A stretch of DNA of 64,000 bases from Achromobacter insuavis (GTDB taxonomy: Bacteria; Pseudomonadota; Gammaproteobacteria; Burkholderiales; Burkholderiaceae_B), in assembly GCF_902859645.1 (NCBI RefSeq), contig NZ_CADIJR010000024.1:1-64000 (forward strand), given 5' to 3'. Shown here piece after piece: positions 1 through 64,000 of the stretch. The notes under the pieces were generated by a model. It saw only the letters and a list, made by a program, of their open reading frames with translations, did no database searches and had not been told where the DNA came from. Within the stretch, counting starts at the first letter, position 1, and each line of letters starts with the position of its first letter. The position numbers and the translations under genes were made by a program.

Positions 1-78
1 CCCGCCCACGTGGCGGCGCCGGTGCAACCGGCCCAAGGGCCGCCGCTGGGCTCGCGCGCCCCGCCCCTCGCCGCCTGA
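1..78 (+). CDS. C-terminal end of a protein cut by the window edge (possibly DUF2946)
   Basis: An open frame runs from base 1 to a TGA at 76-78 and ends in an Ala/Pro-rich tail finishing SRAPPLAA. DUF2946 proteins, often found in copper-related loci, commonly end in a similar Arg-x-Pro-Pro tail, and the next genes are copper chaperones. With only 25 residues visible this identity is a guess; the frame could also be chance in G+C-rich DNA. Confidence 0.3.
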   Translation, partial: PAHVAAPVQPAQGPPLGSRAPPLAA

Positions 79-137
79 CTCCGCTTTCCCGCGCGGCCCC
101 GCCGCGCCCTTGCGAACCGTCAACCGACGAGGCTTTC

Positions 138-755
138 ATGCATTCCCCCCTTTCGCGCGCCCCCGCGGGCGCCGCGCCGGCGCCCGACCGCCACCGGCGC
201 CGGCTGCTCTCGGCCCTGGCCCTGCTGCCGCTGGCCGGCTGCGGCCCCGACGCCCCCAAGCTCAACGGCATGGACCTGACCAGCATGCCCACCGGCGATT
301 TCCAGCTGCGGGACACCGAGGGCCGGCAACGCCAGCTGGCCGACTACCGCGGCAAGACCGTGATGCTGTTCTTCGGCTTCACCCAATGCCCGGACATCTG
401 CCCCACCGCGCTGACCCGCGCGCTGGAGATCAAGAACCTGCTGGGCGCCGATGCCGCCAGGCTGCAGGTGCTGTTCATCACCGTCGATCCCGAGCGCGAC
501 ACCCCGGAGATCCTGCAGGCCTACATGCAGGCCTTCGACCCCGCGTTCGTCGGCCTGCGCGGCGACGCCGAGCAGACCCGCGCCGCCGCGCAGTCGTTCA
601 AGGTGTTCTACCAGAAGGTCCCGACCGGCTCGTCCTACACCATGGACCACACCGCGCTGACCTACATCATCGACGCCGAAGGCAAGCTGCGCGTGGCCCT
701 GCGCCACCAGCAGAGCGCCGAGGAATGCGTCGCCGACCTGCGCACGGTGATCTGA
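138..755 (+). CDS. SCO1/SenC family copper chaperone lipoprotein
   Basis: A 205-residue thioredoxin-fold protein of the SCO1/SenC/PrrC family, which supplies copper or reduces cysteines during assembly of haem-copper oxidases on the periplasmic side. The N-terminus has arginines followed by a hydrophobic stretch and a lipobox ending at Cys35 (LAGC). The metal-binding CPDIC motif is Cys84/Cys88 and the partner histidine is His171 in MDHTAL, so all three copper ligands are present. GAGG sits 8 bases before the ATG. A PCu(A)C gene follows 26 bp later, a common pairing in copper delivery. The family call is secure; the target oxidase is not, since the nearby cyo enzyme lacks the CuA site that SCO1 usually serves. 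Confidence 0.93.
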   Translation: MHSPLSRAPAGAAPAPDRHRRRLLSALALLPLAGCGPDAPKLNGMDLTSMPTGDFQLRDTEGRQRQLADYRGKTVMLFFGFTQCPDICPTALTRALEIKNLLGADAARLQVLFITVDPERDTPEILQAYMQAFDPAFVGLRGDAEQTRAAAQSFKVFYQKVPTGSSYTMDHTALTYIIDAEGKLRVALRHQQSAEECVADLRTVI

Positions 756-781
756 ACCGCCCCCCGATCCAAGGAAATCCC

Positions 782-1273
782 ATGAAAATGACCGCCTTCA
801 AATCCCTCGCCGCCGCCGTCGCCCTGGGCGCCCTGACCCTGGTTCAGGCGCCCGCCCTGGCGCAGGACGCCACCCTCAAGGTGGAAGACGCCTGGGTCCG
901 CGCCACGGTGCCCAGCCAGCACGCCACCGGCGTCTTCATGCGCCTGACCTCGTCCGCCCCGGCGCGCCTGGTCGGCGTCGAATCCGACGCCGCCAAGCAC
1001 GTCGAGGTGCACGAAATGGCGATGCAGGACAACGTCATGAAAATGCGCCAGATCCCCGCCCTCGACCTGCCCGCCGGCCAGCCGGTGGAACTCAAGCCGG
1101 GCGGCTACCACGTCATGCTGATCGACCTGGCCAAACAGGTGTCGGCGGGCGACCCGGTGGCGCTGACGCTGGTGGTGGAAGACGCCAACGGCCAGCAGCG
1201 CCGCGTGCCGGTGACCGCCACCGCGCGGCCGCTGGCGGGCGGCGCGGCCCCCGCCGCCAAGCATGGACACTGA
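782..1273 (+). CDS. PCu(A)C periplasmic copper chaperone
   Basis: A 163-residue protein with a Sec signal peptide (cleavage likely after Ala27, ALA-QD) and one PCu(A)C domain. The copper(I) site H-x10-M-x21-H-x-M is exact: His77, Met88, His110, Met112. Members of this family bind Cu(I) in the periplasm and pass it to oxidase assembly. The C-terminus ends in a His-containing tail (KHGH). AAGGA lies just upstream of the chosen ATG, and the gene is only 26 bp after the SCO gene, so the two are probably one operon. A longer in-frame extension upstream only reads through the SCO gene in another frame and is discarded. Confidence 0.94.
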   Translation: MKMTAFKSLAAAVALGALTLVQAPALAQDATLKVEDAWVRATVPSQHATGVFMRLTSSAPARLVGVESDAAKHVEVHEMAMQDNVMKMRQIPALDLPAGQPVELKPGGYHVMLIDLAKQVSAGDPVALTLVVEDANGQQRRVPVTATARPLAGGAAPAAKHGH

Positions 1274-1285
1274 TTAACAGGGACC

Positions 1286-1330
1286 GTGTCATTGCAAGCG
1301 CATTGACACCTGTATTTCAAGCTTGAAATA
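1286..1330. promoter_or_regulatory. Nested inverted repeats overlapping a -35 hexamer, upstream of the DUF4148 gene
   Basis: A perfect 18-bp palindrome, TATTTCAAGCTTGAAATA, occupies 1313-1330. Just upstream GTGTCA (1286-1291) and TGACAC (1304-1309) form a second inverted repeat with a 12-base spacer, and the right arm overlaps a perfect TTGACA at 1303-1308. No good -10 is seen 16-18 bases downstream; the palindrome sits there. No T-run follows, so it is not a terminator. Operator function is inference. Confidence 0.4.
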
Positions 1331-1522
1331 GCTGTTTGCCTCACAACCCGCGTTTTCTGCAACGCCAAGACGCGCGCCCGGTCGAATCAAGAACACCGGG
1401 TGCGCCGTTTTCCTACGCATCCACCGCATTCCCCGCCTCTCAGGAAATCGTCCCCATGCCGCACCGGAGACGACGGCGCGGCCTGCCCCCAGGCCGTTTG
1501 CTTTGATTGCCAGGAGCGTTTC

Positions 1523-1906
1523 ATGAAGACCTTGACAGTAACTTTGTTGCTCTGCGCCGGTCTCACCGCCACCGCGGCGGTACAGGCCCAGCAAACCCAG
1601 ACCATGGCCCCGACCGCCCAGTACAAGCGTGACCTGTACGGCGACTGGCGTGTCAGCTATCCGGCGCCCACGGCCAAGACCTCGGACCAGGTCGCCGCCG
1701 AACTCGCCCAGTCCAAGGCCGACGGCCAGTACACCTTCGGCCAGGAAGACTATCCGCCCGCCGTCGCCTCGAACGGCCCTGGGGAAAGCCGCGCCCAGGT
1801 CGAGCAGGAACTGCAGACCGCCGAGATGCAGGGCCAGATGGCGTCCGACCAGGAAAGCTATCCGCCGGTGCCGATGGCCCATAGCGGTACGTCCGCCATT
1901 CAATAA
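1523..1906 (+). CDS. DUF4148 domain secreted protein
   Basis: A 127-residue exported protein: signal peptide MKTLTVTLLLCAG... with likely cleavage after VQA, then a DUF4148-type body. Two related segments can be seen, one around DQVAAELAQSKADGQYT and one around RAQVEQELQTAEMQGQM, each followed by a Tyr-Pro-Pro element. DUF4148 proteins are small, often multicopy periplasmic or envelope proteins of Burkholderiales; their function is not known. AGGAG stands 6-10 bases before the chosen ATG. A second member lies at 15430-15789. The start upstream at 1400 in the same frame has no ribosome-binding site and would bury the signal peptide. Confidence 0.85.
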   Translation: MKTLTVTLLLCAGLTATAAVQAQQTQTMAPTAQYKRDLYGDWRVSYPAPTAKTSDQVAAELAQSKADGQYTFGQEDYPPAVASNGPGESRAQVEQELQTAEMQGQMASDQESYPPVPMAHSGTSAIQ

Positions 1907-2088
1907 CAGGGACATACCGCAACCTGCGGCCCGTCCTGATTCCTCATACAATGCCAGCACACATCCGCCGCCGGCGGCCTCGCGGGGCCCGGCGGCAGCG
2001 CGGCGCCCCACGCCGCGCCGGATGCCAGCGTTCCGCGCAGCCGGACGCCTGATCCGCCGGCGATAGACCGGCAACTCTGTGTCTGGAT

Positions 2089-3291
2089 ATGCCCGGTAGT
2101 TCCGCCTTTTCCTTCCTGCGTACCCTCTGCAGCCTGCGCTGGCTCGCCATCGCGGGCCAGGCCGCCACCATCCTGGTGGCCAGCAGCGTGCTGGGCCTGG
2201 CCCTGCCGCTGGAGCCGCTGTGGATCGGCGTGGGCGTGCTGATCGGCTTCAACGTCTACGCCAGCCTGCGCCTGCGCCACAGCCGCGACCTGTCGCACGC
2301 CACCGCCTTCGGCCACCTGCTGGTGGACATGGCCGTGCTGGCCTGGATGGTGGGCTGGAGCGGCGGACTGAGCAATCCGTTCGGCATGATGTTCCTGATC
2401 CTCACCGCCCTGGCGGCGCTGGCGCTGCCGCGCAACTGGGCGCTGGCCGCCGCGCTGGCGGGGATCTCCGGCTATTTCGCCGCCGCCATCTTCGGCCAGC
2501 CGCTACGCGGCGACGTCAACACCCACACCCTGCTGCTGTGGGGCCTGGGCGCCAACTTCCTGATTTCCGTGGTGGTCGTGCTGGTGTTCACCACCCGCCT
2601 GGCCGCCGACCTGCGGGCGCGCGAGCGCGAACTGGCGCGGCTGCGCGAGCGCTTCACCCGCAACGAGGGCATCGTCGCCCTGGCCACCCACGCCGCCGCC
2701 ATGGCGCACGAACTGAACACCCCGCTGGCCACCATGACCCTGCTGGCCGACGAGATCGCCGCCGAGGTCAAGGAGCCCGACCTCAAGCAGGATGTCGCCA
2801 CCCTCAGCCAGCTGCTGGCCCTGTGCCGGGAACGCATCCGCAATCTGGCGGTCCCAACCGCCGTGGACCTGGTGCGCGTGGTGGGGCAATGGCGCCTGAT
2901 CCGGCCGACCATCGACCTGCAGCGCTCGGGCACCCTGCCGGCCAGCCTGCGGGTCGATCCGGCCATCGCCCACCTGCTGCAGGCGCTGCTGAACAACGCG
3001 GCCGACGCCGGCGAAGCCGCCAGCGAGCCGCGCGTGGACCTGCATCTGGAGTACGGCTATGGCGCCCTGCGCGGCGAAGTGCGCGACTACGGCGGCGGTT
3101 TCGACCCCGACCACACGCTGCTGCCGGCCATCAGTCTGTTCAACAGCGGCAAGCCGGGCGGCCTGGGCGTCGGCCTGGCCCTGTCGCACGCCACCGTCGA
3201 GCAGATGGGCGGTGAAATGACCATGACCGCCGCCGATGGTGGCGGCACCCGCATCCGTTTCTATTTGCCTCTCGGCACTCCCGGGACCTGA
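2089..3291 (+). CDS. regB: RegB/PrrB/RoxS-type redox sensor histidine kinase
   Basis: A 400-residue membrane histidine kinase. The N-terminal half has about six hydrophobic segments, with the GGLSNPF ubiquinone-sensing motif typical of RegB at residues 92-98. The dimerisation domain carries the H-box AAMAHELNTPLATM with phospho-accepting His207, and Cys246 (LLALCRER), at the place of the redox-active cysteine of RegB. The C-terminus has the ATPase N, G1 and G2 boxes (GGGFDPD; GLGVGLALS). In proteobacteria RegB senses the quinone pool and oxygen and controls oxidases, photosynthesis or CO2 and N2 fixation. The response regulator begins 1 bp after the stop codon. No clear ribosome-binding site is seen before the ATG. 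Confidence 0.9.
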   Translation: MPGSSAFSFLRTLCSLRWLAIAGQAATILVASSVLGLALPLEPLWIGVGVLIGFNVYASLRLRHSRDLSHATAFGHLLVDMAVLAWMVGWSGGLSNPFGMMFLILTALAALALPRNWALAAALAGISGYFAAAIFGQPLRGDVNTHTLLLWGLGANFLISVVVVLVFTTRLAADLRARERELARLRERFTRNEGIVALATHAAAMAHELNTPLATMTLLADEIAAEVKEPDLKQDVATLSQLLALCRERIRNLAVPTAVDLVRVVGQWRLIRPTIDLQRSGTLPASLRVDPAIAHLLQALLNNAADAGEAASEPRVDLHLEYGYGALRGEVRDYGGGFDPDHTLLPAISLFNSGKPGGLGVGLALSHATVEQMGGEMTMTAADGGGTRIRFYLPLGTPGT

Positions 3292-3292
3292 T

Positions 3293-3847
3293 ATGTTGAA
3301 TCCCACCGATCTTGGCCTGCTGATCGACGACGACGAGCTCTACGTGCGCACCCTGCAGCGCAGCCTGTCGCGCCGCGGCCTGGAAACCCGAACCGCCACC
3401 GGCATCGCCGAAGCGCTGCGCGTGGCCGAAGAGATCCGCCCGGCCTTCGCGCTGGTCGACCTGCGCCTGGGCGAAGACTCCGGCCTGACCCTGATCCGTC
3501 CCCTTCGCGCCCTGCGCGCCGACATGCGCATCCTGCTGGTCACCGGCTACGCCAGCGTCGCCACCGCGGTCGAGGCCATCAAGCGCGGCGCCGACGACTA
3601 CCTGCCCAAGCCCGCCACCGCGCCGATGATCCTGCGCACCCTGGGCCTGGTGAAGCCGGAAAGCGTTACGATCGAAAGCACCATGACGCCGCTGCACCGC
3701 CTAGAATGGGAGCACATCCACCAGGCCCTGCACGAGACCGGCGGCAACGTCTCGGCCGCCGCCCGCCTGCTGGGCATGCACCGGCGCTCCCTGCAGCGCA
3801 AGCTGGCCAAGAAACCGGGGCCGGAACGCGAAGTCCTGGTCGACTGA
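3293..3847 (+). CDS. regA: RegA/PrrA/RoxR/ActR-type response regulator
   Basis: A 184-residue response regulator with an N-terminal receiver (acidic LIDDDE at residues 10-15, phospho-acceptor Asp56 in ALVDLRLGED, conserved Lys106 in PKPA) joined to a short C-terminal Fis-type helix-turn-helix (about residues 140-176; NVSAAARLLGMHRRSLQRKL), the RegA/ActR architecture. It starts 1 bp after the kinase stop, so the pair is translationally coupled. Two inverted repeats of the RegA type lie immediately downstream, before cyoA. The start chosen avoids a longer frame that would overlap the kinase by 56 bases. Confidence 0.9.
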   Translation: MLNPTDLGLLIDDDELYVRTLQRSLSRRGLETRTATGIAEALRVAEEIRPAFALVDLRLGEDSGLTLIRPLRALRADMRILLVTGYASVATAVEAIKRGADDYLPKPATAPMILRTLGLVKPESVTIESTMTPLHRLEWEHIHQALHETGGNVSAAARLLGMHRRSLQRKLAKKPGPEREVLVD

Positions 3848-3890
3848 TTGGCGCGGATGCCACACATCGCAACAATCCCCTTTTGTGCAG

Positions 3891-3909
3891 GTGCGACATA
3901 TCGTCGCAC
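3891..3909. promoter_or_regulatory. Candidate RegA-binding inverted repeat 1 upstream of cyoA
   Basis: GTGCGAC-ATATC-GTCGCAC: perfect 7-bp arms and a 5-base spacer. The RegA/PrrA family is reported to bind GCGNC and GNCGC half sites with variable spacing, which this fits. It lies about 200 bp before the cyoA start and directly after regA. Confidence 0.6.
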
Positions 3910-3989
3910 CCCCACCCTCCCCGCAAAGCCCGCTCCCGCCTGGGAAAACCCTTAACACGGCGCCTTGGGGGCAAAAGCCTGCCGGGCAA

Positions 3990-4006
3990 TGCGACCATTC
4001 GTCGCA
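3990..4006. promoter_or_regulatory. Candidate RegA-binding inverted repeat 2 upstream of cyoA
   Basis: TGCGAC-CATTC-GTCGCA: perfect 6-bp arms with the same 5-base spacing as the copy centred 98 bp upstream. A TTGACC hexamer begins 4 bases downstream at 4010, so a regulator bound here would sit next to a possible promoter, although no convincing -10 could be paired with that hexamer. Confidence 0.6.
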
Positions 4007-4041
4007 GCCTTGACCCAAATCAACCCGATAGGATGGACGTT

Positions 4042-4077
4042 GCTGCCTAGCAGCATTCCAGTCTGCTGCTCCGCAGC
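4042..4077 (+). repeat. Two tandem small hairpins in the cyoA leader
   Basis: GCTGC-CTA-GCAGC (4042-4054) and GCTGC-TCC-GCAGC (4065-4077) are near-identical inverted repeats 23 bp apart, each followed by ATT and then CC within two bases. They lie 30-64 bases before the cyoA start codon and would be transcribed in its leader. Function is unknown; mRNA stability or translational control is possible. Confidence 0.5.
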
Positions 4078-4105
4078 ATTTCCCACCATCCATCCAAGGC
4101 TGTAC

Positions 4106-5017
4106 GTGAAACACCCCCTCCTTGCGACCCTTACGCGCATTTTCGGCGTCGGCGCGGTCATGCTGCTTGGCGGCTGCAACATGGAAATCCTCTCCCCCAA
4201 GGGAGACATTGGCGCTCAGGAAAAGACCCTGCTGTTCACGGCAACCGGTCTGATGCTCATCGTGGTGATCCCGGTCATCATCATGATCCTGACGTTTGCC
4301 TGGAAATACCGCGCATCCAATACCAAAGCCGACTACCAGCCCAAGTGGGCCCACTCCACGGCGATCGAAGTCGTGGTCTGGACCGTGCCATGTATCATCG
4401 TGGCGATCCTCGCCGTGATCACCTGGCGCTCCACGCACGCGCTCGATCCCTACAAGCCGCTCGTCTCCGAGCACAAGCCGGTCACCATCGAGGTGGTGTC
4501 GCTGGATTGGAAGTGGCTGTTCATCTACCCCGAGTACGACATCGCCACGGTCAATGAGATCGCGTTCCCGGTCGACGTCCCGGTCAATTTCCGGATCACC
4601 TCGGCCTCGGTCATGAACTCGTTCTTCATTCCCCAGCTGGGCAGCCAGATCTACTCGATGGCCGGCATGGAGACCAAGCTGCACCTGAACGCGCGCGAGC
4701 CCGGCACCTACGCCGGCATCTCGGCCAACTACAGCGGCGCCGGCTTCTCCGGCATGCGCTTCAAGGCCATCGCCACGTCGCAGGAAGGTTTCGACAACTG
4801 GGTCAAGGAAGCCAAGGCTTCGGGCGCCTCGCTGACTCCGGCGGTGTACCAGGAACTGACCAAGCGCAGCGAGCGCAACCCGGTCGTCAAGTACGCCTCG
4901 GTGCCGCCGTCCATGTTCGACTACATCCTGGGCAGCACCATGTCCAAGATGGCCGGCGTCGACGATGCCACGTGCACCCCCACGTCGAATAATCTTGTCG
5001 CAGGATTGAATCAATAA
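4106..5017 (+). CDS. cyoA: Cytochrome bo3 ubiquinol oxidase subunit II
   Basis: Subunit II of the quinol oxidase, a lipoprotein with two transmembrane helices and a periplasmic cupredoxin domain that lacks the CuA ligands of cytochrome c oxidase. The start is taken as GTG (VKHPLLATL), giving 303 residues and placing the lipobox LGGC at Cys24 as expected. The hydrophobic segments near residues 45-70 and 90-115 precede the conserved ALDPYKPL and [13 protein letters not shown] stretches of CyoA. The stop TAA overlaps the cyoB ATG (TAATG). The ATG at 3965 in the same frame would add 47 residues before the lipoprotein signal and cross one inverted repeat, so it is rejected. Confidence 0.95.
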
Positions 5018-6993
5018 TGTTCGGGAAACTCACCCTAGAGGCCATTCCGTACCATGAACCCATCGTCATGGTTACGCTGGCCGCCGTGTGCCTGGGAGGC
5101 CTGGCGGTCTTCGGCGCCGTCACCTACTTCGGCAAGTGGAAGTACCTCTGGACGGAATGGCTGACCTCCGTCGACCACAAGCGCATCGGCGTGATGTACA
5201 TCATCGTCGCGCTGATCATGCTGCTGCGCGGCTTCGCCGACGCCATCATGATGCGTACCCAGTTGGCCGTCGCCTCGGCCGACTCCGCCGGCTTCCTGCC
5301 GCCCCACCACTACGACCAGATCTTCACCGCCCACGGCGTCATCATGATTTTCTTCATGGCGATGCCCTTCATCACCGGGCTGATGAACATCGTGGTGCCG
5401 CTGCAGATCGGCGCCCGCGACGTGGCCTACCCGTTCCTGAACTCGCTGAGCTTCTGGCTGTTCGGCGCCGGCGTCGCGCTGATGATGATCTCGCTGTTCG
5501 TCGGTGAATTCGCCGCGACCGGCTGGCTCGCCTATCCGCCGCTGTCCGGGCTCGATTACAGCCCAAGTGTCGGGGTCGACTACTACATCTGGGCGCTGCA
5601 GATCTCCGGGCTGGGCACAACGCTCAGCGGCATCAACTTCATCGTCACCATCCTGCGCATGCGCGCGCCGGGCATGACCCTGATGAAGATGCCGATCTTC
5701 ACCTGGACCTCGCTGGTCACCAACGTCCTGATCGTGGCCGCCTTCCCGGTGCTGGCCGCCACGCTGGCGCTGCTGACCGCCGACCGCTACCTGGGCACGC
5801 ACTTCTTCACGAACGACATGGGCGGCAACGTCATGATGTACGTGAACCTGATCTGGATCTGGGGCCACCCCGAGGTCTACATCCTGGTGCTGCCGGCCTT
5901 CGGCGTGTACTCCGAAGTGGTCGCCACGTTCGCCCGCAAGACCCTGTTCGGCTACAAGTCCATGGTCTACGCCACGGCCGCCATCGGCGTGCTGTCGTTC
6001 CTGGTCTGGCTGCACCACTTCTTCACCATGGGCGCGGGGGCCAACGTCAACGCGTTCTTCGGCATTGCCACAATGATCATCTCGATCCCGACGGGCGCGA
6101 AGATATTCAACTGGCTGTTCACCATCTACCGCGGCCGCCTGCGCATCACCACGCCGGTGCTGTGGACGCTGGGCTTCATGCTGGTGTTCGTCATCGGCGG
6201 CATGACCGGCGTGATGCTGGCCATCCCCGGCGTGTCGTTCGTGCTGCACAACAGCCTGTTCCTGATCGCCCACTTCCACAACACCATCATCGGTGGCGTG
6301 GTGTTCGGTTGCATCGCCGGCATGACCTACTGGTTCCCCAAGGCTTTCGGCTTCAAACTGAACGAACGCCTGGGCCGCTACTCGTTCTACTGCTGGTTCG
6401 TCGGCTTCTTCCTGGCCTTCATGCCCCTGTACATCCTGGGCTTCAAGGGCATGACGCGTCGCCTGAACCACTACGACAACCCCGAATGGCAGCCCTACCT
6501 GCTGGTCGCGCTGGCCGGCGCCGCGCTGATCATGCTGGGCATCTGGTTCCTGCTGCAGCAAGTGTTCGTGTCCGTGCGCCAGCGCAAGCAGAACCAGGAC
6601 ATCACCGGCGATCCCTGGGATGGCCGCACCCTGGAATGGTCGATCTCGTCGCCCGCGCCTTTCTACAACTTCGCCCATGTTCCTCACGTCGATGAACTGG
6701 ACCAGTTCTGGGAAGACAAGCAGAGCGGCAAGGCCTACAAGCGCCCGGCCAAGTACGAAGACATCCACATGCCGAAGAACACCGCCGCCGGCGTCTTCAT
6801 CGGCGCGTTCGGCCTGGTCATGTGCTTTGCCCTGATCTGGCACATCTGGTGGCTGTCGATCGTCGGTTTCGTCGGCATGATCGGTTCGTTCATCGTCCGC
6901 GCCTATGACCGCGACGTCGACTACTGGGTCCCGGCCGCGGAAGTCGAACGCATCGAAAACGCCCACTTTGAAAAAATGCAGAAGGCCGCCTGA
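5017..6993 (+). CDS. cyoB: Cytochrome bo3 ubiquinol oxidase subunit I
   Basis: The 658-residue catalytic haem-copper subunit, which reduces O2 to water and pumps protons. Numbering follows the E. coli protein exactly at the key sites: quinol-site residues Arg71, Asp75, His98 and Gln101; Glu286 in GHPEVY at the end of the D proton channel; the CuB histidines His333-His334; and the AHFHNT motif carrying the haem ligands. Presence of the four quinol residues makes it a ubiquinol rather than a cytochrome c oxidase. It overlaps cyoA by one base, and cyoC starts 3 bp after its stop. Confidence 0.98.
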
Positions 6994-6996
6994 GCC

Positions 6997-7611
6997 ATGA
7001 TTCAAGCCGTAGCCACTCACCCCCACGCGGGTCACGACGATCACGCGCACCATGACGATGGATCCAAGACCGTTTTCGGTTTCTGGGTCTACCTCATGAG
7101 CGACTTGCTGATCTTTTCGGTGCTGTTCGCGACGTTCGCGGTGCTGGCCAACGCCACCGCGGGCGGCCCCACCGGCAAGGAACTGTTCGACCTGAAGTTC
7201 GTGCTGGTCGAAACCCTGTTGCTGCTGTTCTCGAGCTTCACTTTCGGCATGGCCAACCTGAACGTCCACGCCAACAACAAGAGCCGCGCAATCGGCTGGT
7301 TGATGGTCACGTTCCTGTTCGGCGCGGGCTTCATCGCGATGGAAGTCTATGAATTCCATCACCTGATCACCGAAGGCGCGGGCCCCGGCCGCAGCGCCTA
7401 CCTGTCGGCGTTCTTCACGCTGATCGGCACGCACGGCCTGCACGTGACGTTCGGCCTGATCTGGATCGTCGTCATGATCGACATGATCCGCCGCCATGGC
7501 CTGGACTCGATCAACAAGCGTCGTCTGGCGTGCCTGAGCCTGTTCTGGCACTTCCTGGACATCGTCTGGATCTGCGTCTTCACCTTCGTCTATCTTCTGG
7601 GAGCCCTCTGA
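6997..7611 (+). CDS. cyoC: Cytochrome bo3 ubiquinol oxidase subunit III
   Basis: A 204-residue membrane protein of the haem-copper oxidase subunit III family with five hydrophobic helices, the usual count for CyoC. The N-terminus is His/Asp-rich ([14 protein letters not shown]), then [20 protein letters not shown], and later [19 protein letters not shown] and GTHGLHV. Subunit III stabilises the complex. Its stop codon overlaps the cyoD ATG (TGATG). Confidence 0.97.
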
Positions 7612-7961
7612 TGTCGCACTCCGCTGCGGCCGCACACGGCCACGACGATCACGCCGCCGACCACGGCACCGTGAAGTCCTACATCATCGGTTTCGTGCTT
7701 TCGCTCCTGCTCACCTTCGGCTCGTTCGGCCTGGTGATGAGCGGCGCGCTGTCCCACACCATCACCATCATCGGCGTGGTGGCGCTGTGCGTGCTCCAGC
7801 TGCTGGTGCAGCTGGTGTACTTCCTGCACATGGGCGCTTCGAAATCGGCCCGCGACAACCTGGCCACGTTCGTCTTCACCGTGATGATCATCGCCATCAT
7901 CGTCGGGGGTTCGGCCTGGGTGCTGTACAACATGAACGTCAACATGGGCCACGCCATGTAA
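7611..7961 (+). CDS. cyoD: Cytochrome bo3 ubiquinol oxidase subunit IV
   Basis: A 116-residue protein with a His/Asp-rich N-terminus and three transmembrane helices, matching CyoD, which assists CuB assembly. It includes the family's conserved QLLVQLVYFLHM stretch. It is the last gene of the operon: a rho-independent terminator begins 23 bp after the stop, and no cyoE (haem O synthase) follows, unlike the E. coli operon. Confidence 0.95.
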   Translation: MSHSAAAAHGHDDHAADHGTVKSYIIGFVLSLLLTFGSFGLVMSGALSHTITIIGVVALCVLQLLVQLVYFLHMGASKSARDNLATFVFTVMIIAIIVGGSAWVLYNMNVNMGHAM

Positions 7962-7984
7962 GACCCGTCATTCGATGACGACAG

Positions 7985-8014
7985 ACAGGCGCCGCGAGGC
8001 GCCTGTTTTTTTTT
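7985..8014 (+). terminator. Rho-independent terminator of cyoABCD
   Basis: ACAGGCGCC (7985-7993), loop GCGA, GGCGCCTGT (7998-8006): a perfect 9-bp stem running into nine consecutive T residues (8006-8014). Confidence 0.93.
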
Positions 8015-8054
8015 GGCGGGCCGCGCCCGCAACCGGGCGGACATGGCCCGAGGC

Positions 8055-10592
8055 TCAGCCCGGCGCCTTCACCGTCAGCGTCACGCCGGCGCGCTGCGCC
8101 AGTTCACGTGCGCTGACCCCGACGAACGGCTGCACCCGCGCGCCCTGCTCCAGGTCGCAGGCCGGCGCCCGGGCCGCGCCATCCAGCACCTGCCGCAAGG
8201 CCCGCGCGGCCGACGGCCCCAGCGGCCCGTTGTCGCCCAGCTTCCAGGCCAGCATGTCCGCCACCGCCATGCCGCAGCGCGCCGGCGTGGCGTACAGGCC
8301 GGCGTCATGCTCCAGCAGCATGCGCGCCTTGGCATCGTTGCCCAGCCGCAGCATGATGACCAGGGGCAAGGCGTCCGCGTCCACCACGCCGCGCAGCCGC
8401 AGTTCGCCGTCGCTGCGATCCGACGGATTGGCGCCCGCCTGCAACCAGGCCAGGTACAGATCGTCGGGCAGCCAGGGCAGCGACAACGGCGCGACATCGC
8501 GGCGGGTCACGCCCGAGGGGTTGCCGTCATAGGCCAGCGGCGCCCCCGCCGCCAGCAGCCGCTCGGCGGTGGCGCGCAAGCGCGCGCGCAGGCCGTCCCA
8601 TTGCGGGCCATTGCCTTGCGCGTCGGCGCGGTTCTCGACCTCGTTCCATTGCCGCAGCAGGCTCGACAGCGGCGCCGCCGTCAGCGGCGCGCGCGGCTTG
8701 CCGGCGGCGGCCTGCGCCAGGCGGTCCACCAGTTCCGGCGACATCTGCCGCGCCGCCAGGCTCAGGGCCTCGTCCATGCCGGCGCGCTGCTGGCCGCCCT
8801 TCGGCCCATAGCCGCCCACCGTCGGGTCGGCGCCGCGCGCCAGCGCGAACGCCACGCGCTCGGACACCGGATACACGGTCTGCGGCGAGAGCTCGCCGCT
8901 GGGCGACTCGCGCAGCGCTTCCAGCAACGGCGTTTCCCACATGGCCTGGTCGCCGTAATACATGCGGATGTAGACGGCATTGATGTCCGCCCCCTTGGCC
9001 AGCAGCTTGTCGGCGAACCAGAACTTCGACGGGCTGCCCATGGCCGCGTGCAGCACCGAGCGGCCGCTCTTGTCGCGGCCGTTCGGGTTGGCGCCCTTGG
9101 CCAGCAGGTAGTCGAGCGTGTCCTTGTCCTCGGCCGAGTACGACACCCGCCGCAGCAGCAGCGGCGTGCCATTCGAGTCGGGCGCCTCCAGCGAAGCGCC
9201 GGCGGCGATCAGGACGTCGGCCAACGCATAGCGCTCGGCCGCCGGGCGGCTGTCGCCCGACGGCGGCAGGGCCGCGGCCAGCAGCGGCGCGCCGCGATTG
9301 GGACCGTCAACCTTGGCGCCGGCCGCCAGCAACGCCCGCACCATCCCGGGCTGGCGGCCATAGGTGGCGGCGCTGAGCGCCGACACGCCGTACTCGTTGA
9401 CGCCGCTCGGATCCTGGCCGCCGCGCAGTTCGGCGCGCACCGCGTCCAGGTCGCCCGCGCGGATGGCCTCGAAGATCGCCAGCCGAGGCCGGCACGCCGC
9501 GGCATCCAGCGTCCTGGCGTCCAGGGCAGCGCCGATACGGGCGGCCACGTTCGCCGGCATCGCTTCGCCCGCCGCCAGGCGGCGCGAGCAGTATTGGCGG
9601 AAGTCCTCCCGCGCCAGCGTCTCGTAATAGTCGCGCAGTTCGCGCTGCCGGTCGCGCAACTTGAGGCGCGCATCGGCGCGGTTCAGGTAGGCCGGCGTGC
9701 GCGCCGGGTCGCGGCGCAGCACCTCGCCCAGCACCCGCTCCGCTTCGGCCAGCTCGCCGCCCCGGCCCGACTCGCCCAGCCAGAAGCCATAGTCGTTCAA
9801 CGCGGTCAGCGCCTCGGCGTCCTTGCCCGCCGGGTCGATCTCGCGATAGTCGTGTTCCAGCATGAAGCGCCGCAGGTCCGCCAGCGCGCGGCCGAACTCG
9901 GCGGCCTTGGCGCGCGGGATGGCACGCACCGCCTGGTGCAAGGCGCGAAACGCGACCGGCACATCGCCCGCCGGCCGCGTCTCGAAGCGCACGTCCGCGG
10001 GCCACGCCGGCAAGCGGCTCGGATACCCCGCCAGCGCCGGCTTGAGCGTGGCCAGCGCCTGCGCGCGGCGCGTCTCGTCCCAGGGCTGGTCGGCCGTCGC
10101 CACCACCCGTGCGGCATCGGCCTGCACGCGGATCACGGCCCCGGAGGCATCCACCAGGAAGCCATCGGCGCGGCCCTCGGCGGCATCGGGATAGGTGTAG
10201 GTCACCCAATAGAAGACCTGGCCGTCGCGGGGCGCCGTGACACTGACATTTTCCGCGCGGTCGGCGCGCCACGCCGCCGGGTCGATCACCAGCGCCCGCG
10301 AACGGAACGCCAGCTCGGACGGCGAGCCCGCGCCGCCCGGCCGCAGATAGCGATACAGGAACAGGCGGTTTTCCAGCTGGCCGACCAGCAAGGCGTCCTT
10401 GGCATTTTCAGTGCCCCAGACACGGCGCTCGGGCTCGCGCAGCGGATAGCGGCCCAGCCGCATGGCCTCGATGGCGGCGCCGATGTCGTGCGCCGCGACG
10501 GGCGGCGGCGCGGACATGGCGAACAGGCCGGCCAGCGCCAGCGCAACGGCGCCGAAACGGCGGGGAACCGCAAGAGGGGCAAGACGGGACAT
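8055..10592 (-). CDS. Exported ankyrin-repeat protein
   Basis: An 845-residue protein with a signal peptide (MSRLAPLAVPRRFGAVALAL... ending near PVAAHD). The N-terminal half has no recognised domain but contains a TPR-like stretch (about residues 255-300: EAERVLGEVLRRDPARTPAYLNRADARL). From about residue 350 ankyrin repeats follow (NEYGVSALSAATYGRQPGMVRALLAAGAKVDG; SNGTPLL; DKSGRSVLHAAM; LLAKGADINAVY). Ankyrin and TPR segments are protein-binding scaffolds, here probably periplasmic. The start is the ATG before the signal peptide; the frame stays open 248 codons upstream but would run through the Mo-box and the opposite gene. Function unknown. Confidence 0.8.
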   Translation of the reverse strand: MSRLAPLAVPRRFGAVALALAGLFAMSAPPPVAAHDIGAAIEAMRLGRYPLREPERRVWGTENAKDALLVGQLENRLFLYRYLRPGGAGSPSELAFRSRALVIDPAAWRADRAENVSVTAPRDGQVFYWVTYTYPDAAEGRADGFLVDASGAVIRVQADAARVVATADQPWDETRRAQALATLKPALAGYPSRLPAWPADVRFETRPAGDVPVAFRALHQAVRAIPRAKAAEFGRALADLRRFMLEHDYREIDPAGKDAEALTALNDYGFWLGESGRGGELAEAERVLGEVLRRDPARTPAYLNRADARLKLRDRQRELRDYYETLAREDFRQYCSRRLAAGEAMPANVAARIGAALDARTLDAAACRPRLAIFEAIRAGDLDAVRAELRGGQDPSGVNEYGVSALSAATYGRQPGMVRALLAAGAKVDGPNRGAPLLAAALPPSGDSRPAAERYALADVLIAAGASLEAPDSNGTPLLLRRVSYSAEDKDTLDYLLAKGANPNGRDKSGRSVLHAAMGSPSKFWFADKLLAKGADINAVYIRMYYGDQAMWETPLLEALRESPSGELSPQTVYPVSERVAFALARGADPTVGGYGPKGGQQRAGMDEALSLAARQMSPELVDRLAQAAAGKPRAPLTAAPLSSLLRQWNEVENRADAQGNGPQWDGLRARLRATAERLLAAGAPLAYDGNPSGVTRRDVAPLSLPWLPDDLYLAWLQAGANPSDRSDGELRLRGVVDADALPLVIMLRLGNDAKARMLLEHDAGLYATPARCGMAVADMLAWKLGDNGPLGPSAARALRQVLDGAARAPACDLEQGARVQPFVGVSARELAQRAGVTLTVKAPG

Positions 10593-10698
10593 CGTGGGGA
10601 CCTGTAATGGGAAGCGGGCCGATGATACCGCCCCATCTGTCCGCCGCCGCGCCCGATGCCGGCGGCTTTGACACATCGCAGAAAGGGTCATCCCCCCT

Positions 10699-10724
10699 TC
10701 GTTATATATTTCAGCATATAACGA
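10699..10724. promoter_or_regulatory. Candidate ModE molybdate operator (Mo-box)
   Basis: TCGTTATAT - ATTTCAGC - ATATAACGA: perfect 9-bp arms and an 8-base spacer. This has the geometry of the E. coli modA operator (CGTTATAT-N8-ACATAACG) and the general CGNTATATA-N6-TATATNNCG Mo-box pattern. It ends 27 bp before the NifQ-like start codon. ModE with bound molybdate usually represses from such a site. No modE gene is in the window. Confidence 0.75.
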
Positions 10725-10751
10725 TTCCTTCAAATCTTGCCTTGAACCGCC

Positions 10752-11369
10752 ATGGATGCCGTCCTGACCGCCGCCCCGCCCGCCCGGGACATCGATGCCC
10801 TGACCTGTAGCCTGCTGGAGCAGGCCGTGCCCGGCCATCCCGACACCCGCTTTTTCGCGACGGTGATCGGCAAGAGCCTGGCGCATCGCGACCTGGCCCG
10901 CACCGGCCTGTCGCCGACCGAACTGGCCGAAGTGCTGGCCAACCTGTTCCCTGGCGCGCAGGCCGGCTCCGCGCCGGCCTATGCCAACCTGCGGGCGCAA
11001 CTGCTGGCTTACGCGGCGCGCGGCCTGGCCAGCCCGCAAGCGGATTTCACGCGGCTGCTGCGCGTGCTGCTCGACGCCTGTAGCGGCCAGGCCTCGACCA
11101 CCGCCTGGGTCACCAGCGTGCTGGCGCAAGCCTGCCTGCGCCCCGACCACCTGTGGCGCGACCTGGGCCTGAACGGACGCGAGGACGTCACCGCGCTGCT
11201 GACGCGCCACTATCCCGGCCTGGTGGCGCGCAACACGCAAAATCTGCGCTGGAAGAAGTTCCTGGCGTATTCCGCGTTCGAGCATGCCGGCCAGCCCGCC
11301 GCCGCCGCGCCCGGCTGTGCGGACTGCGAGGACCATGGGTTCTGCTATGGGGATGGCGGCCGGCGTTGA
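10752..11369 (+). CDS. NifQ-family protein
   Basis: A 205-residue protein whose C-terminal half matches NifQ, the Fe-S protein that carries molybdenum to FeMo-cofactor assembly. Diagnostic stretches are HLWRDLGLNGREDV, HYPGLVARNTQNLRWKKFL and the terminal cysteine cluster. NifQ proteins usually have C-x4-C-x2-C-x5-C; here Cys189, Cys192 and Cys198 give C-x2-C-x5-C, and the first position is Ala184. No nitrogenase genes are near, and the likely host group does not generally fix nitrogen, so another molybdenum-related role is probable. The Mo-box at 10699-10724 supports a molybdenum link. The family call is strong; the function is open. Confidence 0.85.
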   Translation: MDAVLTAAPPARDIDALTCSLLEQAVPGHPDTRFFATVIGKSLAHRDLARTGLSPTELAEVLANLFPGAQAGSAPAYANLRAQLLAYAARGLASPQADFTRLLRVLLDACSGQASTTAWVTSVLAQACLRPDHLWRDLGLNGREDVTALLTRHYPGLVARNTQNLRWKKFLAYSAFEHAGQPAAAAPGCADCEDHGFCYGDGGRR

Positions 11370-11413
11370 GCCGGCGCTTGAGGGCGCGCGGCGCCTGCGC
11401 CCTGCGCCGGCTC
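11368..11413. terminator. Nested stem-loop shared by two convergent genes
   Basis: Outer arms GAGCCGGCGC (11368-11377) and GCGCCGGCTC (11404-11413) enclose inner arms GGGCGC (11382-11387) and GCGCCC (11397-11402). The outer arms contain parts of both stop codons of the flanking convergent genes. There is no T-run, so it would act as a simple bidirectional barrier or 3' end stabiliser. Confidence 0.5.
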
Positions 11414-12545
11414 AGAACCAGGTTAGCTTGACGAGCACCTGCGCGCTGTAGCTACCGGTCTTCAGCTCGGCGCCAGTCCGTTCGAGATGCGCCGTGTACG
11501 CCTGGGTCGCTGACAATTTGGTGCCGTACAGTGTCGGGCCTGCATTGCCGACGTAACGGACATCTGATATGCCGTACTGATCCATCGGAACGGGACCGAA
11601 CTTGACCTGCTGGTTGGCGGCATTGGTGATGGTCAGTTTCAGGCCGTTCTCCTGACCATTGGCATTCTTCAGGAAAATCTCCCGGTCGAAAATATCCGTG
11701 CGTTCGCCGCTTTGCGGCAGGAATGACACGACAGTAGGCAAGAAGAACCCGTCCAGGGGATTGCTGGAAGCCGGCGGGCCTGTCAGCGACTCCAACCCCG
11801 GGCAGGCCGCCGGACTATTGATGCGCGCCGTCAGATTGAACGGCTTGGCCTGCGGCAACTTGCCGTTGTAGCTTGCCGTCGTCAACACCGTGTCGAATGT
11901 GACCGTGTTATCGACATTGACCGAGCCGACGCAGGAGGGGACATGCTGGAAACGCGAGGGCGTGGTGTTCAAGAAAATGCCAGGCGCCGTCAAGGAGCTT
12001 TCATCCGCGACCAACTTGAACGCATGCGTGGCGGGTAGGAACGCACGCAGGGGCTTCAAGACCCTCTGTTCCAAATTCAGAACCATGAGGATGCGCCCGA
12101 TGCGTTCGCCGGTATCCCCCAGGTAAGGCTCATCGACACTGAAGTAGGGTAAGTACGTCGGATACAAGGGATCCGGGCTCCATTGCCCCTTAAAAAGGCT
12201 GTCGTAAACGATTGACAGCCTCAACGAGGCTTCTCTCAGGGAGTTCCTGATCGGCTCATAGTCGCCAAGGACCACGAGCGCCACCCGCTTCGGAGTCGTG
12301 GCATTGTTGAAACAGCGATACCTGAACTCATAGCTCTTGCTGATGTAAATAATGGAGCCGCCGGGCAACTGGCGATCAAGATCGAAACTGACCGACGGCG
12401 GTATTTGGAACGTCACGGTGTCGCCACCATCGAGCAATCTGCATCCTTGCACACCCGCTTGCGCATGCCCCAGCCTCGGCAACAGCGCAAGGACAGCAAC
12501 CAGCCCCGCGATCCAGGCGCGTGGCCCCTTCAGTCTTGCAGCCAC
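11412..12545 (-). CDS. Fimbrial adhesin-like protein (orphan)
   Basis: A 377-residue secreted protein starting at GTG with GGGAG 10 bases upstream; signal peptide ends near LGHAQA. The C-terminal third looks like a chaperone-usher pilin domain: it carries a paired-cysteine loop region and ends in SYSAQVLVKLTWF, the type of beta-strand and aromatic terminus recognised by pilus chaperones. The N-terminal two thirds would be the receptor-binding domain, as in two-domain tip adhesins. No chaperone, usher or major pilin gene is nearby. Its G+C is clearly lower than its neighbours, which suggests acquisition or unusual selection. Carbohydrate or matrix binding is inference. Confidence 0.65.
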   Translation of the reverse strand: MAARLKGPRAWIAGLVAVLALLPRLGHAQAGVQGCRLLDGGDTVTFQIPPSVSFDLDRQLPGGSIIYISKSYEFRYRCFNNATTPKRVALVVLGDYEPIRNSLREASLRLSIVYDSLFKGQWSPDPLYPTYLPYFSVDEPYLGDTGERIGRILMVLNLEQRVLKPLRAFLPATHAFKLVADESSLTAPGIFLNTTPSRFQHVPSCVGSVNVDNTVTFDTVLTTASYNGKLPQAKPFNLTARINSPAACPGLESLTGPPASSNPLDGFFLPTVVSFLPQSGERTDIFDREIFLKNANGQENGLKLTITNAANQQVKFGPVPMDQYGISDVRYVGNAGPTLYGTKLSATQAYTAHLERTGAELKTGSYSAQVLVKLTWF

Positions 12546-12685
12546 GATCGATGCTCCCGGATGATCAGAATGTAAAAACTATTTTATCGGTCACCCCTAA
12601 AGCCTCGACCCGGCAAACCGTCCGACATTTCGGCCTGCCCTCGTTCCCGGCGCGCGCGCCGCGGCGTCCCGCGCCAGCGCCTGCC

Positions 12686-14800
12686 TCAATAGCGATACGT
12701 CGCCCCCAGCCCCACGCCCACGCCGCGTCCCGGCGCCGGTTCGTAGTAGCGGCCGTTGCTCTCGTTGACGATGACCGATCCGGCATAGCGCCGGTCGAAC
12801 AGGTTGTCGACCCGCGCATGGGCGCGCCATTCCCACGGCCCCGCCTGTTTCACGTAGCCGGCGGACAACGCCGCCACGACATAGCCCGGCGCGACCGCGT
12901 CGTTGGCATCGTTGGCGTACAGGCGGCTCAGGTAGCGGGCCTCGATGCCCGCCTGCCACCCCTGCGGCGGCGCCCAGCCGACCGAGGCGTAGGCCGACTG
13001 CCGCGCGATGCCCGGGATGCGGTTGCCGGCGCGGATGTCGCCGCCGCCGTCGTCGCGGTAGCGCGCATCGAGCCAGGTGTACGCCAGCTGCGCGCGCCAA
13101 TGGCCGGCGAATCCGGCGGACCAGCCCAGCTCCACGCCGTCGCGGCGCGTGCGGCCGGCGTTGCGGAACGTGACGCGGCCGCCCGTGCTGCCGGCCGAGA
13201 CGATTTCGTTTTCGGTCGACACATGGAACACCGCGGCGGTCAGTTGGCCGCCGGCCAGGCCGGTCTTCACGCCGGCTTCGGCATGGGTGCTAAGCGCCGG
13301 CGCCAGCGCGAAATTCAGGCCGGGCAGGCCGCCCGGCCGGTACGACAGTTCATTGAGCGTCGGGGTTTCGAAACCCCGGCCGTACGAGGCATACAGGCTG
13401 GTCCGCGCATCGGGCTGGTAGCGCACCGCGGCCACCGGCAGCGCGCGGCGGTAGCGCGCGTCGCCGCTGTCATCGCCATTGCCGGGCGCGACATAGTGGT
13501 CGCGCGAGCGGAAGTCCACCGTGCTGTAGCGCAGGCCGGCGTCCAGCGTCCAGCGCGGCGCGACCCGCCACGAGGCCTGCAGGTAGGGATCGGCGTTGTA
13601 GACCGTGTTGGTTTCGTCTCGCCGCAGCGCGCCCTGCACGCCAAGCTGGCGGCTGGCGCCCTCGCCCGTGAAGTTCTGGTAGCCCTTGCGGTTCTCGCGC
13701 ATGGTGTCGTAGGCAAAGCCGCCGACCAGGGTCAGCGGCCGCTGCGCCGGCCCCAGCTCCGAGGTCCAGCGCAGATCGGCGCCGCCATAGCGGCGCCGCA
13801 GGTCGATCACGCCGCCCGCCTGGGTCGGCGCCGCCTGCGCCGCGGGCGGGATGGCCTGGAACTGGGTGGTGTCGCGCTGGCCGTAGTACAGCATCAGGCG
13901 CAAGGTGTTGGCGCCGTCGACGTGGCGTTCGTAGACCAGTCCGCCCTGCGTCTGGCGCACGGTCTTGCGGGTGTCGTACTGCGCGGCCAGGTCGGCGCTG
14001 CGCGGCGCGTCCTGGAACTGCGCGTAGGTCAGGCCGAGCGGGTCCTGCGCCGTCAGGTCGACGCTGTTGGCCACGATCGTCAAATGGCTGGCGTCGTCCA
14101 GCCGCACCCCCAGCCTGGCGTTGCCCAGGTTCTTGCGCGCCGCGCCGTGGTCGCGGTAGCCGTCGGTGGTCATGCGCGACAGATCGAGCACGTAGTCCAG
14201 GTCGCCGGACGTGCCCGAGGCCTTGGCGCCGTAGCGCCAGGTGTGGTCGCTGCCGGCCCAGGCCGACGCGCCGATTTCGGACGGCACCGCCCCGTCCTCG
14301 GTATAGGCCAGGATCACGCCGCCCGAGGAATTGCCGTACAGCGCCGAGAACGGGCCGCGCAGCACCTCGACCCGGCCAAGCGAGCCGATGTCGATGTTGG
14401 AGGTCTGGCCCTGCCCGTCGGGCATGGTGGCCGGGATGCCGTCCACATACAGCCGCACCCCGCGCACGCCGAACGTGGAGCGCGCGCCGAAGCCGCGGCT
14501 GGACAGCTGCAGATCCTGCGCGTAGTTCTGCCGGTTCTGGATCTGCAGGCCCGGCACGCCCGCCAGGCCCTCGGACAGGTTGATGCCCGGCTGGGCGCGG
14601 CGCATCTCCGCGCCCTCGACGATGTCCACCGAGGCCGGGGTTTCCAGGGGCGACGCGCCCAGGCGGGTGCCGCTCACCACGACCGGCGCCAGTTGCGGCG
14701 CCTGCGATTCGGCCATGGCGGCCACGGCCGGCGCCATGCCGAGCAGGCTGTGCAGGATCGGGCGGGCCAACACGCCACGGCGGCGTCGTGCGTCGGTCAA
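12686..14800 (-). CDS. pqqU: TonB-dependent receptor of the YncD/PqqU type
   Basis: An outer-membrane receptor of 704 residues with signal peptide, plug domain and barrel, ending in the aromatic YRY. The plug contains LSEGLAGVPGLQIQNRQNYAQD, RGFGARSTFGVRGVR and YVDGIPATMPDGQGQT, which closely resemble E. coli YncD, now described as PqqU, the importer of pyrroloquinoline quinone. No STN signalling domain is present, unlike the three siderophore receptors further right. The start is TTG at 14800: AAGGAG is 7 bases upstream, while the open frame continues another 150 codons with no site. The receptor family is certain; PQQ as substrate is inferred from resemblance. Confidence 0.85.
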   Translation of the reverse strand: MTDARRRRGVLARPILHSLLGMAPAVAAMAESQAPQLAPVVVSGTRLGASPLETPASVDIVEGAEMRRAQPGINLSEGLAGVPGLQIQNRQNYAQDLQLSSRGFGARSTFGVRGVRLYVDGIPATMPDGQGQTSNIDIGSLGRVEVLRGPFSALYGNSSGGVILAYTEDGAVPSEIGASAWAGSDHTWRYGAKASGTSGDLDYVLDLSRMTTDGYRDHGAARKNLGNARLGVRLDDASHLTIVANSVDLTAQDPLGLTYAQFQDAPRSADLAAQYDTRKTVRQTQGGLVYERHVDGANTLRLMLYYGQRDTTQFQAIPPAAQAAPTQAGGVIDLRRRYGGADLRWTSELGPAQRPLTLVGGFAYDTMRENRKGYQNFTGEGASRQLGVQGALRRDETNTVYNADPYLQASWRVAPRWTLDAGLRYSTVDFRSRDHYVAPGNGDDSGDARYRRALPVAAVRYQPDARTSLYASYGRGFETPTLNELSYRPGGLPGLNFALAPALSTHAEAGVKTGLAGGQLTAAVFHVSTENEIVSAGSTGGRVTFRNAGRTRRDGVELGWSAGFAGHWRAQLAYTWLDARYRDDGGGDIRAGNRIPGIARQSAYASVGWAPPQGWQAGIEARYLSRLYANDANDAVAPGYVVAALSAGYVKQAGPWEWRAHARVDNLFDRRYAGSVIVNESNGRYYEPAPGRGVGVGLGATYRY

Positions 14801-14848
14801 TCGGATCTCCTTGCGCGCGGGTCGCGGGGAATGGGTTCTAATACTCCC

Positions 14849-15064
14849 ATGGAAAACTCGCAAGACATCGAACGCCGGCTGCTGGACCTGGAAGTCAAGG
14901 CCAGTTTCGCCGACGACCTGCTGGAACAGCTGAACCAGATCATCGTGCGCCAGCAACAACAGATCGACCGCCTGCAACGCGAGGTGGCCGACCTGCGCCA
15001 GCAGGCGCCCGAGGGCGCGGCGCCGTTCCGCAGCCTGCGCGACGAACTGCCGCCGCACTACTGA
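14849..15064 (+). CDS. slyX: SlyX family protein
   Basis: A 71-residue coiled-coil protein. The heptad-patterned core (RRLLDLEVKASFADDLLEQL, then NQIIVRQQQQIDRLQREVADLRQQ) and the terminal PPHY match SlyX, a small conserved protein of unknown function. It is divergent from the YncD/PqqU-like receptor with 48 bp between the start codons. The frame is part of a long open stretch reading antisense to the receptor, but the SlyX match fixes this start. Confidence 0.88.
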   Translation: MENSQDIERRLLDLEVKASFADDLLEQLNQIIVRQQQQIDRLQREVADLRQQAPEGAAPFRSLRDELPPHY

Positions 15065-15429
15065 TCCCGGCCGCGGGCGGCCGCCCGGCCGCTCCAGGGC
15101 GCCCCGTCGCTCCCGTCTGCCCCAACGCCCCCACCCGCCACAGCTCGCCCGGCCTGCCCGGATCGCCTGCCGCCTGTTGCCGGCATCGTGCCATTCCCCC
15201 CTGCTCCACGCCGCGCCCCAGCAAGGCGTTACGCCGGCTATCGCTGCCATTGATGGCGACTAATTGCTCGAAATTACTTATTCCTTCCATTTATGGAAAG
15301 ATCTTTTACCGATATACGGGTTTATCCCTAGTGATATCCGGCGCACTATAGAGCCATCGGGAAACAACAACGAACTACGACGGATAGGCCGCCGATTCGC
15401 TCCCCGGCTTCTGAAATCGGAGATTCACC
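15065..15429. other. 365-bp intergenic region
   Basis: The first 170 bases are G+C-rich with no convincing gene. From about 15240 the sequence becomes A+T-rich and probably holds the promoter of the downstream DUF4148 gene. A small inverted repeat, TTCCAT-TT-ATGGAA, sits at 15285-15298. TATAGA at 15348-15353 is a possible -10, but no good -35 pairs with it. Nothing else is seen. Confidence 0.5.
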
Positions 15430-15789
15430 ATGAAAAAGACCCTTGCCACCGCTTTGCTGATGTCCCTGGCCGCCCTGAGCGCCGGCGCCTACGCCTCGCA
15501 GAACATCGAACCGAACAACGTGCCCTTCCAGGGCGTCTACGGCACCCCGTATGAAGGCCCGACCCGTGCCCAGGTGCAGGCGGAACTCGCCGCCGCCAAG
15601 GCCGCTGGCCAGGTCTCGAACGTCGAACCCAACGACATGCCGTTCCAGGGCGTGTACGGCGCCCCCCAATCGGGCGTGACCCGCGCCCAGGTGGAAGCCG
15701 AACTGGCCGCCGCCAAGGCCGCCGGCCAGGTCTCGAACGTCGAACCCAACGACATGCCGTTCTCGGGCGCCTACCACCGCGCCAACTGA
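15430..15789 (+). CDS. DUF4148 domain secreted protein with tandem repeats
   Basis: A 119-residue protein: signal peptide cleaved near GAYA-SQN, then two full 39-residue repeats and a third partial one, each starting with N-(I/V)-E-P-N and containing PFQGVYG and AELAAAKAAGQVS. DUF4148 proteins are small, exported and of unknown function. GGAG lies 8 bases before the ATG and a strong terminator follows, so it is a single-gene unit and likely well expressed. It is the second DUF4148 gene in this window (first at 1523-1906). Confidence 0.88.
   Translation: MKKTLATALLMSLAALSAGAYASQNIEPNNVPFQGVYGTPYEGPTRAQVQAELAAAKAAGQVSNVEPNDMPFQGVYGAPQSGVTRAQVEAELAAAKAAGQVSNVEPNDMPFSGAYHRAN
15502..15786 (+). 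repeat. 117-bp in-frame tandem repeats inside the DUF4148 gene
   Basis: Unit 1 is 15502-15618, unit 2 is 15619-15735, and a partial unit 3 is 15736-15786. Units 2 and 3 share their first 27 bases exactly, and units 1 and 2 share most of their second half. Such near-identical units can expand or contract by slippage or recombination. Confidence 0.85.
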
Positions 15790-15830
15790 GTCGGCGCCGA
15801 TCGATTTACCCCTCCCCTTGTTGTACCTTG

Positions 15831-15856
15831 GCCGCCCCTGCCGGGCGGCTTTTTTT
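15831..15856 (+). terminator. Rho-independent terminator after the DUF4148 gene
   Basis: GCCGCCC (15831-15837), loop CTGCC, GGGCGGC (15843-15849), then seven T residues. It lies 41 bp after the stop codon. Confidence 0.92.
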
Positions 15857-15983
15857 GCGTGTGCGCAAGCCGCGGCCCCTGGCCGCGGGCGGATCGAGAC
15901 AAGACGCCGACGCTTCGCGTACCATCGGTCCTGACCATCAATGGGCTGCCCGCGCGGCCCTGACAACAACGAGGGAGTCCGCA

Positions 15984-16358
15984 ATGAAAACCATCCGTCT
16001 CATCGCTTTCGCACTCGCCGCCGGCGTCGCGTCCGGGCCGGTCCTGGCGGCGCCCGCCGTCATGTTGAACAACGCCCTCATCACGCAGATCTCAAAGGCC
16101 GACAAACCGGCCTTCCACGAGGCGGTGGCGCAAGCGCTGAACAGCGCCGCCGACGGCCAGAGCGTGAACTGGTCCAGCACGCCCAAGCGCAAGGCCGCGC
16201 CGATCACGGCCAAGATCACGCCGTTGCAGACCAGCACGGCGGGCGATCGCACCTGCCGTCTGCTGGAAGGCGATTTCGCGCGCACCAGCACCACCGAAAC
16301 CTGGAAGTTCTGGTTCTGCAAGCAGCCCGACGGCACCTGGAAGGCCAGCGCCAACTGA
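15984..16358 (+). CDS. Small secreted protein resembling the 17-kDa surface antigen C-terminal domain
   Basis: A 124-residue protein with a clear signal peptide (cleavage near VLAAPA). The mature part contains SVNWSSTPKRKAAPITAK, then RTCRLLEGDF, and ends FCKQPDGTWKASAN. The pattern of a basic WSS/W-S-P stretch, R-T-C-R and a terminal CxQPDG-W resembles the soluble domain that follows the glycine zipper in RT0821/17-kDa surface antigen proteins, but no glycine zipper or lipobox is present. The two cysteines may pair. GGGAG lies upstream of the ATG. Function unknown; the family link is tentative. Confidence 0.7.
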   Translation: MKTIRLIAFALAAGVASGPVLAAPAVMLNNALITQISKADKPAFHEAVAQALNSAADGQSVNWSSTPKRKAAPITAKITPLQTSTAGDRTCRLLEGDFARTSTTETWKFWFCKQPDGTWKASAN

Positions 16359-16384
16359 GCCGCCGGCCGGCTTTGCCGGCAATG

Positions 16385-16424
16385 AAAAACGCCCGCTTCA
16401 TCATGCGATGAAGCGGGCGTTTTG
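16385..16424. terminator. Bidirectional rho-independent terminator
   Basis: A 16-bp perfect stem (16387-16402 with 16407-16422, loop ATGC) is flanked by A residues on the left and T residues on the right, so it can end transcription of the small secreted protein gene and, on the other strand, of maeB. Confidence 0.9.
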
Positions 16425-16453
16425 CCTTGCGGTCGCGCGCGACCGCGCGGCGA

Positions 16454-18748
16454 TCAGGCTTCGACGCGGTTGGCGTCCAGCACCGTCAGGGCCGTCATGT
16501 TGATGATGCGGCGCACGGTCGAGCTGGAGGTCAGGATGTGCACCGGCGCGTTGGCGCCCAGCAGGATCGGACCGACCGCGACGTTGCCGCCGGCCGCCGT
16601 CTTGAGCAGGTTGTAGGCGATGTTGCCGGCATCCACGTTCGGACACACCAGCAGGTTGGCCTCGCCCTTGAGCGTCGAGGACGGCAGGATGCGCAGGCGC
16701 AGGGCTTCGTCCAGCGCGCAGTCGCCGTGCATCTCGCCATCGATCTCCAGTTCCGGCGCGGCTTCGCGCACCAGTTCCAGCGCGCGGCGCATCTTGGCGC
16801 CGGAAGCCGAGCTGCCCGAGCCGAAGTTCGAGCGCGACAGCAGCGCCACCTTCGGCGCGAGGAACATGCGGCCCACTTCGCGGGCGGCGGCGATGGTGAA
16901 CTCGGCGATCTGCTCGGCGGTGGGTTCGTCGTTGACGTGCGTGTCCACCAGCACCACCGTGCGCTCGTTGAGCAGCAGGATGTTCATGGCGGCGTAGACG
17001 TTGGCGCCGGGGCGGCGGCCGATCACTTCGTCGACGAAGCGCAGGTGGTCGTGGTACGCGCCGACCGTGCCGCAGACCATGCCGTCGGCGTCGCCCAGGT
17101 GCACCATCATCGCGCCGATCAAGGTCAGGCGGCGGCGCATTTCGACGCGCGCCATTTCCTTGGTGATGCCGCGGCGGCACATCAGTTCCCAATACGTGGT
17201 CCAGTACTGGTGGAAGCGCTCGTCGTATTCCGGGTTGGTGACCTCGACATCCTCGCCCAGGCGCAGGCGCAGGCCGAACTTCTCGATGCGCGACAGCAGC
17301 ACGGCGGGACGGCCGACCAGGATCGGGCGGGCCACGCCTTCGTCGACGATGACCTGCACCGCGCGCAGCACGCGTTCGTCTTCGCCCTCGGTGAAGACGA
17401 TGCGCGACTTGCCGCCGTTGCGCACGATGCGCTTGGCCGCGGAGAACAGCGGCTTCATGAAGGCGCCGGAGTGGTACACGAACTGCTGCAGCTGCTCTTC
17501 GTAGGCTTCCAGGTCGGCCAGCGGACGCGTGGCCACGCCGCCTTCCATGGCGGCCTTGGCCACCGCCGGCGCGATGCGCACGATCAGGCGCGGATCGAAG
17601 GGCTTGGGAATCAGGTACTCGGGGCCGAACGAGATGTCGTAGGTGCCGTAGGCGGCGGCCACCACTTCGTTCTGCTCTTCCTCGGCCAGCTCGGCGATGG
17701 CATACACCGCCGCCTTTTCCATTTCACGCGTGATGGTGGTGGCGCCCACATCCAGCGCGCCGCGGAAGATGTACGGGAAGCACAGCACGTTGTTGACCTG
17801 GTTCGGGTAGTCCGAACGGCCGGTCGCCATGACGACGTCGTCGCGCACGCCGTGCGCCACTTCCGGCAGGATTTCCGGGGTGGGGTTGGCCAGCGCCAGG
17901 ATCAGCGGGCGCGGCCCCATCTTGGCCACCATCTCGGGCTTGAGCACGCCGCCAGCCGACAGGCCCAGGAACACATCCGCGCCCTCGATCACCTCGGCCA
18001 GCTTGCGGGCGTCGGTCTTCTGCATGAAGCGCGCCTTGTCCGGGTCCATCAGCACGGTGCGGCCTTCATAGACCACGCCCTCGATGTCGGTGACCCAGAT
18101 GTTTTCCAGCGGCAGGCCCAGGTCCACCATCAGGTCCAGGCAGGCCAGCGCGGCCGCGCCGGCGCCGGAGGTCACGACCTTGACCTTGTCGATCTGCTTG
18201 CCCACGACCTTCAGGCCGTTGATGAACGCGGCGGAAACGGTGATGGCGGTGCCGTGCTGGTCGTCATGGAAGACGGGGATCTTCATGCGCTCGCGCAGCT
18301 TGCGCTCGACCGTGAAGCACTCGGGCGCCTTGATGTCTTCGAGGTTGATGCCGCCGAAGGTCGGCTCCAGGCCGGCGATGATCTCGACCAGCTTGTCCGG
18401 ATCGGTTTCGTTGATCTCGATGTCGAACACGTCCAGGCCGGCGAATTTCTTGAACAGCACCGCCTTGCCTTCCATCACCGGCTTGGAGGCCAGCGCGCCG
18501 ATGTTGCCCAGGCCCAGCACCGCGGTGCCGTTGGAGATCACGCCGACCAGGTTGCCGCGGCCGGTGTAGCGGAACACATTGGCCGGATCCGTCACGATTT
18601 CTTCGCAGGCCGCCGCCACGCCGGGCGAATACGCCAGGGCCAGGTCACGCTGGTTGGTGAGCGGCTTGGACGCCACGACGGAGATCTTTCCCGGGGTGGG
18701 AAACTCGTGGTAGTCCAGAGCGGCCTGGCGGTCTGCTTGCGAATTCAT
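16454..18748 (-). CDS. maeB: NADP-dependent malic enzyme with C-terminal phosphotransacetylase-like domain
   Basis: A 764-residue MaeB-type enzyme converting malate to pyruvate, CO2 and NADPH. The N-terminal malic enzyme region (about residues 1-430) shows [31 protein letters not shown] and the Rossmann motif TSGAGAAA; the C-terminal region (about 430-764) is a PTA/PTB domain ([34 protein letters not shown]) that in this family regulates activity, typically through acetyl-CoA, rather than making acetyl phosphate. AGGAGG lies 11 bases before the ATG, with a divergent LysR gene beyond it. The frame is open 27 codons further upstream but without a site. Confidence 0.96.
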
Positions 18749-18854
18749 GGGGCGGCGCCTCCTAGTCTTGAATAGGGAAAATTCTAGGGCCGCAGGCATA
18801 AGGTGTTCATTCAGATTTAATATTGTCACATCACTTTTATCTTATGCCTTGTCT

Positions 18855-19817
18855 ATGACACCGTTTTCCCCGGATGAGGTGCTCCGGAAACTGACCTCGC
18901 GGCTGAAGATGCGGCACCTGATGCTGCTGCTGCAGATCGAGCAGCACGGCTCGCTGACGCGGGTGGCCGAACACATGGCCACCAGCCAGCCCGCCGTGAC
19001 CAACGCGCTGGCCGAACTGGAAAGCATGTTCGACGTGCCGCTGTTCGAACGCTCGGTGCGCGGCATGACCCCCACCCCCCTGGGCGCGGTGGTGCTGGCG
19101 CGGGCCCGGGCGCTGGTGCACGACCTGGGCCATCTGGTGCAGGAAATGGAGGCCGTGGCCGCCGGCCAGGCCGCCCACCTGCACATCGGGGTGATTCCGT
19201 TCGTCTCGGGGCAGATGCTGTCGGCCGCCATCGCCCGCACCATGCCGCAGGGGCGCGGCATCACCGCCACCATCCACGAGGGCCAGGGCCCCGCGCTGCT
19301 GCGCCAGCTGCGCGACCACACGCTGGACGTAGTGGTGGGCTGGGCCACGCCGTCGGTGGACCTGGGCCAGATCGACTTCGAGGTGCTGTACCACCAGCCG
19401 CCGCGCCTGATCGCCAGCCGCCGCCTGGCGGCGCGCCTGGGCCGCGCCCGGCTGGAATGGAACATGCTGGCCGATCTGGACTGGATCCTGGGCACGCCGG
19501 ACAGCCCGATCCGCGAACAGGTGGCCGACATCTTCCTGCGCGCCGGCCTGGCGCCGCCCACGCCCTCGGTGCAGAGCGATTCGTCCAAGCTGATCGGCGA
19601 AATGATCGTCGCCAGCGACCGCGCCGTGTCCATCCTGCCGGCCGACATCGCCGACGAGCTGGTGCGCATCGCCGGCGCGGCGATCGTGCCGTATTCTTTC
19701 GACTGGACCTTGCCGCCGATCTCGCTATTCACCCGCGCCGACGGCCTGCGCCGCAACGTCGACGCCCTGTTCGCGGCGGCGCTGCGCGAGGTCTTCAGCC
19801 GCGGCGGGCGGACCTGA
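18855..19817 (+). CDS. LysR family transcriptional regulator
   Basis: A 320-residue LTTR: N-terminal winged helix (MRHLMLLLQIEQHGSLTRVAEHMATSQPAVTNALAELE split over residues 18-53) and a C-terminal periplasmic-binding-protein-like effector domain. It is divergent from maeB with 106 bp between the starts, so maeB is a possible target besides the downstream genes; the wording KMRHLMLLL and the ATSQPAVT helix resemble the GbpR/CbbR-like subgroup responding to sugars or aromatics. The ATG at 18855 is chosen because the longer frame runs into the maeB promoter. An AraC regulator starts 26 bp after its stop. Confidence 0.88.
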   Translation: MTPFSPDEVLRKLTSRLKMRHLMLLLQIEQHGSLTRVAEHMATSQPAVTNALAELESMFDVPLFERSVRGMTPTPLGAVVLARARALVHDLGHLVQEMEAVAAGQAAHLHIGVIPFVSGQMLSAAIARTMPQGRGITATIHEGQGPALLRQLRDHTLDVVVGWATPSVDLGQIDFEVLYHQPPRLIASRRLAARLGRARLEWNMLADLDWILGTPDSPIREQVADIFLRAGLAPPTPSVQSDSSKLIGEMIVASDRAVSILPADIADELVRIAGAAIVPYSFDWTLPPISLFTRADGLRRNVDALFAAALREVFSRGGRT

Positions 19818-19843
19818 TCCCGCCGCCAACCCGGAGCCCTGCC

Positions 19844-20641
19844 ATGCCCGCCAGCCAGTTCGTCATGTCGCGCAGCGCCCTTGCCGGCGTGCAGGCCGTG
19901 GCCGCGCGCAGCGGGCGGGCCTTCGCGCGGCATACGCACGACCAGTACGGCATCGGCGTGATCCGCCACGGGGCGCAGGTGTCGCACAGCGGCCGCGGCC
20001 AGGTCGAGGCCGGCCCGGGCCACGTCATCACGGTCAATCCCGGCGAGGTGCATGACGGCGCGCCGATCGGCGGCGAACGCGCCTGGCAGATGTTGTACCT
20101 GGATCCCGCGGTGGTGGCGGGCGCGGCCGACGCGCTGCCGGCCGCCCGCGGTTTTGAATTCGAACATCCGGCGATGGACGCCCCGGCGCTGGCGGCGGAC
20201 CTGCTGGCGCTGTACGCGCTGGCCGTGACGGGCGGCGACGCGCTGGCGCGCGACGTGCTGCTGGCGCGGGTGCTGGCGCGCGCCGGCGGCCTGGCGCGAA
20301 ACGCGCCGGCCGATGACGGCGCGCCCGCCGCCATCCGTCATGCCCTCGGCCTGATCGACGACGCCCCGGCCGCCGCGCTGTCGCTGGCCGACCTGGCCCA
20401 GGCCTGCGGCCTGAGCCGCTTCCAGGTGCTGCGCGGTTTCAGCCGCGCCACCGGCATGACGCCCCACGCCTACCAGGTGCAGCGCCGGCTGCTGCTGGCG
20501 CGCCGCCTGCTGCGCCAGGGCATGGCGCTGGCCGACGCGGCGGCCAGCGCCGGCTTTGCCGACCAGAGCCACATGACCCGGCTGTTCACGCGCGCCTACG
20601 GCGTCTCGCCCGGGCGCTACGCGCTGGCCGCCGCCGGCTGA
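19844..20641 (+). CDS. AraC family transcriptional regulator
   Basis: A 265-residue regulator with an N-terminal cupin sensing domain (HTHDQYGIGVIRHGAQ; GHVITVNPGEVHDG) and a C-terminal AraC double helix-turn-helix (LSLADLAQACGLSRFQVLRG; GMALADAAASAGFADQSHMTR; YGVSPGRY). This AraC_binding/HTH_18 type often sits beside an EamA or LysE exporter, as here: an EamA gene follows after 82 bp. Amino acid or metabolite export control is inference. GGAG lies 8-11 bases upstream of the ATG. Confidence 0.88.
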   Translation: MPASQFVMSRSALAGVQAVAARSGRAFARHTHDQYGIGVIRHGAQVSHSGRGQVEAGPGHVITVNPGEVHDGAPIGGERAWQMLYLDPAVVAGAADALPAARGFEFEHPAMDAPALAADLLALYALAVTGGDALARDVLLARVLARAGGLARNAPADDGAPAAIRHALGLIDDAPAAALSLADLAQACGLSRFQVLRGFSRATGMTPHAYQVQRRLLLARRLLRQGMALADAAASAGFADQSHMTRLFTRAYGVSPGRYALAAAG

Positions 20642-20723
20642 ATCGGCGCCGCGCAATTTCGTTCAAGACCGCGGCCCCCGTCCGCGCCTACGCTGCGGCC
20701 TTCTCCGTCATGGCCGCATCCTC

Positions 20724-21593
20724 ATGAACCGTACCCTGCAAGGCTATTGCTGCCTGGCCGCCGCGATGGCGCTGGTCGGCAGCACCGTCGTCGCCAGCAA
20801 GATCATCGCCGCCGGCCTGCCGCCGTTCAGCGCCACCGCGCTGCGCTTCGCCCTGGCGCTGCCCTGCTTCGCCGTGCTGTGGAAGCTGACTGGCGCGCGC
20901 CTGCCGCGCCTGGCCTGGCGCGACTGGCTGCTGCTGGCGGCGCAGGCCATCGCCGGCAGCGTCGGCTACACCACGCTGCTGATCGCCGGCCTGCAGCGCA
21001 CGTCGGCGGTGGACGGCGGCGTGATCCTGGGCACGCTGCCGCTGGTGTCGGCCGGCATCGCCATCGCCCTGCTGGGCGAGCGGCCCGGCAAGGCCACGCT
21101 GCTGGCCATCGCGGTGGCGGCGGGGGGCGTCTGGCTGATGACGCGAAGCGGCGTGGCGCAGGATGGCGGCACGCTGCCGGGCAACGCGCTGGTGCTGGGC
21201 GCGGTGCTGTGCGAGGGCTTGTTCATCCTGCTGCACAAGCGGCTGCGGGCGCCGGTGCCGCCGCTGGCGCTGTCGACGCTGATGGTCGCCATCGGCCTGG
21301 CGGTGTGCCTGCCGGCGGCTCTCGCCGAAGCGCCCTGGACGCGGCCGGTGCCGGTGGACGCGCTGCTGGCCGTGGCCTATTACGCGCTGGCGCCGACCGT
21401 GGGCGGCTTCGTGCTGTGGTACGCCGGCGCCGAACGCGTCAGCGGCTCGGACGCCGCGCTGTTCACCGCGATCGCGCCGGTCTCGGCCGTGTTGCTGGCC
21501 GCGCTGCTGCTGGGCGAGGCGCTGTCGGTCAGCCAGTTGACCGGCATGGCCTGCGTGCTGGGCGCGGTGCTGGTGCTGGCCCGCGCGCGCTAG
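20724..21593 (+). CDS. EamA/DMT family transporter
   Basis: A 289-residue inner-membrane protein with ten predicted hydrophobic helices in two EamA repeats (about residues 5-135 and 150-287). Members export amino acids or other small metabolites; the substrate cannot be read from sequence. It follows the AraC gene on the same strand and is the likely target of that regulator. Its TAG stop shares the four bases CTAG (21590-21593) with the convergent MarR gene stop. Confidence 0.9.
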   Translation: MNRTLQGYCCLAAAMALVGSTVVASKIIAAGLPPFSATALRFALALPCFAVLWKLTGARLPRLAWRDWLLLAAQAIAGSVGYTTLLIAGLQRTSAVDGGVILGTLPLVSAGIAIALLGERPGKATLLAIAVAAGGVWLMTRSGVAQDGGTLPGNALVLGAVLCEGLFILLHKRLRAPVPPLALSTLMVAIGLAVCLPAALAEAPWTRPVPVDALLAVAYYALAPTVGGFVLWYAGAERVSGSDAALFTAIAPVSAVLLAALLLGEALSVSQLTGMACVLGAVLVLARAR

Positions 21594-22060
21594 CCGCGGC
21601 TGAACGCCAGCGCGAACTCCTCGGAGAAGATGTCCGCCAGCGAGGTCCGCAACGCCGCGGCCCGCTCGGCGCCGTAGGCGGCCTCGAAGCGGCGCTGCGC
21701 GTCCTTCCACAGGCGCTTGGATTCGGCCAGCTTGTCGCGGCCGGCGTCGGTCAGCGCCACGCGGCGGCTGCGGCCGTCGCGCTCGTCGCGGGCCATGTGG
21801 ACGTAGCCATCGCGCTCAAGCGGCTTGAGGTTGTGCGCCAGCGCGGAACGGTCCAGCACCATGGCGCGCGCCAGGTCGGTCATGGACGGCGAGCCGGCGC
21901 GGGCGATGTGCACCAGGATCGAGTGCTGCGACACTTTCAGGCCGCAGGGCGCGAGCACCGTGTCGTACAGCTGCGAGACGCGCCGGGTCGCCTTGCGCAG
22001 CGCGGCGCCGTTGCAGACCAGCGGGTCCTGGGGAATGGCGGAGGAATCGGCGTCGGACAT
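21590..22060 (-). CDS. MarR family transcriptional regulator
   Basis: A 156-residue winged-helix regulator. The recognition region (LKVSQHSILVHIARAGSPS; MTDLARAMVLDRSALAHNLK; wing RDERDGRSRRVALTDAG) is typical of MarR. It is divergent from a MATE efflux gene 181 bp away and so probably represses that pump and itself until a ligand binds. The ATG at 22060 gives a normal-length protein; the frame stays open far upstream, without meaning. Confidence 0.88.
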   Translation of the reverse strand: MSDADSSAIPQDPLVCNGAALRKATRRVSQLYDTVLAPCGLKVSQHSILVHIARAGSPSMTDLARAMVLDRSALAHNLKPLERDGYVHMARDERDGRSRRVALTDAGRDKLAESKRLWKDAQRRFEAAYGAERAAALRTSLADIFSEEFALAFSRG

Positions 22061-22183
22061 GATGGCTTCGGACGGCAAGGGGAGAAAGGTACGCCAGGGC
22101 GGCGCGCGCCGGCGCGGCCAGGAAAGGGGCCGCTGGCAAGCCCATAACGCTACTGCCGCGCCGGGTTCGAGTCTAGCGCAATC

Positions 22184-22213
22184 TTGACAGATATTGGCAT
22201 ATGCACGTAAATT
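22184..22213 (+). promoter_or_regulatory. Candidate promoter of the MATE gene
   Basis: TTGACA (22184-22189, perfect -35), 18-base spacer, TAAATT (22208-22213, 4 of 6). It lies in the MarR/MATE intergenic region, 28 bp before the ATG. Confidence 0.5.
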
Positions 22214-22241
22214 TTGCGAACTCCCCCTCCGGCCGTCCGCC

Positions 22242-23642
22242 ATGTCCGCCTCTTCCGCGCCCCGCCCCGCCAATGCCCGCCTGCAGGCCATGCTGCACGC
22301 GCCGATCGCCCCGACGCTGGCCAGGCTGGCGTGGCCCAACATCCTGATGATGCTGGCGCAGTCCGCCACCGGCCTGATCGAGACCTGGTTCCTGGCGCGG
22401 CTGGGCACGCCGGTGCTGGCGGGCGTGGCGCTGGTGGTGCCGGTGCTGATGCTGATGCAGAACATGTCGCAGGGCGCCATGGGCGGCGGCATCTCCGCCG
22501 CGGTGGCGCGCACGCTGGGCGCCGGACGGCAGCAGGAGGCCGACCGGCTGGTGCTGCACGCGGTGGTGCTGAACGCCGCGCTGGGCCTGCTGTTCTGCGT
22601 GCTGCTGCTGGCCTTCGGGCCGCTGCTGTACCGCGCCCTGGGCGCCGAAGGCGCCGCGCTGGAGGCGGCGCTGGCCTATTCCAACGTCATCTTCGGCGGC
22701 ATCGTGCTGATGTGGCTGATGAACGCGTTCGCCAGCGTCATCCGCGGCACCGGCAACATGCTGGTGCCGGGCGCGGTGATCTGCGGCGGCGCGCTGCTGC
22801 TGGTGCCGCTGTCGCCGTGCCTGATCTTCGGCTGGGGCCCGTTCCCGGCGCTGGGCGTGGCCGGCGGCGGCTGGGCGCTGGTCACCTACTACGCCGTCGG
22901 CACGCTGGTGCTGGGCGGCTATTGCCTGAGCGGCCACAACGCCGCGCGCCTGACCCGCTGCCGCCTGCACCTGAGCCTGATGCGCAACATCCTCAGCGTC
23001 GGCGCGCTGGCCACGCTCAATCCGCTGCTCACCAACGGCCTGGTGGCGCTGACGGCGGCGCTGGTGGGCGCCTATGCCGGCACCGCCGCGGTGGCCGGCT
23101 ACGGCATCGCGGTGCGGCTGGAATACCTGATGATGCCGCTGGCGTTCGGCCTGGGCGCGCCGATGGTCGCGATGGTCGGCTCCAACATCGGCGCCGGCCA
23201 GCCGGAACGCGCCCTGCGCGTGGCGCTCACGGGCGGCGCGATGGCGTTCACGCTGGCCGAGGCGCTCGGCCTGGCGGCGGCGCTGTTTCCCGAAGCGTGG
23301 CTGCGCCTGTTCGGCGCCGAGGACCACATGCTCGAAGCCGGCAGCGCCTATCTGCGCATCGTCGGGCCGGTGTACGGCTTCTTCGCGCTCGGGTTCTCGA
23401 TGTACTTCGCCTCGCAGGGCGCGGGCCGCCTGAAATGGCCGCTGTGGGCCGGCTTCCTGCGCCTGGCTGTGGGCGCGGGCATCGGCGGCGTGGCGCTGCA
23501 CCTGACCGGATCGCTGACGCTGTTCTTCCTGATCGCCGCGGCCGCCATGTGCCTGTATGGCCTGATCATCCTGACCGCCGTGGCGTCGGGCTCATGGTTC
23601 GAACGGGGGCACCTGCGCAAGCCCGGACTGGCGCAACGCTGA
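22242..23642 (+). CDS. MATE family multidrug efflux transporter
   Basis: A 466-residue membrane protein with about twelve helices in two MatE halves (ARLAWPNILMMLAQSATGLIE at the start of the first; MRNILSVGALATLNPLLTNG at the second). MATE proteins export cationic drugs or metabolites using Na+ or H+ gradients. It is divergent from a MarR gene, a common regulator-pump pair. The ATG at 22242 is chosen; an upstream TTG would fall in the promoter. Confidence 0.9.
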   Translation: MSASSAPRPANARLQAMLHAPIAPTLARLAWPNILMMLAQSATGLIETWFLARLGTPVLAGVALVVPVLMLMQNMSQGAMGGGISAAVARTLGAGRQQEADRLVLHAVVLNAALGLLFCVLLLAFGPLLYRALGAEGAALEAALAYSNVIFGGIVLMWLMNAFASVIRGTGNMLVPGAVICGGALLLVPLSPCLIFGWGPFPALGVAGGGWALVTYYAVGTLVLGGYCLSGHNAARLTRCRLHLSLMRNILSVGALATLNPLLTNGLVALTAALVGAYAGTAAVAGYGIAVRLEYLMMPLAFGLGAPMVAMVGSNIGAGQPERALRVALTGGAMAFTLAEALGLAAALFPEAWLRLFGAEDHMLEAGSAYLRIVGPVYGFFALGFSMYFASQGAGRLKWPLWAGFLRLAVGAGIGGVALHLTGSLTLFFLIAAAAMCLYGLIILTAVASGSWFERGHLRKPGLAQR

Positions 23643-23690
23643 GGACGCGCGGGGGGCTGGTTCACGCCAACACGCGCCACGCGCTGGCCG

Positions 23691-24581
23691 CTAGGTCTTG
23701 GGCGCATCGCGCAGCGCGTAGGCCACCAGCTGCTGCGCATAGGCCGGCAGCTCGCCGCGCACGCACAGCACCAGGTCGCGCACGGCCCAGTCGTCGACCA
23801 GCGCAACCCGCCGCACACCGGCCGCGCGGCCGTAGCGCACCGCCGCCACCTTCGGCATGATGGCGATGCCCACGCCCTGCCCCACCATGCGGCAGACGGC
23901 GTCGAAGCTGCGCAGCCGCACGCGGTACGACAGCGCCTTGCCGCCGCGGCGCGCATGGTGCGCGATGTGCTCCTGCAATGCGCTGCCTTCCACCAGCCCC
24001 ACGAATTCCTCGTCCGCCACGTCGGCCAGCAGCGCCGTCTCGCGCCCCGCCAGCCGATGGCCTGGCGGCAGCACCAGCGCCAGCGGGTCATGGCGAAAGC
24101 GCAGCACCCGCAGGCCGCGCAGATCCGTGGAATCGGCCAGCACGCCGATGTCGCAGGTGCCGGCGCGCAGGGCGTCGGCGATTTCGTAGCTGAGGCGTTC
24201 TTCCAGGTCGACCGAGACGCGCGGGTGGTCCTTGAGGAAGGCGCCCAGCACCTGCGGCAGGTACTCGCTGAGCGCGGTGGTGTTGCACAGCACCCGCACG
24301 TGGCCCTTGAGCCCCTGGCCGTAGTGGTCCAGCTCGCCGCGCATGCGGTCCATCTGCGCCAGCACCAGGCGCGCGTGATGCGCCAGCGTGCGGCCGGCGG
24401 GCGTGGCCTGCACGCCGCGATGCTCGCGCAGCAGCAGCGGCACGCCCAGCGTCTCTTCCATGCCGCGGATGCGTTCGCTGGCGGACGCCAGCGTCATGTG
24501 CGAGCGACGGGCGCCCGCCGTGATGGAGCCGGTTTCCTGCACATTGAGGAAGAGCCGCAGATCGGTCAGGTCGAAGCGCAT
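23691..24581 (-). CDS. LysR family transcriptional regulator
   Basis: A 296-residue LTTR with N-terminal winged helix (TDLRLFLNVQETGSITAGARR; SERIRGMEETLGVPLLLREHRG) and a substrate-binding domain. It is divergent from a small Sel1-like gene and a TauE/SafE exporter (123 bp intergenic), so it probably controls them. LTTRs next to TauE/SafE genes often respond to organosulfur or organic acid substrates, but nothing in the sequence fixes this. Confidence 0.88.
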   Translation of the reverse strand: MRFDLTDLRLFLNVQETGSITAGARRSHMTLASASERIRGMEETLGVPLLLREHRGVQATPAGRTLAHHARLVLAQMDRMRGELDHYGQGLKGHVRVLCNTTALSEYLPQVLGAFLKDHPRVSVDLEERLSYEIADALRAGTCDIGVLADSTDLRGLRVLRFRHDPLALVLPPGHRLAGRETALLADVADEEFVGLVEGSALQEHIAHHARRGGKALSYRVRLRSFDAVCRMVGQGVGIAIMPKVAAVRYGRAAGVRRVALVDDWAVRDLVLCVRGELPAYAQQLVAYALRDAPKT

Positions 24582-24704
24582 GCGAAAAGCGTAGCACGCC
24601 AGGCTCAGGCTGTTCCATAGGCAGACTCAGCGAGATCCCGATATGGGTTCATCGCCCGCCGCGCGCAGAATCGGGCTGTCGATCATCCATCACGGGGAAT
24701 TTCC

Positions 24705-25115
24705 ATGAACCACTCCCTCACGCGGCGCATGGCCGTGGCCTGGCCGGCCGCGCTGCTGATCGCGCTGGCGCTGCACTCCTCAGGCCGCGCCGAAGCCAGC
24801 AACGGCCTGTCGGCCTACGCCACCCCGGTGCAGAAATACGCCCTGGCGCTGGAGGCCCAGACCCAGGGCGACTATCCCGCCATGCTGACGTGGCTGCGGG
24901 CCGCGGCGCGCGAAGGCCATGCGCCGGCCCAGCGCATGCTCGGCATCGCCCTGATCGGCGGCCCCGCGCTGTATGGCGCCAGCCAGCCCGCCGACCTGTG
25001 CGAAGGCCGTCAGTGGCTGCTGCGCGCCGCCAGCCAGGGCGGCGCCGACGACGTCGCCTATGCCCTGTTCGGCCGGCCGCGCGACCCGCTCACCGCGCAT
25101 TGCGAGGCCGCATGA
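24705..25115 (+). CDS. Secreted Sel1-like repeat protein
   Basis: A 136-residue exported protein with a signal peptide (MNHSLTRRMAVAWPAALLIALAL). The mature part contains Sel1/TPR-like helices: YALALEAQTQGDYPAMLTWLRAAAREGHAPAQRMLG, then CEGRQWLLRAASQGGADDVAYALFG. Sel1 repeats bind other proteins. The two cysteines may form a disulfide. Its TGA overlaps the ATG of the TauE/SafE gene (ATGA), so the two are co-translated. Function unknown. Confidence 0.75.
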   Translation: MNHSLTRRMAVAWPAALLIALALHSSGRAEASNGLSAYATPVQKYALALEAQTQGDYPAMLTWLRAAAREGHAPAQRMLGIALIGGPALYGASQPADLCEGRQWLLRAASQGGADDVAYALFGRPRDPLTAHCEAA

Positions 25116-25882
25116 ACCTGCACGAATTGTCCGGCATCGCCACGCCGGCGCTGCTGATGGCGACCGCCGCCGTGTTCGTTCTGGCCGGCGTGGTCAAGGG
25201 CGTGGTGGGGCTGGGCCTGCCGACCATCTCCATGGCCATGCTGGCGCTGGTGATGGCGCCGGCCCAGGCCGCCGCGCTGCTGATCGTGCCGTCGCTCATC
25301 ACCAATCTCTGGCAGGCGCGGCCGTGGCCGACGCTGATGCGGGTGCTGCGCCGCATCGGCGCGATGCAGCTCGGCGTGTGCGCGGGCACGATCGGCGGCG
25401 CGCTTTGGCTGGGCGCGCCGGCCGGCCACTGGGCCAGCGTCTGCCTGGGCGTCGCCCTGGTGGCCTACGCGGCCTGGGGATTGTTCGGCAAGCCGCCCGC
25501 GGTCCCGGCGCGCCACGAGGGCGCGCTGGGCGCGGCGGTCGGCGTGGTCACCGGCCTCATCACCGCCGCCACCGGCGTCTTCGTGATTCCCGCCGTGCCA
25601 TATCTGCAGGCGCTGAACCTGGGCAAGGATGGGCTGATCCAGGCCATGGGGATTTCGTTCACGGTCTCGACCGTCGCGCTGGCGGCGGGCCTGTGGCTGA
25701 CCGGCAGCTACAGCCCGGACGCGGCCGGCGCCTCGGTGCTGATGCTGCTGCCGGCGCTGGCCGGCATGGCGCTGGGACAATGGCTGCGCGACCGGCTGTC
25801 GCCGCGCGCCTTCAAGCAGTGCTTCATGGTGAGCCTGGCGCTGCTGGGCGCCTACCAGGTGGCGCAGGGCCTGGCCGGGTAG
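25112..25882 (+). CDS. TauE/SafE (TSUP) family membrane exporter
   Basis: A 256-residue membrane protein with two related TSUP halves of about four helices each; the first has VVKGVVGLGLPTISMAML and the second GLITAATGVFVIPAVPYLQAL, the family's Gly-rich signature stretches. TSUP proteins move sulfite, sulfoacetate, thiosulfate or other organic anions across the inner membrane. It overlaps the Sel1-like gene by 4 bp and is probably controlled by the divergent LysR gene. Substrate unknown. Confidence 0.88.
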   Translation: MNLHELSGIATPALLMATAAVFVLAGVVKGVVGLGLPTISMAMLALVMAPAQAAALLIVPSLITNLWQARPWPTLMRVLRRIGAMQLGVCAGTIGGALWLGAPAGHWASVCLGVALVAYAAWGLFGKPPAVPARHEGALGAAVGVVTGLITAATGVFVIPAVPYLQALNLGKDGLIQAMGISFTVSTVALAAGLWLTGSYSPDAAGASVLMLLPALAGMALGQWLRDRLSPRAFKQCFMVSLALLGAYQVAQGLAG

Positions 25883-25896
25883 GCGCCGCCTGGCGC

Positions 25897-26718
25897 TCAA
25901 GCCGCCATGCGCCGTTCGTCGACGAAACCGATCGACACGGACATCTCGCGCCAGCGCGCCAGCTCCTGCTGCACCGACTGGATCTTGCCGCGCGCCTGGT
26001 CGAAGGCGTCGCGGCCCAGGAACAGATGCAGCGGCGCGTACTGCCCGTCGGCCGCCTGGATCAGCGCGCGCGCCGCCTTGGCCGGATCGCCGGCGGCCGG
26101 ATATCCCGCCGCCACGGCCTGTCCCGCTTCGGGATGGCCGCCGCGCTCGTCAGCGCCCGCCCGCATCGCGCCCGGGTAGACCAGCGACACCCGCACGCCG
26201 TGCGGCGCGGCTTCCAGCGCCAGCGCCTCGGTCAGGCCGCTGACCGCGAACTTGGCGGCGCTGTAGGCGCCCCAGCCGGCGCGGCCGCCATCGAAACCGA
26301 GGATCGACGAGATATTGAATACGTGCCCCGCGCGCTGGGCGCGCAGGCGCGGCATCACCGCGCGCACCACGTTCAGCACGCCGAACACGTTGACATCGAA
26401 GCTGCCGCGCAAGGCGTCGTCGGACAGCGTTTCCAGCGGCCCGGACAGGCCGTGGCCGGCGTGGTTGACCACCACGTCGATGCGGCCGAACGCGGCAATG
26501 GCGGTGTCGACCGCGCGGCGCACGTTGCCTTCATCGGCCAGATCCACTTCCAGCGGCAGGAAGCGGCCTTCGAGCTTGGCGCCCACGGCCTCCATCAACA
26601 CATCCACATCGTCGGCCGTGGCCGCGACGTGGCACCCCTGATCGAGCAGCATCCTGACCAGCGCCAGACCCAGGCCGCCCGCGGCGCCTGTGACAAACCA
26701 GATTTTTTCGGTGCTCAT
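25897..26718 (-). CDS. SDR family oxidoreductase
   Basis: A 273-residue classical short-chain dehydrogenase: cofactor motif TGAAGGLG (residues 10-17), NHAG (a common variant of NNAG), catalytic Ser in NISSILG, and YSAAK with the catalytic Tyr and Lys. The subgroup resembles DltE/YusZ-like SDRs acting on unknown carbonyls. GAGGGAG lies upstream of the ATG. It ends 14 bp from the convergent TauE/SafE gene. Confidence 0.9.
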   Translation of the reverse strand: MSTEKIWFVTGAAGGLGLALVRMLLDQGCHVAATADDVDVLMEAVGAKLEGRFLPLEVDLADEGNVRRAVDTAIAAFGRIDVVVNHAGHGLSGPLETLSDDALRGSFDVNVFGVLNVVRAVMPRLRAQRAGHVFNISSILGFDGGRAGWGAYSAAKFAVSGLTEALALEAAPHGVRVSLVYPGAMRAGADERGGHPEAGQAVAAGYPAAGDPAKAARALIQAADGQYAPLHLFLGRDAFDQARGKIQSVQQELARWREMSVSIGFVDERRMAA

Positions 26719-26888
26719 GCGATCTCCCTCTGCTTGCAGCCGCCGGCAACACGCCGGCGACCCGCCGTCGTCCATGGATTCACGCGGAAACCATCGACCC
26801 CGGGCGTGAGAGGGATATTAAGAATCGCGTGGTGCAGCGTACAGGCTCGTTCTTGCGTGAAACCTGCCTATTTCTACAGCCTTGCGCC

Positions 26889-27044
26889 TCAGCCCAGCGC
26901 GCTGCGGTAGTGCTCGCTGTCGAAGCGCGGCGAGGTGTCGGCGGCCGGCGCCTCGGCCGGGGTGGCGGCCACGGGCGCGGCGGCGGCGTCGACGCCGAAG
27001 AGGGAGAGTTCAGCGGTGACCAATGCAAGCAGGAAATTTGCCAT
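26889..27044 (-). CDS. 51-residue protein of unknown function
   Basis: A short gene: ATG at 27044 preceded by AAAGGA 6-11 bases upstream. The peptide begins MANFLLALVTAELSLFG, an N-terminal hydrophobic stretch that could be a membrane anchor or signal, then an Ala/Pro/Thr-rich linker and ends RFDSEHYRSALG. The change from a hydrophobic start to a polar, conserved-looking tail and the good ribosome-binding site argue that it is real. I do not recognise a family. Confidence 0.6.
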   Translation of the reverse strand: MANFLLALVTAELSLFGVDAAAAPVAATPAEAPAADTSPRFDSEHYRSALG

Positions 27045-27188
27045 GATGATTCCTTTGATTCAGATGCCTGGACCGGCGGCGGCTGCGCCGGTCTTATAGA
27101 AGACATGGGCACCATCGTGCGGGACGCGGCGCCACGCGTCCATTTGGTTTCCTCAATCAGGGCGATTGAAACAACGCAAGCCCGCGGT

Positions 27189-28076
27189 TCAGCGCGCGAA
27201 CCGGCGCCGCTGCCCGGTCTCGCGCACGGCCGCGACCAGGGCCCGCACCGCCGGCTCGGCCGAGCGCGCAAAGGCGTAGAAGCGCGCGTTGGGCAGCGCC
27301 GGCATGCCGTCCTCGCGCGACAGCGCGCGCAGGCCCTGGCGCAACTGGCTGCGCGCCACCGGGGCCACCGCGAAGCCGGCCTGCGCCGCCGCCAGGCAGC
27401 CCGCCATGCTGGCGCTTTCGAACGCCGGCAGCCAGGCGCGCCGCGCCTTGCCCAGCGCCGCGATCGCGGCCTCGCGGTAGACGCAGGGATCGGGAAACAC
27501 CGCCAGCGGCACGCGCTCGCCCGGCTTCCACGGCTTGTCCTCGCCCCAGGCCCACACCAGTTCCTCTTCCCACAGCAGTTCGCCGTCATCGTGCACGCGC
27601 GCGCAGCGCTTGCCGAACACCACGTCGAGCTTGCCGCGTTCCTGCTGGCGCAGCAGGTCGGCCGTGACGCCCACCTTCAATTCGATCGACGCGCCGGGAT
27701 GGGCGCGATGGAACGCCTGCAGCACCTCGGCCAGCCAGGCGCCGGCGAAGTCTTCCGAGGAGCCGATGCGCAACCGTCCCTTCAGGCCGGCGCCGCGCAG
27801 GCGGGCGCGGGCCTCGCGTTCCAGGTCGACGATATTGCGCGCGTAGGCGTAGAGCGTCTCGCCCGCCGCGGTCAGCTCGAAGCTGCGGGTGGTGCGCTCC
27901 AGCAGCACGGCGCCGGCCGCCGACTCCAGGCGCTTGATGTGGCCGCTGACCGCCGACGGCGTCAGCGCCAGCGCATCGGCCGCCAGCGCGAAGCCGCCAT
28001 GGTCCACGACCTCCAGGAAGGTGCGCAGCAGGGTCAGGTCCAGCACCGCGCCGGCCGGCGCCGCGGGGGTGTCCAT
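27189..28076 (-). CDS. LysR family transcriptional regulator
   Basis: A 295-residue LTTR: winged helix near residues 13-72 (LTLLRTFLEVVDHGGFALAA; TPSAVSGHIKRLESAAGAVL) and an effector domain. It is divergent from the epoxide-hydrolase-like gene; the 110-bp gap contains an A+T-rich inverted repeat that may be its operator. A regulator-enzyme pair is likely. Confidence 0.88.
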   Translation of the reverse strand: MDTPAAPAGAVLDLTLLRTFLEVVDHGGFALAADALALTPSAVSGHIKRLESAAGAVLLERTTRSFELTAAGETLYAYARNIVDLEREARARLRGAGLKGRLRIGSSEDFAGAWLAEVLQAFHRAHPGASIELKVGVTADLLRQQERGKLDVVFGKRCARVHDDGELLWEEELVWAWGEDKPWKPGERVPLAVFPDPCVYREAAIAALGKARRAWLPAFESASMAGCLAAAQAGFAVAPVARSQLRQGLRALSREDGMPALPNARFYAFARSAEPAVRALVAAVRETGQRRRFAR

Positions 28077-28100
28077 GGGCGATTCCTCAATGCGTGATTC

Positions 28101-28130
28101 ATTGATAATAACTTCATATTATTCACCAAT
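28101..28130. promoter_or_regulatory. Candidate LysR operator between divergent genes
   Basis: ATAATA (28105-28110) and TATTAT (28117-28122) flank a 6-base centre; the symmetry loosely extends to ATTG on the left and CCAAT on the right. It sits midway between the LysR and hydrolase starts in an otherwise G+C-rich region. Confidence 0.4.
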
Positions 28131-28186
28131 CGTGATTGTCGGCGCCGCTATCGTGGCCTTTCCCGATACCGCAAGGACACACGACC

Positions 28187-29089
28187 ATGACCGCCTACGC
28201 CACCCTCCGCACGCCCCGGCTGGAGATCGCCTACCTCGAATGGAATCCCGGCGGCGAGCGCGTCGCCGTGCTGCTGCACGGCTGGCCCGACAGCCCCGAA
28301 TGCTGGCGCCCGGTGGCGCAGCGCCTGGCGGCGGAGGGCTACCGCGTGCTGTGCCCGGCGCTGCGCGGCTTCGGCCCGACCCGCTTCCTGGACGCGGCGA
28401 CGCCGCGCAGCGGCGAGCTGGCGGCGCTGGGCCGCGATCTGCTGGATTTCATCGCCGCGCTCGGGCTGCGCCGGCCGCTGCTGGTCGGCCACGACTGGGG
28501 CGCGCGCGCCGCCGCCAACGCCTGCGGCCTGCAACCCGGCGTGGCCTCGCACCTGGCGCTGCTGTCGGTCGGCTACGGCACCAACGACCCGGCGCAGGCC
28601 CTGCCGCTGCCGCAGGCGCGCAACTACTGGTACCACTGGTTCATGGCCACGCCGCGCGGCGCGGCGGCCGTGCGCGAAGAGGCCCGCGCCTTCACGCGCT
28701 ATCTGTGGGACACCTGGTCACCGTCCGGCTGGTACCGCCCGGACGAATTCGACGAGGCCGCGCGCGCCTTCGACAACCCCGACTGGCCCGCGGTGGTGCT
28801 GCACTCGTACCGCCAGCGCTGGGGCTTCGAGGCCGGCGACCCGGCCTACGCCGAGGACAGCGCGCGGCTCGTGCCCGCGCCGACACTGGCGCTGCCCACG
28901 CTGGTGCTGCACGGTGGCGCGGACACCTGCAACCTGCCGGCGACGTCCGAGGGCCGCGAGCACTATTTCACCGGCGGCTATGAACGGCGGGTGCTGGACG
29001 GCGTCGGCCACTTTCCGCAGCGCGAAGCGCCGCAGGCGGTGGCCGCGGCGCTGCTGAAATTCCACGCGGACGGGCCCGCCGCGCGCTGA
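28187..29089 (+). CDS. Alpha/beta hydrolase, epoxide hydrolase/dehalogenase-like
   Basis: A 300-residue alpha/beta hydrolase. The oxyanion motif HGWPDSPECW and the nucleophile elbow GHDWGAR place Asp103 (not Ser) as nucleophile, as in epoxide hydrolases and haloalkane or haloacetate dehalogenases. The cap region has NYWYHWFMATPRG with tyrosines that in epoxide hydrolases activate the ring. The terminal DGVGHFPQREAP supplies the catalytic His. The divergent LysR gene is its likely regulator. Natural substrate unknown. Confidence 0.87.
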   Translation: MTAYATLRTPRLEIAYLEWNPGGERVAVLLHGWPDSPECWRPVAQRLAAEGYRVLCPALRGFGPTRFLDAATPRSGELAALGRDLLDFIAALGLRRPLLVGHDWGARAAANACGLQPGVASHLALLSVGYGTNDPAQALPLPQARNYWYHWFMATPRGAAAVREEARAFTRYLWDTWSPSGWYRPDEFDEAARAFDNPDWPAVVLHSYRQRWGFEAGDPAYAEDSARLVPAPTLALPTLVLHGGADTCNLPATSEGREHYFTGGYERRVLDGVGHFPQREAPQAVAAALLKFHADGPAAR

Positions 29090-29206
29090 CGGGCCGGCGC
29101 GGCGCCCGGCAGGAAAACGGGGAATGGCGGATAATCGCGGTATTTCCCGCCGCCCTCGCGGCGGCTTCTTGCGGGCGTTCGCGCCCGGCAGCATTCGGAG
29201 TCAGCT

Positions 29207-29539
29207 ATGTATCGCGGCATTGAGGCGATCGAACACTTCATGGTATCCATCGGCCTGACCTGGCAGCCCGGCCGCACCCAGAGCGCCGAACTGCGCGCCA
29301 GCTACCGCATCGGCAACACCCGGCCGCTGGGCATCGACTGCACCCTGGTGGAATTCCACTGTGACGCCAAGCGCCCCAAGGTCTGGGTGCCCGAGTTCTC
29401 GCGCACCAGTTTCCACCAATGGTTCGAAGTGCCGTTCCAGGAATTCGAATTCACGCCCGGCGGCTCGATGCTGAAGATCAAGGCCGCCGCGCGCGGCAAC
29501 GCCCCGCCCTACAGCGTGGGCCTGAAGCCGCTCGCCTGA
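29207..29539 (+). CDS. Conserved-looking hypothetical protein, 110 residues
   Basis: No family recognised. The protein is soluble, without signal peptide or membrane segment, and rich in aromatic residues (EAIEHFMVSIGLTWQ, TLVEFHCDAKRPKVWVPEF, FHQWFEVPFQEFEF). It contains two cysteines. CGGAG lies upstream of the ATG and the codon usage is like that of its neighbours, so it is probably real. It stands alone between the hydrolase and the convergent GNAT gene. Confidence 0.7.
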   Translation: MYRGIEAIEHFMVSIGLTWQPGRTQSAELRASYRIGNTRPLGIDCTLVEFHCDAKRPKVWVPEFSRTSFHQWFEVPFQEFEFTPGGSMLKIKAAARGNAPPYSVGLKPLA

Positions 29540-29573
29540 GCGGCCCTGCCCGCCCGGCGCCCGCCGGGCCTGG

Positions 29574-30110
29574 CTACAACGGCTTGTACATGATGGTCGT
29601 GCCGTCCAGCCGGTTCGGATCGCGCGCATCCCGGGCGAATCCCGGAATCACCCCCACCGTGCGGTAACCCAGCGAGGTATACAGCGGCTCGGCGTTGTCG
29701 CCGGTGCGCGTATCCAGCGTGATCAGGCTGCGGCCGGCGGCCACGGCCGCGGCCTCCGCCGCCTGCATCAGTTCGCGGGCGATGCCGCGACGGCGGAAGT
29801 CCGGGTGCACCAGCAGCTTGCGGATCTCGGCGCGATGCGGCTGGTTGGGCGGCGTATCGCAGTCCAGCTGCACCGCGCCGGCCACCCGCCCTTCGCGCAT
29901 CGCCACCCACAGCACCAGGCCGCCGCTTTCCAGCGGCGGCAGCACCTTGTCGAGCCAGAATGCGCGCGCCGCCTCGGGGCCGAAGGGCAGCACGAAGCTG
30001 ACGCTGGCGCCGTCCTGCACGCAGGCATGCAACAGTTCGCCCAGGCCGGGCAGCAGGGCGTGGGCCTCATCGGCGGTAACGGCGGTCAATGCAGGGGTTT
30101 CGATGGACAT
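29574..30110 (-). CDS. GNAT family N-acetyltransferase
   Basis: A 178-residue GNAT. The acetyl-CoA-binding motif is HPDFRRRGIARELMQAAEAAA; the C-terminal beta strand region has TGDNAEPLYTSLGYRTVG. The sequence resembles the small-molecule acetyltransferases that act on amines or antibiotics (PanZ/AAC-like). It starts 7 bp after the upstream XRE-cupin regulator gene, in the same operon. Substrate unknown. Confidence 0.87.
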   Translation of the reverse strand: MSIETPALTAVTADEAHALLPGLGELLHACVQDGASVSFVLPFGPEAARAFWLDKVLPPLESGGLVLWVAMREGRVAGAVQLDCDTPPNQPHRAEIRKLLVHPDFRRRGIARELMQAAEAAAVAAGRSLITLDTRTGDNAEPLYTSLGYRTVGVIPGFARDARDPNRLDGTTIMYKPL

Positions 30111-30117
30111 GGCGGAC

Positions 30118-30690
30118 TCAGACGATGAACAACAGGTAACGGGCGCCGCTGTGCGGCGGGGTATCGAACGCGCTGGCGCCATAGAGCTGATAGCGCAGGC
30201 AGTCGCCCGGCCCGAGCGCATGGGCCTGGCCGTCGACGCGGATGGAGAGCTCGCCTTCGAGCATCACCAGGTGGTGTTCCAGCCCGGCGCGCGGCGACTG
30301 TTCGTATTCGATATGGGCGCCGGCCGGCAATTCGCAGGCCAGCACTTCGCCGGCCAGCTTCTGCGACGGCGGCGACACCGAGCGGCGGCGAAAGCCCGTG
30401 GCGCCATCGACCCACACGGCCTGCGCCGCGCCCGGCACCAGCGGCGCGAAGTCGTCTTCGACCATGCGCATCAGGCGCGACATGGTCATGCCATAGGCGC
30501 CGCAGAGCTTGCCGAGCACGCTGGCGGTGGGGCTGACCTCGGCGTTTTCCAGGCGCGACAGCGTGGCGCGGCTGATGCCGGCGCGCGATGCTAGTTCGTC
30601 CAGCGGCCAGCCGCGCTCGGTGCGCAAGGCCTTCAGGCGGCCGGCCAGGCGTTGGTCCAGGTCGATATCGGGAGCGGATGCATTTTCCAT
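30118..30690 (-). CDS. XRE family regulator with C-terminal cupin domain
   Basis: A 190-residue regulator: Cro/CI-type helix-turn-helix at residues 14-68 (LKALRTERGWPLDELASRAGI; ATLSRLENAEVSPTASVLGKL) and a cupin_2 effector domain (about 105-188; EHHLVMLEGELSIRV, LGPGDCLRYQLYG). This architecture (SutR/PuuR-like) usually represses a neighbouring metabolic gene. Here it shares an operon with a GNAT and is divergent from a phospholipase D gene. The ATG lies inside a long palindrome and no Shine-Dalgarno sequence precedes it; a leaderless message is possible. Confidence 0.88.
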   Translation of the reverse strand: MENASAPDIDLDQRLAGRLKALRTERGWPLDELASRAGISRATLSRLENAEVSPTASVLGKLCGAYGMTMSRLMRMVEDDFAPLVPGAAQAVWVDGATGFRRRSVSPPSQKLAGEVLACELPAGAHIEYEQSPRAGLEHHLVMLEGELSIRVDGQAHALGPGDCLRYQLYGASAFDTPPHSGARYLLFIV

Positions 30691-30719
30691 ATAAGAGAAT
30701 TTATCTCAAATATGGAAAA
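30683..30719. promoter_or_regulatory. 37-bp palindromic operator over the XRE start codon
   Basis: Outer arms TTTTCCATAT (30683-30692) and ATATGGAAAA (30710-30719) and inner arms GAGA (30695-30698) and TCTC (30704-30707) share one centre at 30701. The left outer arm contains the XRE start codon. Autoregulation, and perhaps control of the divergent gene, is inferred. Confidence 0.65.
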
Positions 30720-30785
30720 TCATCAATCACCCCGGGCGTTCCCGCCCCCCGACGCTGCCGCCGGCAATTCGGCACAATACGGCGT

Positions 30786-32330
30786 ATGCACACAGCCCGA
30801 TTCGTTTCCATGACCGTCCTCTGCCTGGGCATCCTGACGGGCTGCAGCCTGCCGCCCCTGGAATCGCGTAATGCCTCGCAGGCGCTGGCGCCCGACGTCG
30901 CCCGCGACACGGCGCTGGGCCGCGCCATCGCGCCGCTGGCGGCGCGGCACCCGGGCAAATCCGGCATCCACCCGCTGGCCGACGCCCACGACGCCTTCGC
31001 CGCGCGCATGATGCTGGTGCGGGCCGCCCAGCGCAGCCTGGACGTGCAGTACTACATCTGGCACGACGACATGACCGGCACCATGCTGCTGGAGGCGCTG
31101 CACGCGGCGGCCGACCGCGGCGTGCGCGTGCGGCTGCTGCTGGACGACAACGGCACCGCCGGGCTGGACACGGTGCTGGCGGCGCTGGACGCGCATCCGA
31201 ACATCGAGGTGCGCCTGTACAACCCATTCGTGGTGCGCTGGCCCAAGTCCATCGGCTACCTGACCGACTTCCGCCGCCTGAACCGGCGCATGCACAACAA
31301 GTCGCTCACCGCCGACAACCAGGCCACCATCGTCGGCGGCCGCAACATCGGCGACGAATACTTCGGCGCCACCAACGGCGTGCTGTTCACCGACCTGGAC
31401 GTGCTGGCCGTGGGCGCCGTGGTGCCGGACGTCTCGGCCGACTTCGACCGCTACTGGGCCAGCGAGTCGGCCTATCCGGTGGCCGCGCTGCTCAAGCCCG
31501 CCGGCCCCGATGCGCTGGCCGCGCTGGAACGCAAGGCCAGCGCCGTCGAGCAGTCGCCCGAGGCCGCCGCCTATGCCGAGGCGATGCGCGCGCTGCCGTT
31601 CATCCAGCAACTGCTGCGCGGGGAACTGGCGCTGGAGTGGGCCGATACCCGCATGGTCAGCGACGATCCGCGCAAGACGCTGGGCACCGCGCCGCCCGAG
31701 GCCATGCTGCCGCACCAGCTGCACGACATCGTCGGCGCGCCGACGACCGACCTGGAGCTGGTCTCGCCCTATTTCGTGCCCACCGCCAGCGGCACCGAGG
31801 CCTTTGCGCGCTTGGCGCAAGGCGGGATCAAGGTGCGGGTGCTGACCAATGCCCTGGAGGCCACCGACGTGGCCGTGGTGCATTCGGGCTACGCCTCGCG
31901 CCGCCGCGACCTGCTGGCCGCCGGCGTGGAGCTGTTCGAGATGAAGCGCCAGGCGGGCGAGGTCGAGCGCAACAAGAGCCTGGGGCCGTTCGGCAGCTCC
32001 GGCTCCAGCCTGCACGCCAAGACCTTCGCGGTGGACGGGCGCAGCGTGTTCGTCGGCTCGTTCAATTTCGACCCGCGCTCGGCGCGGCTGAACACCGAGC
32101 TGGGCTTCGTGATCGACAGCCCGACCCTGGCGCGCCACATCGCCGACGCCTTCGAGCACGACATCCCGCGCAGCGCCTATCGCGTCTGCCTGGACGACAA
32201 GGGCCGGCTCTACTGGCTGGAACAGCGCGACGGCCGCACGATCCGCCACGACACCGAACCGGGCACCACCGCCTGGCAGCGCTTTTCGGTGTGGTTCGTG
32301 TCGTTGCTGCCGATCGAATCGCTGTTGTAG
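30786..32330 (+). CDS. Phospholipase D/cardiolipin synthase-like lipoprotein (ClsC type)
   Basis: A 514-residue protein of the PLD superfamily with two HKD motifs: H-x-K-x4-D at His170 (MHNKSLTADNQATIVGGRN) and His410 (LHAKTFAVDGRSVFVGSFN). The N-terminus has a lipobox ending at Cys20 (ILTGC), so the enzyme is membrane-anchored. Layout and size resemble E. coli ClsC/YmdC, which makes cardiolipin from phosphatidylglycerol and phosphatidylethanolamine; ClsC often needs a YmdB partner that is not present here. Divergent from the XRE gene. Confidence 0.88.
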   Translation: MHTARFVSMTVLCLGILTGCSLPPLESRNASQALAPDVARDTALGRAIAPLAARHPGKSGIHPLADAHDAFAARMMLVRAAQRSLDVQYYIWHDDMTGTMLLEALHAAADRGVRVRLLLDDNGTAGLDTVLAALDAHPNIEVRLYNPFVVRWPKSIGYLTDFRRLNRRMHNKSLTADNQATIVGGRNIGDEYFGATNGVLFTDLDVLAVGAVVPDVSADFDRYWASESAYPVAALLKPAGPDALAALERKASAVEQSPEAAAYAEAMRALPFIQQLLRGELALEWADTRMVSDDPRKTLGTAPPEAMLPHQLHDIVGAPTTDLELVSPYFVPTASGTEAFARLAQGGIKVRVLTNALEATDVAVVHSGYASRRRDLLAAGVELFEMKRQAGEVERNKSLGPFGSSGSSLHAKTFAVDGRSVFVGSFNFDPRSARLNTELGFVIDSPTLARHIADAFEHDIPRSAYRVCLDDKGRLYWLEQRDGRTIRHDTEPGTTAWQRFSVWFVSLLPIESLL

Positions 32331-32410
32331 GCGGCGGCAACTTACGGAGTTCGGCGCCGGCCCGATGGCGCTAGACTGGAAACTATCGCCTTTTTCCGCG
32401 CATCGCCCCC

Positions 32411-33106
32411 ATGAGCAAGCTGGACACCCTGGACTGGACCCGCATCGCCGCCGACCTGGACGCGCGTGGCCACGCCGTGGCCGCCGGCCTGCTGACGCCG
32501 GCGCAATGCCAGGCGCTGGCCGCCGGCTACGACGACGAGCACCGCTACCGCAGCCGCATCGTCATGAGCCGCCATGGGTTCGGCCGCGGCGAATACAAGT
32601 ATTTCGCCTATCCGCTGCCGCGCCTGCTGCACAACCTGCGCACCGCGCTGTATCCGCGCCTGGCGCCGATCGCCAACCGCTGGAACCGGCAGATGGGCAT
32701 CGCGGTGGAGTACCCGGATGCGCACGCCGACTTCCTGGCGCGCTGCCACCAGGCCGGCCAGCGCCGGCCGACGCCGCTGATCCTGCGCTACGGGCCGGGC
32801 GACTACAACTGCCTGCACCAGGACCTGTATGGCGAACACGTATTCCCGCTGCAGGTGGCGGTGCTGCTGTCGCGGCCGGACCAGGACTTCAGCGGCGGCG
32901 AGTTCGTCATGACCGAGACCGACAGCGCGGGCCAACGCGCCGAAGTGCTGCCGCTGCGCCAGGGCGACGCGCTGGTCTTCACCGTCAACCAGCGCCCGGT
33001 CGCCGGCGCGCGCGGCTGGCGCCGCGTGGCCATGCGCCACGGCGTCAGCGCGCTGCGCGACGGCCAGCGCCACACGCTCGGCGTGATCTTCCACGACGCG
33101 ACCTGA
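32411..33106 (+). CDS. 2OG-Fe(II) oxygenase, first of two paralogues
   Basis: A 231-residue non-haem iron dioxygenase with the prolyl-hydroxylase-type fold. The iron triad is His136-x-Asp138 (NCLHQDLYG) and His210 (MRHGVS); the 2-oxoglutarate-binding Arg lies about ten residues later (GQRHTLG). Other conserved stretches are FGRGEYKYFAYPLP and FSGGEFVMTE. alkB starts 1 bp after its stop codon, so both enzymes are made together. A paralogue is at 40328-41011 beside an AlkA-type gene. A protein or nucleic-acid substrate connected with alkylation damage is inference. Confidence 0.87.
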   Translation: MSKLDTLDWTRIAADLDARGHAVAAGLLTPAQCQALAAGYDDEHRYRSRIVMSRHGFGRGEYKYFAYPLPRLLHNLRTALYPRLAPIANRWNRQMGIAVEYPDAHADFLARCHQAGQRRPTPLILRYGPGDYNCLHQDLYGEHVFPLQVAVLLSRPDQDFSGGEFVMTETDSAGQRAEVLPLRQGDALVFTVNQRPVAGARGWRRVAMRHGVSALRDGQRHTLGVIFHDAT

Positions 33107-33107
33107 C

Positions 33108-33767
33108 ATGGGAACCAGCCTGAACCTGTTTGACGACGAGGAAACCGCGCAGACCGGCCGCGAGCGCATCGGCGCGCAGTCGGTGGTGCTGCGCGGCTAT
33201 GCGCTGCCGGCGGCGCGGGCGCTGCTGGCCGGCGTCGACGCGGTGCGCCGGGAAGCGCCCTTTCGCCACATGGTCACGCCCGGCGGCCTGCCCATGTCGG
33301 TGGCGCTGACCAATTGCGGCGACTTCGGCTGGACCAGCGACGAACGCGGCTACCGCTACACCCGCGAGGACCCGCGCACGGGGCTGCCATGGCCGGCGAT
33401 GCCGGAGGCCTTCGACACGCTGGCGCGCGAGGCCGCGCGGGCGGCGGACTTTCCCGGCTTCGCGCCGGACGCCTGCCTGGTCAACCGCTACCAGCCCGGC
33501 GCGCGCCTGTCGCTGCACCAGGACAAGGACGAGCGCGACTACGACGCGCCCATCGTCTCGGTGTCGCTGGGCATGCCGGCGGTGTTCCTGTTTGGCGGCC
33601 ACGAGCGCGGCGACAAGGCCGTGCACGTGCCGCTGTTCCATGGCGACGTGGTGGTCTGGGGCGGCGTCGACCGCCTGCGCTATCACGGCGTGCTGCCGCT
33701 GAAAGACCGCCCCCACCCCACGCTGGGCAGCGTGCGGATCAACTTCACCATCCGCAAGGCGGGCTGA
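33108..33767 (+). CDS. alkB: AlkB, DNA oxidative demethylase
   Basis: A 219-residue AlkB family dioxygenase that removes methyl groups from 1-methyladenine and 3-methylcytosine. The iron ligands are His137-x-Asp139 (SLHQDKDERD) and His193 (RLRYHGV); NRYQPGA before the first ligand and the RINFTIRK arginines that bind 2-oxoglutarate are present. It is translationally coupled to the preceding 2OG oxygenase. No ada gene is adjacent. Confidence 0.96.
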   Translation: MGTSLNLFDDEETAQTGRERIGAQSVVLRGYALPAARALLAGVDAVRREAPFRHMVTPGGLPMSVALTNCGDFGWTSDERGYRYTREDPRTGLPWPAMPEAFDTLAREAARAADFPGFAPDACLVNRYQPGARLSLHQDKDERDYDAPIVSVSLGMPAVFLFGGHERGDKAVHVPLFHGDVVVWGGVDRLRYHGVLPLKDRPHPTLGSVRINFTIRKAG

Positions 33768-33794
33768 GGCCGCCCGCGCCGCCGCGGCCGCCGC

Positions 33795-34337
33795 TCAGGC
33801 GGCGCGCAACGCCACCTTGGGAAAGTCCACCGGCACGTCGAAGGCGACGTTGATGTAGTTGGTGAACAGGTTCAGTGCCACGTGCGCCAGCAGCTCCACG
33901 ATCTGGCCGTCGTCGAAACCGGCCTGGCGCAAGGCGGCCACATCGGCATCGCCCACCTGGCCGCGATCGCGCACCAGCTTGAGCGCGAACGCCAGCGCCG
34001 CGGCGGTGCGCGGGTCATTGGCGCGGCCGGCCTGGGCCGCGGCCATTTCCTCGGCGCTCGCGCCGGCCTTGCGGCCCAGCGCGGTATGCGCCGCCAGGCA
34101 GTATTCGCAGCGGTTGCTGTCGGCCACGGCCACGGCGATCTTCTCGCCCAGTTGCGCGGACAGCGTGCCGCCGCCCAGGGCGCCGAACGCGGCCCACATG
34201 CTGGCCAGCGCCGCGGGCGAATTGGCGACCGCGCGGAACATGTTGGGCGTGGCGCCGAACGCGCCGTGGATATGGCGCAGCAGGTCCTGGCTGGCGGCCG
34301 GGGCGGAGGCGGAATCGAGCAGGGGAACGCGGGACAT
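33795..34337 (-). CDS. AhpD-like carboxymuconolactone decarboxylase family protein
   Basis: A 180-residue member of the CMD/AhpD superfamily with the redox motif Cys77-x2-Cys80-x3-His84 (NRCEYCLAAH), typical of peroxidase-related thiol proteins rather than true decarboxylases. The proton-relay Glu precedes it (EKIAVAVAD). A divergent AraC gene and a 34-bp inverted repeat lie upstream, suggesting induction by a small molecule or peroxide. Confidence 0.9.
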   Translation of the reverse strand: MSRVPLLDSASAPAASQDLLRHIHGAFGATPNMFRAVANSPAALASMWAAFGALGGGTLSAQLGEKIAVAVADSNRCEYCLAAHTALGRKAGASAEEMAAAQAGRANDPRTAAALAFALKLVRDRGQVGDADVAALRQAGFDDGQIVELLAHVALNLFTNYINVAFDVPVDFPKVALRAA

Positions 34338-34426
34338 GATGGTTTCCTTTGAATGAAGGGAAGTGGGCGGGACACCGGCACAGAGGGCCGACGCCTGGCA
34401 CCCAGTATTCCCCTTCCCGCAGTACC

Positions 34427-34460
34427 ATTGGATACTCAACGTCCATCAAACATATCCAAT
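34427..34460. promoter_or_regulatory. Inverted repeat between the AhpD-like and AraC genes
   Basis: ATTGGATA (34427-34434) and TATCCAAT (34453-34460): perfect 8-bp arms, 18-base spacer. It lies 15 bp before the AraC start and 90 bp before the AhpD-like start, so it may control both. Confidence 0.5.
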
Positions 34461-34474
34461 CGTCCAAGCCCGTC

Positions 34475-35332
34475 ATGACGCCTCCCGTCGACCGCCTGTC
34501 TTCCCTGCTGGAGCAGTTCCGCGCCCGCGCCCGGCTGTTCCATAGCGGCGCCATGTGCGGCCTGACCCGGTTCGCGCCGGAAACCGGCCGGGGCTTCCTG
34601 CACGTGCTGCGGCGCGGCCGCATGGAGGTGCGCCATCCGCCGGGCGGCGGCCTGCCGCGGCGGCTGGCGCTGGCCGAGCCGACGCTGCTGTTCTATCCAC
34701 GGCCGGCGCGGCACGACTTCCACAATCCGCCGCGGGACGGTTCGGACTTCACCTGCGCCACGCTCGATTTCGACGGCGGCGCGCGCAATCCCCTGGTGCG
34801 CGCGCTGCCGCCGTTGATCGCCCTGCCGCTGGCGCGGGTCGAGGGGCTGGAACAATCCCTGGCGCTGCTGTTCGCCGAGACCGAATCGGTGCGCTGCGGC
34901 CAGCGCCTGCTGGCCGACAAGCTGTTCGAGGTGGTGTTGATCCAGCTGTTGCGCTGGCTCATCGACCATCCCGAACAGGCCGGCATCCAGGCCGGGCTGA
35001 TGGCCGGCCTGGCCGACCCGCGGCTGGCGCGCGCGCTGGTCGCCATGCACCAGGCGCCCGGCGCGTCCTGGAGCCTGGCCGCGCTGGCCGCCGAGGCCGG
35101 CATGTCGCGCAGCGCGTTCGCCGCCGCGTTCCACGAAACGGTCGGCCAGCCGCCGGCCGACTACCTGGCGGACTGGCGCCTGGCGCTGGCCCAGGCGCGG
35201 CTGCGCGAAGGGCGGCCGGTCAAATCGATCGCGGCCGAGCTGGGCTACGCCAACGCCTCGGCGCTGTCGCGCGCCTTCAGCCGCAAGCTGGGCGCCTCGC
35301 CGCGCGCCTGGCGGGAACAACCGGACGATTGA
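34475..35332 (+). CDS. AraC family regulator (cupin_6 type)
   Basis: A 285-residue regulator: N-terminal AraC_binding/cupin_6 domain (residues 1-180) and C-terminal AraC helix-turn-helix pair (SLAALAAEAGMSRSAFAAAF; VKSIAAELGYANASALSRAF; LGASPRAWR). This type is commonly divergent from AhpD-like, alkylhydroperoxidase or oxidoreductase genes, as here. The ATG at 34475 starts the domain; longer frames cross the inverted repeat. Confidence 0.87.
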   Translation: MTPPVDRLSSLLEQFRARARLFHSGAMCGLTRFAPETGRGFLHVLRRGRMEVRHPPGGGLPRRLALAEPTLLFYPRPARHDFHNPPRDGSDFTCATLDFDGGARNPLVRALPPLIALPLARVEGLEQSLALLFAETESVRCGQRLLADKLFEVVLIQLLRWLIDHPEQAGIQAGLMAGLADPRLARALVAMHQAPGASWSLAALAAEAGMSRSAFAAAFHETVGQPPADYLADWRLALAQARLREGRPVKSIAAELGYANASALSRAFSRKLGASPRAWREQPDD

Positions 35333-35421
35333 GGCCGCCCGCCATGCGGGTTCCCCAGAACTGGCGGCGGCCGCGCGGCGGCCCTACTATCGGGCACCCT
35401 CGCGCCCTTCCCAGGAATTCC

Positions 35422-36408
35422 ATGCGCCTTGCCTTCGCCCTGCTGTCTACGCTGGCCAGCCTGTCCGTCGCGGCCGCCGAACCGCCGACACCGATCGAGA
35501 ATTCGCTTGGCATGGTGTTGGTGCCGTTGCCGGCGGGCGCCTTCCAGATGGGCAGCGACGAGACGCCCGAAGCGCTGGCGCGCGACTATCCGCAATACCC
35601 GAAGGAACGCTTTGCGCAGCTGTTCGACGAAGCGCCGGTGCATACGGTGCGCATCACCCGGCCCTTTCTGATGGCGCGCACGGAAGTCACCGTGGGCCAG
35701 TTCCGGCGCTTCATCGAGGCCTCGGGCTACGTGCCGGAATCGGAAGCCGACGGCACCGGCGGCTACGGCTACAACGCCGCCTACGACCCCGAGGCCAGCG
35801 AGCGCGGCGACGCCTTCGAGGGGCGTGATCGCCGCTATTCGTGGCGCAACCCCGGCTTCGCCCAGACCGACGCGCATCCGGTGGTCAACGTCAGCTGGAA
35901 CGACGCCACCGCGATGGCGCGCTGGCTCAGCCGCGAGGAAGGCCGCGTCTACCGCCTGCCCACCGAGGCCGAATGGGAATACGCGGCCCGCGCCGGCGGC
36001 CGCGGCCGTTACCAGAACGGCGACGATCCGGCCGCGTTGCCGGACGTGGCCAACACGTTCGACGCCGACGCCGCGCCCCTGTGGCCAAAGTGGCAGGCGT
36101 TCGCCGCCGCGCGCCGCGACGGCCATGCCTTCACCGCGCCGGTGGCCAGCTACGCGCCGAACGCGTTCGGGCTGTACGACATGCACGGCAACGCCTGGGA
36201 ATGGGTGTCCGACTGGTATGGCGAGGACTACTACGCGCATTCGCCCCAGGATGACCCGCAAGGCCCCGCCAGCGGCAACGTCAAAGTGCGGCGCGGCGGC
36301 TCCTGGCACACCTGGGCGCTGTACGTGCGCTCGGCCTACCGCAACTGGAATACGGTGGAAACGCGCTATCCGCTGGTCGGATTCCGGCTGCTGCGCGAAG
36401 TGGATTAA
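35422..36408 (+). CDS. FGE-sulfatase domain protein without the catalytic cysteines
   Basis: A 328-residue exported protein (signal peptide near MRLAFALLSTLASLSVAAAEPP) with one FGE/SUMF1 C-lectin-like domain: GMVLVPLPAGAFQMGS at the start; EVTVGQFRRFIEASGY; WNDATAMARWLSREEGRVYRLPTEAEWEYAARAG; MHGNAWEWVSDWYG; RGGSWHTWALYVRSAYRN. True formylglycine-generating enzymes have cysteines in the RGGSF-x-C region; here that stretch is WHTWALYVR with no Cys, so copper-dependent sulfatase activation is unlikely. Other such proteins include PvdO-like and EgtB-type enzymes. Function unknown. Confidence 0.87.
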   Translation: MRLAFALLSTLASLSVAAAEPPTPIENSLGMVLVPLPAGAFQMGSDETPEALARDYPQYPKERFAQLFDEAPVHTVRITRPFLMARTEVTVGQFRRFIEASGYVPESEADGTGGYGYNAAYDPEASERGDAFEGRDRRYSWRNPGFAQTDAHPVVNVSWNDATAMARWLSREEGRVYRLPTEAEWEYAARAGGRGRYQNGDDPAALPDVANTFDADAAPLWPKWQAFAAARRDGHAFTAPVASYAPNAFGLYDMHGNAWEWVSDWYGEDYYAHSPQDDPQGPASGNVKVRRGGSWHTWALYVRSAYRNWNTVETRYPLVGFRLLREVD

Positions 36409-36458
36409 CGTAGACCGGTTAGCATAGCCGCAAGCAAAACTTTCAAAAGAGTCTCGAC

Positions 36459-36845
36459 ATGCATTCGCTGGGCCGCCTCGTCCTGCTCGTCAACGATTAC
36501 GACACCGCCATCGCCTTCTACCAGGACAAGCTGGGCATGGAGGTGTTCGTCGACATGGCCGTGGGGCAGCAACGCTATGTGCACCTGCGCCTGCACGAGC
36601 AGCCTTCGGTGGGCGTCTGGCTGCTGCAGGCCCAGACCCAGGCCCAGCGCGACCGCGTCGGCGACCAGACCGGCGGCCAGCCGGTGGGCGTGTTCTACAC
36701 CGACGACGTCGCCCGCGACCATGCCCGTTTCGCCGGGCGCGGCGTGCGCTTCACCAAGGAACCGGTGGACGACGGCAACGCCGTGTACGCGCACTTCATC
36801 GACCTGTACGGCAACGAGTTCGTGCTGGTGCAGAGCAAGCCGTAG
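36459..36845 (+). CDS. VOC family protein (glyoxalase/dioxygenase superfamily)
   Basis: A 128-residue protein of two beta-alpha-beta-beta-beta modules: LVLLVNDYDTAIAFYQDKLGMEV opens the first, and GVFYTDDVARDHARFAGRGVRFTKEPVDDG the second; the C-terminal FIDLYGNEFVLVQ is the usual VOC end with a metal-ligand Glu. These are metal enzymes or small-molecule binding proteins such as lyases or antibiotic-binding proteins. Substrate unknown. Confidence 0.88.
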   Translation: MHSLGRLVLLVNDYDTAIAFYQDKLGMEVFVDMAVGQQRYVHLRLHEQPSVGVWLLQAQTQAQRDRVGDQTGGQPVGVFYTDDVARDHARFAGRGVRFTKEPVDDGNAVYAHFIDLYGNEFVLVQSKP

Positions 36846-36956
36846 TCCGCCCGCCCCGTGGCCCGCGACGCAACCGCGCGCCGCACAAACGTACAAGACG
36901 GCCGGCTGGCGCGCGCCTAAGCTGGGGGTTTCCCATCGCCCCCCAAAGGAGCCCCC

Positions 36957-37322
36957 ATGTCCGCCACCGCCATCAACCTGGCCCGCAAGCTCTCGCTGAT
37001 CCAGGAGCCCTGGCAGCCCAAGGTCATCGCCGAGATGAACGACTACCAGTTCAAGCTGGTCAAGCTGCACGGCGAATTCGTCTGGCACGCCCATGCCGAC
37101 ACCGATGAGACCTTCATCGTGCTGGAAGGCCGGCTGCGCATCGAGCTGCGCGACGGCCACATCGACCTGGGCCCCGGCGAGATGGCCGTGATTCCCAAGG
37201 GCGTCGAGCACAAGCCCTGTGCCGAACACGAGGTGCACGCCATGCTGATCGAGCCGCGCGGCGTGCGCAATACCGGCGACCAGGGCGGCGAGCGCAGCGC
37301 GCCCAACGACGTCTGGATCTGA
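36957..37322 (+). CDS. Small cupin domain protein
   Basis: A 121-residue single-cupin protein. The first cupin motif is WHAHADTDETFIVLEGRLRIEL, with His/His/Glu metal ligands, and the second is LGPGEMAVIPKGVEHKP with the fourth ligand His. Mononuclear metal is expected. AAAGGAG lies just before the ATG. It is 112 bp after the VOC gene and ends 7 bp before a convergent MgtC gene. Function unknown (isomerase or dioxygenase possible). Confidence 0.87.
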   Translation: MSATAINLARKLSLIQEPWQPKVIAEMNDYQFKLVKLHGEFVWHAHADTDETFIVLEGRLRIELRDGHIDLGPGEMAVIPKGVEHKPCAEHEVHAMLIEPRGVRNTGDQGGERSAPNDVWI

Positions 37323-37329
37323 AGCCGGT

Positions 37330-37848
37330 TCAGGAACGGTCGGGCCCGATCAGCCGCTTCTCGCTCCTGGCGGCGATGCGCGCCTCGACCCGCCGCAGCA
37401 CCGCCAGCACGAACAACGCCATCGCCGTGCTGGCGACGGCGGTGGCCTCGCGGCCCATGCCGGCGGCCACGCCGATGGCGGCGGTCATCCAGATGCTGGC
37501 GGAGGTCGTCAGGCCGCGGATCTCGCGTTCGTCGCTGAGCTTGATGATGGCGCCGGCGCCGAGAAAGCCGATGCCAGCGATGACGCCCTGCAGCACCCGG
37601 CTGAGGTCGCCGACCTCCATGCCGTTCTGCAGCGGCACCAGCACGAAGATGGCCGCGCCCAGCGCCACCAGCATGTGGGTGCGCAGCCCGGCGGCCTTGC
37701 CGCTGCGTTCGCGCTCGTAGCCGAGCAGGCCGCCCAGGACCACTGCCATGCCCAGCCGCAGCACGATGCGGGTGGCCTCGCCGACATCGGGGATGTCGGC
37801 GAATTCGCTGCGCAAGGTGCTCCAGACTTCCAGCCAGATTTCCGCCAT
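37330..37848 (-). CDS. MgtC/SapB family membrane protein
   Basis: A 172-residue inner-membrane protein with four hydrophobic segments and the MgtC motifs RLGMAVVLGGLLGYERER and GIGFLGAGAIIK. The N-terminal MgtC_SapB domain is complete, but the C-terminal ACT-like domain of Salmonella MgtC (about 60 further residues) is missing; many short members lack it. MgtC proteins affect growth at low Mg2+ and survival in macrophages through ATP synthase or phosphate transport. Confidence 0.9.
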   Translation of the reverse strand: MAEIWLEVWSTLRSEFADIPDVGEATRIVLRLGMAVVLGGLLGYERERSGKAAGLRTHMLVALGAAIFVLVPLQNGMEVGDLSRVLQGVIAGIGFLGAGAIIKLSDEREIRGLTTSASIWMTAAIGVAAGMGREATAVASTAMALFVLAVLRRVEARIAARSEKRLIGPDRS

Positions 37849-37975
37849 CGCCGTCTCCCGCGTGCAGGGTGTGCGCGTCCAGCATAGCAGGCCGGCGCTG
37901 GCGCGGCGCCGGCCATCTGGTTTACAACGTCATCCTGGTCCGCGCTACGACGGACGCGATCGCGAGGAGCTTGGG

Positions 37976-38752
37976 ATGGATCTGCAGCTGGAGGGCAAAC
38001 GCGTACTGATCACGGGCGCGTCCAAGGGAATCGGCCTGGCCTGTGCCATGGCGTTCGCGCGGGAAGGCGCCGAGCCGATCCTGGCGGCGCGCGACGACGC
38101 GGCGCTGCAGGCCGCCGCCGCCGCGATCGCCGCGCAGACCGGCCGGCAGGCCCGCACGCTGGCGGTCGACCTGGCGCAGCCGGGCGCGGCGGCGCGCGTG
38201 GTCGAACACACCGGCGCCATCGACATCCTCGTCAACAACGCCGGCGCGGTGCCGGGCGGCGCGCTGGACCAGGTGCAGGACGAACGCTGGCGCGCCGGCT
38301 GGGACCTGAAGGTGCATGGCTACATCGACCTGGCGCGCCACTATTACCCGTTGATGCGGACCGCCGGCAACGGCGTCATCGCCAACATCATCGGCATGGC
38401 CGGCGCGGCGCCGCGCGCCGACTACATCTGCGGCGCGGCCGCCAACGCCTCCCTGATCGCGTTCACGCGCGCCCTGGGCGGCGACGGGCCGCGCCATGGC
38501 GTGCGCGTGTTCGGCGTGAATCCGTCGCGCACCCGCACCGACCGCGTGCTGACATTGGCCAAGCAGCGCGCGCAGGCCCGCTGGGGCGATGAATCGCGCT
38601 GGCAGGAAACCCTGCACGACCTGCCCTTCGGCCGCCTGATGGAAGCCGGCGAGGTGGCCGACATGGTGGTGTTCGGCGCCTCGCCGCGCGCCGGCTACCT
38701 GAGCGGCACGGTGATCGACCTGGACGGCGGCGAGCAGTACGCCGGCCGCTGA
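37976..38752 (+). CDS. SDR family protein with altered catalytic residues
   Basis: A 258-residue Rossmann protein of the SDR superfamily: TGASKGIG near residues 14-21, VNNAG, and the C-terminal GRLMEAGEVADMVVFGASPRAGYLSGTVIDLDGG. The catalytic part is unusual: NIIGMAG replaces NISS-x-x-G (no Ser), and YICGA replaces Y-x-x-x-K (no Lys), so the usual proton relay is missing. A similar Y-I-C-G stretch occurs in a divergent SDR subgroup. Cofactor binding is likely; classical dehydrogenase activity is doubtful. GAGGAG lies 9 bases before the ATG. Confidence 0.82.
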   Translation: MDLQLEGKRVLITGASKGIGLACAMAFAREGAEPILAARDDAALQAAAAAIAAQTGRQARTLAVDLAQPGAAARVVEHTGAIDILVNNAGAVPGGALDQVQDERWRAGWDLKVHGYIDLARHYYPLMRTAGNGVIANIIGMAGAAPRADYICGAAANASLIAFTRALGGDGPRHGVRVFGVNPSRTRTDRVLTLAKQRAQARWGDESRWQETLHDLPFGRLMEAGEVADMVVFGASPRAGYLSGTVIDLDGGEQYAGR

Positions 38753-38762
38753 CCCGTCGGCG

Positions 38763-39452
38763 TCAGCGCGCCGCGGCCCAGCCGGCCAGCAGCGCCGGCA
38801 ACTGCGCCATGTCGGTGAAGACGTGGGCCACGCCGACGTCGCGCAGCGCCTCGGGACCGCTGTGGCCGTTGTCGCTGGGGCTGTAGCCGAACACCGTGGC
38901 GCCCGCCGCCACGCCGGCGGTGGCGCCGGTGACGGTGTCCTCGACCACGGCGCAGCGGCGCGGGTCCACGCCCAGCGCGCTGGCGGCGGCCAGATAAACA
39001 TCGGGATAGGGCTTGCTGCGCGGCATTTCGTGGCCGCTGAAGACGCGTTCGCTGAAGCAGTCGGCGATGCCGACCTTGGCCAGCTGCAGCTCGACCTTGC
39101 GGCGGTCGGCGCCCGAGGCCACCGCGATGCGGCCGTCCAGCGTCCGGTGCAGGGCGCGCACCGCGTCGGGCGCGCCGGGGATTTCCAGCAGTTCCAGGTC
39201 GAGCGCGGCATTGCGGCGCTCGCGGAATTGCGCGAACCAGTCGGGCGACAGCGCCACGCCGGTGCGCGCCTGGATCAGCGGCAGTTCGTCGCGCACCGCC
39301 TTGCCGGTGAAGATGCGGGTGGCTTCTTCGAAGGTGATCGCCCAGCCCAGTTCGTTGAGCATCTCGGTCAGGACGCGGGCGGTGATCGGCTCGGAATCGA
39401 CCAGGACGCCGTCACAGTCGAACAGCACGGCGTCAAAGGGAAAATCAGTCAT
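38763..39452 (-). CDS. HAD superfamily phosphatase (beta-phosphoglucomutase-like)
   Basis: A 229-residue HAD hydrolase with all four motifs: FDCDGVLVDSE (nucleophile and acid/base Asp), ASGADRRK (Ser), SKPYPDVY (Lys) and VVEDTVTG (acidic pair), plus a helical cap of the subfamily IA type. Such enzymes hydrolyse sugar phosphates or phosphoglycolate. The ATG at 39452 starts just before MTDFPFDAVLFD; the open frame upstream has no signal. Confidence 0.9.
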   Translation of the reverse strand: MTDFPFDAVLFDCDGVLVDSEPITARVLTEMLNELGWAITFEEATRIFTGKAVRDELPLIQARTGVALSPDWFAQFRERRNAALDLELLEIPGAPDAVRALHRTLDGRIAVASGADRRKVELQLAKVGIADCFSERVFSGHEMPRSKPYPDVYLAAASALGVDPRRCAVVEDTVTGATAGVAAGATVFGYSPSDNGHSGPEALRDVGVAHVFTDMAQLPALLAGWAAAR

Positions 39453-39623
39453 TGCAGGCAGCGGGAAAGGGGTCCATGAAGCCCACAAGCATACTGCACG
39501 GCCCATCCCCGCCCCGGTCACGGGCGCGCGCCGCGGCCGCAAGCAACGGAGTGCCCGCGGCCGCGCGAGCCGTTATGCTGTCCTTCGCCGGCGCCCCGCC
39601 CTGTCCACCGCTTCCCGCCCTCC

Positions 39624-40331
39624 ATGACGCCACCCGATACCGCCCCGACCGCCGCCCGGCGCCGGCCCCGCAAGGCCGCTGCGCCGGCAACCCCGCCGAC
39701 GCCGGCCCTGTTCGAGCGCGCCGCCCGCCACCTGGCCGCGCTGGACGCCGACTGGGCCCGCCACGTCCAGGCCATCGGCCCCTGCCTGCACGCCTCGCGC
39801 CCGGCGCGCGAGCCCTACGAAGCGCTGGTGCGCGCCATCGCCTACCAGCAGCTGCATGCGCGCGCCGGCGACGCCATCCTCGGCCGCCTGCTGGCGCTGT
39901 ATCCCGGCCAGTCCTTTCCGCGGCCGCGCACGCTGCTGGATACCGATCCCGAGCTCCAGCGCGCCTGCGGCTTTTCGGCGTCCAAGCTGGCCACCATCCG
40001 CGGCATCGCGCAGGCGGCGCTGGACGGCGTGATCCCCGAACGCGAGGAAGCGCTGGCGATGAGCGACGAGGCCCTGATCGAACGCCTGGTGGCGCTGCGC
40101 GGCGTGGGTCGCTGGACCGTGGAAATGCTGCTGATCTACACGCTCGAACGCATGGACATCCTGCCGGTGGACGACTATGGCGTGCGCGAGGGCTACCGCC
40201 GCCTGAAGCGCCTGGACAAGGCGCCGTCGCCGGCCCAGATGCGGGCCATCGGCGCAGCCTTCAGCCCGTACCGCACGATCGCCGCGTGGTACCTGTGGCG
40301 CCTGCCCGCCGCGCCGGCGACAACGCCATGA
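39624..40331 (+). CDS. DNA-3-methyladenine glycosylase, AlkA-like HhH-GPD
   Basis: A 235-residue HhH-GPD glycosylase that excises alkylated bases such as 3-methyladenine. The hairpin is LRGVGRWTVEMLLIYTL and the catalytic Asp184 lies in ILPVDDYGVREGY. The N-terminal 28 residues are Lys/Arg/Pro/Ala-rich and probably disordered. It lacks the N-terminal AlkA domain of E. coli (282 residues), as is usual for the short AlkA/Mag form. The TGA overlaps the ATG of a 2OG oxygenase gene, which links the two. Confidence 0.92.
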   Translation: MTPPDTAPTAARRRPRKAAAPATPPTPALFERAARHLAALDADWARHVQAIGPCLHASRPAREPYEALVRAIAYQQLHARAGDAILGRLLALYPGQSFPRPRTLLDTDPELQRACGFSASKLATIRGIAQAALDGVIPEREEALAMSDEALIERLVALRGVGRWTVEMLLIYTLERMDILPVDDYGVREGYRRLKRLDKAPSPAQMRAIGAAFSPYRTIAAWYLWRLPAAPATTP

Positions 40332-41011
40332 ACGCCGCCGGCCATCCGCTGGACCGCTACGACTGGACCCGGATCCTCGGCCAGCTGGACGCCGAAGGCT
40401 GGGCGCCGCTGCCCGCGCTGTTCGACCCGCCGCAGGCGCGCGAACTGGCACGGGCTTTCGACGACCCGGCCGCCGTGCGCATCGCCAGCGAACGCGATGA
40501 ACGCCGCGCGCTGCGCCTGCCCGCGCCGCCGCTGCTGCGCGACCTGCCGCGCGCCCTGCATGCGCGGCTGCTGCCGCTGGCGCAGTCCTGGGCGCAGCGG
40601 CTGGGCCGCGATATCCGCGATCCGCCGGACCCGGATGCCGGGCGGGCCGCGCCGGACATCGACCCGGCCGCCCTCACCCGCCTGCGCCAGGACGGCTTTG
40701 AAGCGCTGCGACACGCGCACGACGACACGGCGTTCCCCATCCTGCTGGTGGCGCTGCTGTCCGATCCCGCCCACGACTTCAGCGGCGGCGAATTCGTCAT
40801 GACCGAGCAACGCCCGCGCCAGCAGTCCCGCCCCCTGGTACTGCCGCTGGGCCTGGGCGACGCCGCCCTGATCGCCTGCGCCCACCGCCCCATCCACGGC
40901 GCGCGCGATGACTACCGCGCCACCCTGCGCCACGCCGTCAGCCGGGTGCGCGACGGCGAACGGCGTGGCCTGGAACTGCCCCTGGACGATCCCCGGTCCG
41001 TCCCCGGATAA
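40328..41011 (+). CDS. 2OG-Fe(II) oxygenase, second paralogue
   Basis: A 227-residue dioxygenase related over its length to the one at 32411-33106; both begin DWTRI, share FSGGEFVMTE and end with a similar RHAVSRVRDGERRGL region. The iron site appears as His131-x-Asp133 in RHAHDDTAF, with a loop two to four residues shorter than in the paralogue, and His202. The central stretch before it is divergent, with Asp/Pro-rich DPPDPDAG. It overlaps the AlkA-like gene by 4 bp, mirroring the alkB pairing. Activity is probable but the altered iron-site loop leaves some doubt. Confidence 0.82.
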   Translation: MNAAGHPLDRYDWTRILGQLDAEGWAPLPALFDPPQARELARAFDDPAAVRIASERDERRALRLPAPPLLRDLPRALHARLLPLAQSWAQRLGRDIRDPPDPDAGRAAPDIDPAALTRLRQDGFEALRHAHDDTAFPILLVALLSDPAHDFSGGEFVMTEQRPRQQSRPLVLPLGLGDAALIACAHRPIHGARDDYRATLRHAVSRVRDGERRGLELPLDDPRSVPG

Positions 41012-41051
41012 CGCATCGCCTGGCGGATCGACCTGTTTTTTCCAGATTGCA

Positions 41052-41074
41052 TTTTGCATATTCAATATGCAAAA
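41052..41074. promoter_or_regulatory. Perfect palindromic operator before the aconitase gene
   Basis: TTTTGCATAT-TCA-ATATGCAAAA: 10-bp arms and a 3-base centre, ending 9 bp before the start codon at 41084. It is probably bound by the GntR regulator encoded after the aconitase gene. It also excludes the in-frame TTG at 41054 as start, since that codon lies in the left arm. Confidence 0.65.
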
Positions 41075-41083
41075 CTAGCGGCC

Positions 41084-43723
41084 ATGGAAAAAACCGCCCC
41101 CGCCCTGCGCCACGCCGGCTTCACGCTCGACGGCGCCGCCTACACCCACATCGACATGGCCGGCATGTACGGCCCCGACTACCACCGCCTGCCGGTAGTG
41201 CTGCGGCTGCTGCTCGAGAACGCGCTGCGCAACATGCGCGGCGCCGAACGCGACGCCGCCGTGGCCGCGCTGTTCGGCTGGCTGGCCGACGGCACCAGCG
41301 AAGCCGAGATCGCCTTCCAGCCCGGCCGGGTGCTGATGCACGACACCACCAGCACCCCGGCGCTGGTCGACATCGCCGCCATGCGCGACGCGCTGGACGA
41401 GGCCGGGGTGGATCCGCGCGCGCTTAATCCGGTGCTGCCGGTGGACGTCTCGGTGGATCACTCGCTGGCGGTGCAGGCCTATGCGCAGCCCGACGCGGCG
41501 GCGCGCAACCTGGCCCTGGAACTGCGCCGCAACGCCGAGCGTTACCGCTTCCTGCGCTGGGCCGCCAAGGCGCTGTCGAACGTGCGCATCCATCCGCCCG
41601 GCACCGGCATCATGCACACCATCAACCTGGAGCAGCTGGCGACCGTGGTGTGCGACGACCACGGCGCGCTGCATCCGGACATGATGATCGGCACCGACAG
41701 CCACACGCCGATGATCAACGGCATCGGCGTGCTCGGCTGGGGCGTGGGCGGCCTGGAAGCGCAGACGGTGATGTTCGGCATGCCGACCATGCTGCGTATC
41801 CCGGACGTGATCGGGGTGCGCCTGAGCGGCGCGCTCTCGGCCGGCGTCACCGCCACCGACCTGGCGCTGACCGTGACCCAGCGGCTGCGCGCGATCCAGG
41901 TGTCGGGCGAGTTCGTCGAGTTCTTCGGCCCTGGCGTCGCCACCCTGTCGGCCGGCAGCCGCTGCGTGGTCGCCAACATGGCGCCCGAGTACGGCGCCAC
42001 CACCGGCTACTTCCCGATCGACGAGGCCACCCTCGACTACCTGCGCCAGACCGGCCGCGACGCGGCCCACGTCGCGCGGGTCGGCGCCTACGCCGCCAGC
42101 GCCGGCCTGGCGCTGGATCCGGCGGCCACGCCGCGCTACACCCGGGTCATCGAGATCGCGCTGGACCAGGTGCACATGCACGTGGCCGGCCCGACGCGGC
42201 CGCAGGACCTGCGCCCCTATGGCCAGACCCGCGAACTCCTCGCCAGCCTGGCGTTCACGCCCAAGGCCGACTCGCCCCTGCCGCGCCATGCCATCGCCAT
42301 CGCCGCCATCACCAGCTGCACCAACACCTCGGATCCGCGCCTGCTGGTCGCGGCCGGGCTGCTGGCGCGCAAGGCGCGCCAGGCAGGGTTGACCGTGCCA
42401 GCCTGGGTCAAGACCTCGCTCGGCCCCGGCTCGCCCGCCGCCGCCGACTATCTGCAACGCGCCGGCCTGCTAGACGACCTGCAGGCGGTCGGGTTCGGCA
42501 TCGTCGGCTACGGCTGCACCACCTGTATCGGCAATTCCGGACCGCTGCCGGACGCCGTGCGCGCCGGCATGGCGGCGGGCGCGGTCCGCCCGGTGGCGGT
42601 GCTGTCGGGCAACCGAAACTTCAGCGGCCGCATCCATCCCGATCTCGACCTGGGCTTCCTGATGTCGCCGCCGCTGGTCATCGCCTTCGCGCTGGCCGGC
42701 GACGCCGAGCGCGACTTCAGCCGCGAGCCCGTGCAGATCGCGCCGGACGGCCGCGCGGTGCATCTGCATGAGCTGTGGCCGCGCGCGGACGAGATCGACG
42801 CGGCCCTGGCACAGGGCCTGCGCGCCGACGATTTCCAGCGCGCCTTCCGCATCGCCGCCGCCAACCCCGAGTGGCAGGCGCTGGCGTCGCCGGACACGCC
42901 GCGCTTTCCCTGGAACCCGGCCTCGACGGCGTTGCGGCGGCCGCCGTTCGCCAGCGCCGGCCCCGCCAGCCAGCTGGGCCGCTACGCCGCCTATCCGCTG
43001 CTGGTGCTGGGCGACGACGTCACCACCGATCATCTGTCGCCGGCCAGCGCCATACCGCCCGATAGCCTGATCGCCGATTTCCTGGTGGCGCAGGGCGACG
43101 ACCGCGACGACCTGAACGTGTTCGCCTCGCGCCGCGGCAACTGGCAGGTGATGATGCGCGCCGCCTTCTACAGCAAGAGCCTGGCCAACCTGCTGTGCCC
43201 GGACGCCCCGGTCGGCCATACGCTGCACGCGCCCAGCGGCGCCATCGAGCCGATCTGGGAAGCGGCGGAACACTATCGCCGCGACGGCGACGCGGTGGTG
43301 CTGCTGGCGGGCGAGCGCTTCGGCACCGGCTCGTCGCGCGACTGGGCCGCCAAGGGCCAGTGCCTGCTGGGCATCCGCGCGGTGCTGGCGGTCAGCTTCG
43401 AGCGCATCCACCGCTCGAACCTGATCGGCATGGGCATCCTGCCGCTGCGCCTGCCGGCGGGCGTCACGCCGCACAGCCTGGCGATCCAGCCGGGCGACCG
43501 CTTCGAGATCGATTGTCCGCCGCAGCGCCTGGCGCCGCGCCAGCCGGTCGCGGTGCGGCTGCTGCGCGCCGACGGCCGCGAGCAGGCCTTGCAGGCCACG
43601 GCCGCCGTGGAAACGCAACTGGAGCTGCATCTGCTGCGGATGGGCGGCGTGATTCCGGCTATCCTCGCGGATACGCTTGGCGCCGCGACCTCGGCGCCGT
43701 CCGACACGGCCCCGCGGGGCTGA
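41084..43723 (+). CDS. acnA: Aconitase family hydratase (AcnA-like)
   Basis: An 879-residue iron-sulfur hydro-lyase of the AcnA/IRP class. The [4Fe-4S] ligands are Cys412 (ITSCTNTSDP), Cys478 and Cys481 (GYGCTTCIGNSG); substrate-binding GTGSSRDWAAKG is in the C-terminal swivel domain, and the N-terminal region has IMHTINLEQLATVV and IGTDSHTPM. Aconitase isomerises citrate to isocitrate. HDTTSTPALVDIAAMRD differs from the usual QDFTGVPAVVDLAAMR of housekeeping AcnA, so this could be a specialised paralogue acting on citrate or another tricarboxylate. A dedicated GntR regulator follows 19 bp downstream. Confidence 0.87.
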   Translation: MEKTAPALRHAGFTLDGAAYTHIDMAGMYGPDYHRLPVVLRLLLENALRNMRGAERDAAVAALFGWLADGTSEAEIAFQPGRVLMHDTTSTPALVDIAAMRDALDEAGVDPRALNPVLPVDVSVDHSLAVQAYAQPDAAARNLALELRRNAERYRFLRWAAKALSNVRIHPPGTGIMHTINLEQLATVVCDDHGALHPDMMIGTDSHTPMINGIGVLGWGVGGLEAQTVMFGMPTMLRIPDVIGVRLSGALSAGVTATDLALTVTQRLRAIQVSGEFVEFFGPGVATLSAGSRCVVANMAPEYGATTGYFPIDEATLDYLRQTGRDAAHVARVGAYAASAGLALDPAATPRYTRVIEIALDQVHMHVAGPTRPQDLRPYGQTRELLASLAFTPKADSPLPRHAIAIAAITSCTNTSDPRLLVAAGLLARKARQAGLTVPAWVKTSLGPGSPAAADYLQRAGLLDDLQAVGFGIVGYGCTTCIGNSGPLPDAVRAGMAAGAVRPVAVLSGNRNFSGRIHPDLDLGFLMSPPLVIAFALAGDAERDFSREPVQIAPDGRAVHLHELWPRADEIDAALAQGLRADDFQRAFRIAAANPEWQALASPDTPRFPWNPASTALRRPPFASAGPASQLGRYAAYPLLVLGDDVTTDHLSPASAIPPDSLIADFLVAQGDDRDDLNVFASRRGNWQVMMRAAFYSKSLANLLCPDAPVGHTLHAPSGAIEPIWEAAEHYRRDGDAVVLLAGERFGTGSSRDWAAKGQCLLGIRAVLAVSFERIHRSNLIGMGILPLRLPAGVTPHSLAIQPGDRFEIDCPPQRLAPRQPVAVRLLRADGREQALQATAAVETQLELHLLRMGGVIPAILADTLGAATSAPSDTAPRG

Positions 43724-43742
43724 GGCCCACTTTCCATCCCCC

Positions 43743-44639
43743 ATGAGCGCGCAGACCCATACCGCCAGCAAGATCCTGGAGCTGATCCGGCAGGACCGCC
43801 TGACCGAAGGCGCGCACCTGAGCGCCCAGAAACTGGCCGACCGCCTGCGCCTGTCGCGTTCGCCGGTCAACGACGCGCTTGGCCTGCTGGAGCGGCACGG
43901 CATCGTGGTGCGCAAGCCCAACCGCGGCTACTTCCTGCAGCTGGACCACGAGGTCCTGGCGCGCACCTGCGCGGACCTGGCCCCGCCCGCCGCCGACGAC
44001 GTCGTCACGCAAAGCTATTTCCGGCTGGCCGATGAACTGCTGCGCGGCGCGCTGCCGATGCAGTGCAGCGAGGCGCTGCTGCGCGCCCGCTACGCCCTGA
44101 CGCAGGCGCAGACCCAGGCGCTGCTGGCGCGCGTGGCGCAGGAAGGCTGGGCCCAGCGACGCCCCGGCTACGGCTGGGAATTCTCATCGATGATGACCAC
44201 GCCCGACAGCCTGCTGCAGTCGTACCGCCTGCGGCTGGCGCTGGAACCGGCCGCGCTGCTCGAGCCCACCTACCGCATCGACAAGGCCGTGCTGGCGCGT
44301 TGCCGCGCCGCCGAGCGCCACCTGCTCGACGGCGGCATCGACAGCGACAGCGCCGACCAGTTGCACGAGCGCGGCGTGCGCTTCCACGAGTCGCTGGTGG
44401 AGGCCTCGGGCAACCCGTTCTTCATCGACACCATCAAGCGCGTCAACCGCGTGCGGCGGCTGCTGTCGTACCGCTCGATGCAGGACCGCAGCCGCTACCG
44501 CCAGCATTGCGAGCAGCACCTGGAAATCCTCGACCTGCTGGAGCGCGAGCGCAACGAAGAGGCCTCGCAGGCGCTGGCCCGCCACCTGCGCAGCACGCTC
44601 GACAACCTGGCGCGCATCCGCGGCATCCTGACAACCTAG
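43743..44639 (+). CDS. GntR family regulator, possible double DNA-binding domain
   Basis: A 298-residue FadR/GntR-type regulator. The first winged helix is at about residues 8-62 (LSAQKLADRLRLSRSPVNDALGLLERHGIV; wing RKPNRGYFLQL). A second GntR-like winged-helix pattern follows at about 82-145 (YFRLADELLRGALP, ARYALTQAQTQALLARVAQEGW, RRPGYGWEF). The C-terminal part is an FCD-type all-helical ligand domain (residues 160-295) with EL-type repeats. It is co-oriented with the aconitase gene; the palindrome at 41052-41074 is its likely operator. The ligand may be a tricarboxylate. Confidence 0.85.
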   Translation: MSAQTHTASKILELIRQDRLTEGAHLSAQKLADRLRLSRSPVNDALGLLERHGIVVRKPNRGYFLQLDHEVLARTCADLAPPAADDVVTQSYFRLADELLRGALPMQCSEALLRARYALTQAQTQALLARVAQEGWAQRRPGYGWEFSSMMTTPDSLLQSYRLRLALEPAALLEPTYRIDKAVLARCRAAERHLLDGGIDSDSADQLHERGVRFHESLVEASGNPFFIDTIKRVNRVRRLLSYRSMQDRSRYRQHCEQHLEILDLLERERNEEASQALARHLRSTLDNLARIRGILTT

Positions 44640-44696
44640 GCCGCCGGCGGATCAAGCCGCTCCGCGCGGGCCGCCTGGCGGCCCGCCGCGAACCCC

Positions 44697-47156
44697 TCAG
44701 AAGTCCATCGACGCCGACAGCATCAGCGTGCGCGGCACGCCTTGCGAGATGGTGCCGTAGGACGCCACGCCCGACCAATAGGCGCGGTTGAACACGTTGA
44801 CGACATTGGCGCGCAGGGTCACTTCCTTGCCATCGACGCGCGTGACATAGCGCGCGCCCAGGTCGAACGTGGTCCACGAGGGCACCGACTGCGTGTTGGC
44901 CTGATTGACGTATTCCTTGCCGGTGTGGATCACGCCGCCGGTCAGGGTCAGCCCGGCGACCCAGGGGGTATCCCATTCCGCGCCCAGGTTGGCGGTGAAG
45001 CGCGGCACGCCCACGGGCTGGTTGCCGCGCGTGGCGGGGTTGCTGGTGCGCGTCAGCTCGGCGTCCAGGAAGGTCACGCCGCCCAGCAGGCGCAGGCCGC
45101 GCAGCGGCTCGCCCGACAGGTTCAGTTCCAGGCCGCGGTTGCGTTGCTCGCTGTCCGCCGCATACACGCCCCCCGTCAGCTGGCCGCTGGGCTTGGTGAT
45201 CTCGAAGGCGCTCAGGGTCAGCATGGCGCTGTCGAAATCGACCTTCACGCCGACTTCCTTCTGCTTGGACTTGTACGGCTTGAACACCTGGCCGGCGTTG
45301 GTGGCGGTGGCCGGCGCCACGTCGCCCTTGCTCAGGCCCTCGATGTAGTTGCCATAGAACGAGACGTTCCGCCACGGCTTGAGCACCAGGCCGGCCAGAG
45401 GCGTAATCGCGCTTTCGTCGTAGCTGAGGGTGCGCGCGCCCGTGACGCCATTGAAGTTGCGCGACTCGACCCGCTGCTGGCGCGCGCCCAGCGTCAACTG
45501 GACCCGCTCGTCCAGCACGCTCAGCGTGTCGGCCAGCGCGAAGCCGCTCAGGTCCGAGGACGACACCTTGGGCACGCTGGCGGGCGCCGCGATGTCCTGC
45601 CGGGGCCGCGTCACCGGGTGATAGATGTTGGACGACAGCGGCGTGCCGTTCACGCTGGCCTGGGCATTGCGGTCGCTGTACAGCGTGCCCATGAAGGTGA
45701 TGGCATGGCGCACCGGACCGGTGTCCAGCTTGGCGCGCAGGCCGGCGTTGTAGGTGCTGCGATCGACCTGGAACTTGAAATGGTTGGGGGTCACCAGCGT
45801 ATCGCCGGCGGCGTTGACGATAGTCGGCGTCTGGTCGGACAGGCGGTTGATGGTGGTGGTCGAGCCGCCCGCGTCGGCGAACACCGTCAGGCGGTCGCTG
45901 ATGTCGTACTCGACGCGCAGCAGCGCGGATTCGCCTTCGGACTTCCACCAGCCCCACGGCTGCGTCGCGTTGCGGCGGCCGTCCGGCGCGTCGGGCACGC
46001 GCAGGCCCGTGGCCACCAGGAACGGACGCGTGGGCGCGTCGACCTTCTCGTTCTGGATCAGCAGGTCCAGCGAGGCGCGCAGCTTCTCGCCCTGGTAGTC
46101 CAGCGACAGCGCGCCCAGATCGGTGCGCGAATGCAGGTTGTCCAGCGGCGTGTCGCCCTGGCGGTGCAGGCCGTTGACCCGCACGCCCCAGGCGCCATCG
46201 TCACCGAAGCGCCGGCTCAGGTCGACGCGGCCGCCGAACTGCGACGCCCCCGCGTAATCGGCCGACACCCGCGTCAGGTCCTGCGGCAGCGAGCGCTTGG
46301 GCACCATGTTGATGACGCCGCCCACCCCGCTGTTGGGCGACATGCCGTACAGCAGCGCGGCCGGCCCCTTCAGCACCTCGACCCGCTCGATGTAGTCGGT
46401 GAACACGTGGTAATTCGGCGCCACGCCATAGACGCCGTCGAAGGCGATCTCGCCCAGGTTGCCTTCGCCTATCGGAAAGCCGCGGATGTAGAACGAGTCC
46501 GTCACGCCGCCGATCTGGCCGGTGAAGCGCACCGAGGAATCGACGTTCAGCGCGTCGGCCAGCGTCACCGCCTGGCGGTTGGCCAGCAGGTCCGAGGTGT
46601 AGTTGGCGACGCTGAACGGCGTATCCATCACATCGCGGTTGCCCAGCAGGCCCAGGCGGCCGCCACGCGCCACCTGGCCGCCCGTGTAGCTGGCCGGCAA
46701 CGCCGAGGGATGCGCGTCCGCGCCCGTCACCACGACGTTCGGCAGCAGCGTGGTCTCGCCCTGCGGCGGCAGCTTGCGCAGCGAATAGGCGCCGCCGCCC
46801 TGCTCCGCCAGCGCGTAGCCGGAGCCCGACAGCAGCCGCGCGAAGCCCTCGCGCACCGTGTAGACGCCGTTCAGGCCGTCACTATGCTGACCCGCCAGCA
46901 GGGCCGGATCGAAGGACAGCGGCACGCCGGCGGCGGCGGCGAAGCGGGCCAGCGTGTCGCCCAGCGGGCCGGCGGGAATCGCATAGGGCTTGCCGCTCGC
47001 CGCGCTGACGGCATCGGCGGCGCGCGCCGGCTGCGAGGCCGCCGACGCCAGCGCCAGCGCCACGCCCAGGCCAAGGGCGCGCACCGCGGCCCGCGTGGAC
47101 GACGATGAGGTCCGCGCGCGGCGGACAGACAGGGAACGGGAGTAACGGCTTGCCAT
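44697..47156 (-). CDS. TonB-dependent siderophore receptor with STN domain (module 1)
   Basis: An 819-residue outer-membrane receptor: signal peptide; STN signalling domain at about residues 55-125 (KPYAIPAGPLGDTLARFAAA... ); TonB box region; plug with FYIRGFPIGEGNLGEIAFDG and VEVLKGPAALLYGMSPNSGVGG; 22-strand barrel ending SASMDF. It transduces ligand binding to the FecR protein encoded upstream, which in turn releases the ECF sigma factor. The plug resembles hydroxamate-type siderophore receptors. Siderophore identity unknown. The ATG sits 93 bp after the putative ECF promoter element. Confidence 0.93.
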   Translation of the reverse strand: MASRYSRSLSVRRARTSSSSTRAAVRALGLGVALALASAASQPARAADAVSAASGKPYAIPAGPLGDTLARFAAAAGVPLSFDPALLAGQHSDGLNGVYTVREGFARLLSGSGYALAEQGGGAYSLRKLPPQGETTLLPNVVVTGADAHPSALPASYTGGQVARGGRLGLLGNRDVMDTPFSVANYTSDLLANRQAVTLADALNVDSSVRFTGQIGGVTDSFYIRGFPIGEGNLGEIAFDGVYGVAPNYHVFTDYIERVEVLKGPAALLYGMSPNSGVGGVINMVPKRSLPQDLTRVSADYAGASQFGGRVDLSRRFGDDGAWGVRVNGLHRQGDTPLDNLHSRTDLGALSLDYQGEKLRASLDLLIQNEKVDAPTRPFLVATGLRVPDAPDGRRNATQPWGWWKSEGESALLRVEYDISDRLTVFADAGGSTTTINRLSDQTPTIVNAAGDTLVTPNHFKFQVDRSTYNAGLRAKLDTGPVRHAITFMGTLYSDRNAQASVNGTPLSSNIYHPVTRPRQDIAAPASVPKVSSSDLSGFALADTLSVLDERVQLTLGARQQRVESRNFNGVTGARTLSYDESAITPLAGLVLKPWRNVSFYGNYIEGLSKGDVAPATATNAGQVFKPYKSKQKEVGVKVDFDSAMLTLSAFEITKPSGQLTGGVYAADSEQRNRGLELNLSGEPLRGLRLLGGVTFLDAELTRTSNPATRGNQPVGVPRFTANLGAEWDTPWVAGLTLTGGVIHTGKEYVNQANTQSVPSWTTFDLGARYVTRVDGKEVTLRANVVNVFNRAYWSGVASYGTISQGVPRTLMLSASMDF

Positions 47157-47248
47157 GAGGGATCCTTCGTGGGCGGGGCATCGCGGTCGCGCCGCGACGA
47201 TTCACCCGGTACACCGAACGAAGGCCGAAAAAGTGTCAGGGACTCGGC

Positions 47249-47265
47249 GATTAATTTGTAACGGC
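47249..47265 (-). promoter_or_regulatory. Putative ECF promoter element of receptor 1
   Basis: On the minus strand GCCGTTACAAATTAATC. The same 17 bases with one change occur before receptor 3 (57239-57255). In both, a T-run (TTTTTCG) starts 16 bases downstream, as expected of a -35/-10 pair. It lies between fecR and the receptor. Confidence 0.55.
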
Positions 47266-47272
47266 CGCGCCC

Positions 47273-48226
47273 TCAGCGCGCCGCGACGGTGACCCAGTAC
47301 GGCGTCATGCGCTGGATCCGCACCGGCAGCGTCTTCTCCAGCAGGCGCAGGCCGGCGTCGATGTCGTTCAAGGGAAAGGCGCCCGACACGCGCAGCTCGG
47401 CCACCGCCGGATCGCAACGCAGGAAACCGCGGCGGTAGCGCGCCAGTTCCGCCACCAGGTCGGCCAGGCGCCAGTTGCGCGCGGCCAGCATGCCGTCCTC
47501 CCAGGACACCAGGGCGGTATCGACGGCCGACTCGGGCTCGATCCGCTGCGCGTCGAACACGGTTTGCTGCCCCGCCCGCAACACGCGCTGCGCGTCGCTG
47601 GCGGCCGGCCGGATCGCCACCGCGCCCTCGAACACCGCGACGCGGATGCCGTCGCGCTCGTCCCGCACCATGAAGCGCGTGCCCAGCGCCTGCACCGAGC
47701 CCTGCGCGGTGCGCACGATGAACGGCCGATGGACCGGCGCCGGGTCCTTGCCGGTGGTCAGCAGGATCTCGCCCGCGCGCAGCCAGATGACGCGCTGTTC
47801 GGCGGTGTACTGGATGTCCACGGCGCTGGCGGTGTTGAGCAGCAGGCGGGTGCCGTCGGCCAGTTGCATGCGGCGCTGCTCGCCGGTGGCGGTGCGCGCG
47901 TCGGCGCTCCATTCGTGCCACGGCAATTCGCGCCAGGCCAGCCAGGCGGCCGGTCCCAGCAGCGCCAGGCCCGCCACGGTGCGCAGCGCCTGGCGCCGTC
48001 CGGGCCGCTCCAGGCGCCGCAACGTGCGCGCGCCCAGTTCGGGCGGCACCTGTCCGAAGCTGCGCAGCATGTCCTCCAACCGGGCCCAGGCGGCGGCATG
48101 CGCCGCGCTGCGGCCACGCCAGCGCTCGAAGGCGGCGCGGTCCGCGGCCGACAGGGTCTCCGACTGGAAGCGCACCAGCCAGCCGGCGGCCTCTTCCAGG
48201 ACCGCCGTCTCCGGGGTGGCGCTCAC
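47273..48226 (-). CDS. FecR family anti-sigma/signal transducer (module 1)
   Basis: A 317-residue inner-membrane sensor: N-terminal cytoplasmic part (LEEAAGWLVRFQSETLSAAD; FERWRGRSAAHAAAWARLE), a single hydrophobic segment (about residues 83-100, TVAGLALLGPAAWLAW) and a periplasmic FecR domain (GEQRRMQLADGTRLLLNTAS; VQALGTRFMVRDERDG). It keeps the ECF sigma factor inactive or activates it depending on receptor signal. The GTG start at 48226 overlaps the sigma TGA (GTGA). The longer open frame upstream overlaps the sigma gene and is not used. Confidence 0.9.
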   Translation of the reverse strand: MSATPETAVLEEAAGWLVRFQSETLSAADRAAFERWRGRSAAHAAAWARLEDMLRSFGQVPPELGARTLRRLERPGRRQALRTVAGLALLGPAAWLAWRELPWHEWSADARTATGEQRRMQLADGTRLLLNTASAVDIQYTAEQRVIWLRAGEILLTTGKDPAPVHRPFIVRTAQGSVQALGTRFMVRDERDGIRVAVFEGAVAIRPAASDAQRVLRAGQQTVFDAQRIEPESAVDTALVSWEDGMLAARNWRLADLVAELARYRRGFLRCDPAVAELRVSGAFPLNDIDAGLRLLEKTLPVRIQRMTPYWVTVAAR

Positions 48227-48744
48227 GCGGCGCCCCCCTGGTAGGCGATGAGGCAGGCCGTCAGCGCTTTTTGCATGTGGCGCTTGACCGTGGCCAGCGA
48301 CACGCGCTGCGCGCGGGCGATATCGGCATACGCCACGCCGTCGAACTGCGAGGCCAGGAAGATGGCGCGGGTCTTGGCGGGCAGCGTGCGCAGCGTGGCG
48401 TCGATGGCGTACAGCGTTTCCAGGATCAGCGCCCGCACTTCCGGCGACGGCACGTCCCGCGGCGGCAGCTGCGCGGCCGCGCATTGGTAGGCGTCTTCCA
48501 GCGCGCGGCGGCGCCAGTGGTCCACCACCAGGCCCTTGGCGATATGGGTGAGCAGCGCGCGCGGCTCGTCGCCGCCGCCGGCGCGCACCCGCGCCGCCAT
48601 CAGGCGCACGAAGGTGTCATGCGCCAGGTCGGCGGCATCGAACGAGTTGCCGAGCTTCTTGCGCAGCCAGACGGACAGCCAGCCGTGATGCTCTTGGTAG
48701 ATCCGCGTAACGGTGTCGGTGGGCAGGGAATCGGTCGAGGACAC
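48223..48744 (-). CDS. ECF RNA polymerase sigma factor, FecI type (module 1)
   Basis: A 173-residue ECF sigma: region 2 (YQEHHGWLSVWLRKKLGNSFDAADLAHDTFVRLM) with the FecI-type LGNSFDAADLAHD signature, and region 4 (LPAKTRAIFLASQFDGVAYADIARAQRVSLATVKRHMQKAL). It starts at GTG with no upstream ATG in frame. It should direct transcription of the module 1 receptor, whose promoter element is at 47249-47265. Confidence 0.92.
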   Translation of the reverse strand: MSSTDSLPTDTVTRIYQEHHGWLSVWLRKKLGNSFDAADLAHDTFVRLMAARVRAGGGDEPRALLTHIAKGLVVDHWRRRALEDAYQCAAAQLPPRDVPSPEVRALILETLYAIDATLRTLPAKTRAIFLASQFDGVAYADIARAQRVSLATVKRHMQKALTACLIAYQGGAA

Positions 48745-48764
48745 GGCGCGGCTCGCGGTGGAAT

Positions 48765-48783
48765 CTAAATGGGAATTGTTACT
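48765..48783. promoter_or_regulatory. Weak Fur-box-like sequence before the module 1 sigma gene
   Basis: CTAAATGGGAATTGTTACT shares about 10 of 19 positions with the Fur consensus GATAATGATAATCATTATC and shares AATG-GAATTGTT with the site at 58857-58875. It lies 21 bp before the start codon. Confidence 0.4.
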
Positions 48784-48823
48784 ATTTTATCCCATTCCGG
48801 ATTCCCGATTCCCGCCGCCCTGT

Positions 48824-51286
48824 CTACAGCTTGGGGGTGTAGCGCACGGTCAGCATGACATTGCGCGGCTCGCCGTAGTAGTTGTTGCTGCTGAGCGTGT
48901 TGTAGGACGGCACATAGTATTTCTTGTCGAAGACATTGTTCAGGTTCAGCCCGACGCTCACTTCCGGCGTGGCCTGGTAACCCAGGCGCGCGTTCCAGAT
49001 GGTAAAGCCGGCCAGCGCGAACTTGCGATCGGAACTCAGCGTATGGGTCTGCGTGTTGACGCCCGCGCCCACGCTCAGGCGGTTCCATGCGCCCGGCAGC
49101 TTGTAGTTGGCCCACAGGCGCAGCATGTGCTTGGGGGTCCAGGTGTTGAAGATCTTGCCCTCGTTGTCGGGATCGGCCAGGTACTTGGTGGTGTTGTAGG
49201 TGTAGCCGGCGAACAATTGCAGGCCCTGGATCACCTCGCCCGACACTTCCGCCTCGAAGCCCTGGCTGCGCACTTCGCCGGCCGCGCGCGAGCAATACCA
49301 GCCATCGCACGCGAAGCCGCTTTCGTAGTCGGTCACCGCGCGGTTCTTGTGGTCATAGCGGAACACGGCCAGCGCCACGTTGACGCGTCCGTCCGCCAGC
49401 TCGCCCTTCACCCCGGCTTCGTAGTTGGCGCCTTCCACCGGCTTGAGCAGCCCGCCCGAGACGGTGCGCTCGGTTTGCGGTTCGAACACCGACGAATAGC
49501 TGGTGTAGACCGACCAGTTGCGGTTCAACGCGTAGACGATGCCCGCATAGGGAATCACGCGGCCGGACTCCGTCGTGGCCGAGGTTTCGCCGGCGGAGCG
49601 GTAGGCAAAGTCGTACCAGCCAACGCGGCCGCCGGCGATCAGCGCCAGCGACTCGGTGGGCTTGACGCGCCACGTGCCGTAGATGCCCTTCTGGCGGATG
49701 TCGTAGCTGCTGCGGCTGTCATAACCGCTTGCCGCGGCGATGGAGTCGATGTCCTGCCAGGGGCGGTTGTGGTCGATATCGAAGATGTTGCCGTCGCTAT
49801 CGCTCCATGCCCGCGTGAAGCGGTCTTGGGTGGTGAGCTTGGAATAGTTGGCGCCCAGCACCACTTCCTGCTTCATCCCCAGCGCGGTGAAATCGCCGCT
49901 GACCGACATGTCCAGGCCGCGCTGCCGGCTGCTGAAATCCACGCCGAAATTGCCGTAGGACAGGCCGCTGCCATCACGCTGCACCGAATCGGCCACGCGT
50001 TGGTGCACGCTGGTGTTCTTCTCGTTCATGGCGACGCCGCCCAGCTTGAAACGCCAGGCCTCGTTGAAGCGGTGCTCCAGGTCCCCGTAGAACACGGTCT
50101 GGTCGTTCTTGGCGCGGTTCCAGGTCGAGCCGGTGAAGGTCGAGCGCGGCAGGTCGATATCGCCACCGTCGGCGAAGCGCGGATAACCCACCAGCATCGG
50201 GCGCGAGCGGCTGAATCGGTTGCTGACCGCGATACCCGCCGTGGTATCCGGGCTGATGTCGTAGTCCAGCGCGGCATACACATTGCGCGTTTTGTCCCAC
50301 ACGTAGTCCGTGTAGGAATGGCTGCGCTCGTCGTCCAGCACCACGCGGCCGCGCAGCGAACCCGAGGCATTCAAGGGACTGCCGGCATCCAGCTGCAGGC
50401 CATAGCGGTCCCAGGAACCGACCTTGCCCGTCACCACCACGGACGGCTCCGCGCCGGCGCGCTTGCGCACCAGGTTGACGGCGCCGCCGGGGCTGCCGGC
50501 GCCTTGCAGCAGCCCGGCCGCGCCGCGCAGGATTTCGACGCGGTCATAGAACACCAGCGAATCCTGCTCCCAGTTGCCCAGGCTGTAGTTGTTGCGCAGC
50601 AGGGGCACGCCGTCGTATTGCAGCATGTCCACCGGGAAGCCGCGCGCGTTGATCGCAATGCCCGGACCCACGCCCTGCACGCCCACCATGCCGGTGGTGT
50701 TGTTGATCGCGTCCGGCAGGCTGGTCATGTCCTGGTCGTCCATCCGCTGGCGCGTCAGGATGGTGACGGATTGGGGAATGTCCTTGAGCGCCTGGGTGGT
50801 CTTGCCGATGGTGGCCGCGGACGAGATGTAGGAACCGGTGCCGTCGGTGGTGGCCTGGTAGCTGCCGGTGACCGTCACGGGCGCCAGCAGCGCCGCCTGC
50901 GGATCGACCGCGCGGCGCAGGCGATAGCCGCCTTCGGCGCGCGCCACGGCCTGCAGACCGGTGCCGGCCAGCAGCCGCTCGAGCGCGGCATCGACCGGAT
51001 AGGCCCCCGTCACGCCCTCGGTGCGCACATCACGGGTCAGCGCCGGATCGGACGCCACCATCACGCCCGCCTGCATGCCGAACGCGCCCAGCGCCCCGCC
51101 TAGCGCGCCGGCCGGCACCGAGAAGGAGACGGTGCGCGGCGCGGCCTGCGCATGAACCTCGGCGACGGACCCGCTGGCGGCCGCCAGCGGCAATGCCAGG
51201 GACAAGGCGGCGCGCAGCCGCGCGGTCGCCGGAACGCGGCGGGAGGCTTTCACGGCGGGAGCCGCGAGCGGAAGGTGGCGAGGCAT
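48824..51286 (-). CDS. TonB-dependent siderophore receptor with STN domain (module 2)
   Basis: An 820-residue receptor of the FpvA/FhuE type: signal peptide, STN domain at about residues 50-122 (VSFSVPAGALGGALGAFGMQAG), TonB-box segment, plug (KDIPQSVTILTRQRMDDQDM; RGFPVDMLQYDGVPLL; VEILRGAAGLLQGAGSPGG) and a barrel ending VRYTPKL. The plug's Leu-Gln-Tyr-Asp-Gly stretch is typical of coprogen, rhodotorulic acid or pyoverdine receptors. The gap before it lacks the 17-bp element of receptors 1 and 3. Confidence 0.93.
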   Translation of the reverse strand: MPRHLPLAAPAVKASRRVPATARLRAALSLALPLAAASGSVAEVHAQAAPRTVSFSVPAGALGGALGAFGMQAGVMVASDPALTRDVRTEGVTGAYPVDAALERLLAGTGLQAVARAEGGYRLRRAVDPQAALLAPVTVTGSYQATTDGTGSYISSAATIGKTTQALKDIPQSVTILTRQRMDDQDMTSLPDAINNTTGMVGVQGVGPGIAINARGFPVDMLQYDGVPLLRNNYSLGNWEQDSLVFYDRVEILRGAAGLLQGAGSPGGAVNLVRKRAGAEPSVVVTGKVGSWDRYGLQLDAGSPLNASGSLRGRVVLDDERSHSYTDYVWDKTRNVYAALDYDISPDTTAGIAVSNRFSRSRPMLVGYPRFADGGDIDLPRSTFTGSTWNRAKNDQTVFYGDLEHRFNEAWRFKLGGVAMNEKNTSVHQRVADSVQRDGSGLSYGNFGVDFSSRQRGLDMSVSGDFTALGMKQEVVLGANYSKLTTQDRFTRAWSDSDGNIFDIDHNRPWQDIDSIAAASGYDSRSSYDIRQKGIYGTWRVKPTESLALIAGGRVGWYDFAYRSAGETSATTESGRVIPYAGIVYALNRNWSVYTSYSSVFEPQTERTVSGGLLKPVEGANYEAGVKGELADGRVNVALAVFRYDHKNRAVTDYESGFACDGWYCSRAAGEVRSQGFEAEVSGEVIQGLQLFAGYTYNTTKYLADPDNEGKIFNTWTPKHMLRLWANYKLPGAWNRLSVGAGVNTQTHTLSSDRKFALAGFTIWNARLGYQATPEVSVGLNLNNVFDKKYYVPSYNTLSSNNYYGEPRNVMLTVRYTPKL

Positions 51287-51397
51287 GGAGAGAAATCCTG
51301 TGTCATGAGGGATCGGCGCCGCCCGTCGTCGGGGCTGCTTTCCCTACATGAAGCGCGAGATCCGCCATTCCGCCGTTTCAGTTACACATTGGCCGCG

Positions 51398-52411
51398 TCA
51401 GGCCAGCCCGACGTTGACCCAGTAGCGCGTATAGCGCCGCACCCGCACCGGCAGTACCTCTTGCAGCATTGCCAGGACCTGGTCGGTATCCGCCACGGGA
51501 AACGCCCCCACCACGCGCAACGACGCCGCGTCCGGGGAGCAGCGCAACACGCCGGGGCGATAGCGTCCCAGTTCAGCCAGGAAATCGGCCAGCGGCAGGG
51601 CGTCTGCCAGCAGCATGCCATCGAGCCAGGCCGACACCTCGGGGCGCAGCGCGACCGCGTCGAAGGCGCCGGCGCGCGAGAATTCGGCCTGGCTGCCGGC
51701 CATCACCCGGCGCGGCGCGCCATGCGCGGACCCGCTATCCACGTCCACCGCCCCTTCCAGTACCGCCACCCGCGCGCGGCCATGGCCCAGGTCGCGCACC
51801 AGGAAGCGCGTGCCCACCGGCGTCAGCACGCCGGCGCCGGTGCGCAGCGAGAACGGCCGGCCCAGGGGATCGCTGGCGGTGGTCACCAGGATCTCGCCTT
51901 CCAGCAGCACCAGTTCGCGCCGGGTATCGGTATAGCGCAGGTCGAGCGCGCTGCCGGCATTGAGTTCGACGCGGGTGCCGTCCGCCAGCGTGACGCTGCG
52001 GCGTTCGCCGGTGCCGGTGCGCAGGTCGGCCACCCAGCCGCGCAGGACCTCGCGATCGCTCGCCCCCCAGGCGCCCAGCCCGACGCCGGCCGCCGCCACC
52101 ATCCAGCGCATCGCGTTGCGCCGCGAACGGATCAGCGGCGCCTGCTGCAGCGCGCGCGAGGCCACGCCCGCCCCCGCCTGCTGCACGCCCTGCGATACCC
52201 CTTGCGTGAGCGCGACCAGGCGTTGCCAGGCTAGGTCATGGGCGGGCAGCGCCTGGCGCCAGCGCTCGAAGTGGTCGCGGTCCGCCGGCGTCGCGCCGTC
52301 GCGCAGGCGCGCCCACCAATCGGCCGCCTGGCGGATCACCTTGGGATCGATCTTGCCGGCCTCCGGCGCGTGCGGCCTCAGCAAGCGGGCCCCCTCGGCG
52401 CGGCCGCTCAA
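51398..52411 (-). CDS. FecR family anti-sigma/signal transducer (module 2)
   Basis: A FecR protein with N-terminal IDPKVIRQAADWWARLRDG (FecR_N/DUF4880), FERWRQALPAHDLAWQRL, a hydrophobic segment (MRWMVAAAGVGLGAWGA) and the periplasmic domain (GERRSVTLADGTRVELNAGS; TPVGTRFLVRDLGHG). The start is uncertain: a TTG at 52411 overlaps the sigma TGA (TTGA) and gives 337 residues; a GTG at IDPK-V is the next possibility. The long open frame beyond overlaps the sigma gene. Confidence 0.82.
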   Translation of the reverse strand: MSGRAEGARLLRPHAPEAGKIDPKVIRQAADWWARLRDGATPADRDHFERWRQALPAHDLAWQRLVALTQGVSQGVQQAGAGVASRALQQAPLIRSRRNAMRWMVAAAGVGLGAWGASDREVLRGWVADLRTGTGERRSVTLADGTRVELNAGSALDLRYTDTRRELVLLEGEILVTTASDPLGRPFSLRTGAGVLTPVGTRFLVRDLGHGRARVAVLEGAVDVDSGSAHGAPRRVMAGSQAEFSRAGAFDAVALRPEVSAWLDGMLLADALPLADFLAELGRYRPGVLRCSPDAASLRVVGAFPVADTDQVLAMLQEVLPVRVRRYTRYWVNVGLA

Positions 52412-52917
52412 CCGTACACCGCCGTGTAGCAGCGCACCAGGGCGCGGGCCAGCGATTTCTGCACGGCGTTGGGCGTCAGGCCCAGGCGCTCGGCGATCTC
52501 GCCGTTGGACATGCCGTCGAGCTGCGCCATCAGGAAGATGCGGCGGCTGGTCATCGGCAAGGTGTCGAGCAGCTCGCAGACCTGTTCGAGCGCCTCCAGG
52601 ATCAAGGCGCGGGCCTCGACCGAAGGTTCCACCGGCGCCGGCTGCAAGGCCAGCGATTCGGCATAGGCGGTCTCGAGCGCGGCGCGGCGCGCGCGGCCGA
52701 TCAGCAGGCGATTGGCGATGGTGCGCAGGTAGGCGCGCGGTTCGCTCAGGGGTTCGGCGGGATGGGCACGAATCAGCCGTTCGAAGGTGTCGTGCGCCAC
52801 GTCGGCGGCGTCCGACGCGTTGCCCAGCTTGCGCTGCAGCACGGCGCGCAGCCAATGGTGGTGGGCCAGGTAAACGGACTGCGCCTCGGCATGGGGCGCG
52901 CAGGAAGAGGGAGGCAT
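52408..52917 (-). CDS. ECF RNA polymerase sigma factor, FecI type (module 2)
   Basis: A 169-residue ECF sigma: region 2 (YLAHHHWLRAVLQRKLGNASDAADVAHDTFERLI) and region 4 (LPMTSRRIFLMAQLDGMSNGEIAERLGLTPNAVQKSLARAL). The FecI-type sequence KLGN-x-DAAD-x-AHDTF is shared with module 1. A good Fur box is 38 bp upstream of the ATG, so iron limitation should induce it. Confidence 0.93.
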   Translation of the reverse strand: MPPSSCAPHAEAQSVYLAHHHWLRAVLQRKLGNASDAADVAHDTFERLIRAHPAEPLSEPRAYLRTIANRLLIGRARRAALETAYAESLALQPAPVEPSVEARALILEALEQVCELLDTLPMTSRRIFLMAQLDGMSNGEIAERLGLTPNAVQKSLARALVRCYTAVYG

Positions 52918-52954
52918 CGCGATCCGGCCTCGGCCGGTCCACCGGGGTAGTTGA

Positions 52955-52973
52955 GATAATGGAAATTATTCTC
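52955..52973. promoter_or_regulatory. Fur box upstream of the module 2 sigma gene
   Basis: GATAATGGAAATTATTCTC matches the 19-bp Fur consensus GATAATGATAATCATTATC at 15 of 19 positions. It lies 38-56 bp before the sigma start codon in an A+T-rich patch. Confidence 0.75.
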
Positions 52974-53022
52974 AATTATAAATGGACCGGCCTTTTCCGC
53001 CAGGTCACCCCCGCCCCTGCGG

Positions 53023-53811
53023 TCACTGGCGCAACTGTTCCGCCAGCAAGGCCAGCGCCGGCTTGTCCAGCGCCTGCGCCGCATAGCACAGGCCGACGCG
53101 GCGCGACAGCGCCAGGCCATCGAGGTCCTGGGCCGCGACGCCCGGCTGCTGCGCGATCAGCGAGCGCGGGGCGATGCAGGCGCCGACGCCGGCCGCCGCC
53201 AGCTCCAGCGCCAGGCGCAACGAACCGGCCTGGGCGGCGGGCGCGCCGGCGGCCGCGCCGTAGTACGGCAGCAGGCGTTGATGGCTCGGATGATCGGGAC
53301 AGACGATCCAGTGCGGCGCGGCGGTCTCGGCGGCTTCGACCGGCAGCGCGATGGCATAGGGGTCGTCCCACAGCGGCACGAACAGTTCGTCCTCGCAGCG
53401 CTCGTCCTCGGTCGCCAGGCGGGCGTCGCCGACGCAGCCTTCCAGCAAATGCAGCAACAGATTGGGCACCGCCTGCCGCGCCCGCGCCACGAACGCGCGC
53501 ATGTGCGCACCCGCGATCTCGCCCTCGACGCCGATACGCAGCTCGGCCAGGCGGGTATCCTGGCGGAACTGGCGCGCCATCGACTCGGTCTGCGCCACCA
53601 GGCGGCGCGCCTGCGGATACAGGATACGGGCCTCGTCCGTGACCGACACGCCGCGCGCCTGGCGCTCGAACAGCTGCGCGCCCAGCAGGCTCTCAAGGCT
53701 CTTGATGGTGCCCGACAGGGCCGGCTGGCTCAGGTGCAGCCGCTGCGCGGCGGCGGTGATGTTGCGTTCCTCGAAGACCGCGATGAAGGCGTTGAGCTGG
53801 CGGCTATCCAT
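53023..53811 (-). CDS. LysR family transcriptional regulator
   Basis: A 262-residue LTTR, slightly short: winged helix MDSRQLNAFIAVFEERNITA... LHLSQPALSGTIKSLE at residues 1-50 and an effector domain. It is divergent from the SDR gene at 53926 (114-bp gap with an inverted repeat), and its likely target is that gene. The ATG at 53811 is preferred over one 14 codons upstream because it places the helix at the usual position. The pair lies between siderophore modules 2 and 3. Confidence 0.85.
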   Translation of the reverse strand: MDSRQLNAFIAVFEERNITAAAQRLHLSQPALSGTIKSLESLLGAQLFERQARGVSVTDEARILYPQARRLVAQTESMARQFRQDTRLAELRIGVEGEIAGAHMRAFVARARQAVPNLLLHLLEGCVGDARLATEDERCEDELFVPLWDDPYAIALPVEAAETAAPHWIVCPDHPSHQRLLPYYGAAAGAPAAQAGSLRLALELAAAGVGACIAPRSLIAQQPGVAAQDLDGLALSRRVGLCYAAQALDKPALALLAEQLRQ

Positions 53812-53847
53812 AAGTTTTCCCGATTGATGCGAGAAGAATAAACCATT

Positions 53848-53861
53848 TTTCAAGCGTGAAA
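53848..53861. promoter_or_regulatory. Small inverted repeat between the LysR and SDR genes
   Basis: TTTCA-AGCG-TGAAA: 5-bp arms, 4-base centre, in the divergent intergenic region. It is a possible LysR site; short enough to be chance. Confidence 0.3.
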
Positions 53862-53925
53862 GCCGGGCCTAGAATCGTTTTCAGCCCCTCCGGCATATGA
53901 ATAACCGATACCTGGAGTCTTCACC

Positions 53926-54660
53926 ATGACTACCCCCCAACGCCCCCTCGTCGTCGTCACCGGCGCCAGTTCCGGCATCGGCCTGGCCACCGCCCGCCTG
54001 TTCTCGTCGCACGGCCATCCGCTGCTGCTGCTGGCGCGCCGCCTGGCGCCGATGCAGGCCCTGAACCTGCCCAATGCGCTGGCCCGCCAGGTCGACGTGA
54101 CCGACCGCGCCGCGTTGGCCGCCGCCCTGCGCGAGGCCGAGGCCCAGTACGGCCCCGCCGACGCCATCGTCAACAACGCCGGCGTCATGCTGCTGGGCGA
54201 TATCACGCGCCAGGATCCGGCGCAGTGGGACCGCATGCTGGACGTGAACGTCAAGGGCCTGCTCAACGGCGTGCACGCCGTCGCCGCCGGCATGGTCGAG
54301 CGCGGCCACGGCACCATCATCAACATCAGCTCGGTGGCGGGCCGCAAGACCTTCCCCAACCACGTCGCCTACGTCGGCACCAAGTTCGCCGTGCATGGCC
54401 TGTCGGAAAACCTGCGCGAGGAACTGTCGCCGCACAATGTGCGCGTGGTCACCATCGCCCCCGGCGCGGTCGAGACCGAGCTGCTCAGCCACACCACCGA
54501 CGAAGGCATCAAGAGCGGCTACCAGGACTGGAAGGCCGACATGGGCGGCAAGGTGCTGGCCGCCGAGGACGTGGCCAACGCGGTGTACTACGCCTACTCG
54601 CAACCGCCTGGCGTGTGCATCCGCGAGATCGTGCTGGCGGCGACCCGCCAGCAGGCCTGA
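53926..54660 (+). CDS. SDR family oxidoreductase
   Basis: A 244-residue classical SDR: TGASSGIG (residues 12-19), NNAG, INISSVAG with the catalytic Ser and YVGTK with Tyr and Lys, followed by the PGAVETEL stretch. The family (YdfG/serine dehydrogenase-like) reduces or oxidises small hydroxy compounds with NADP(H). CTGGAG lies upstream of the ATG. It is divergent from the LysR gene that probably controls it. Confidence 0.92.
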   Translation: MTTPQRPLVVVTGASSGIGLATARLFSSHGHPLLLLARRLAPMQALNLPNALARQVDVTDRAALAAALREAEAQYGPADAIVNNAGVMLLGDITRQDPAQWDRMLDVNVKGLLNGVHAVAAGMVERGHGTIINISSVAGRKTFPNHVAYVGTKFAVHGLSENLREELSPHNVRVVTIAPGAVETELLSHTTDEGIKSGYQDWKADMGGKVLAAEDVANAVYYAYSQPPGVCIREIVLAATRQQA

Positions 54661-54666
54661 GGCCGG

Positions 54667-54709
54667 CGGACGCGCCGCGTCCGGCGTGGCCCGCGCGCGG
54701 GCGCGGGCC
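54667..54709. terminator. Two strong hairpins between convergent genes
   Basis: CGGACGCG-C-CGCGTCCG (54667-54683) and GGCCCGCGC-GCGG-GCGCGGGCC (54688-54709) fill most of the 62-bp gap between the SDR and receptor 3 stop codons. No T-run follows, so rho-independent action is uncertain; 3' end protection is possible. Confidence 0.45.
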
Positions 54710-54722
54710 GCGGCTCGGGACG

Positions 54723-57122
54723 CTAGAACGTCGCCTTGAGGTTCAGGAACACGCTGCGCGGCTCGCCGTAGTAGACCTGGTTGGCCACGCCGCCCAGGTA
54801 GTACTTCTTGTCGAACAGGTTGTTCACGTTCAATTGCGCCGACAGGCGGGAATTGAAGTCGTAGCGCGCCATCAGGTTGAACAGCGCGTAGGCCTTCTGC
54901 TTGGCGGTGACGCTGCCTTCGTCCAGCTCCACGTTGGTGTAGGTGCTGATCTGCCAATTGACGCCGCCGCCCAGGGTCAGCTTGCTCCACGCGCCCGGCA
55001 GGCGATAGGTCGTGAACAGCATCGCCGTGGCGCGCGGGCGTTCGGTGTTGACCGATACGCCATGCACGTCGCGGCTGGTGTAGTACGTGCCGCCCAGCGT
55101 GGTGTTCCAGCCCGGCGCCATCTGGCCGGTCACTTCCATCTCGATGCCGCGCGTGGTCACGCCGTCGGCGGTCTTGTAGGCGCTGTCGGTCGATCCCGGC
55201 ACGATGTAGCCGGCGTCCGGCACGCCCGTCTTGCTTTCCTTGACCTTGAACAGCGCCAGCGATGCGTTGAGCCTGCCGTCCAGGTACTCGCCCTTGACGC
55301 CCACTTCGTAGTTCTGCCCCTCGACCGGATCCAGGTAATTGCCGTTGCGGTCGCGATAGTCCTGCGGCTGGAAGATGTCGGTGTAGCTGACGTAGGCCGA
55401 GTAGGTGCTGTTGATGTCGTACACCAGGCCGGCGTAGGGAATCAGGCGCGAGTCCTTCTGGTCGCGCGTCGGGGAGCGCGATTGCCAGGTCGCGTAGCGG
55501 CCGCCGGTGATGAGGGTCAGGCTGTCGTTCAGCGACCAGCGCGCCGCGGCATAGGCGCCGCGCTGATGCGTCACGGTGTCGCGCAGCGTCGAGGTGGTCC
55601 AGTCGGGCTGCGGATACTTGCCATCCCAATCGTAGAACGATCCCGTGTCCGGCATGGCGCCGGCGCGGCCGTAGCTGTAGAAATCCTCGCTGTAACGGCT
55701 GCGCATCGCGCCCAGCACCAGTTCATGGCGACGCCCCAGCAATTGGAACGGCCCCTTGACCTGCAGGTTCAGCGCGGTCTGCTGCGCGTAGGAATTCCAG
55801 TAGCCGGGCAACGCGCCCAGGCCGGCGCCGGTTTCCCGGTCGGGCTGGCCGTACAGGTACAGCAGCTTGGCGTCGTACTTGCTCTTGCGCAACGACCAGT
55901 CGGCCTTCGCCTCCCAATCGTTGTCGAACCGGTGCGTGAGCGAGGCGAACGTGGTGCGCTGCGTGGTGTGCCAATAGGTCCAGTCCGCCGCGGTGGTCTT
56001 GGAGCGGCGCCAGTCGGTGGGCGTGCCGTCGCTGAACACCACCGGCAGGCTGCCCCAGGTGGTGCCGCGCGGCCGCTTGTCCTGCGAGTCCATGCCGACG
56101 CTGAGCGTGGTCGACGGCGTCAGGTCGGCATCGATCACGCCGTAGAACACCTTCTTGTCGGCGTGATACAGATCGATGTAGGAATCCTTGTTCTGGTATA
56201 GCGCCACCATGCGCGCGCGCACCGTGCCCGCCTGGTTCAGCGGCGTGCTCAGGTCGAGCGAACTGCGGAACTGGTTCCACGAGCCGGCGCCGACGTTGAC
56301 GGAACCGGTGAATTCGCGGCTGTTGGCATGCTTGCGCACCAGGTTGATCGAGGCCGACGGATTGCCCGCGCCGGTCATCAGGCCGGTGGCGCCGCGCACC
56401 ACCTCGATGCGGTCGTAGATGATGGAATCATTGTCCGACTCGCCATACATCGACAGGCCGATCGTGGTGGGAACGCCATCGTATTGCAGGCTGTCGATGT
56501 AGAAGCCGCGCGACCAGAAGTCGGTGCGGTCGCTGTCCTCGGCCACCACCTGCACGCCCACCACGTTGCCCATCACCTCGTCGAGCGAACGCAGGTTCTG
56601 GTCCTCGATGCGCTGGCGCGTCACCACCGTGACGGACTGCGGCGTTTCGCGCAGCGACAGCGCCAGCCCGGTGGCCGCCGAGGTGGCCGGCGTGGTGTAG
56701 GAGCCCGATCCCTCGGTCACCGCGGGATCGCCGGCGCCCAGCACCTTCACGGGCGACAGGCTGGCCACCTCCTCGCCCTCGCGCGTCAGCACGATGCTGT
56801 CGCCCTGCCAGCGATAAGCCACGCCGGTCCCCTGCAACAGGCGGGCCAGCGATTGCTCCGGACTGCCGCTCATGCGCAGGCCCGGCGAGCGCAGACCGGC
56901 CACCAGCTCGGGCGCGTAGAACACGCGCTGACGAGTCTGCGCGGCCCATTGCAACAGGGCGTCGCCCAGCGGCATCGGGGCGATGTCGACGGCGACCGCG
57001 GGCGTCTGCGGCTGGGCCTGGGCCGCGCCGCAGGCGCCGGCCGCCATGGCCAGCGACAGCATCAGGGAGGAAAGGGTAAAGCGGTGCGTGGCGCGCGGGC
57101 GGCGCCTGGAAGAAGCATTCAC
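54723..57122 (-). CDS. TonB-dependent siderophore receptor with STN domain (module 3)
   Basis: A 799-residue FpvA/FhuE-type receptor starting at GTG: signal peptide, STN domain at about residues 42-115 (VAVDIAPMPLGDALLQWAAQ), plug (LRETPQSVTVVTRQRIEDQNL; RGFYIDSLQYDGVPTTIG; VEVVRGATGLMTGAGNPSASI) and barrel ending LNLKATF. The GTG is the only start near the signal peptide. The 17-bp element found upstream of receptor 1 also lies before this gene. Confidence 0.92.
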   Translation of the reverse strand: MNASSRRRPRATHRFTLSSLMLSLAMAAGACGAAQAQPQTPAVAVDIAPMPLGDALLQWAAQTRQRVFYAPELVAGLRSPGLRMSGSPEQSLARLLQGTGVAYRWQGDSIVLTREGEEVASLSPVKVLGAGDPAVTEGSGSYTTPATSAATGLALSLRETPQSVTVVTRQRIEDQNLRSLDEVMGNVVGVQVVAEDSDRTDFWSRGFYIDSLQYDGVPTTIGLSMYGESDNDSIIYDRIEVVRGATGLMTGAGNPSASINLVRKHANSREFTGSVNVGAGSWNQFRSSLDLSTPLNQAGTVRARMVALYQNKDSYIDLYHADKKVFYGVIDADLTPSTTLSVGMDSQDKRPRGTTWGSLPVVFSDGTPTDWRRSKTTAADWTYWHTTQRTTFASLTHRFDNDWEAKADWSLRKSKYDAKLLYLYGQPDRETGAGLGALPGYWNSYAQQTALNLQVKGPFQLLGRRHELVLGAMRSRYSEDFYSYGRAGAMPDTGSFYDWDGKYPQPDWTTSTLRDTVTHQRGAYAAARWSLNDSLTLITGGRYATWQSRSPTRDQKDSRLIPYAGLVYDINSTYSAYVSYTDIFQPQDYRDRNGNYLDPVEGQNYEVGVKGEYLDGRLNASLALFKVKESKTGVPDAGYIVPGSTDSAYKTADGVTTRGIEMEVTGQMAPGWNTTLGGTYYTSRDVHGVSVNTERPRATAMLFTTYRLPGAWSKLTLGGGVNWQISTYTNVELDEGSVTAKQKAYALFNLMARYDFNSRLSAQLNVNNLFDKKYYLGGVANQVYYGEPRSVFLNLKATF

Positions 57123-57238
57123 GGTCAGCAGCGGTTTCGGTTCGACGATAGACAGGAAAGTCCCTTCGGGGGGACGCGGCGCGACGCGCCTTCCTGGGTA
57201 GAACGATGCCGCTGCGAAAAAACCTGAATGCCGGGCCT

Positions 57239-57255
57239 GATTATTTTGTAACGGC
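57239..57255 (-). promoter_or_regulatory. Putative ECF promoter element of receptor 3
   Basis: On the minus strand GCCGTTACAAAATAATC, 16 of 17 identical to the element before receptor 1, again followed 16 bases later by a T-run (TTTTTTCG). It lies between fecR and the receptor of module 3. Confidence 0.55.
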
Positions 57256-57263
57256 GCACGCGC

Positions 57264-58259
57264 CTAGCGCGCCGAGATGTCGATGGCGCCGTCCGCCGCC
57301 GGCGCCAGCTTCACCGGCGCCACCGCCGGCAGCGCTTCCAGCAGGGCCTCGGGACGATCCAGGCTGAACGAGGCCGAGACGCGCAAGCGCCCGGTCTTGC
57401 TGTCGGCCAGGCGCAACGGCGTGGCCAGGTAGCGGTTCATTTCGCTGACCACCTCGGCCAGCGGCGCATTCTTGAACACCACCCGGCCCGTCTGCCAGGC
57501 CAATGCCGTATCGACATCGGTGGGCGCCGGCACGCCGATGGCGCCGCTGCCGGGCACGCGGATGCCGTGTCCGCCGCGCAGCACCGCCAGGCCGAGATTC
57601 CACCAATGGCCGCCGGTGACTTCCACCGTGCCGGACCGCACCAGCACGGTCACCACGTCCTCGTCGCGCCGCACGTCGAACACGGTGCCGGTCACGCGCA
57701 CGTCGCCGCTGCCGGCGCGCACGATGAAGGGACGCTCGGCCTCCGGGCTGACGCTGAAGAGGATTTCGCCGCCCTGCAGTTCGATCTCGCGGCGGCCCGC
57801 GTAGAACTTGACCTCGGCCAGCGTATTGCCGTTGATCTCGAGCACGGAGCCGTCGGGCAACGTGACCTGCTTGCGTTCGCCGCGGTCGGCGCCGACCACG
57901 GTGGTGAAGGTGGGCGCCTCGCCCGGCAGGCTCCACCAGCCGGCCAGCGCGACCAGCGCCAGCGCCGCGCAGGCGATGCCCACGCGCAGCGGCATCGCGA
58001 CGCGGCGGCGCGATGGGCGCGCCGGCACGGCGCCGCCCAGCAGCGCCCGCACCCGGTCTTGCGGCAGCTGTTCGGCCGCCTTGCCCAATTGCTGCATCCG
58101 GTCGAATTCGCGCGCCGCGTCCGGCTGCTCGCGGCGCCAGCGCGCGAAGGCGCGGCGCTCGCGGCGCGTCATGTCGCCCGAATGCCAGCGGGCAAACCAC
58201 CAGGCGGCGGTGGCGGGCTGGCTCGGGTCGTCAGCGTCACGGTAAAAGGACTCGGTCAT
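57264..58259 (-). CDS. FecR family anti-sigma/signal transducer (module 3)
   Basis: A 331-residue FecR protein: N-terminal FecR_N part (TAAWWFARWHSGDMTRRERRAFARWRRE), a membrane segment (about residues 92-112, VGIACAALALVALAGWW) and periplasmic FecR domain (GERKQVTLPDGSVLEINGNT; VTGTVFDVRRDEDV), with a C-terminal STN-like secretin part. The start is the ATG at MTESFYRD; another in-frame ATG 11 codons earlier is possible, and neither has a clear ribosome-binding site. The gap to the sigma gene is 52 bp, whereas modules 1 and 2 overlap. Confidence 0.87.
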   Translation of the reverse strand: MTESFYRDADDPSQPATAAWWFARWHSGDMTRRERRAFARWRREQPDAAREFDRMQQLGKAAEQLPQDRVRALLGGAVPARPSRRRVAMPLRVGIACAALALVALAGWWSLPGEAPTFTTVVGADRGERKQVTLPDGSVLEINGNTLAEVKFYAGRREIELQGGEILFSVSPEAERPFIVRAGSGDVRVTGTVFDVRRDEDVVTVLVRSGTVEVTGGHWWNLGLAVLRGGHGIRVPGSGAIGVPAPTDVDTALAWQTGRVVFKNAPLAEVVSEMNRYLATPLRLADSKTGRLRVSASFSLDRPEALLEALPAVAPVKLAPAADGAIDISAR

Positions 58260-58311
58260 CGTCGGCTGCCGTCCACGCGCGGGCGTGGACATGAATTGAA
58301 GGAAAACTGCG

Positions 58312-58815
58312 TCATGGATTGTGCTCGTGCAGGCGCTCCCGCACGTGTTCGATCGCTCGCATGACATAGCGTTCAATCATATTCTTGGACAGGCCCATGT
58401 AGGTGGCCACCTCGGCCTGGGTCCAGCCCTCGATCCGGTTCAACACGAATGCCTGGCGGCACTTGGGCGGCAGCTCGCCCAGCACCCGCGCCAGATCGTC
58501 GGCCAGCCGCGCCGCGCGCAGCGGCGCTTCGGGATCGGTCTGCGCGGGCTGGTCATGCTCGTCCAGTTCGTCCAGCGGCACGTGCTGCTCGCGCCGCTGG
58601 CGGCGCCAGCGGTCGATCAGGCGATGCCCGGCGACCTGGAACAGATAGCCGCGGGCCTTGGCCGCCACGCTGCCATCCGCCTTCAGCAGATGCTCGACCG
58701 CGTCGTGGGCGGCGTCTTCGGCATCGTGCCGGTTGCCCGAGCGGCGGCTCCAGGCGCCGATCAGCTCGTCATAGCAGGCGAGCCATCCGGGGCGGGTCGA
58801 GGCGGGGCGGGACAT
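58312..58815 (-). CDS. ECF RNA polymerase sigma factor, FecI type (module 3)
   Basis: A 167-residue ECF sigma: region 2 (YDELIGAWSRRSGNRHDAEDAAHDAVEHLL) and region 4 (LPPKCRQAFVLNRIEGWTQAEVATYMGLSKNMIERYVMRAI). The region 4 stretch FVLNRIEGWTQAEVA and NMIERYVMRA is typical of FpvI/FecI-like iron sigmas and differs from modules 1 and 2. A Fur-like site lies 42 bp upstream of the ATG. Confidence 0.92.
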   Translation of the reverse strand: MSRPASTRPGWLACYDELIGAWSRRSGNRHDAEDAAHDAVEHLLKADGSVAAKARGYLFQVAGHRLIDRWRRQRREQHVPLDELDEHDQPAQTDPEAPLRAARLADDLARVLGELPPKCRQAFVLNRIEGWTQAEVATYMGLSKNMIERYVMRAIEHVRERLHEHNP

Positions 58816-58856
58816 GGAACGATCCGGTGGCGTAGTGTGGCGACGCTGCGGATTTT

Positions 58857-58875
58857 ACAAACAATTCTCATTACC
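58857..58875. promoter_or_regulatory. Fur-box-like site upstream of the module 3 sigma gene
   Basis: On the minus strand GGTAATGAGAATTGTTTGT, 12 of 19 to the Fur consensus, including an exact TAATGA and AAT core. It lies 42-60 bp before the start codon. Confidence 0.55.
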
Positions 58876-58911
58876 GCAAGGCCACGCCGCCCTTGCCTGC
58901 CCGCCGCCCCG

Positions 58912-59154
58912 CTAGTAATCCATCGGCACGTGGCTCTGCGCCGCCCGCAATTCCTGGATGTGCCGTTCGGCCTCCTGCCGCTCGGCGGCCGGCGGCAGCG
59001 CGCGCCAGCTGACCATGCTGCCCGGCGCCTTGACCGGCATCCAGCCCAGCACGCTGTACAGCGTGATCGCGGTGTCCCCGGTGTCCAGCCGCGTCTCGTA
59101 ATAGCCCTGCCGTTCCGGCGTCTTGTCGCCGGGCACCCACTCCAACTGCGACAT
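58912..59154 (-). CDS. Hypothetical protein, 80 residues
   Basis: No family recognised. It is soluble and Trp/Pro-containing: MSQLEWVPGDKTPERQGYYE, then ITLYSVLGWMPVKAPGSMVSWRALPP and a helical tail (AAERQEAERHIQELRAAQ). The PP-x-x-x-G-x-Y-E pattern resembles small phage-associated DUF551-like proteins, only weakly. GAGGGAG lies 6-12 bases before the ATG, which supports translation. Confidence 0.7.
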   Translation of the reverse strand: MSQLEWVPGDKTPERQGYYETRLDTGDTAITLYSVLGWMPVKAPGSMVSWRALPPAAERQEAERHIQELRAAQSHVPMDY

Positions 59155-59435
59155 CGTGTCTCCCTCTCGGTATAGCCTGTCCTGAAACCGCGGCTCCCGC
59201 CAAACAGGGGCTTGCGCCCGATGGTAGCGCGCCGCCTTCTCCCGATACGTGCACGATGCGCCCGCTTTTCAATTCTTGACAGAGGGGAATCCCTAAGCTT
59301 TTTCGGCAACGCGATTGCTAAGTCGGGAACTGAGGCGCTAGGATGCGGCAAAGGATTCTTACAAACCGGGTCCGGCGACGCAGCCGCGTCCCGGGCCAGC
59401 CCGCCCTCGGTAGCGGGCTTCTGAGGGCGACCGGT

Positions 59436-61532
59436 ATGCCGACATCGAGCTTCATGCGCTATCCGAAAGATCGGTTGGCGGCCCTGGCCAGCGCAAGCGC
59501 GCTGCGCGCCATCCGCGAAGGACTGCTCTGGACGATGCCATGCCTGCTCGTGTCGGCGCTGTTCCTGGTGCTGTCGGTGGTGGCCGGGCAGCTCGGCCTG
59601 TCCTCGACGGTGGTGCAGGAACTGGCCGCGGTGCATGCCAAGCTCAACAGCGTCATGCCGATGCTGGTCAGCACCTCGGTCGGCTACATGCTGTCGATCC
59701 GCCACCGCGTGCCCAATCTGCCGGCGGCGTTCCTGTGTCTGTCGTACGTGGTGATCGCCGAGGGCCTGCTGGCGCCCTACCCGCACGCGGCCGCCACCCT
59801 GATCCTGAGCATCTCCATCCTGCTGCCGCTGGGCAGCCTGCCGCTGCTGGCCTGGCTGCACCGGCGCCGCTGGACGCGGCTGGCGCCCGACGGCCTGATC
59901 GGCGAAAACGTGCGCGGCACCCTGAACATGGTGATACCGGGGTTGCTGACCGCCGGCGCGGTGGCGCTCGCGGTCAGCGCGCTGATACGGATTCCCGGCG
60001 TGGCGCAGTTCGACATCCCGCTCGACCTGGCCTCGCTCGACAGCCCCTTCACCACCGGCCCGATGACGGCCGCGCTGAACTCGATCTTCTGGTTCTTCGG
60101 CATCCATGGCTATCACGCGATGGCGCCCGTCATCGATGTGCTGGACCAGGCCACCGCCCTGAACGCGGCCAGCATCGCCGCCGGCCACGAGGGCATGTAC
60201 GCGCTGAATGGCAGCCTGCTCGGCGCCTTCGTGTTCATTGGCGGCGCCGGGGCGACGCTGTCGCTGGTGGCCGCCATCCTGGTGTTCTCGCGCAGCGAGT
60301 CGCTGCGGCTGCTGGCGCTGGCCAGCATTCCGGTATCGCTGCTGAACGTCAACGAGATCCTGCTGTTCGGCCTGCCGCTGATCCTGAATCCGCGGCTGCT
60401 GATCCCGTTCGTGCTGGCGCCGGTCTGCAACGCGCTGGTGGCGCTGGCGGTGGTGCAGCTGGGCTGGATCCCGCCCGCCTCGGTCACGTTGCCGCTGACC
60501 TCGCCGGTGCTGCTCAACGCCTATCTCAGCGCGGGCGGCCACCTGGGCGGCGTGGTGCTGCAGGTGGTGCTGATCGCGCTGGGGGCCTGCCTCTACGCGC
60601 CCTTCGTGGTCGCGCTGGAACGCCAGCGCAAGGCCGACGCCACCGTCTACTTCAAGTCGCTCGACACCACCTTCCCGCGCCTGCAGGAGGAATCGCTGCT
60701 GTTCGCGCACGACCCGGTCGTCTCGACCTACACCAACCGCGCCCGCCGCAGCGCCGAGATCTCGCGCATCCGCACCATCAGCGAATACGACTTCTATCTC
60801 GAATACCAGCCGCAGGTCTCGCTGCGCAGCGGCCGCTGCACCGGCTGCGAGGCGCTGCTGCGCGCCACCGGTCCGGAAGGCACGCAGCAGGCGCCGCTGG
60901 AATTCCTGCGCTGGCTGGCGCAGGCCGACCTGATGCGCGAAGTGGACCTGTGGGTGGCCAAGCAGGCGGTGCTGCAATGCCTGGCCTGGCGCAAGGCCGG
61001 CTTCACCCTGCCCCTGACCGTCAACGTCACCAGCGGCACGCTGACCTCGGAGTCGTATCTGGACAAGCTCGTCAAGGTGCTGGAACAGGCCCAGGGCCAG
61101 GTGTCGGTGGAGCTGACCGAGGACGCGCTGGTCGAGGACGCGCAGGCGCTGCACACGGCGTTCGACCGCCTGCACGGCATCGGCTGCAAGGTGTATATCG
61201 ACGATTTCGGCACCGGCTACTCGGCGCTGAGCTACCTGCACCAGTTCGAGATCGACGCGGTCAAGATCGACCGCAGCTTCGTGCTGGCCCAGAGCAGCGC
61301 GCGCGGCGCCCAGGTCATGAGCGGCCTGCTGCGCTTCTGCGAGGCGCTGGACCTGCAGATCATCGTCGAAGGGGTGGAAACCCAGGAGCAGCTCGCCGCG
61401 CTCGAATCCAGCGCCGAGATCGTCGTGCAGGGCTGGTTCTACAGCAAGGCGCTGTCAGGCGAGCATCTGGTGGAATTCGCGCGGCGGCGCATGCCGGCCG
61501 CCGCGCACAGCGACAGCGCCGCCGCTATTTGA
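59436..61532 (+). CDS. PTS EIIC-like membrane domain fused to an EAL c-di-GMP phosphodiesterase
   Basis: A 698-residue fusion. The N-terminal about 400 residues form a ten-helix EIIC domain of the lactose/cellobiose PTS type (SIFWFFGIHGYHAMAPVID; LNVNEILLFGLPLILNP). The C-terminal EAL domain (about 455-690) has Glu472 in CEALLR, VNVTSG, ELTEDAL, YIDDFGTGYSALSYL, AVKIDRSF, IVEGVETQEQ and VQGWFYSKAL, so the catalytic set for hydrolysing c-di-GMP to pGpG is complete. EIIA/EIIB domains are absent. Binding of a sugar or glycan by EIIC may signal to the EAL domain. GAGGG precedes this ATG; a start at 59343 (31 residues longer) is possible. Confidence 0.9.
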   Translation: MPTSSFMRYPKDRLAALASASALRAIREGLLWTMPCLLVSALFLVLSVVAGQLGLSSTVVQELAAVHAKLNSVMPMLVSTSVGYMLSIRHRVPNLPAAFLCLSYVVIAEGLLAPYPHAAATLILSISILLPLGSLPLLAWLHRRRWTRLAPDGLIGENVRGTLNMVIPGLLTAGAVALAVSALIRIPGVAQFDIPLDLASLDSPFTTGPMTAALNSIFWFFGIHGYHAMAPVIDVLDQATALNAASIAAGHEGMYALNGSLLGAFVFIGGAGATLSLVAAILVFSRSESLRLLALASIPVSLLNVNEILLFGLPLILNPRLLIPFVLAPVCNALVALAVVQLGWIPPASVTLPLTSPVLLNAYLSAGGHLGGVVLQVVLIALGACLYAPFVVALERQRKADATVYFKSLDTTFPRLQEESLLFAHDPVVSTYTNRARRSAEISRIRTISEYDFYLEYQPQVSLRSGRCTGCEALLRATGPEGTQQAPLEFLRWLAQADLMREVDLWVAKQAVLQCLAWRKAGFTLPLTVNVTSGTLTSESYLDKLVKVLEQAQGQVSVELTEDALVEDAQALHTAFDRLHGIGCKVYIDDFGTGYSALSYLHQFEIDAVKIDRSFVLAQSSARGAQVMSGLLRFCEALDLQIIVEGVETQEQLAALESSAEIVVQGWFYSKALSGEHLVEFARRRMPAAAHSDSAAAI

Positions 61533-62418
61533 TGCCGATGAACGGCAGGGCCGCGCCCGGCACCTGCGTGGACGGCAGCACGCCGTCCCACTTCTCGACC
61601 GCGTTCAGGCTGACCAGGTTGGTGTTGGCGGCCAGCGCTTCGGCCTTGGCGCGGATCGCCGCCGCCTCGGCGTCGCCGCGCATGCGGATGCCGTCGGCCT
61701 CGGCGGTGAACTGCTGGCGGCGCGCATCGGCTTCGGCCTTGGCCTTGACCACCTGGATCTCGGCGTTGATCATCGCCGTTTCCTTCTGCTGGCGGGTGGT
61801 CTCGATCTGCACCTGCGCCAGCATGCGCTGTTCGATCGAGTGCTCGTAGGCCTGCGAGAAACCGACTTCCTCGATCTGCACGCCCACCACCTGCACCGGC
61901 GCGCCTTCCATGGTCTTGAGCACGGCGTTGTTCACGTCCAGGCCCAGCTTCTGGCGTTCCTGGATGGCGCGCACGGCGGTGTACTGGCCGAACACGTTCT
62001 TGACCGCGTCAGGGGTCTTGCGCTCGAGCACGCGCATCTGCAGGTTGTTGATGGTGCCGTATTCGGAGTACAGCTCGGCGACATGCTCGGCCGGCACGCG
62101 GTACGTGACCGACACGCGCAGCGTGGCGGGCTGCTGGTCATAGCTGTAGGCTTCGAGCTTCTCGAACACGAAGGTGTGGTCGCGCACCGACACCGTCATC
62201 ACGTTGTCGATGAACGGCGTCTTGAAATCCAGGCCCGGTTCGGACACGCGCACCAGCTTGCCGTTGCGCAGCACCACGCCGCGTTCGCCCTGGTCCACCT
62301 GGAACCACGAACCGAACGCCAGGCACAGGATCAGCACGAACAGCACGCCCGTGATGATGCCCACCTTGAGGCTGCGCGGCTTGACGGACTTGACGATCTG
62401 GAGGTCGGTCGGCTTCAC
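61525..62418 (-). CDS. SPFH/prohibitin family membrane protein
   Basis: A 297-residue protein: one N-terminal membrane helix (about residues 19-40), then a band-7/SPFH domain (VDQGERGVVLRNGKLVRV...; VTYRVPAEHVAELY; VFGQYTAVRAIQERQKLGLDV) and a charged helical coiled coil (QVQIETTRQQKETAMINAEIQ; KAKAEADARRQQ). Prohibitin-like SPFH proteins form rings on the membrane and scaffold proteases and lipids. GTG start with AAAGGG upstream. Its end overlaps that of the EIIC-EAL gene by 8 bp. A 36-codon membrane gene precedes it by 3 bp. Confidence 0.9.
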   Translation of the reverse strand: MKPTDLQIVKSVKPRSLKVGIITGVLFVLILCLAFGSWFQVDQGERGVVLRNGKLVRVSEPGLDFKTPFIDNVMTVSVRDHTFVFEKLEAYSYDQQPATLRVSVTYRVPAEHVAELYSEYGTINNLQMRVLERKTPDAVKNVFGQYTAVRAIQERQKLGLDVNNAVLKTMEGAPVQVVGVQIEEVGFSQAYEHSIEQRMLAQVQIETTRQQKETAMINAEIQVVKAKAEADARRQQFTAEADGIRMRGDAEAAAIRAKAEALAANTNLVSLNAVEKWDGVLPSTQVPGAALPFIGIK

Positions 62419-62421
62419 TTT

Positions 62422-62532
62422 TCAGTCCCTTTCTGATTTGTTGCGTTTACGATCCGAGAGCACGGCGGCGATGCCGCGCGCAAGCAAATAGGCGACCACG
62501 GCCGCCCCCACCAAGATCAGGAAATATCGCAT
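62422..62532 (-). CDS. 36-residue single-pass membrane protein
   Basis: A tiny gene on the minus strand, ATG at 62532 and TGA at 62422-62424. The product begins MRYFLILVGAAVVAYLLAR, one membrane helix, then GIAAVLSD and the basic tail RKRNKSERD. Its stop lies 3 bp before the GTG of the SPFH gene, and that gene's ribosome-binding site lies inside its last codons, so they are co-translated. Preceded by a G-run (GGGGGGGAA). It may be a partner of the SPFH protein. Confidence 0.62.
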   Translation of the reverse strand: MRYFLILVGAAVVAYLLARGIAAVLSDRKRNKSERD

Positions 62533-62690
62533 CTGGCATTCCCCCCCGGAATAGAAGCGAGCGATTCTAGCTTGAGTCAGCGCGCTGCAAGGTTACGGTT
62601 GTTGCAATGAGAAAAACCGCTTGCCAACGGAGACAGTGCGCGTTCCAGCGATACGATACGCTGGCCGCACCGCAATTCAGGGATCGCATC

Positions 62691-63128
62691 ATGCGCCGTC
62701 ATTTCGCCGCTCTCATGGCCGTCGCGGCCTGTACCGCCATTATCCAGCCCGCCTGGTCGGCGCCGCCGGAGAACCGGGGAAAACCGGACCATGCCGGGCA
62801 AGGCAACGGCAAAAACAAGGGCCGGGACGACGACGCCGGCATCAACGTCACCCTGACCACCGCCGGCATCAGCATCTCGACCGCCCGCGGCTACGCGGTG
62901 CAGGCCGGCGCCACCGGCTATGGCTCCCTGCCGCCGGGCATCCGCAAGAACCTGGCGCGCGGCAAGCCGCTGCCCCCCGGCATCGCCAAGAAGATGGTGC
63001 CGGGCCCGATGCTGGCCCGGCTGCCGGTGCATGCCGGCTACGAATGGCGCGTGGCGGGCAACGACCTGATCCTGATCGCCATCGCCAGCGGCGTGGTCGC
63101 CGACGTGCTGGCGGGCGTGTTCGATTGA
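62691..63128 (+). CDS. CigR/RcnB-like exported protein
   Basis: A 145-residue exported protein: signal peptide (MRRHFAALMAVAACTAIIQPAWSA), then a basic, Gly/Lys/Asp-rich linker (RGKPDHAGQGNGKNKGRDDD), and a C-terminal domain with LPPGIRKNLARGKPLPPGIAKKM and GYEWRVAGNDLILIAIASGVVADVL. This layout matches the anti-virulence regulator CigR family (with RcnB-like C-terminus), a membrane-associated regulator in Salmonella. The ATG starts the signal peptide. A virulence role here is inference. Confidence 0.82.
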   Translation: MRRHFAALMAVAACTAIIQPAWSAPPENRGKPDHAGQGNGKNKGRDDDAGINVTLTTAGISISTARGYAVQAGATGYGSLPPGIRKNLARGKPLPPGIAKKMVPGPMLARLPVHAGYEWRVAGNDLILIAIASGVVADVLAGVFD

Positions 63129-63140
63129 GGCGGCGCGGCG

Positions 63141-63926
63141 CTACGCCGCGCGCTCCTCGGCGCGCGGATCGAGCCCGAAGCGTTGACGCAGCGCCGCGAC
63201 CGCCGCGGCATCGTCCAGCAGGGTTTCCGTGACGGCATCGGCCGCCACCACCTTCAGCGTATTGCCGACCAGGATGCTGCGGCCGGACTCGGCATGCAGC
63301 ACCACCACGCGCTTCTGCACGAAGATGGCATCGGGGTGGGTCGAGTTCAGGTAGTTGGCCGGCGCGAAATCGATCCACTCCTGCGGCGACAGGTCGAATC
63401 CATATTGGTTCTGCCACTGGCCGGCCGCGCGCGCCTGCAGCAGATACTCGCCGCCCTCGGCGCGGCTCAGCCTGAAGGCATCCATGTCCTGGCGCACCTC
63501 GCGGTCCAGATCGGCCAGATTGAGCGGCGCCCGGATGCCATAGCTGCCGAAGCCCAGATCGCACAGCCAGTCGGCGCCCTCGACCCGCGCCACCAGCGCC
63601 ATGTGCGTCTTCGGCCGCCTGACGGGATAGAACATGGGCCGGGCCGCGACGAAGCGATAGGGAATGCCCAGGGCCTGCAGGGCCATCGCGAACAGGCCGT
63701 TGACCTCGTAGCAATAGCCGCCGCGTCCACGGGCCAGGATCTTGTCGACGATGTCCTCGGGCGCCAGCGAGACGACGCGGCCGGCCTGCACGTCCAGGTT
63801 CTCGAACGGCACGCTGAACAACTGGCGGCGCATCAGCGCGGCCAGCGTGGCGCTGTCGGCGCGGAGGTCGCCGGCGTGGCCGATGCGTTCAAGGTAACGG
63901 GACAGGGTGAAATTTGCTGCGTGCAT
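63141..63926 (-). CDS. nat: Arylamine N-acetyltransferase
   Basis: A 261-residue NAT that moves acetyl from acetyl-CoA to aromatic amines and hydrazines. The catalytic triad is complete: Cys72 (GRGGYCYEVNG), His108 (PKTHMALV) and Asp123 (LCDLGFG). FSVPFENLDV near the N-terminus is the family's conserved stretch. It is convergent with the CigR-like gene, with 12 bp between stops. The remaining 74 bases to the window end hold no recognised feature. Confidence 0.94.
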   Translation of the reverse strand: MHAANFTLSRYLERIGHAGDLRADSATLAALMRRQLFSVPFENLDVQAGRVVSLAPEDIVDKILARGRGGYCYEVNGLFAMALQALGIPYRFVAARPMFYPVRRPKTHMALVARVEGADWLCDLGFGSYGIRAPLNLADLDREVRQDMDAFRLSRAEGGEYLLQARAAGQWQNQYGFDLSPQEWIDFAPANYLNSTHPDAIFVQKRVVVLHAESGRSILVGNTLKVVAADAVTETLLDDAAAVAALRQRFGLDPRAEERAA

Positions 63927-64000
63927 GGCATGCGCCTTCGAAGGGGGTGAAGTAGCGGGGAAAGGCCCATCATGCCTCCCGGCCGGCGCTCCCGGCGGCG

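Follow-up and report, generated by a model that had tools for sequence, protein, structure and literature searches.

The window, the whole stretch of 64,000 nucleotides of Achromobacter insuavis DNA that was analysed, contains at positions 10699–10724 a perfect inverted repeat of 26 bp (TCGTTATAT-ATTTCAGC-ATATAACGA, in short TCGTTATAT-N8-ATATAACGA, not assigned to a strand) and, at positions 10752–11369 of the plus strand, a gene of the NifQ family encoding 205 amino acids. Operators of ModE (Mo-boxes) consist of inverted arms of the CGTTATAT type separated by an 8-base spacer, a consensus that is backed here by the boxes found upstream of modA. The repeat before nifQ has arms and a spacer of this kind close to the start codon, the gap to the ATG at 10752 being 27–28 bp. 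With its 24-bp core and up to 3 mismatches allowed, only this one site is found in the 64-kb window, with 0 mismatches, where 0.01 sites are expected. Inside the operator, TATATT (10705–10710, plus strand) may be a −10 hexamer, and the box positions are conserved in the genus; a scan with the sigma-70 consensus recognised no promoter beside the box. On the minus strand nifQ is adjoined by a reading frame of 377 amino acids (11412–12545) that has no match in Pfam at E 0.001.

The protein matches PF04891 with 119.6 bits (cut-off 27), residues 48–200 aligning to positions 17–159 of the 159 in the profile, and it is the single PF04891 match of the genome. No NCBIfam model matches it, and its three closest named relatives are from Achromobacter (81–84% identity). 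Two conserved stretches stand out, both on the plus strand: the ACLRPDHLWRDLGL block of codons 127–140 (11130–11171), whose C128 and H133 are found in 108 and in all of 113 three-Cys sequences, respectively, and the CX2CX5C motif of codons 189–198 (11316–11345). In nitrogenase-type NifQ the motif is CX4CX2CX5C; in the protein of the window its first cysteine is replaced by A184, which leaves CX2CX5C only and places it in the three-cysteine, nif-independent type. The AlphaFold2 model (10752–11366; m79eff37758d4) is helical with a pLDDT of 89.5. A Foldseek search with this model gave nothing better than E = 2.0, thus no significant solved structural relative, and a sequence search of the PDB nothing better than E = 0.66; no ligand geometry can be read from the model.

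ModE-type operators in the genome and in the genus

The genome of the organism (6.82 Mb, 199 contigs) was scanned for the operator with the third base of each arm left free. The box before nifQ is its sole site with 0 mismatches, and the sole site with 1 mismatch lies upstream of modABC, 33 bp before the ATG of modA. With its second-best operator before modA the genome provides its own pointer to the operator, of which nifQ has the better copy. Four sites have 2 mismatches. One of them is upstream of napEDABC; no evident Mo gene lies beside the other three (C1:392894, C46:21588, and C166:1892), the genes there being called by eye. When up to 3 mismatches are allowed there are 31 matches versus 43 for the reversed-pattern control, so that weak sites alone carry no meaning, and the 3-mismatch matches were dismissed as noise.

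ModE itself is encoded by one gene just downstream of modABC on the opposite strand. The genome-wide search with TIGR00637 gives 102.1 bits and the gene alone 100.3 bits (cut-off 98.5), and the protein has two Mop/TOBE units. ModA (TIGR01256) and ModB (TIGR02141) score 197.6 and 232.9 bits, respectively. The genome thus has both a ModE protein and, before modABC, the same type of operator as before nifQ. No NifD, NifK, NifE, or NifN exceeds its cut-off in this genome, the best match to PF00148 having 16.4 bits versus 28.6, and a search for nifD found no match.

The third, weaker box of the genome (C9:4376–4399, which is L027 4376–4399; 12 of 16 arm positions) is located 101 bp upstream of the napE frame of napEDABC, the operon of the periplasmic nitrate reductase. 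NapA (1594 bits), NapE, and NapC are above a curated cut-off, and NapD and NapB were matched below theirs. Boxes before the nap operon were also found in three other genomes of the genus, G004, G006, and G008, with 14, 13, and 14 of 16 positions, respectively (L307 2268, L308 2382, and L312 2177); the distance to the napE frame is 103 bp in G004 and 115 bp in G008, and NapA was confirmed by model in these two and by sequence only in G006. It should be noted that G004, G006, and G008 were picked for having a listed site, so that four of four is not a frequency. These boxes suggest that nitrate reductase belongs to the ModE regulon of the genus. Judged by their upstream sequences, modABC, nifQ, and the operon of a molybdenum enzyme appear to have one operator type in common.

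Among the 43 genomes of the genus, 40 have NifQ, with one match each, and 3 are without it; NifD, NifK, NifE, and NifN were found in none of the 43 at E 0.001. The box is present before all 40 NifQ genes with 12–16 of 16 arm positions. With 10700 as the first position, its positions 6–9 and 11 are the same in all 40 and position 10 in 39. In the printed part of the alignment the left arm and the next three bases show hardly any variation, in contrast to the poorly aligning flanks. In dinucleotide-shuffled upstream regions 12 positions were reached in 27 of 4000 cases and 14 in 0 of 4000. An independent, looser scan of the named Achromobacter loci gave 13–16 of 16 in 25 of 25. A modA-type site, read by sequence, is present in all 19 listed genomes (G000 to G018), of which G000 and G001 were the ones checked against modA itself; the nifQ site was found in 18 of the 19, the box of G003 (12 of 16) being beyond the mismatch limit. 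Downstream of the box, ATG is the first in-frame start codon in 31 of the 40 genomes, at a distance of 30–47 bp in 29 of them and of 16 and 1 bp in the remaining two; in 9 genomes, including that of the window, a TTG precedes it. The matched NifQ stretch is without an internal stop in all 40. Genes for molybdenum proteins were not found within 6 kb of NifQ in any of the 25 named Achromobacter loci; the gene of Achromobacter stands alone, with its own operator.

Two further observations were made in the scans of the genus. In G007 there are two more sites with 2 mismatches, one near a receptor-like gene and one before an ABC-permease-like gene, as judged by eye. In G001, G004, G005, G008, G010, and G016 another palindrome-like sequence around ATCTTACGAT or ATCGTAAGAT, which nearly matches the pattern, recurs; it is perhaps the site of another regulator.

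A preliminary description of the locus had placed a ModE-type operator shortly before, namely 27 bp upstream of, a gene of the NifQ family in a genome without visible nif genes. The 26-bp repeat and its presence before NifQ in 40 of 40 genomes bear out the first part of this description, the score with PF04891 the second, and the search for NifD, NifK, NifE, and NifN, negative in this genome and in 0 of 43 of the genus positive, the third. The description had also recommended looking for modE, which is present above the TIGR00637 cut-off; neither of the two genomic findings that it had named as speaking against it, a missing modE and, as judged by NifD, NifK, NifE, and NifN, a nif cluster elsewhere, was encountered. 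Control of nifQ by ModE is well supported by this comparison, which predicts that ModE binds to the box.

Cysteine pattern of NifQ and nitrogenase

NifQ was found in 49 of 268 genomes drawn from the family, in 70 of 399 from the order, and in 47 of 398 from the phylum. In the draw from the order, nifD was above the cut-off in 51 of the 70 NifQ genomes, below it in 2, and without a match in 17; in that from the phylum, 5 of the 47 were without a nifD match. The motif was read in 159 NifQ genomes (the draws plus the genus), nitrogenase being judged in the genus by PF00148 and in the rest by nifD. All 88 NifQ proteins from nifD-positive genomes have CX4CX2CX5C, as have all 5 from genomes with nifD below the cut-off. 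In nifD-negative genomes 59 of 66 have CX2CX5C only, 40 of these 59 coming from one genus; 4 of the 66 have no motif, and 3 (in G347, G582, and G655) have kept four cysteines. The cysteine pattern of NifQ thus tracks nitrogenase (88 of 88 nifD-positive four-Cys, 59 of 66 nifD-negative three-Cys).

The two classes also differ at positions outside their definition, as is evident when 113 three-Cys sequences are aligned with 98 of the four-Cys class, 5 duplicates of 220 having been removed first. A further cysteine, located eight residues before the lost one, is present in 97 of the 98 four-Cys but in only 28 of the 113 three-Cys sequences, residue 99 is E in 94 of 98 versus F in 105 of 113, and E193 is found in 105 of the three-Cys sequences. 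What the protein of the window shares with the four-Cys NifQ of nifD-positive genomes is PF04891 and the core (HLW-D-GL-R, N, WK, and CX2CX5C). The absence of the first cysteine of CX4CX2CX5C is what defines its class.

Whether this cysteine was lost by convergence, from two origins, was considered with a quick tree of 213 sequences (2 short rows of 215 dropped), which includes the Cys columns and has long branches. The three-Cys proteins appear in it in two places, and its starred branches call for 2 or more changes. Yet a single clade of three-Cys and Cys-less proteins is compatible with the AU test (p = 0.572), the tree held to that clade being 5.43 log units better than that of the free search, and convergent loss was therefore not retained.

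NifQ in molybdate loci outside the genus

Following a suggestion in the preliminary description, other genomes were searched for the combination of a ModE-type operator with NifQ and no nifD, and such genomes exist. The same order includes nine nifD-negative genomes (L183–L188, L190, L218, and L219) in which the genes are arranged as modA-modB-modC-nifQ-modE; family models were used to check this in L185 and L188, with modC there below its cut-off. When NifQ belongs to a mod operon, it is modA that is preceded by the box, as is the case in all nine, with 13–15 of 16 positions. L185 has an 8-bp overlap of modC with nifQ; in L219 nifQ and modE are about 500 bp apart. Six of the nine NifQ proteins are three-Cys and three are Cys-less (L188 5974–6480, L190 5778–6308, and L219, from G275, G405, and G585), the reading frame of the latter stopping before the Cys motif. 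A related arrangement is found in L220 (G588), where a receptor-like gene and a cytochrome-like gene (both recognised by eye) are followed by nifQ and modE; the gap between the receptor-like gene and a divergent modA-like gene contains boxes of 16, 15, and 13 of 16, and the receptor-like gene may serve molybdate uptake.

The 55 named loci outside Achromobacter come mostly from Burkholderia, Paraburkholderia, Caballeronia, and Ralstonia; in 41 of them a ModE-type domain is encoded within 6 kb of NifQ. Frequently, a substrate-binding protein, an ABC transporter, a TOBE-TOBE protein, a small protein with a molybdopterin domain, nifQ, and a ModE-like protein consisting of the HTH part only are found together. 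The HTH-only protein has 76.2 bits with TIGR00637, which is below the cut-off. For example, in L057 (10515–10961) and L059 (9487–9987) the DNA-binding part alone is beside NifQ, and other such loci have a separate TOBE-TOBE protein; the two proteins together are possibly a split ModE. In G496 (L189 5922–7349) a NifQ-like domain without the Cys motif is fused to ModD (TIGR01334, 239.7 bits) and followed by a TOBE-type protein. The association of nif-free NifQ with molybdenum genes is, as a comparison of loci, well supported. It is not universal: no ModE-type domain lies within 6 kb of NifQ in 14 of the 55 named loci or in 5 of 19 non-nif loci (L176, L177, L178, L179, and L191), and in the four ModE-less loci that were checked (L056, L063, L064, and L101) the neighbours look ordinary.

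Directly before NifQ outside Achromobacter, the box reaches at most 10 of 16 positions in 86 nifD-positive genomes, 5 with nifD below the cut-off, and 26 other nifD-negative genomes, and likewise in 54 of the 55 named loci outside the genus, the exception being L086 with 13; these counts refer to a fixed distance from the gene end, which misses boxes farther away, and 2 of 88 nifD-positive loci were dropped for short upstream sequence. A box is found on the megaplasmid of Cupriavidus metallidurans CH34 (L144, about 4894), where 15 of 16 positions, the third arm position being free, are matched 72 bp upstream of a four-Cys NifQ; to our knowledge this strain does not fix nitrogen. On plasmid pAB510d of Azospirillum sp. 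B510 a three-Cys NifQ (L141 3641–4345) closely follows a gene whose annotation is NAD-dependent formate dehydrogenase.

Role of a NifQ without nitrogenase

In the passages of PMC11605450 used here, NifQ from Azotobacter is described as a monomeric Fe-S molybdoprotein that donates Mo to FeMo-cofactor synthesis: NifQ of the nitrogenase type binds [Mo-Fe3-S4] and hands Mo to NifEN/NifH, and it is portrayed as the point at which Mo is directed specifically to nitrogenase cofactor assembly. According to the same source, nifQ mutants of both Azotobacter and Klebsiella show an impairment that raised molybdate relieves; this fits a role at low Mo. From the NifQ of Azotobacter vinelandii and Klebsiella that of the window differs in its setting, since there is no NifD, NifK, NifE, or NifN in the genome and a ModE-type operator instead of nif surroundings. 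With the ModE regulon of E. coli the system has in common the ModE protein, palindromic operators with an N8 spacer, and modABC and nap as apparent members, the difference being nifQ as a member here. MoSto, the Mo storage protein of Azotobacter, is a protein different from NifQ; the likeness would be in the proposed role of holding Mo. A full-text literature search, judged by titles and the beginnings of abstracts and including few subscription papers, returned nothing describing a nif-independent NifQ or a NifQ under ModE.

We consider it probable, on balance, that the three-Cys, nif-independent NifQ functions in general Mo homeostasis, that it is controlled by ModE and made when Mo is scarce, and that it serves molybdopterin enzymes. 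ModE with bound molybdate would occupy the operator before nifQ and block the gene; when Mo becomes scarce, ModE would release the operator and nifQ would be expressed together with the uptake system modABC. ModE represses modABC in E. coli, and as the box is 28 bp before the start of nifQ, similar to the 33 bp at modA and unlike the 101 bp at nap, repression is inferred also for nifQ, which is thus probably induced when Mo is scarce. The protein would then hold, prepare, or pass on the scarce Mo for molybdopterin enzymes including the nitrate reductase Nap, with C189, C192, and C198, and perhaps C128 and H133, as ligands. The preliminary description had gone as far as to see in a Mo-regulated NifQ outside a nif cluster a storage or trafficking system for other molybdoenzymes. 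Of this the Mo-regulated gene outside nif has gained a conserved operator and the lack of NifD, NifK, NifE, and NifN, and the link to other molybdoenzymes is suggested by the box of napEDABC. Independence of this NifQ from nitrogenase is supported; storage or trafficking is a role that it may have, the biochemical act being presumably that of a carrier, of a store, or of an accessory to uptake or sensing. Since the NifQ of the window is one motif cysteine short and some relatives in mod operons have none, the Mo-Fe-S chemistry of nitrogenase NifQ is not simply transferable.

The Cys-less proteins show that metal binding via the motif cannot be essential in all members, which argues against a cluster-based carrier in every case, and that the gene keeps its place in the mod operon for a reason that does not require the motif. 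They retain the operon place of the others, and this, together with nifQ between modC and modE in nine genomes, the 8-bp overlap with modC in L185, and ModE-type HTH and TOBE proteins among the neighbours elsewhere, would suit a NifQ that assists molybdate uptake or sensing instead of donating Mo and acts with ModC or ModE (in Burkholderia with a possible split ModE), for example by damping transport or tuning ModE, metal binding being secondary. We hold such an accessory function to be rather unlikely, as nifQ of Achromobacter stands apart from the mod genes, none of which lies within 6 kb of it in the 25 named loci, and as the conservation of H133 (113 of 113) and C128 (108 of 113) in addition to the three class-defining motif cysteines speaks for a metal site.

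The direction of control can also be read the other way. ModE activates some operons, that of nap in E. coli among them, and nap has an operator here too, so that ModE could activate nifQ and the protein, made when Mo is plentiful, could store or buffer it. The position of the box, like that before modA and unlike that before nap, and the operator that nifQ shares with the uptake genes modABC in nine other genomes make activation a somewhat weaker candidate still than an accessory function. That nifQ is the decaying remnant of a lost nif cluster, with the ModE site kept by chance, is very improbable: one cysteine of the nitrogenase-type motif is gone and the gene is missing in 3 of 43 genomes of the genus, but the matched stretch is free of stops in 40 of 40 with invariant core residues, the operator is kept in all 40 while the flanks align poorly, and the same kind of NifQ occurs in molybdate loci of other families. 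Induction under Mo scarcity and service to molybdopterin enzymes is therefore the reading followed here.

In the literature, NifQ was used in a nif survey (PMC3464626), and nifQ is presented within a nif operon (PMC4999443). Published work also takes NifQ as evidence of the capacity to fix nitrogen. It is named as a nitrogenase gene in a Burkholderia (PMC7369026), and PMC11648694 likewise counts it as part of nitrogen fixation; there, predicted nifQ and nifU were present in adult flies at all sampling points, some other nif proteins being missing at some, and Achromobacter aegrifaciens was one of two core species common to larvae and adults. The A. aegrifaciens locus in our set (L045) has a three-Cys NifQ; the NifQ of these two studies may be of either Cys class. 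Since NifQ of this kind probably manages Mo for enzymes other than nitrogenase, it should not be taken as a sign of nitrogen fixation, and the three-Cys signature is a simple sequence test against such a misreading.

The gene of the window is a new variant of the known NifQ family with a testable role. Tentatively, one may go further and suppose that NifQ is at its root a general Mo-homeostasis protein of the mod system, that the nif-free, ModE-controlled three-Cys branch still performs this older or parallel task by passing Mo to the molybdopterin pathway when the supply is nanomolar, and that the NifQ of nitrogenase was specialised for FeMo-cofactor via additional cysteines. If true, Moco enzymes would have a delivery step for Mo of which we know no described counterpart. 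The widespread nif-free branch, tied to ModE and modABC and with one cysteine lost, offers a natural comparison of which ligand serves nitrogenase and which general Mo handling, and with it the route of Mo from uptake to Moco becomes testable in non-diazotrophs.
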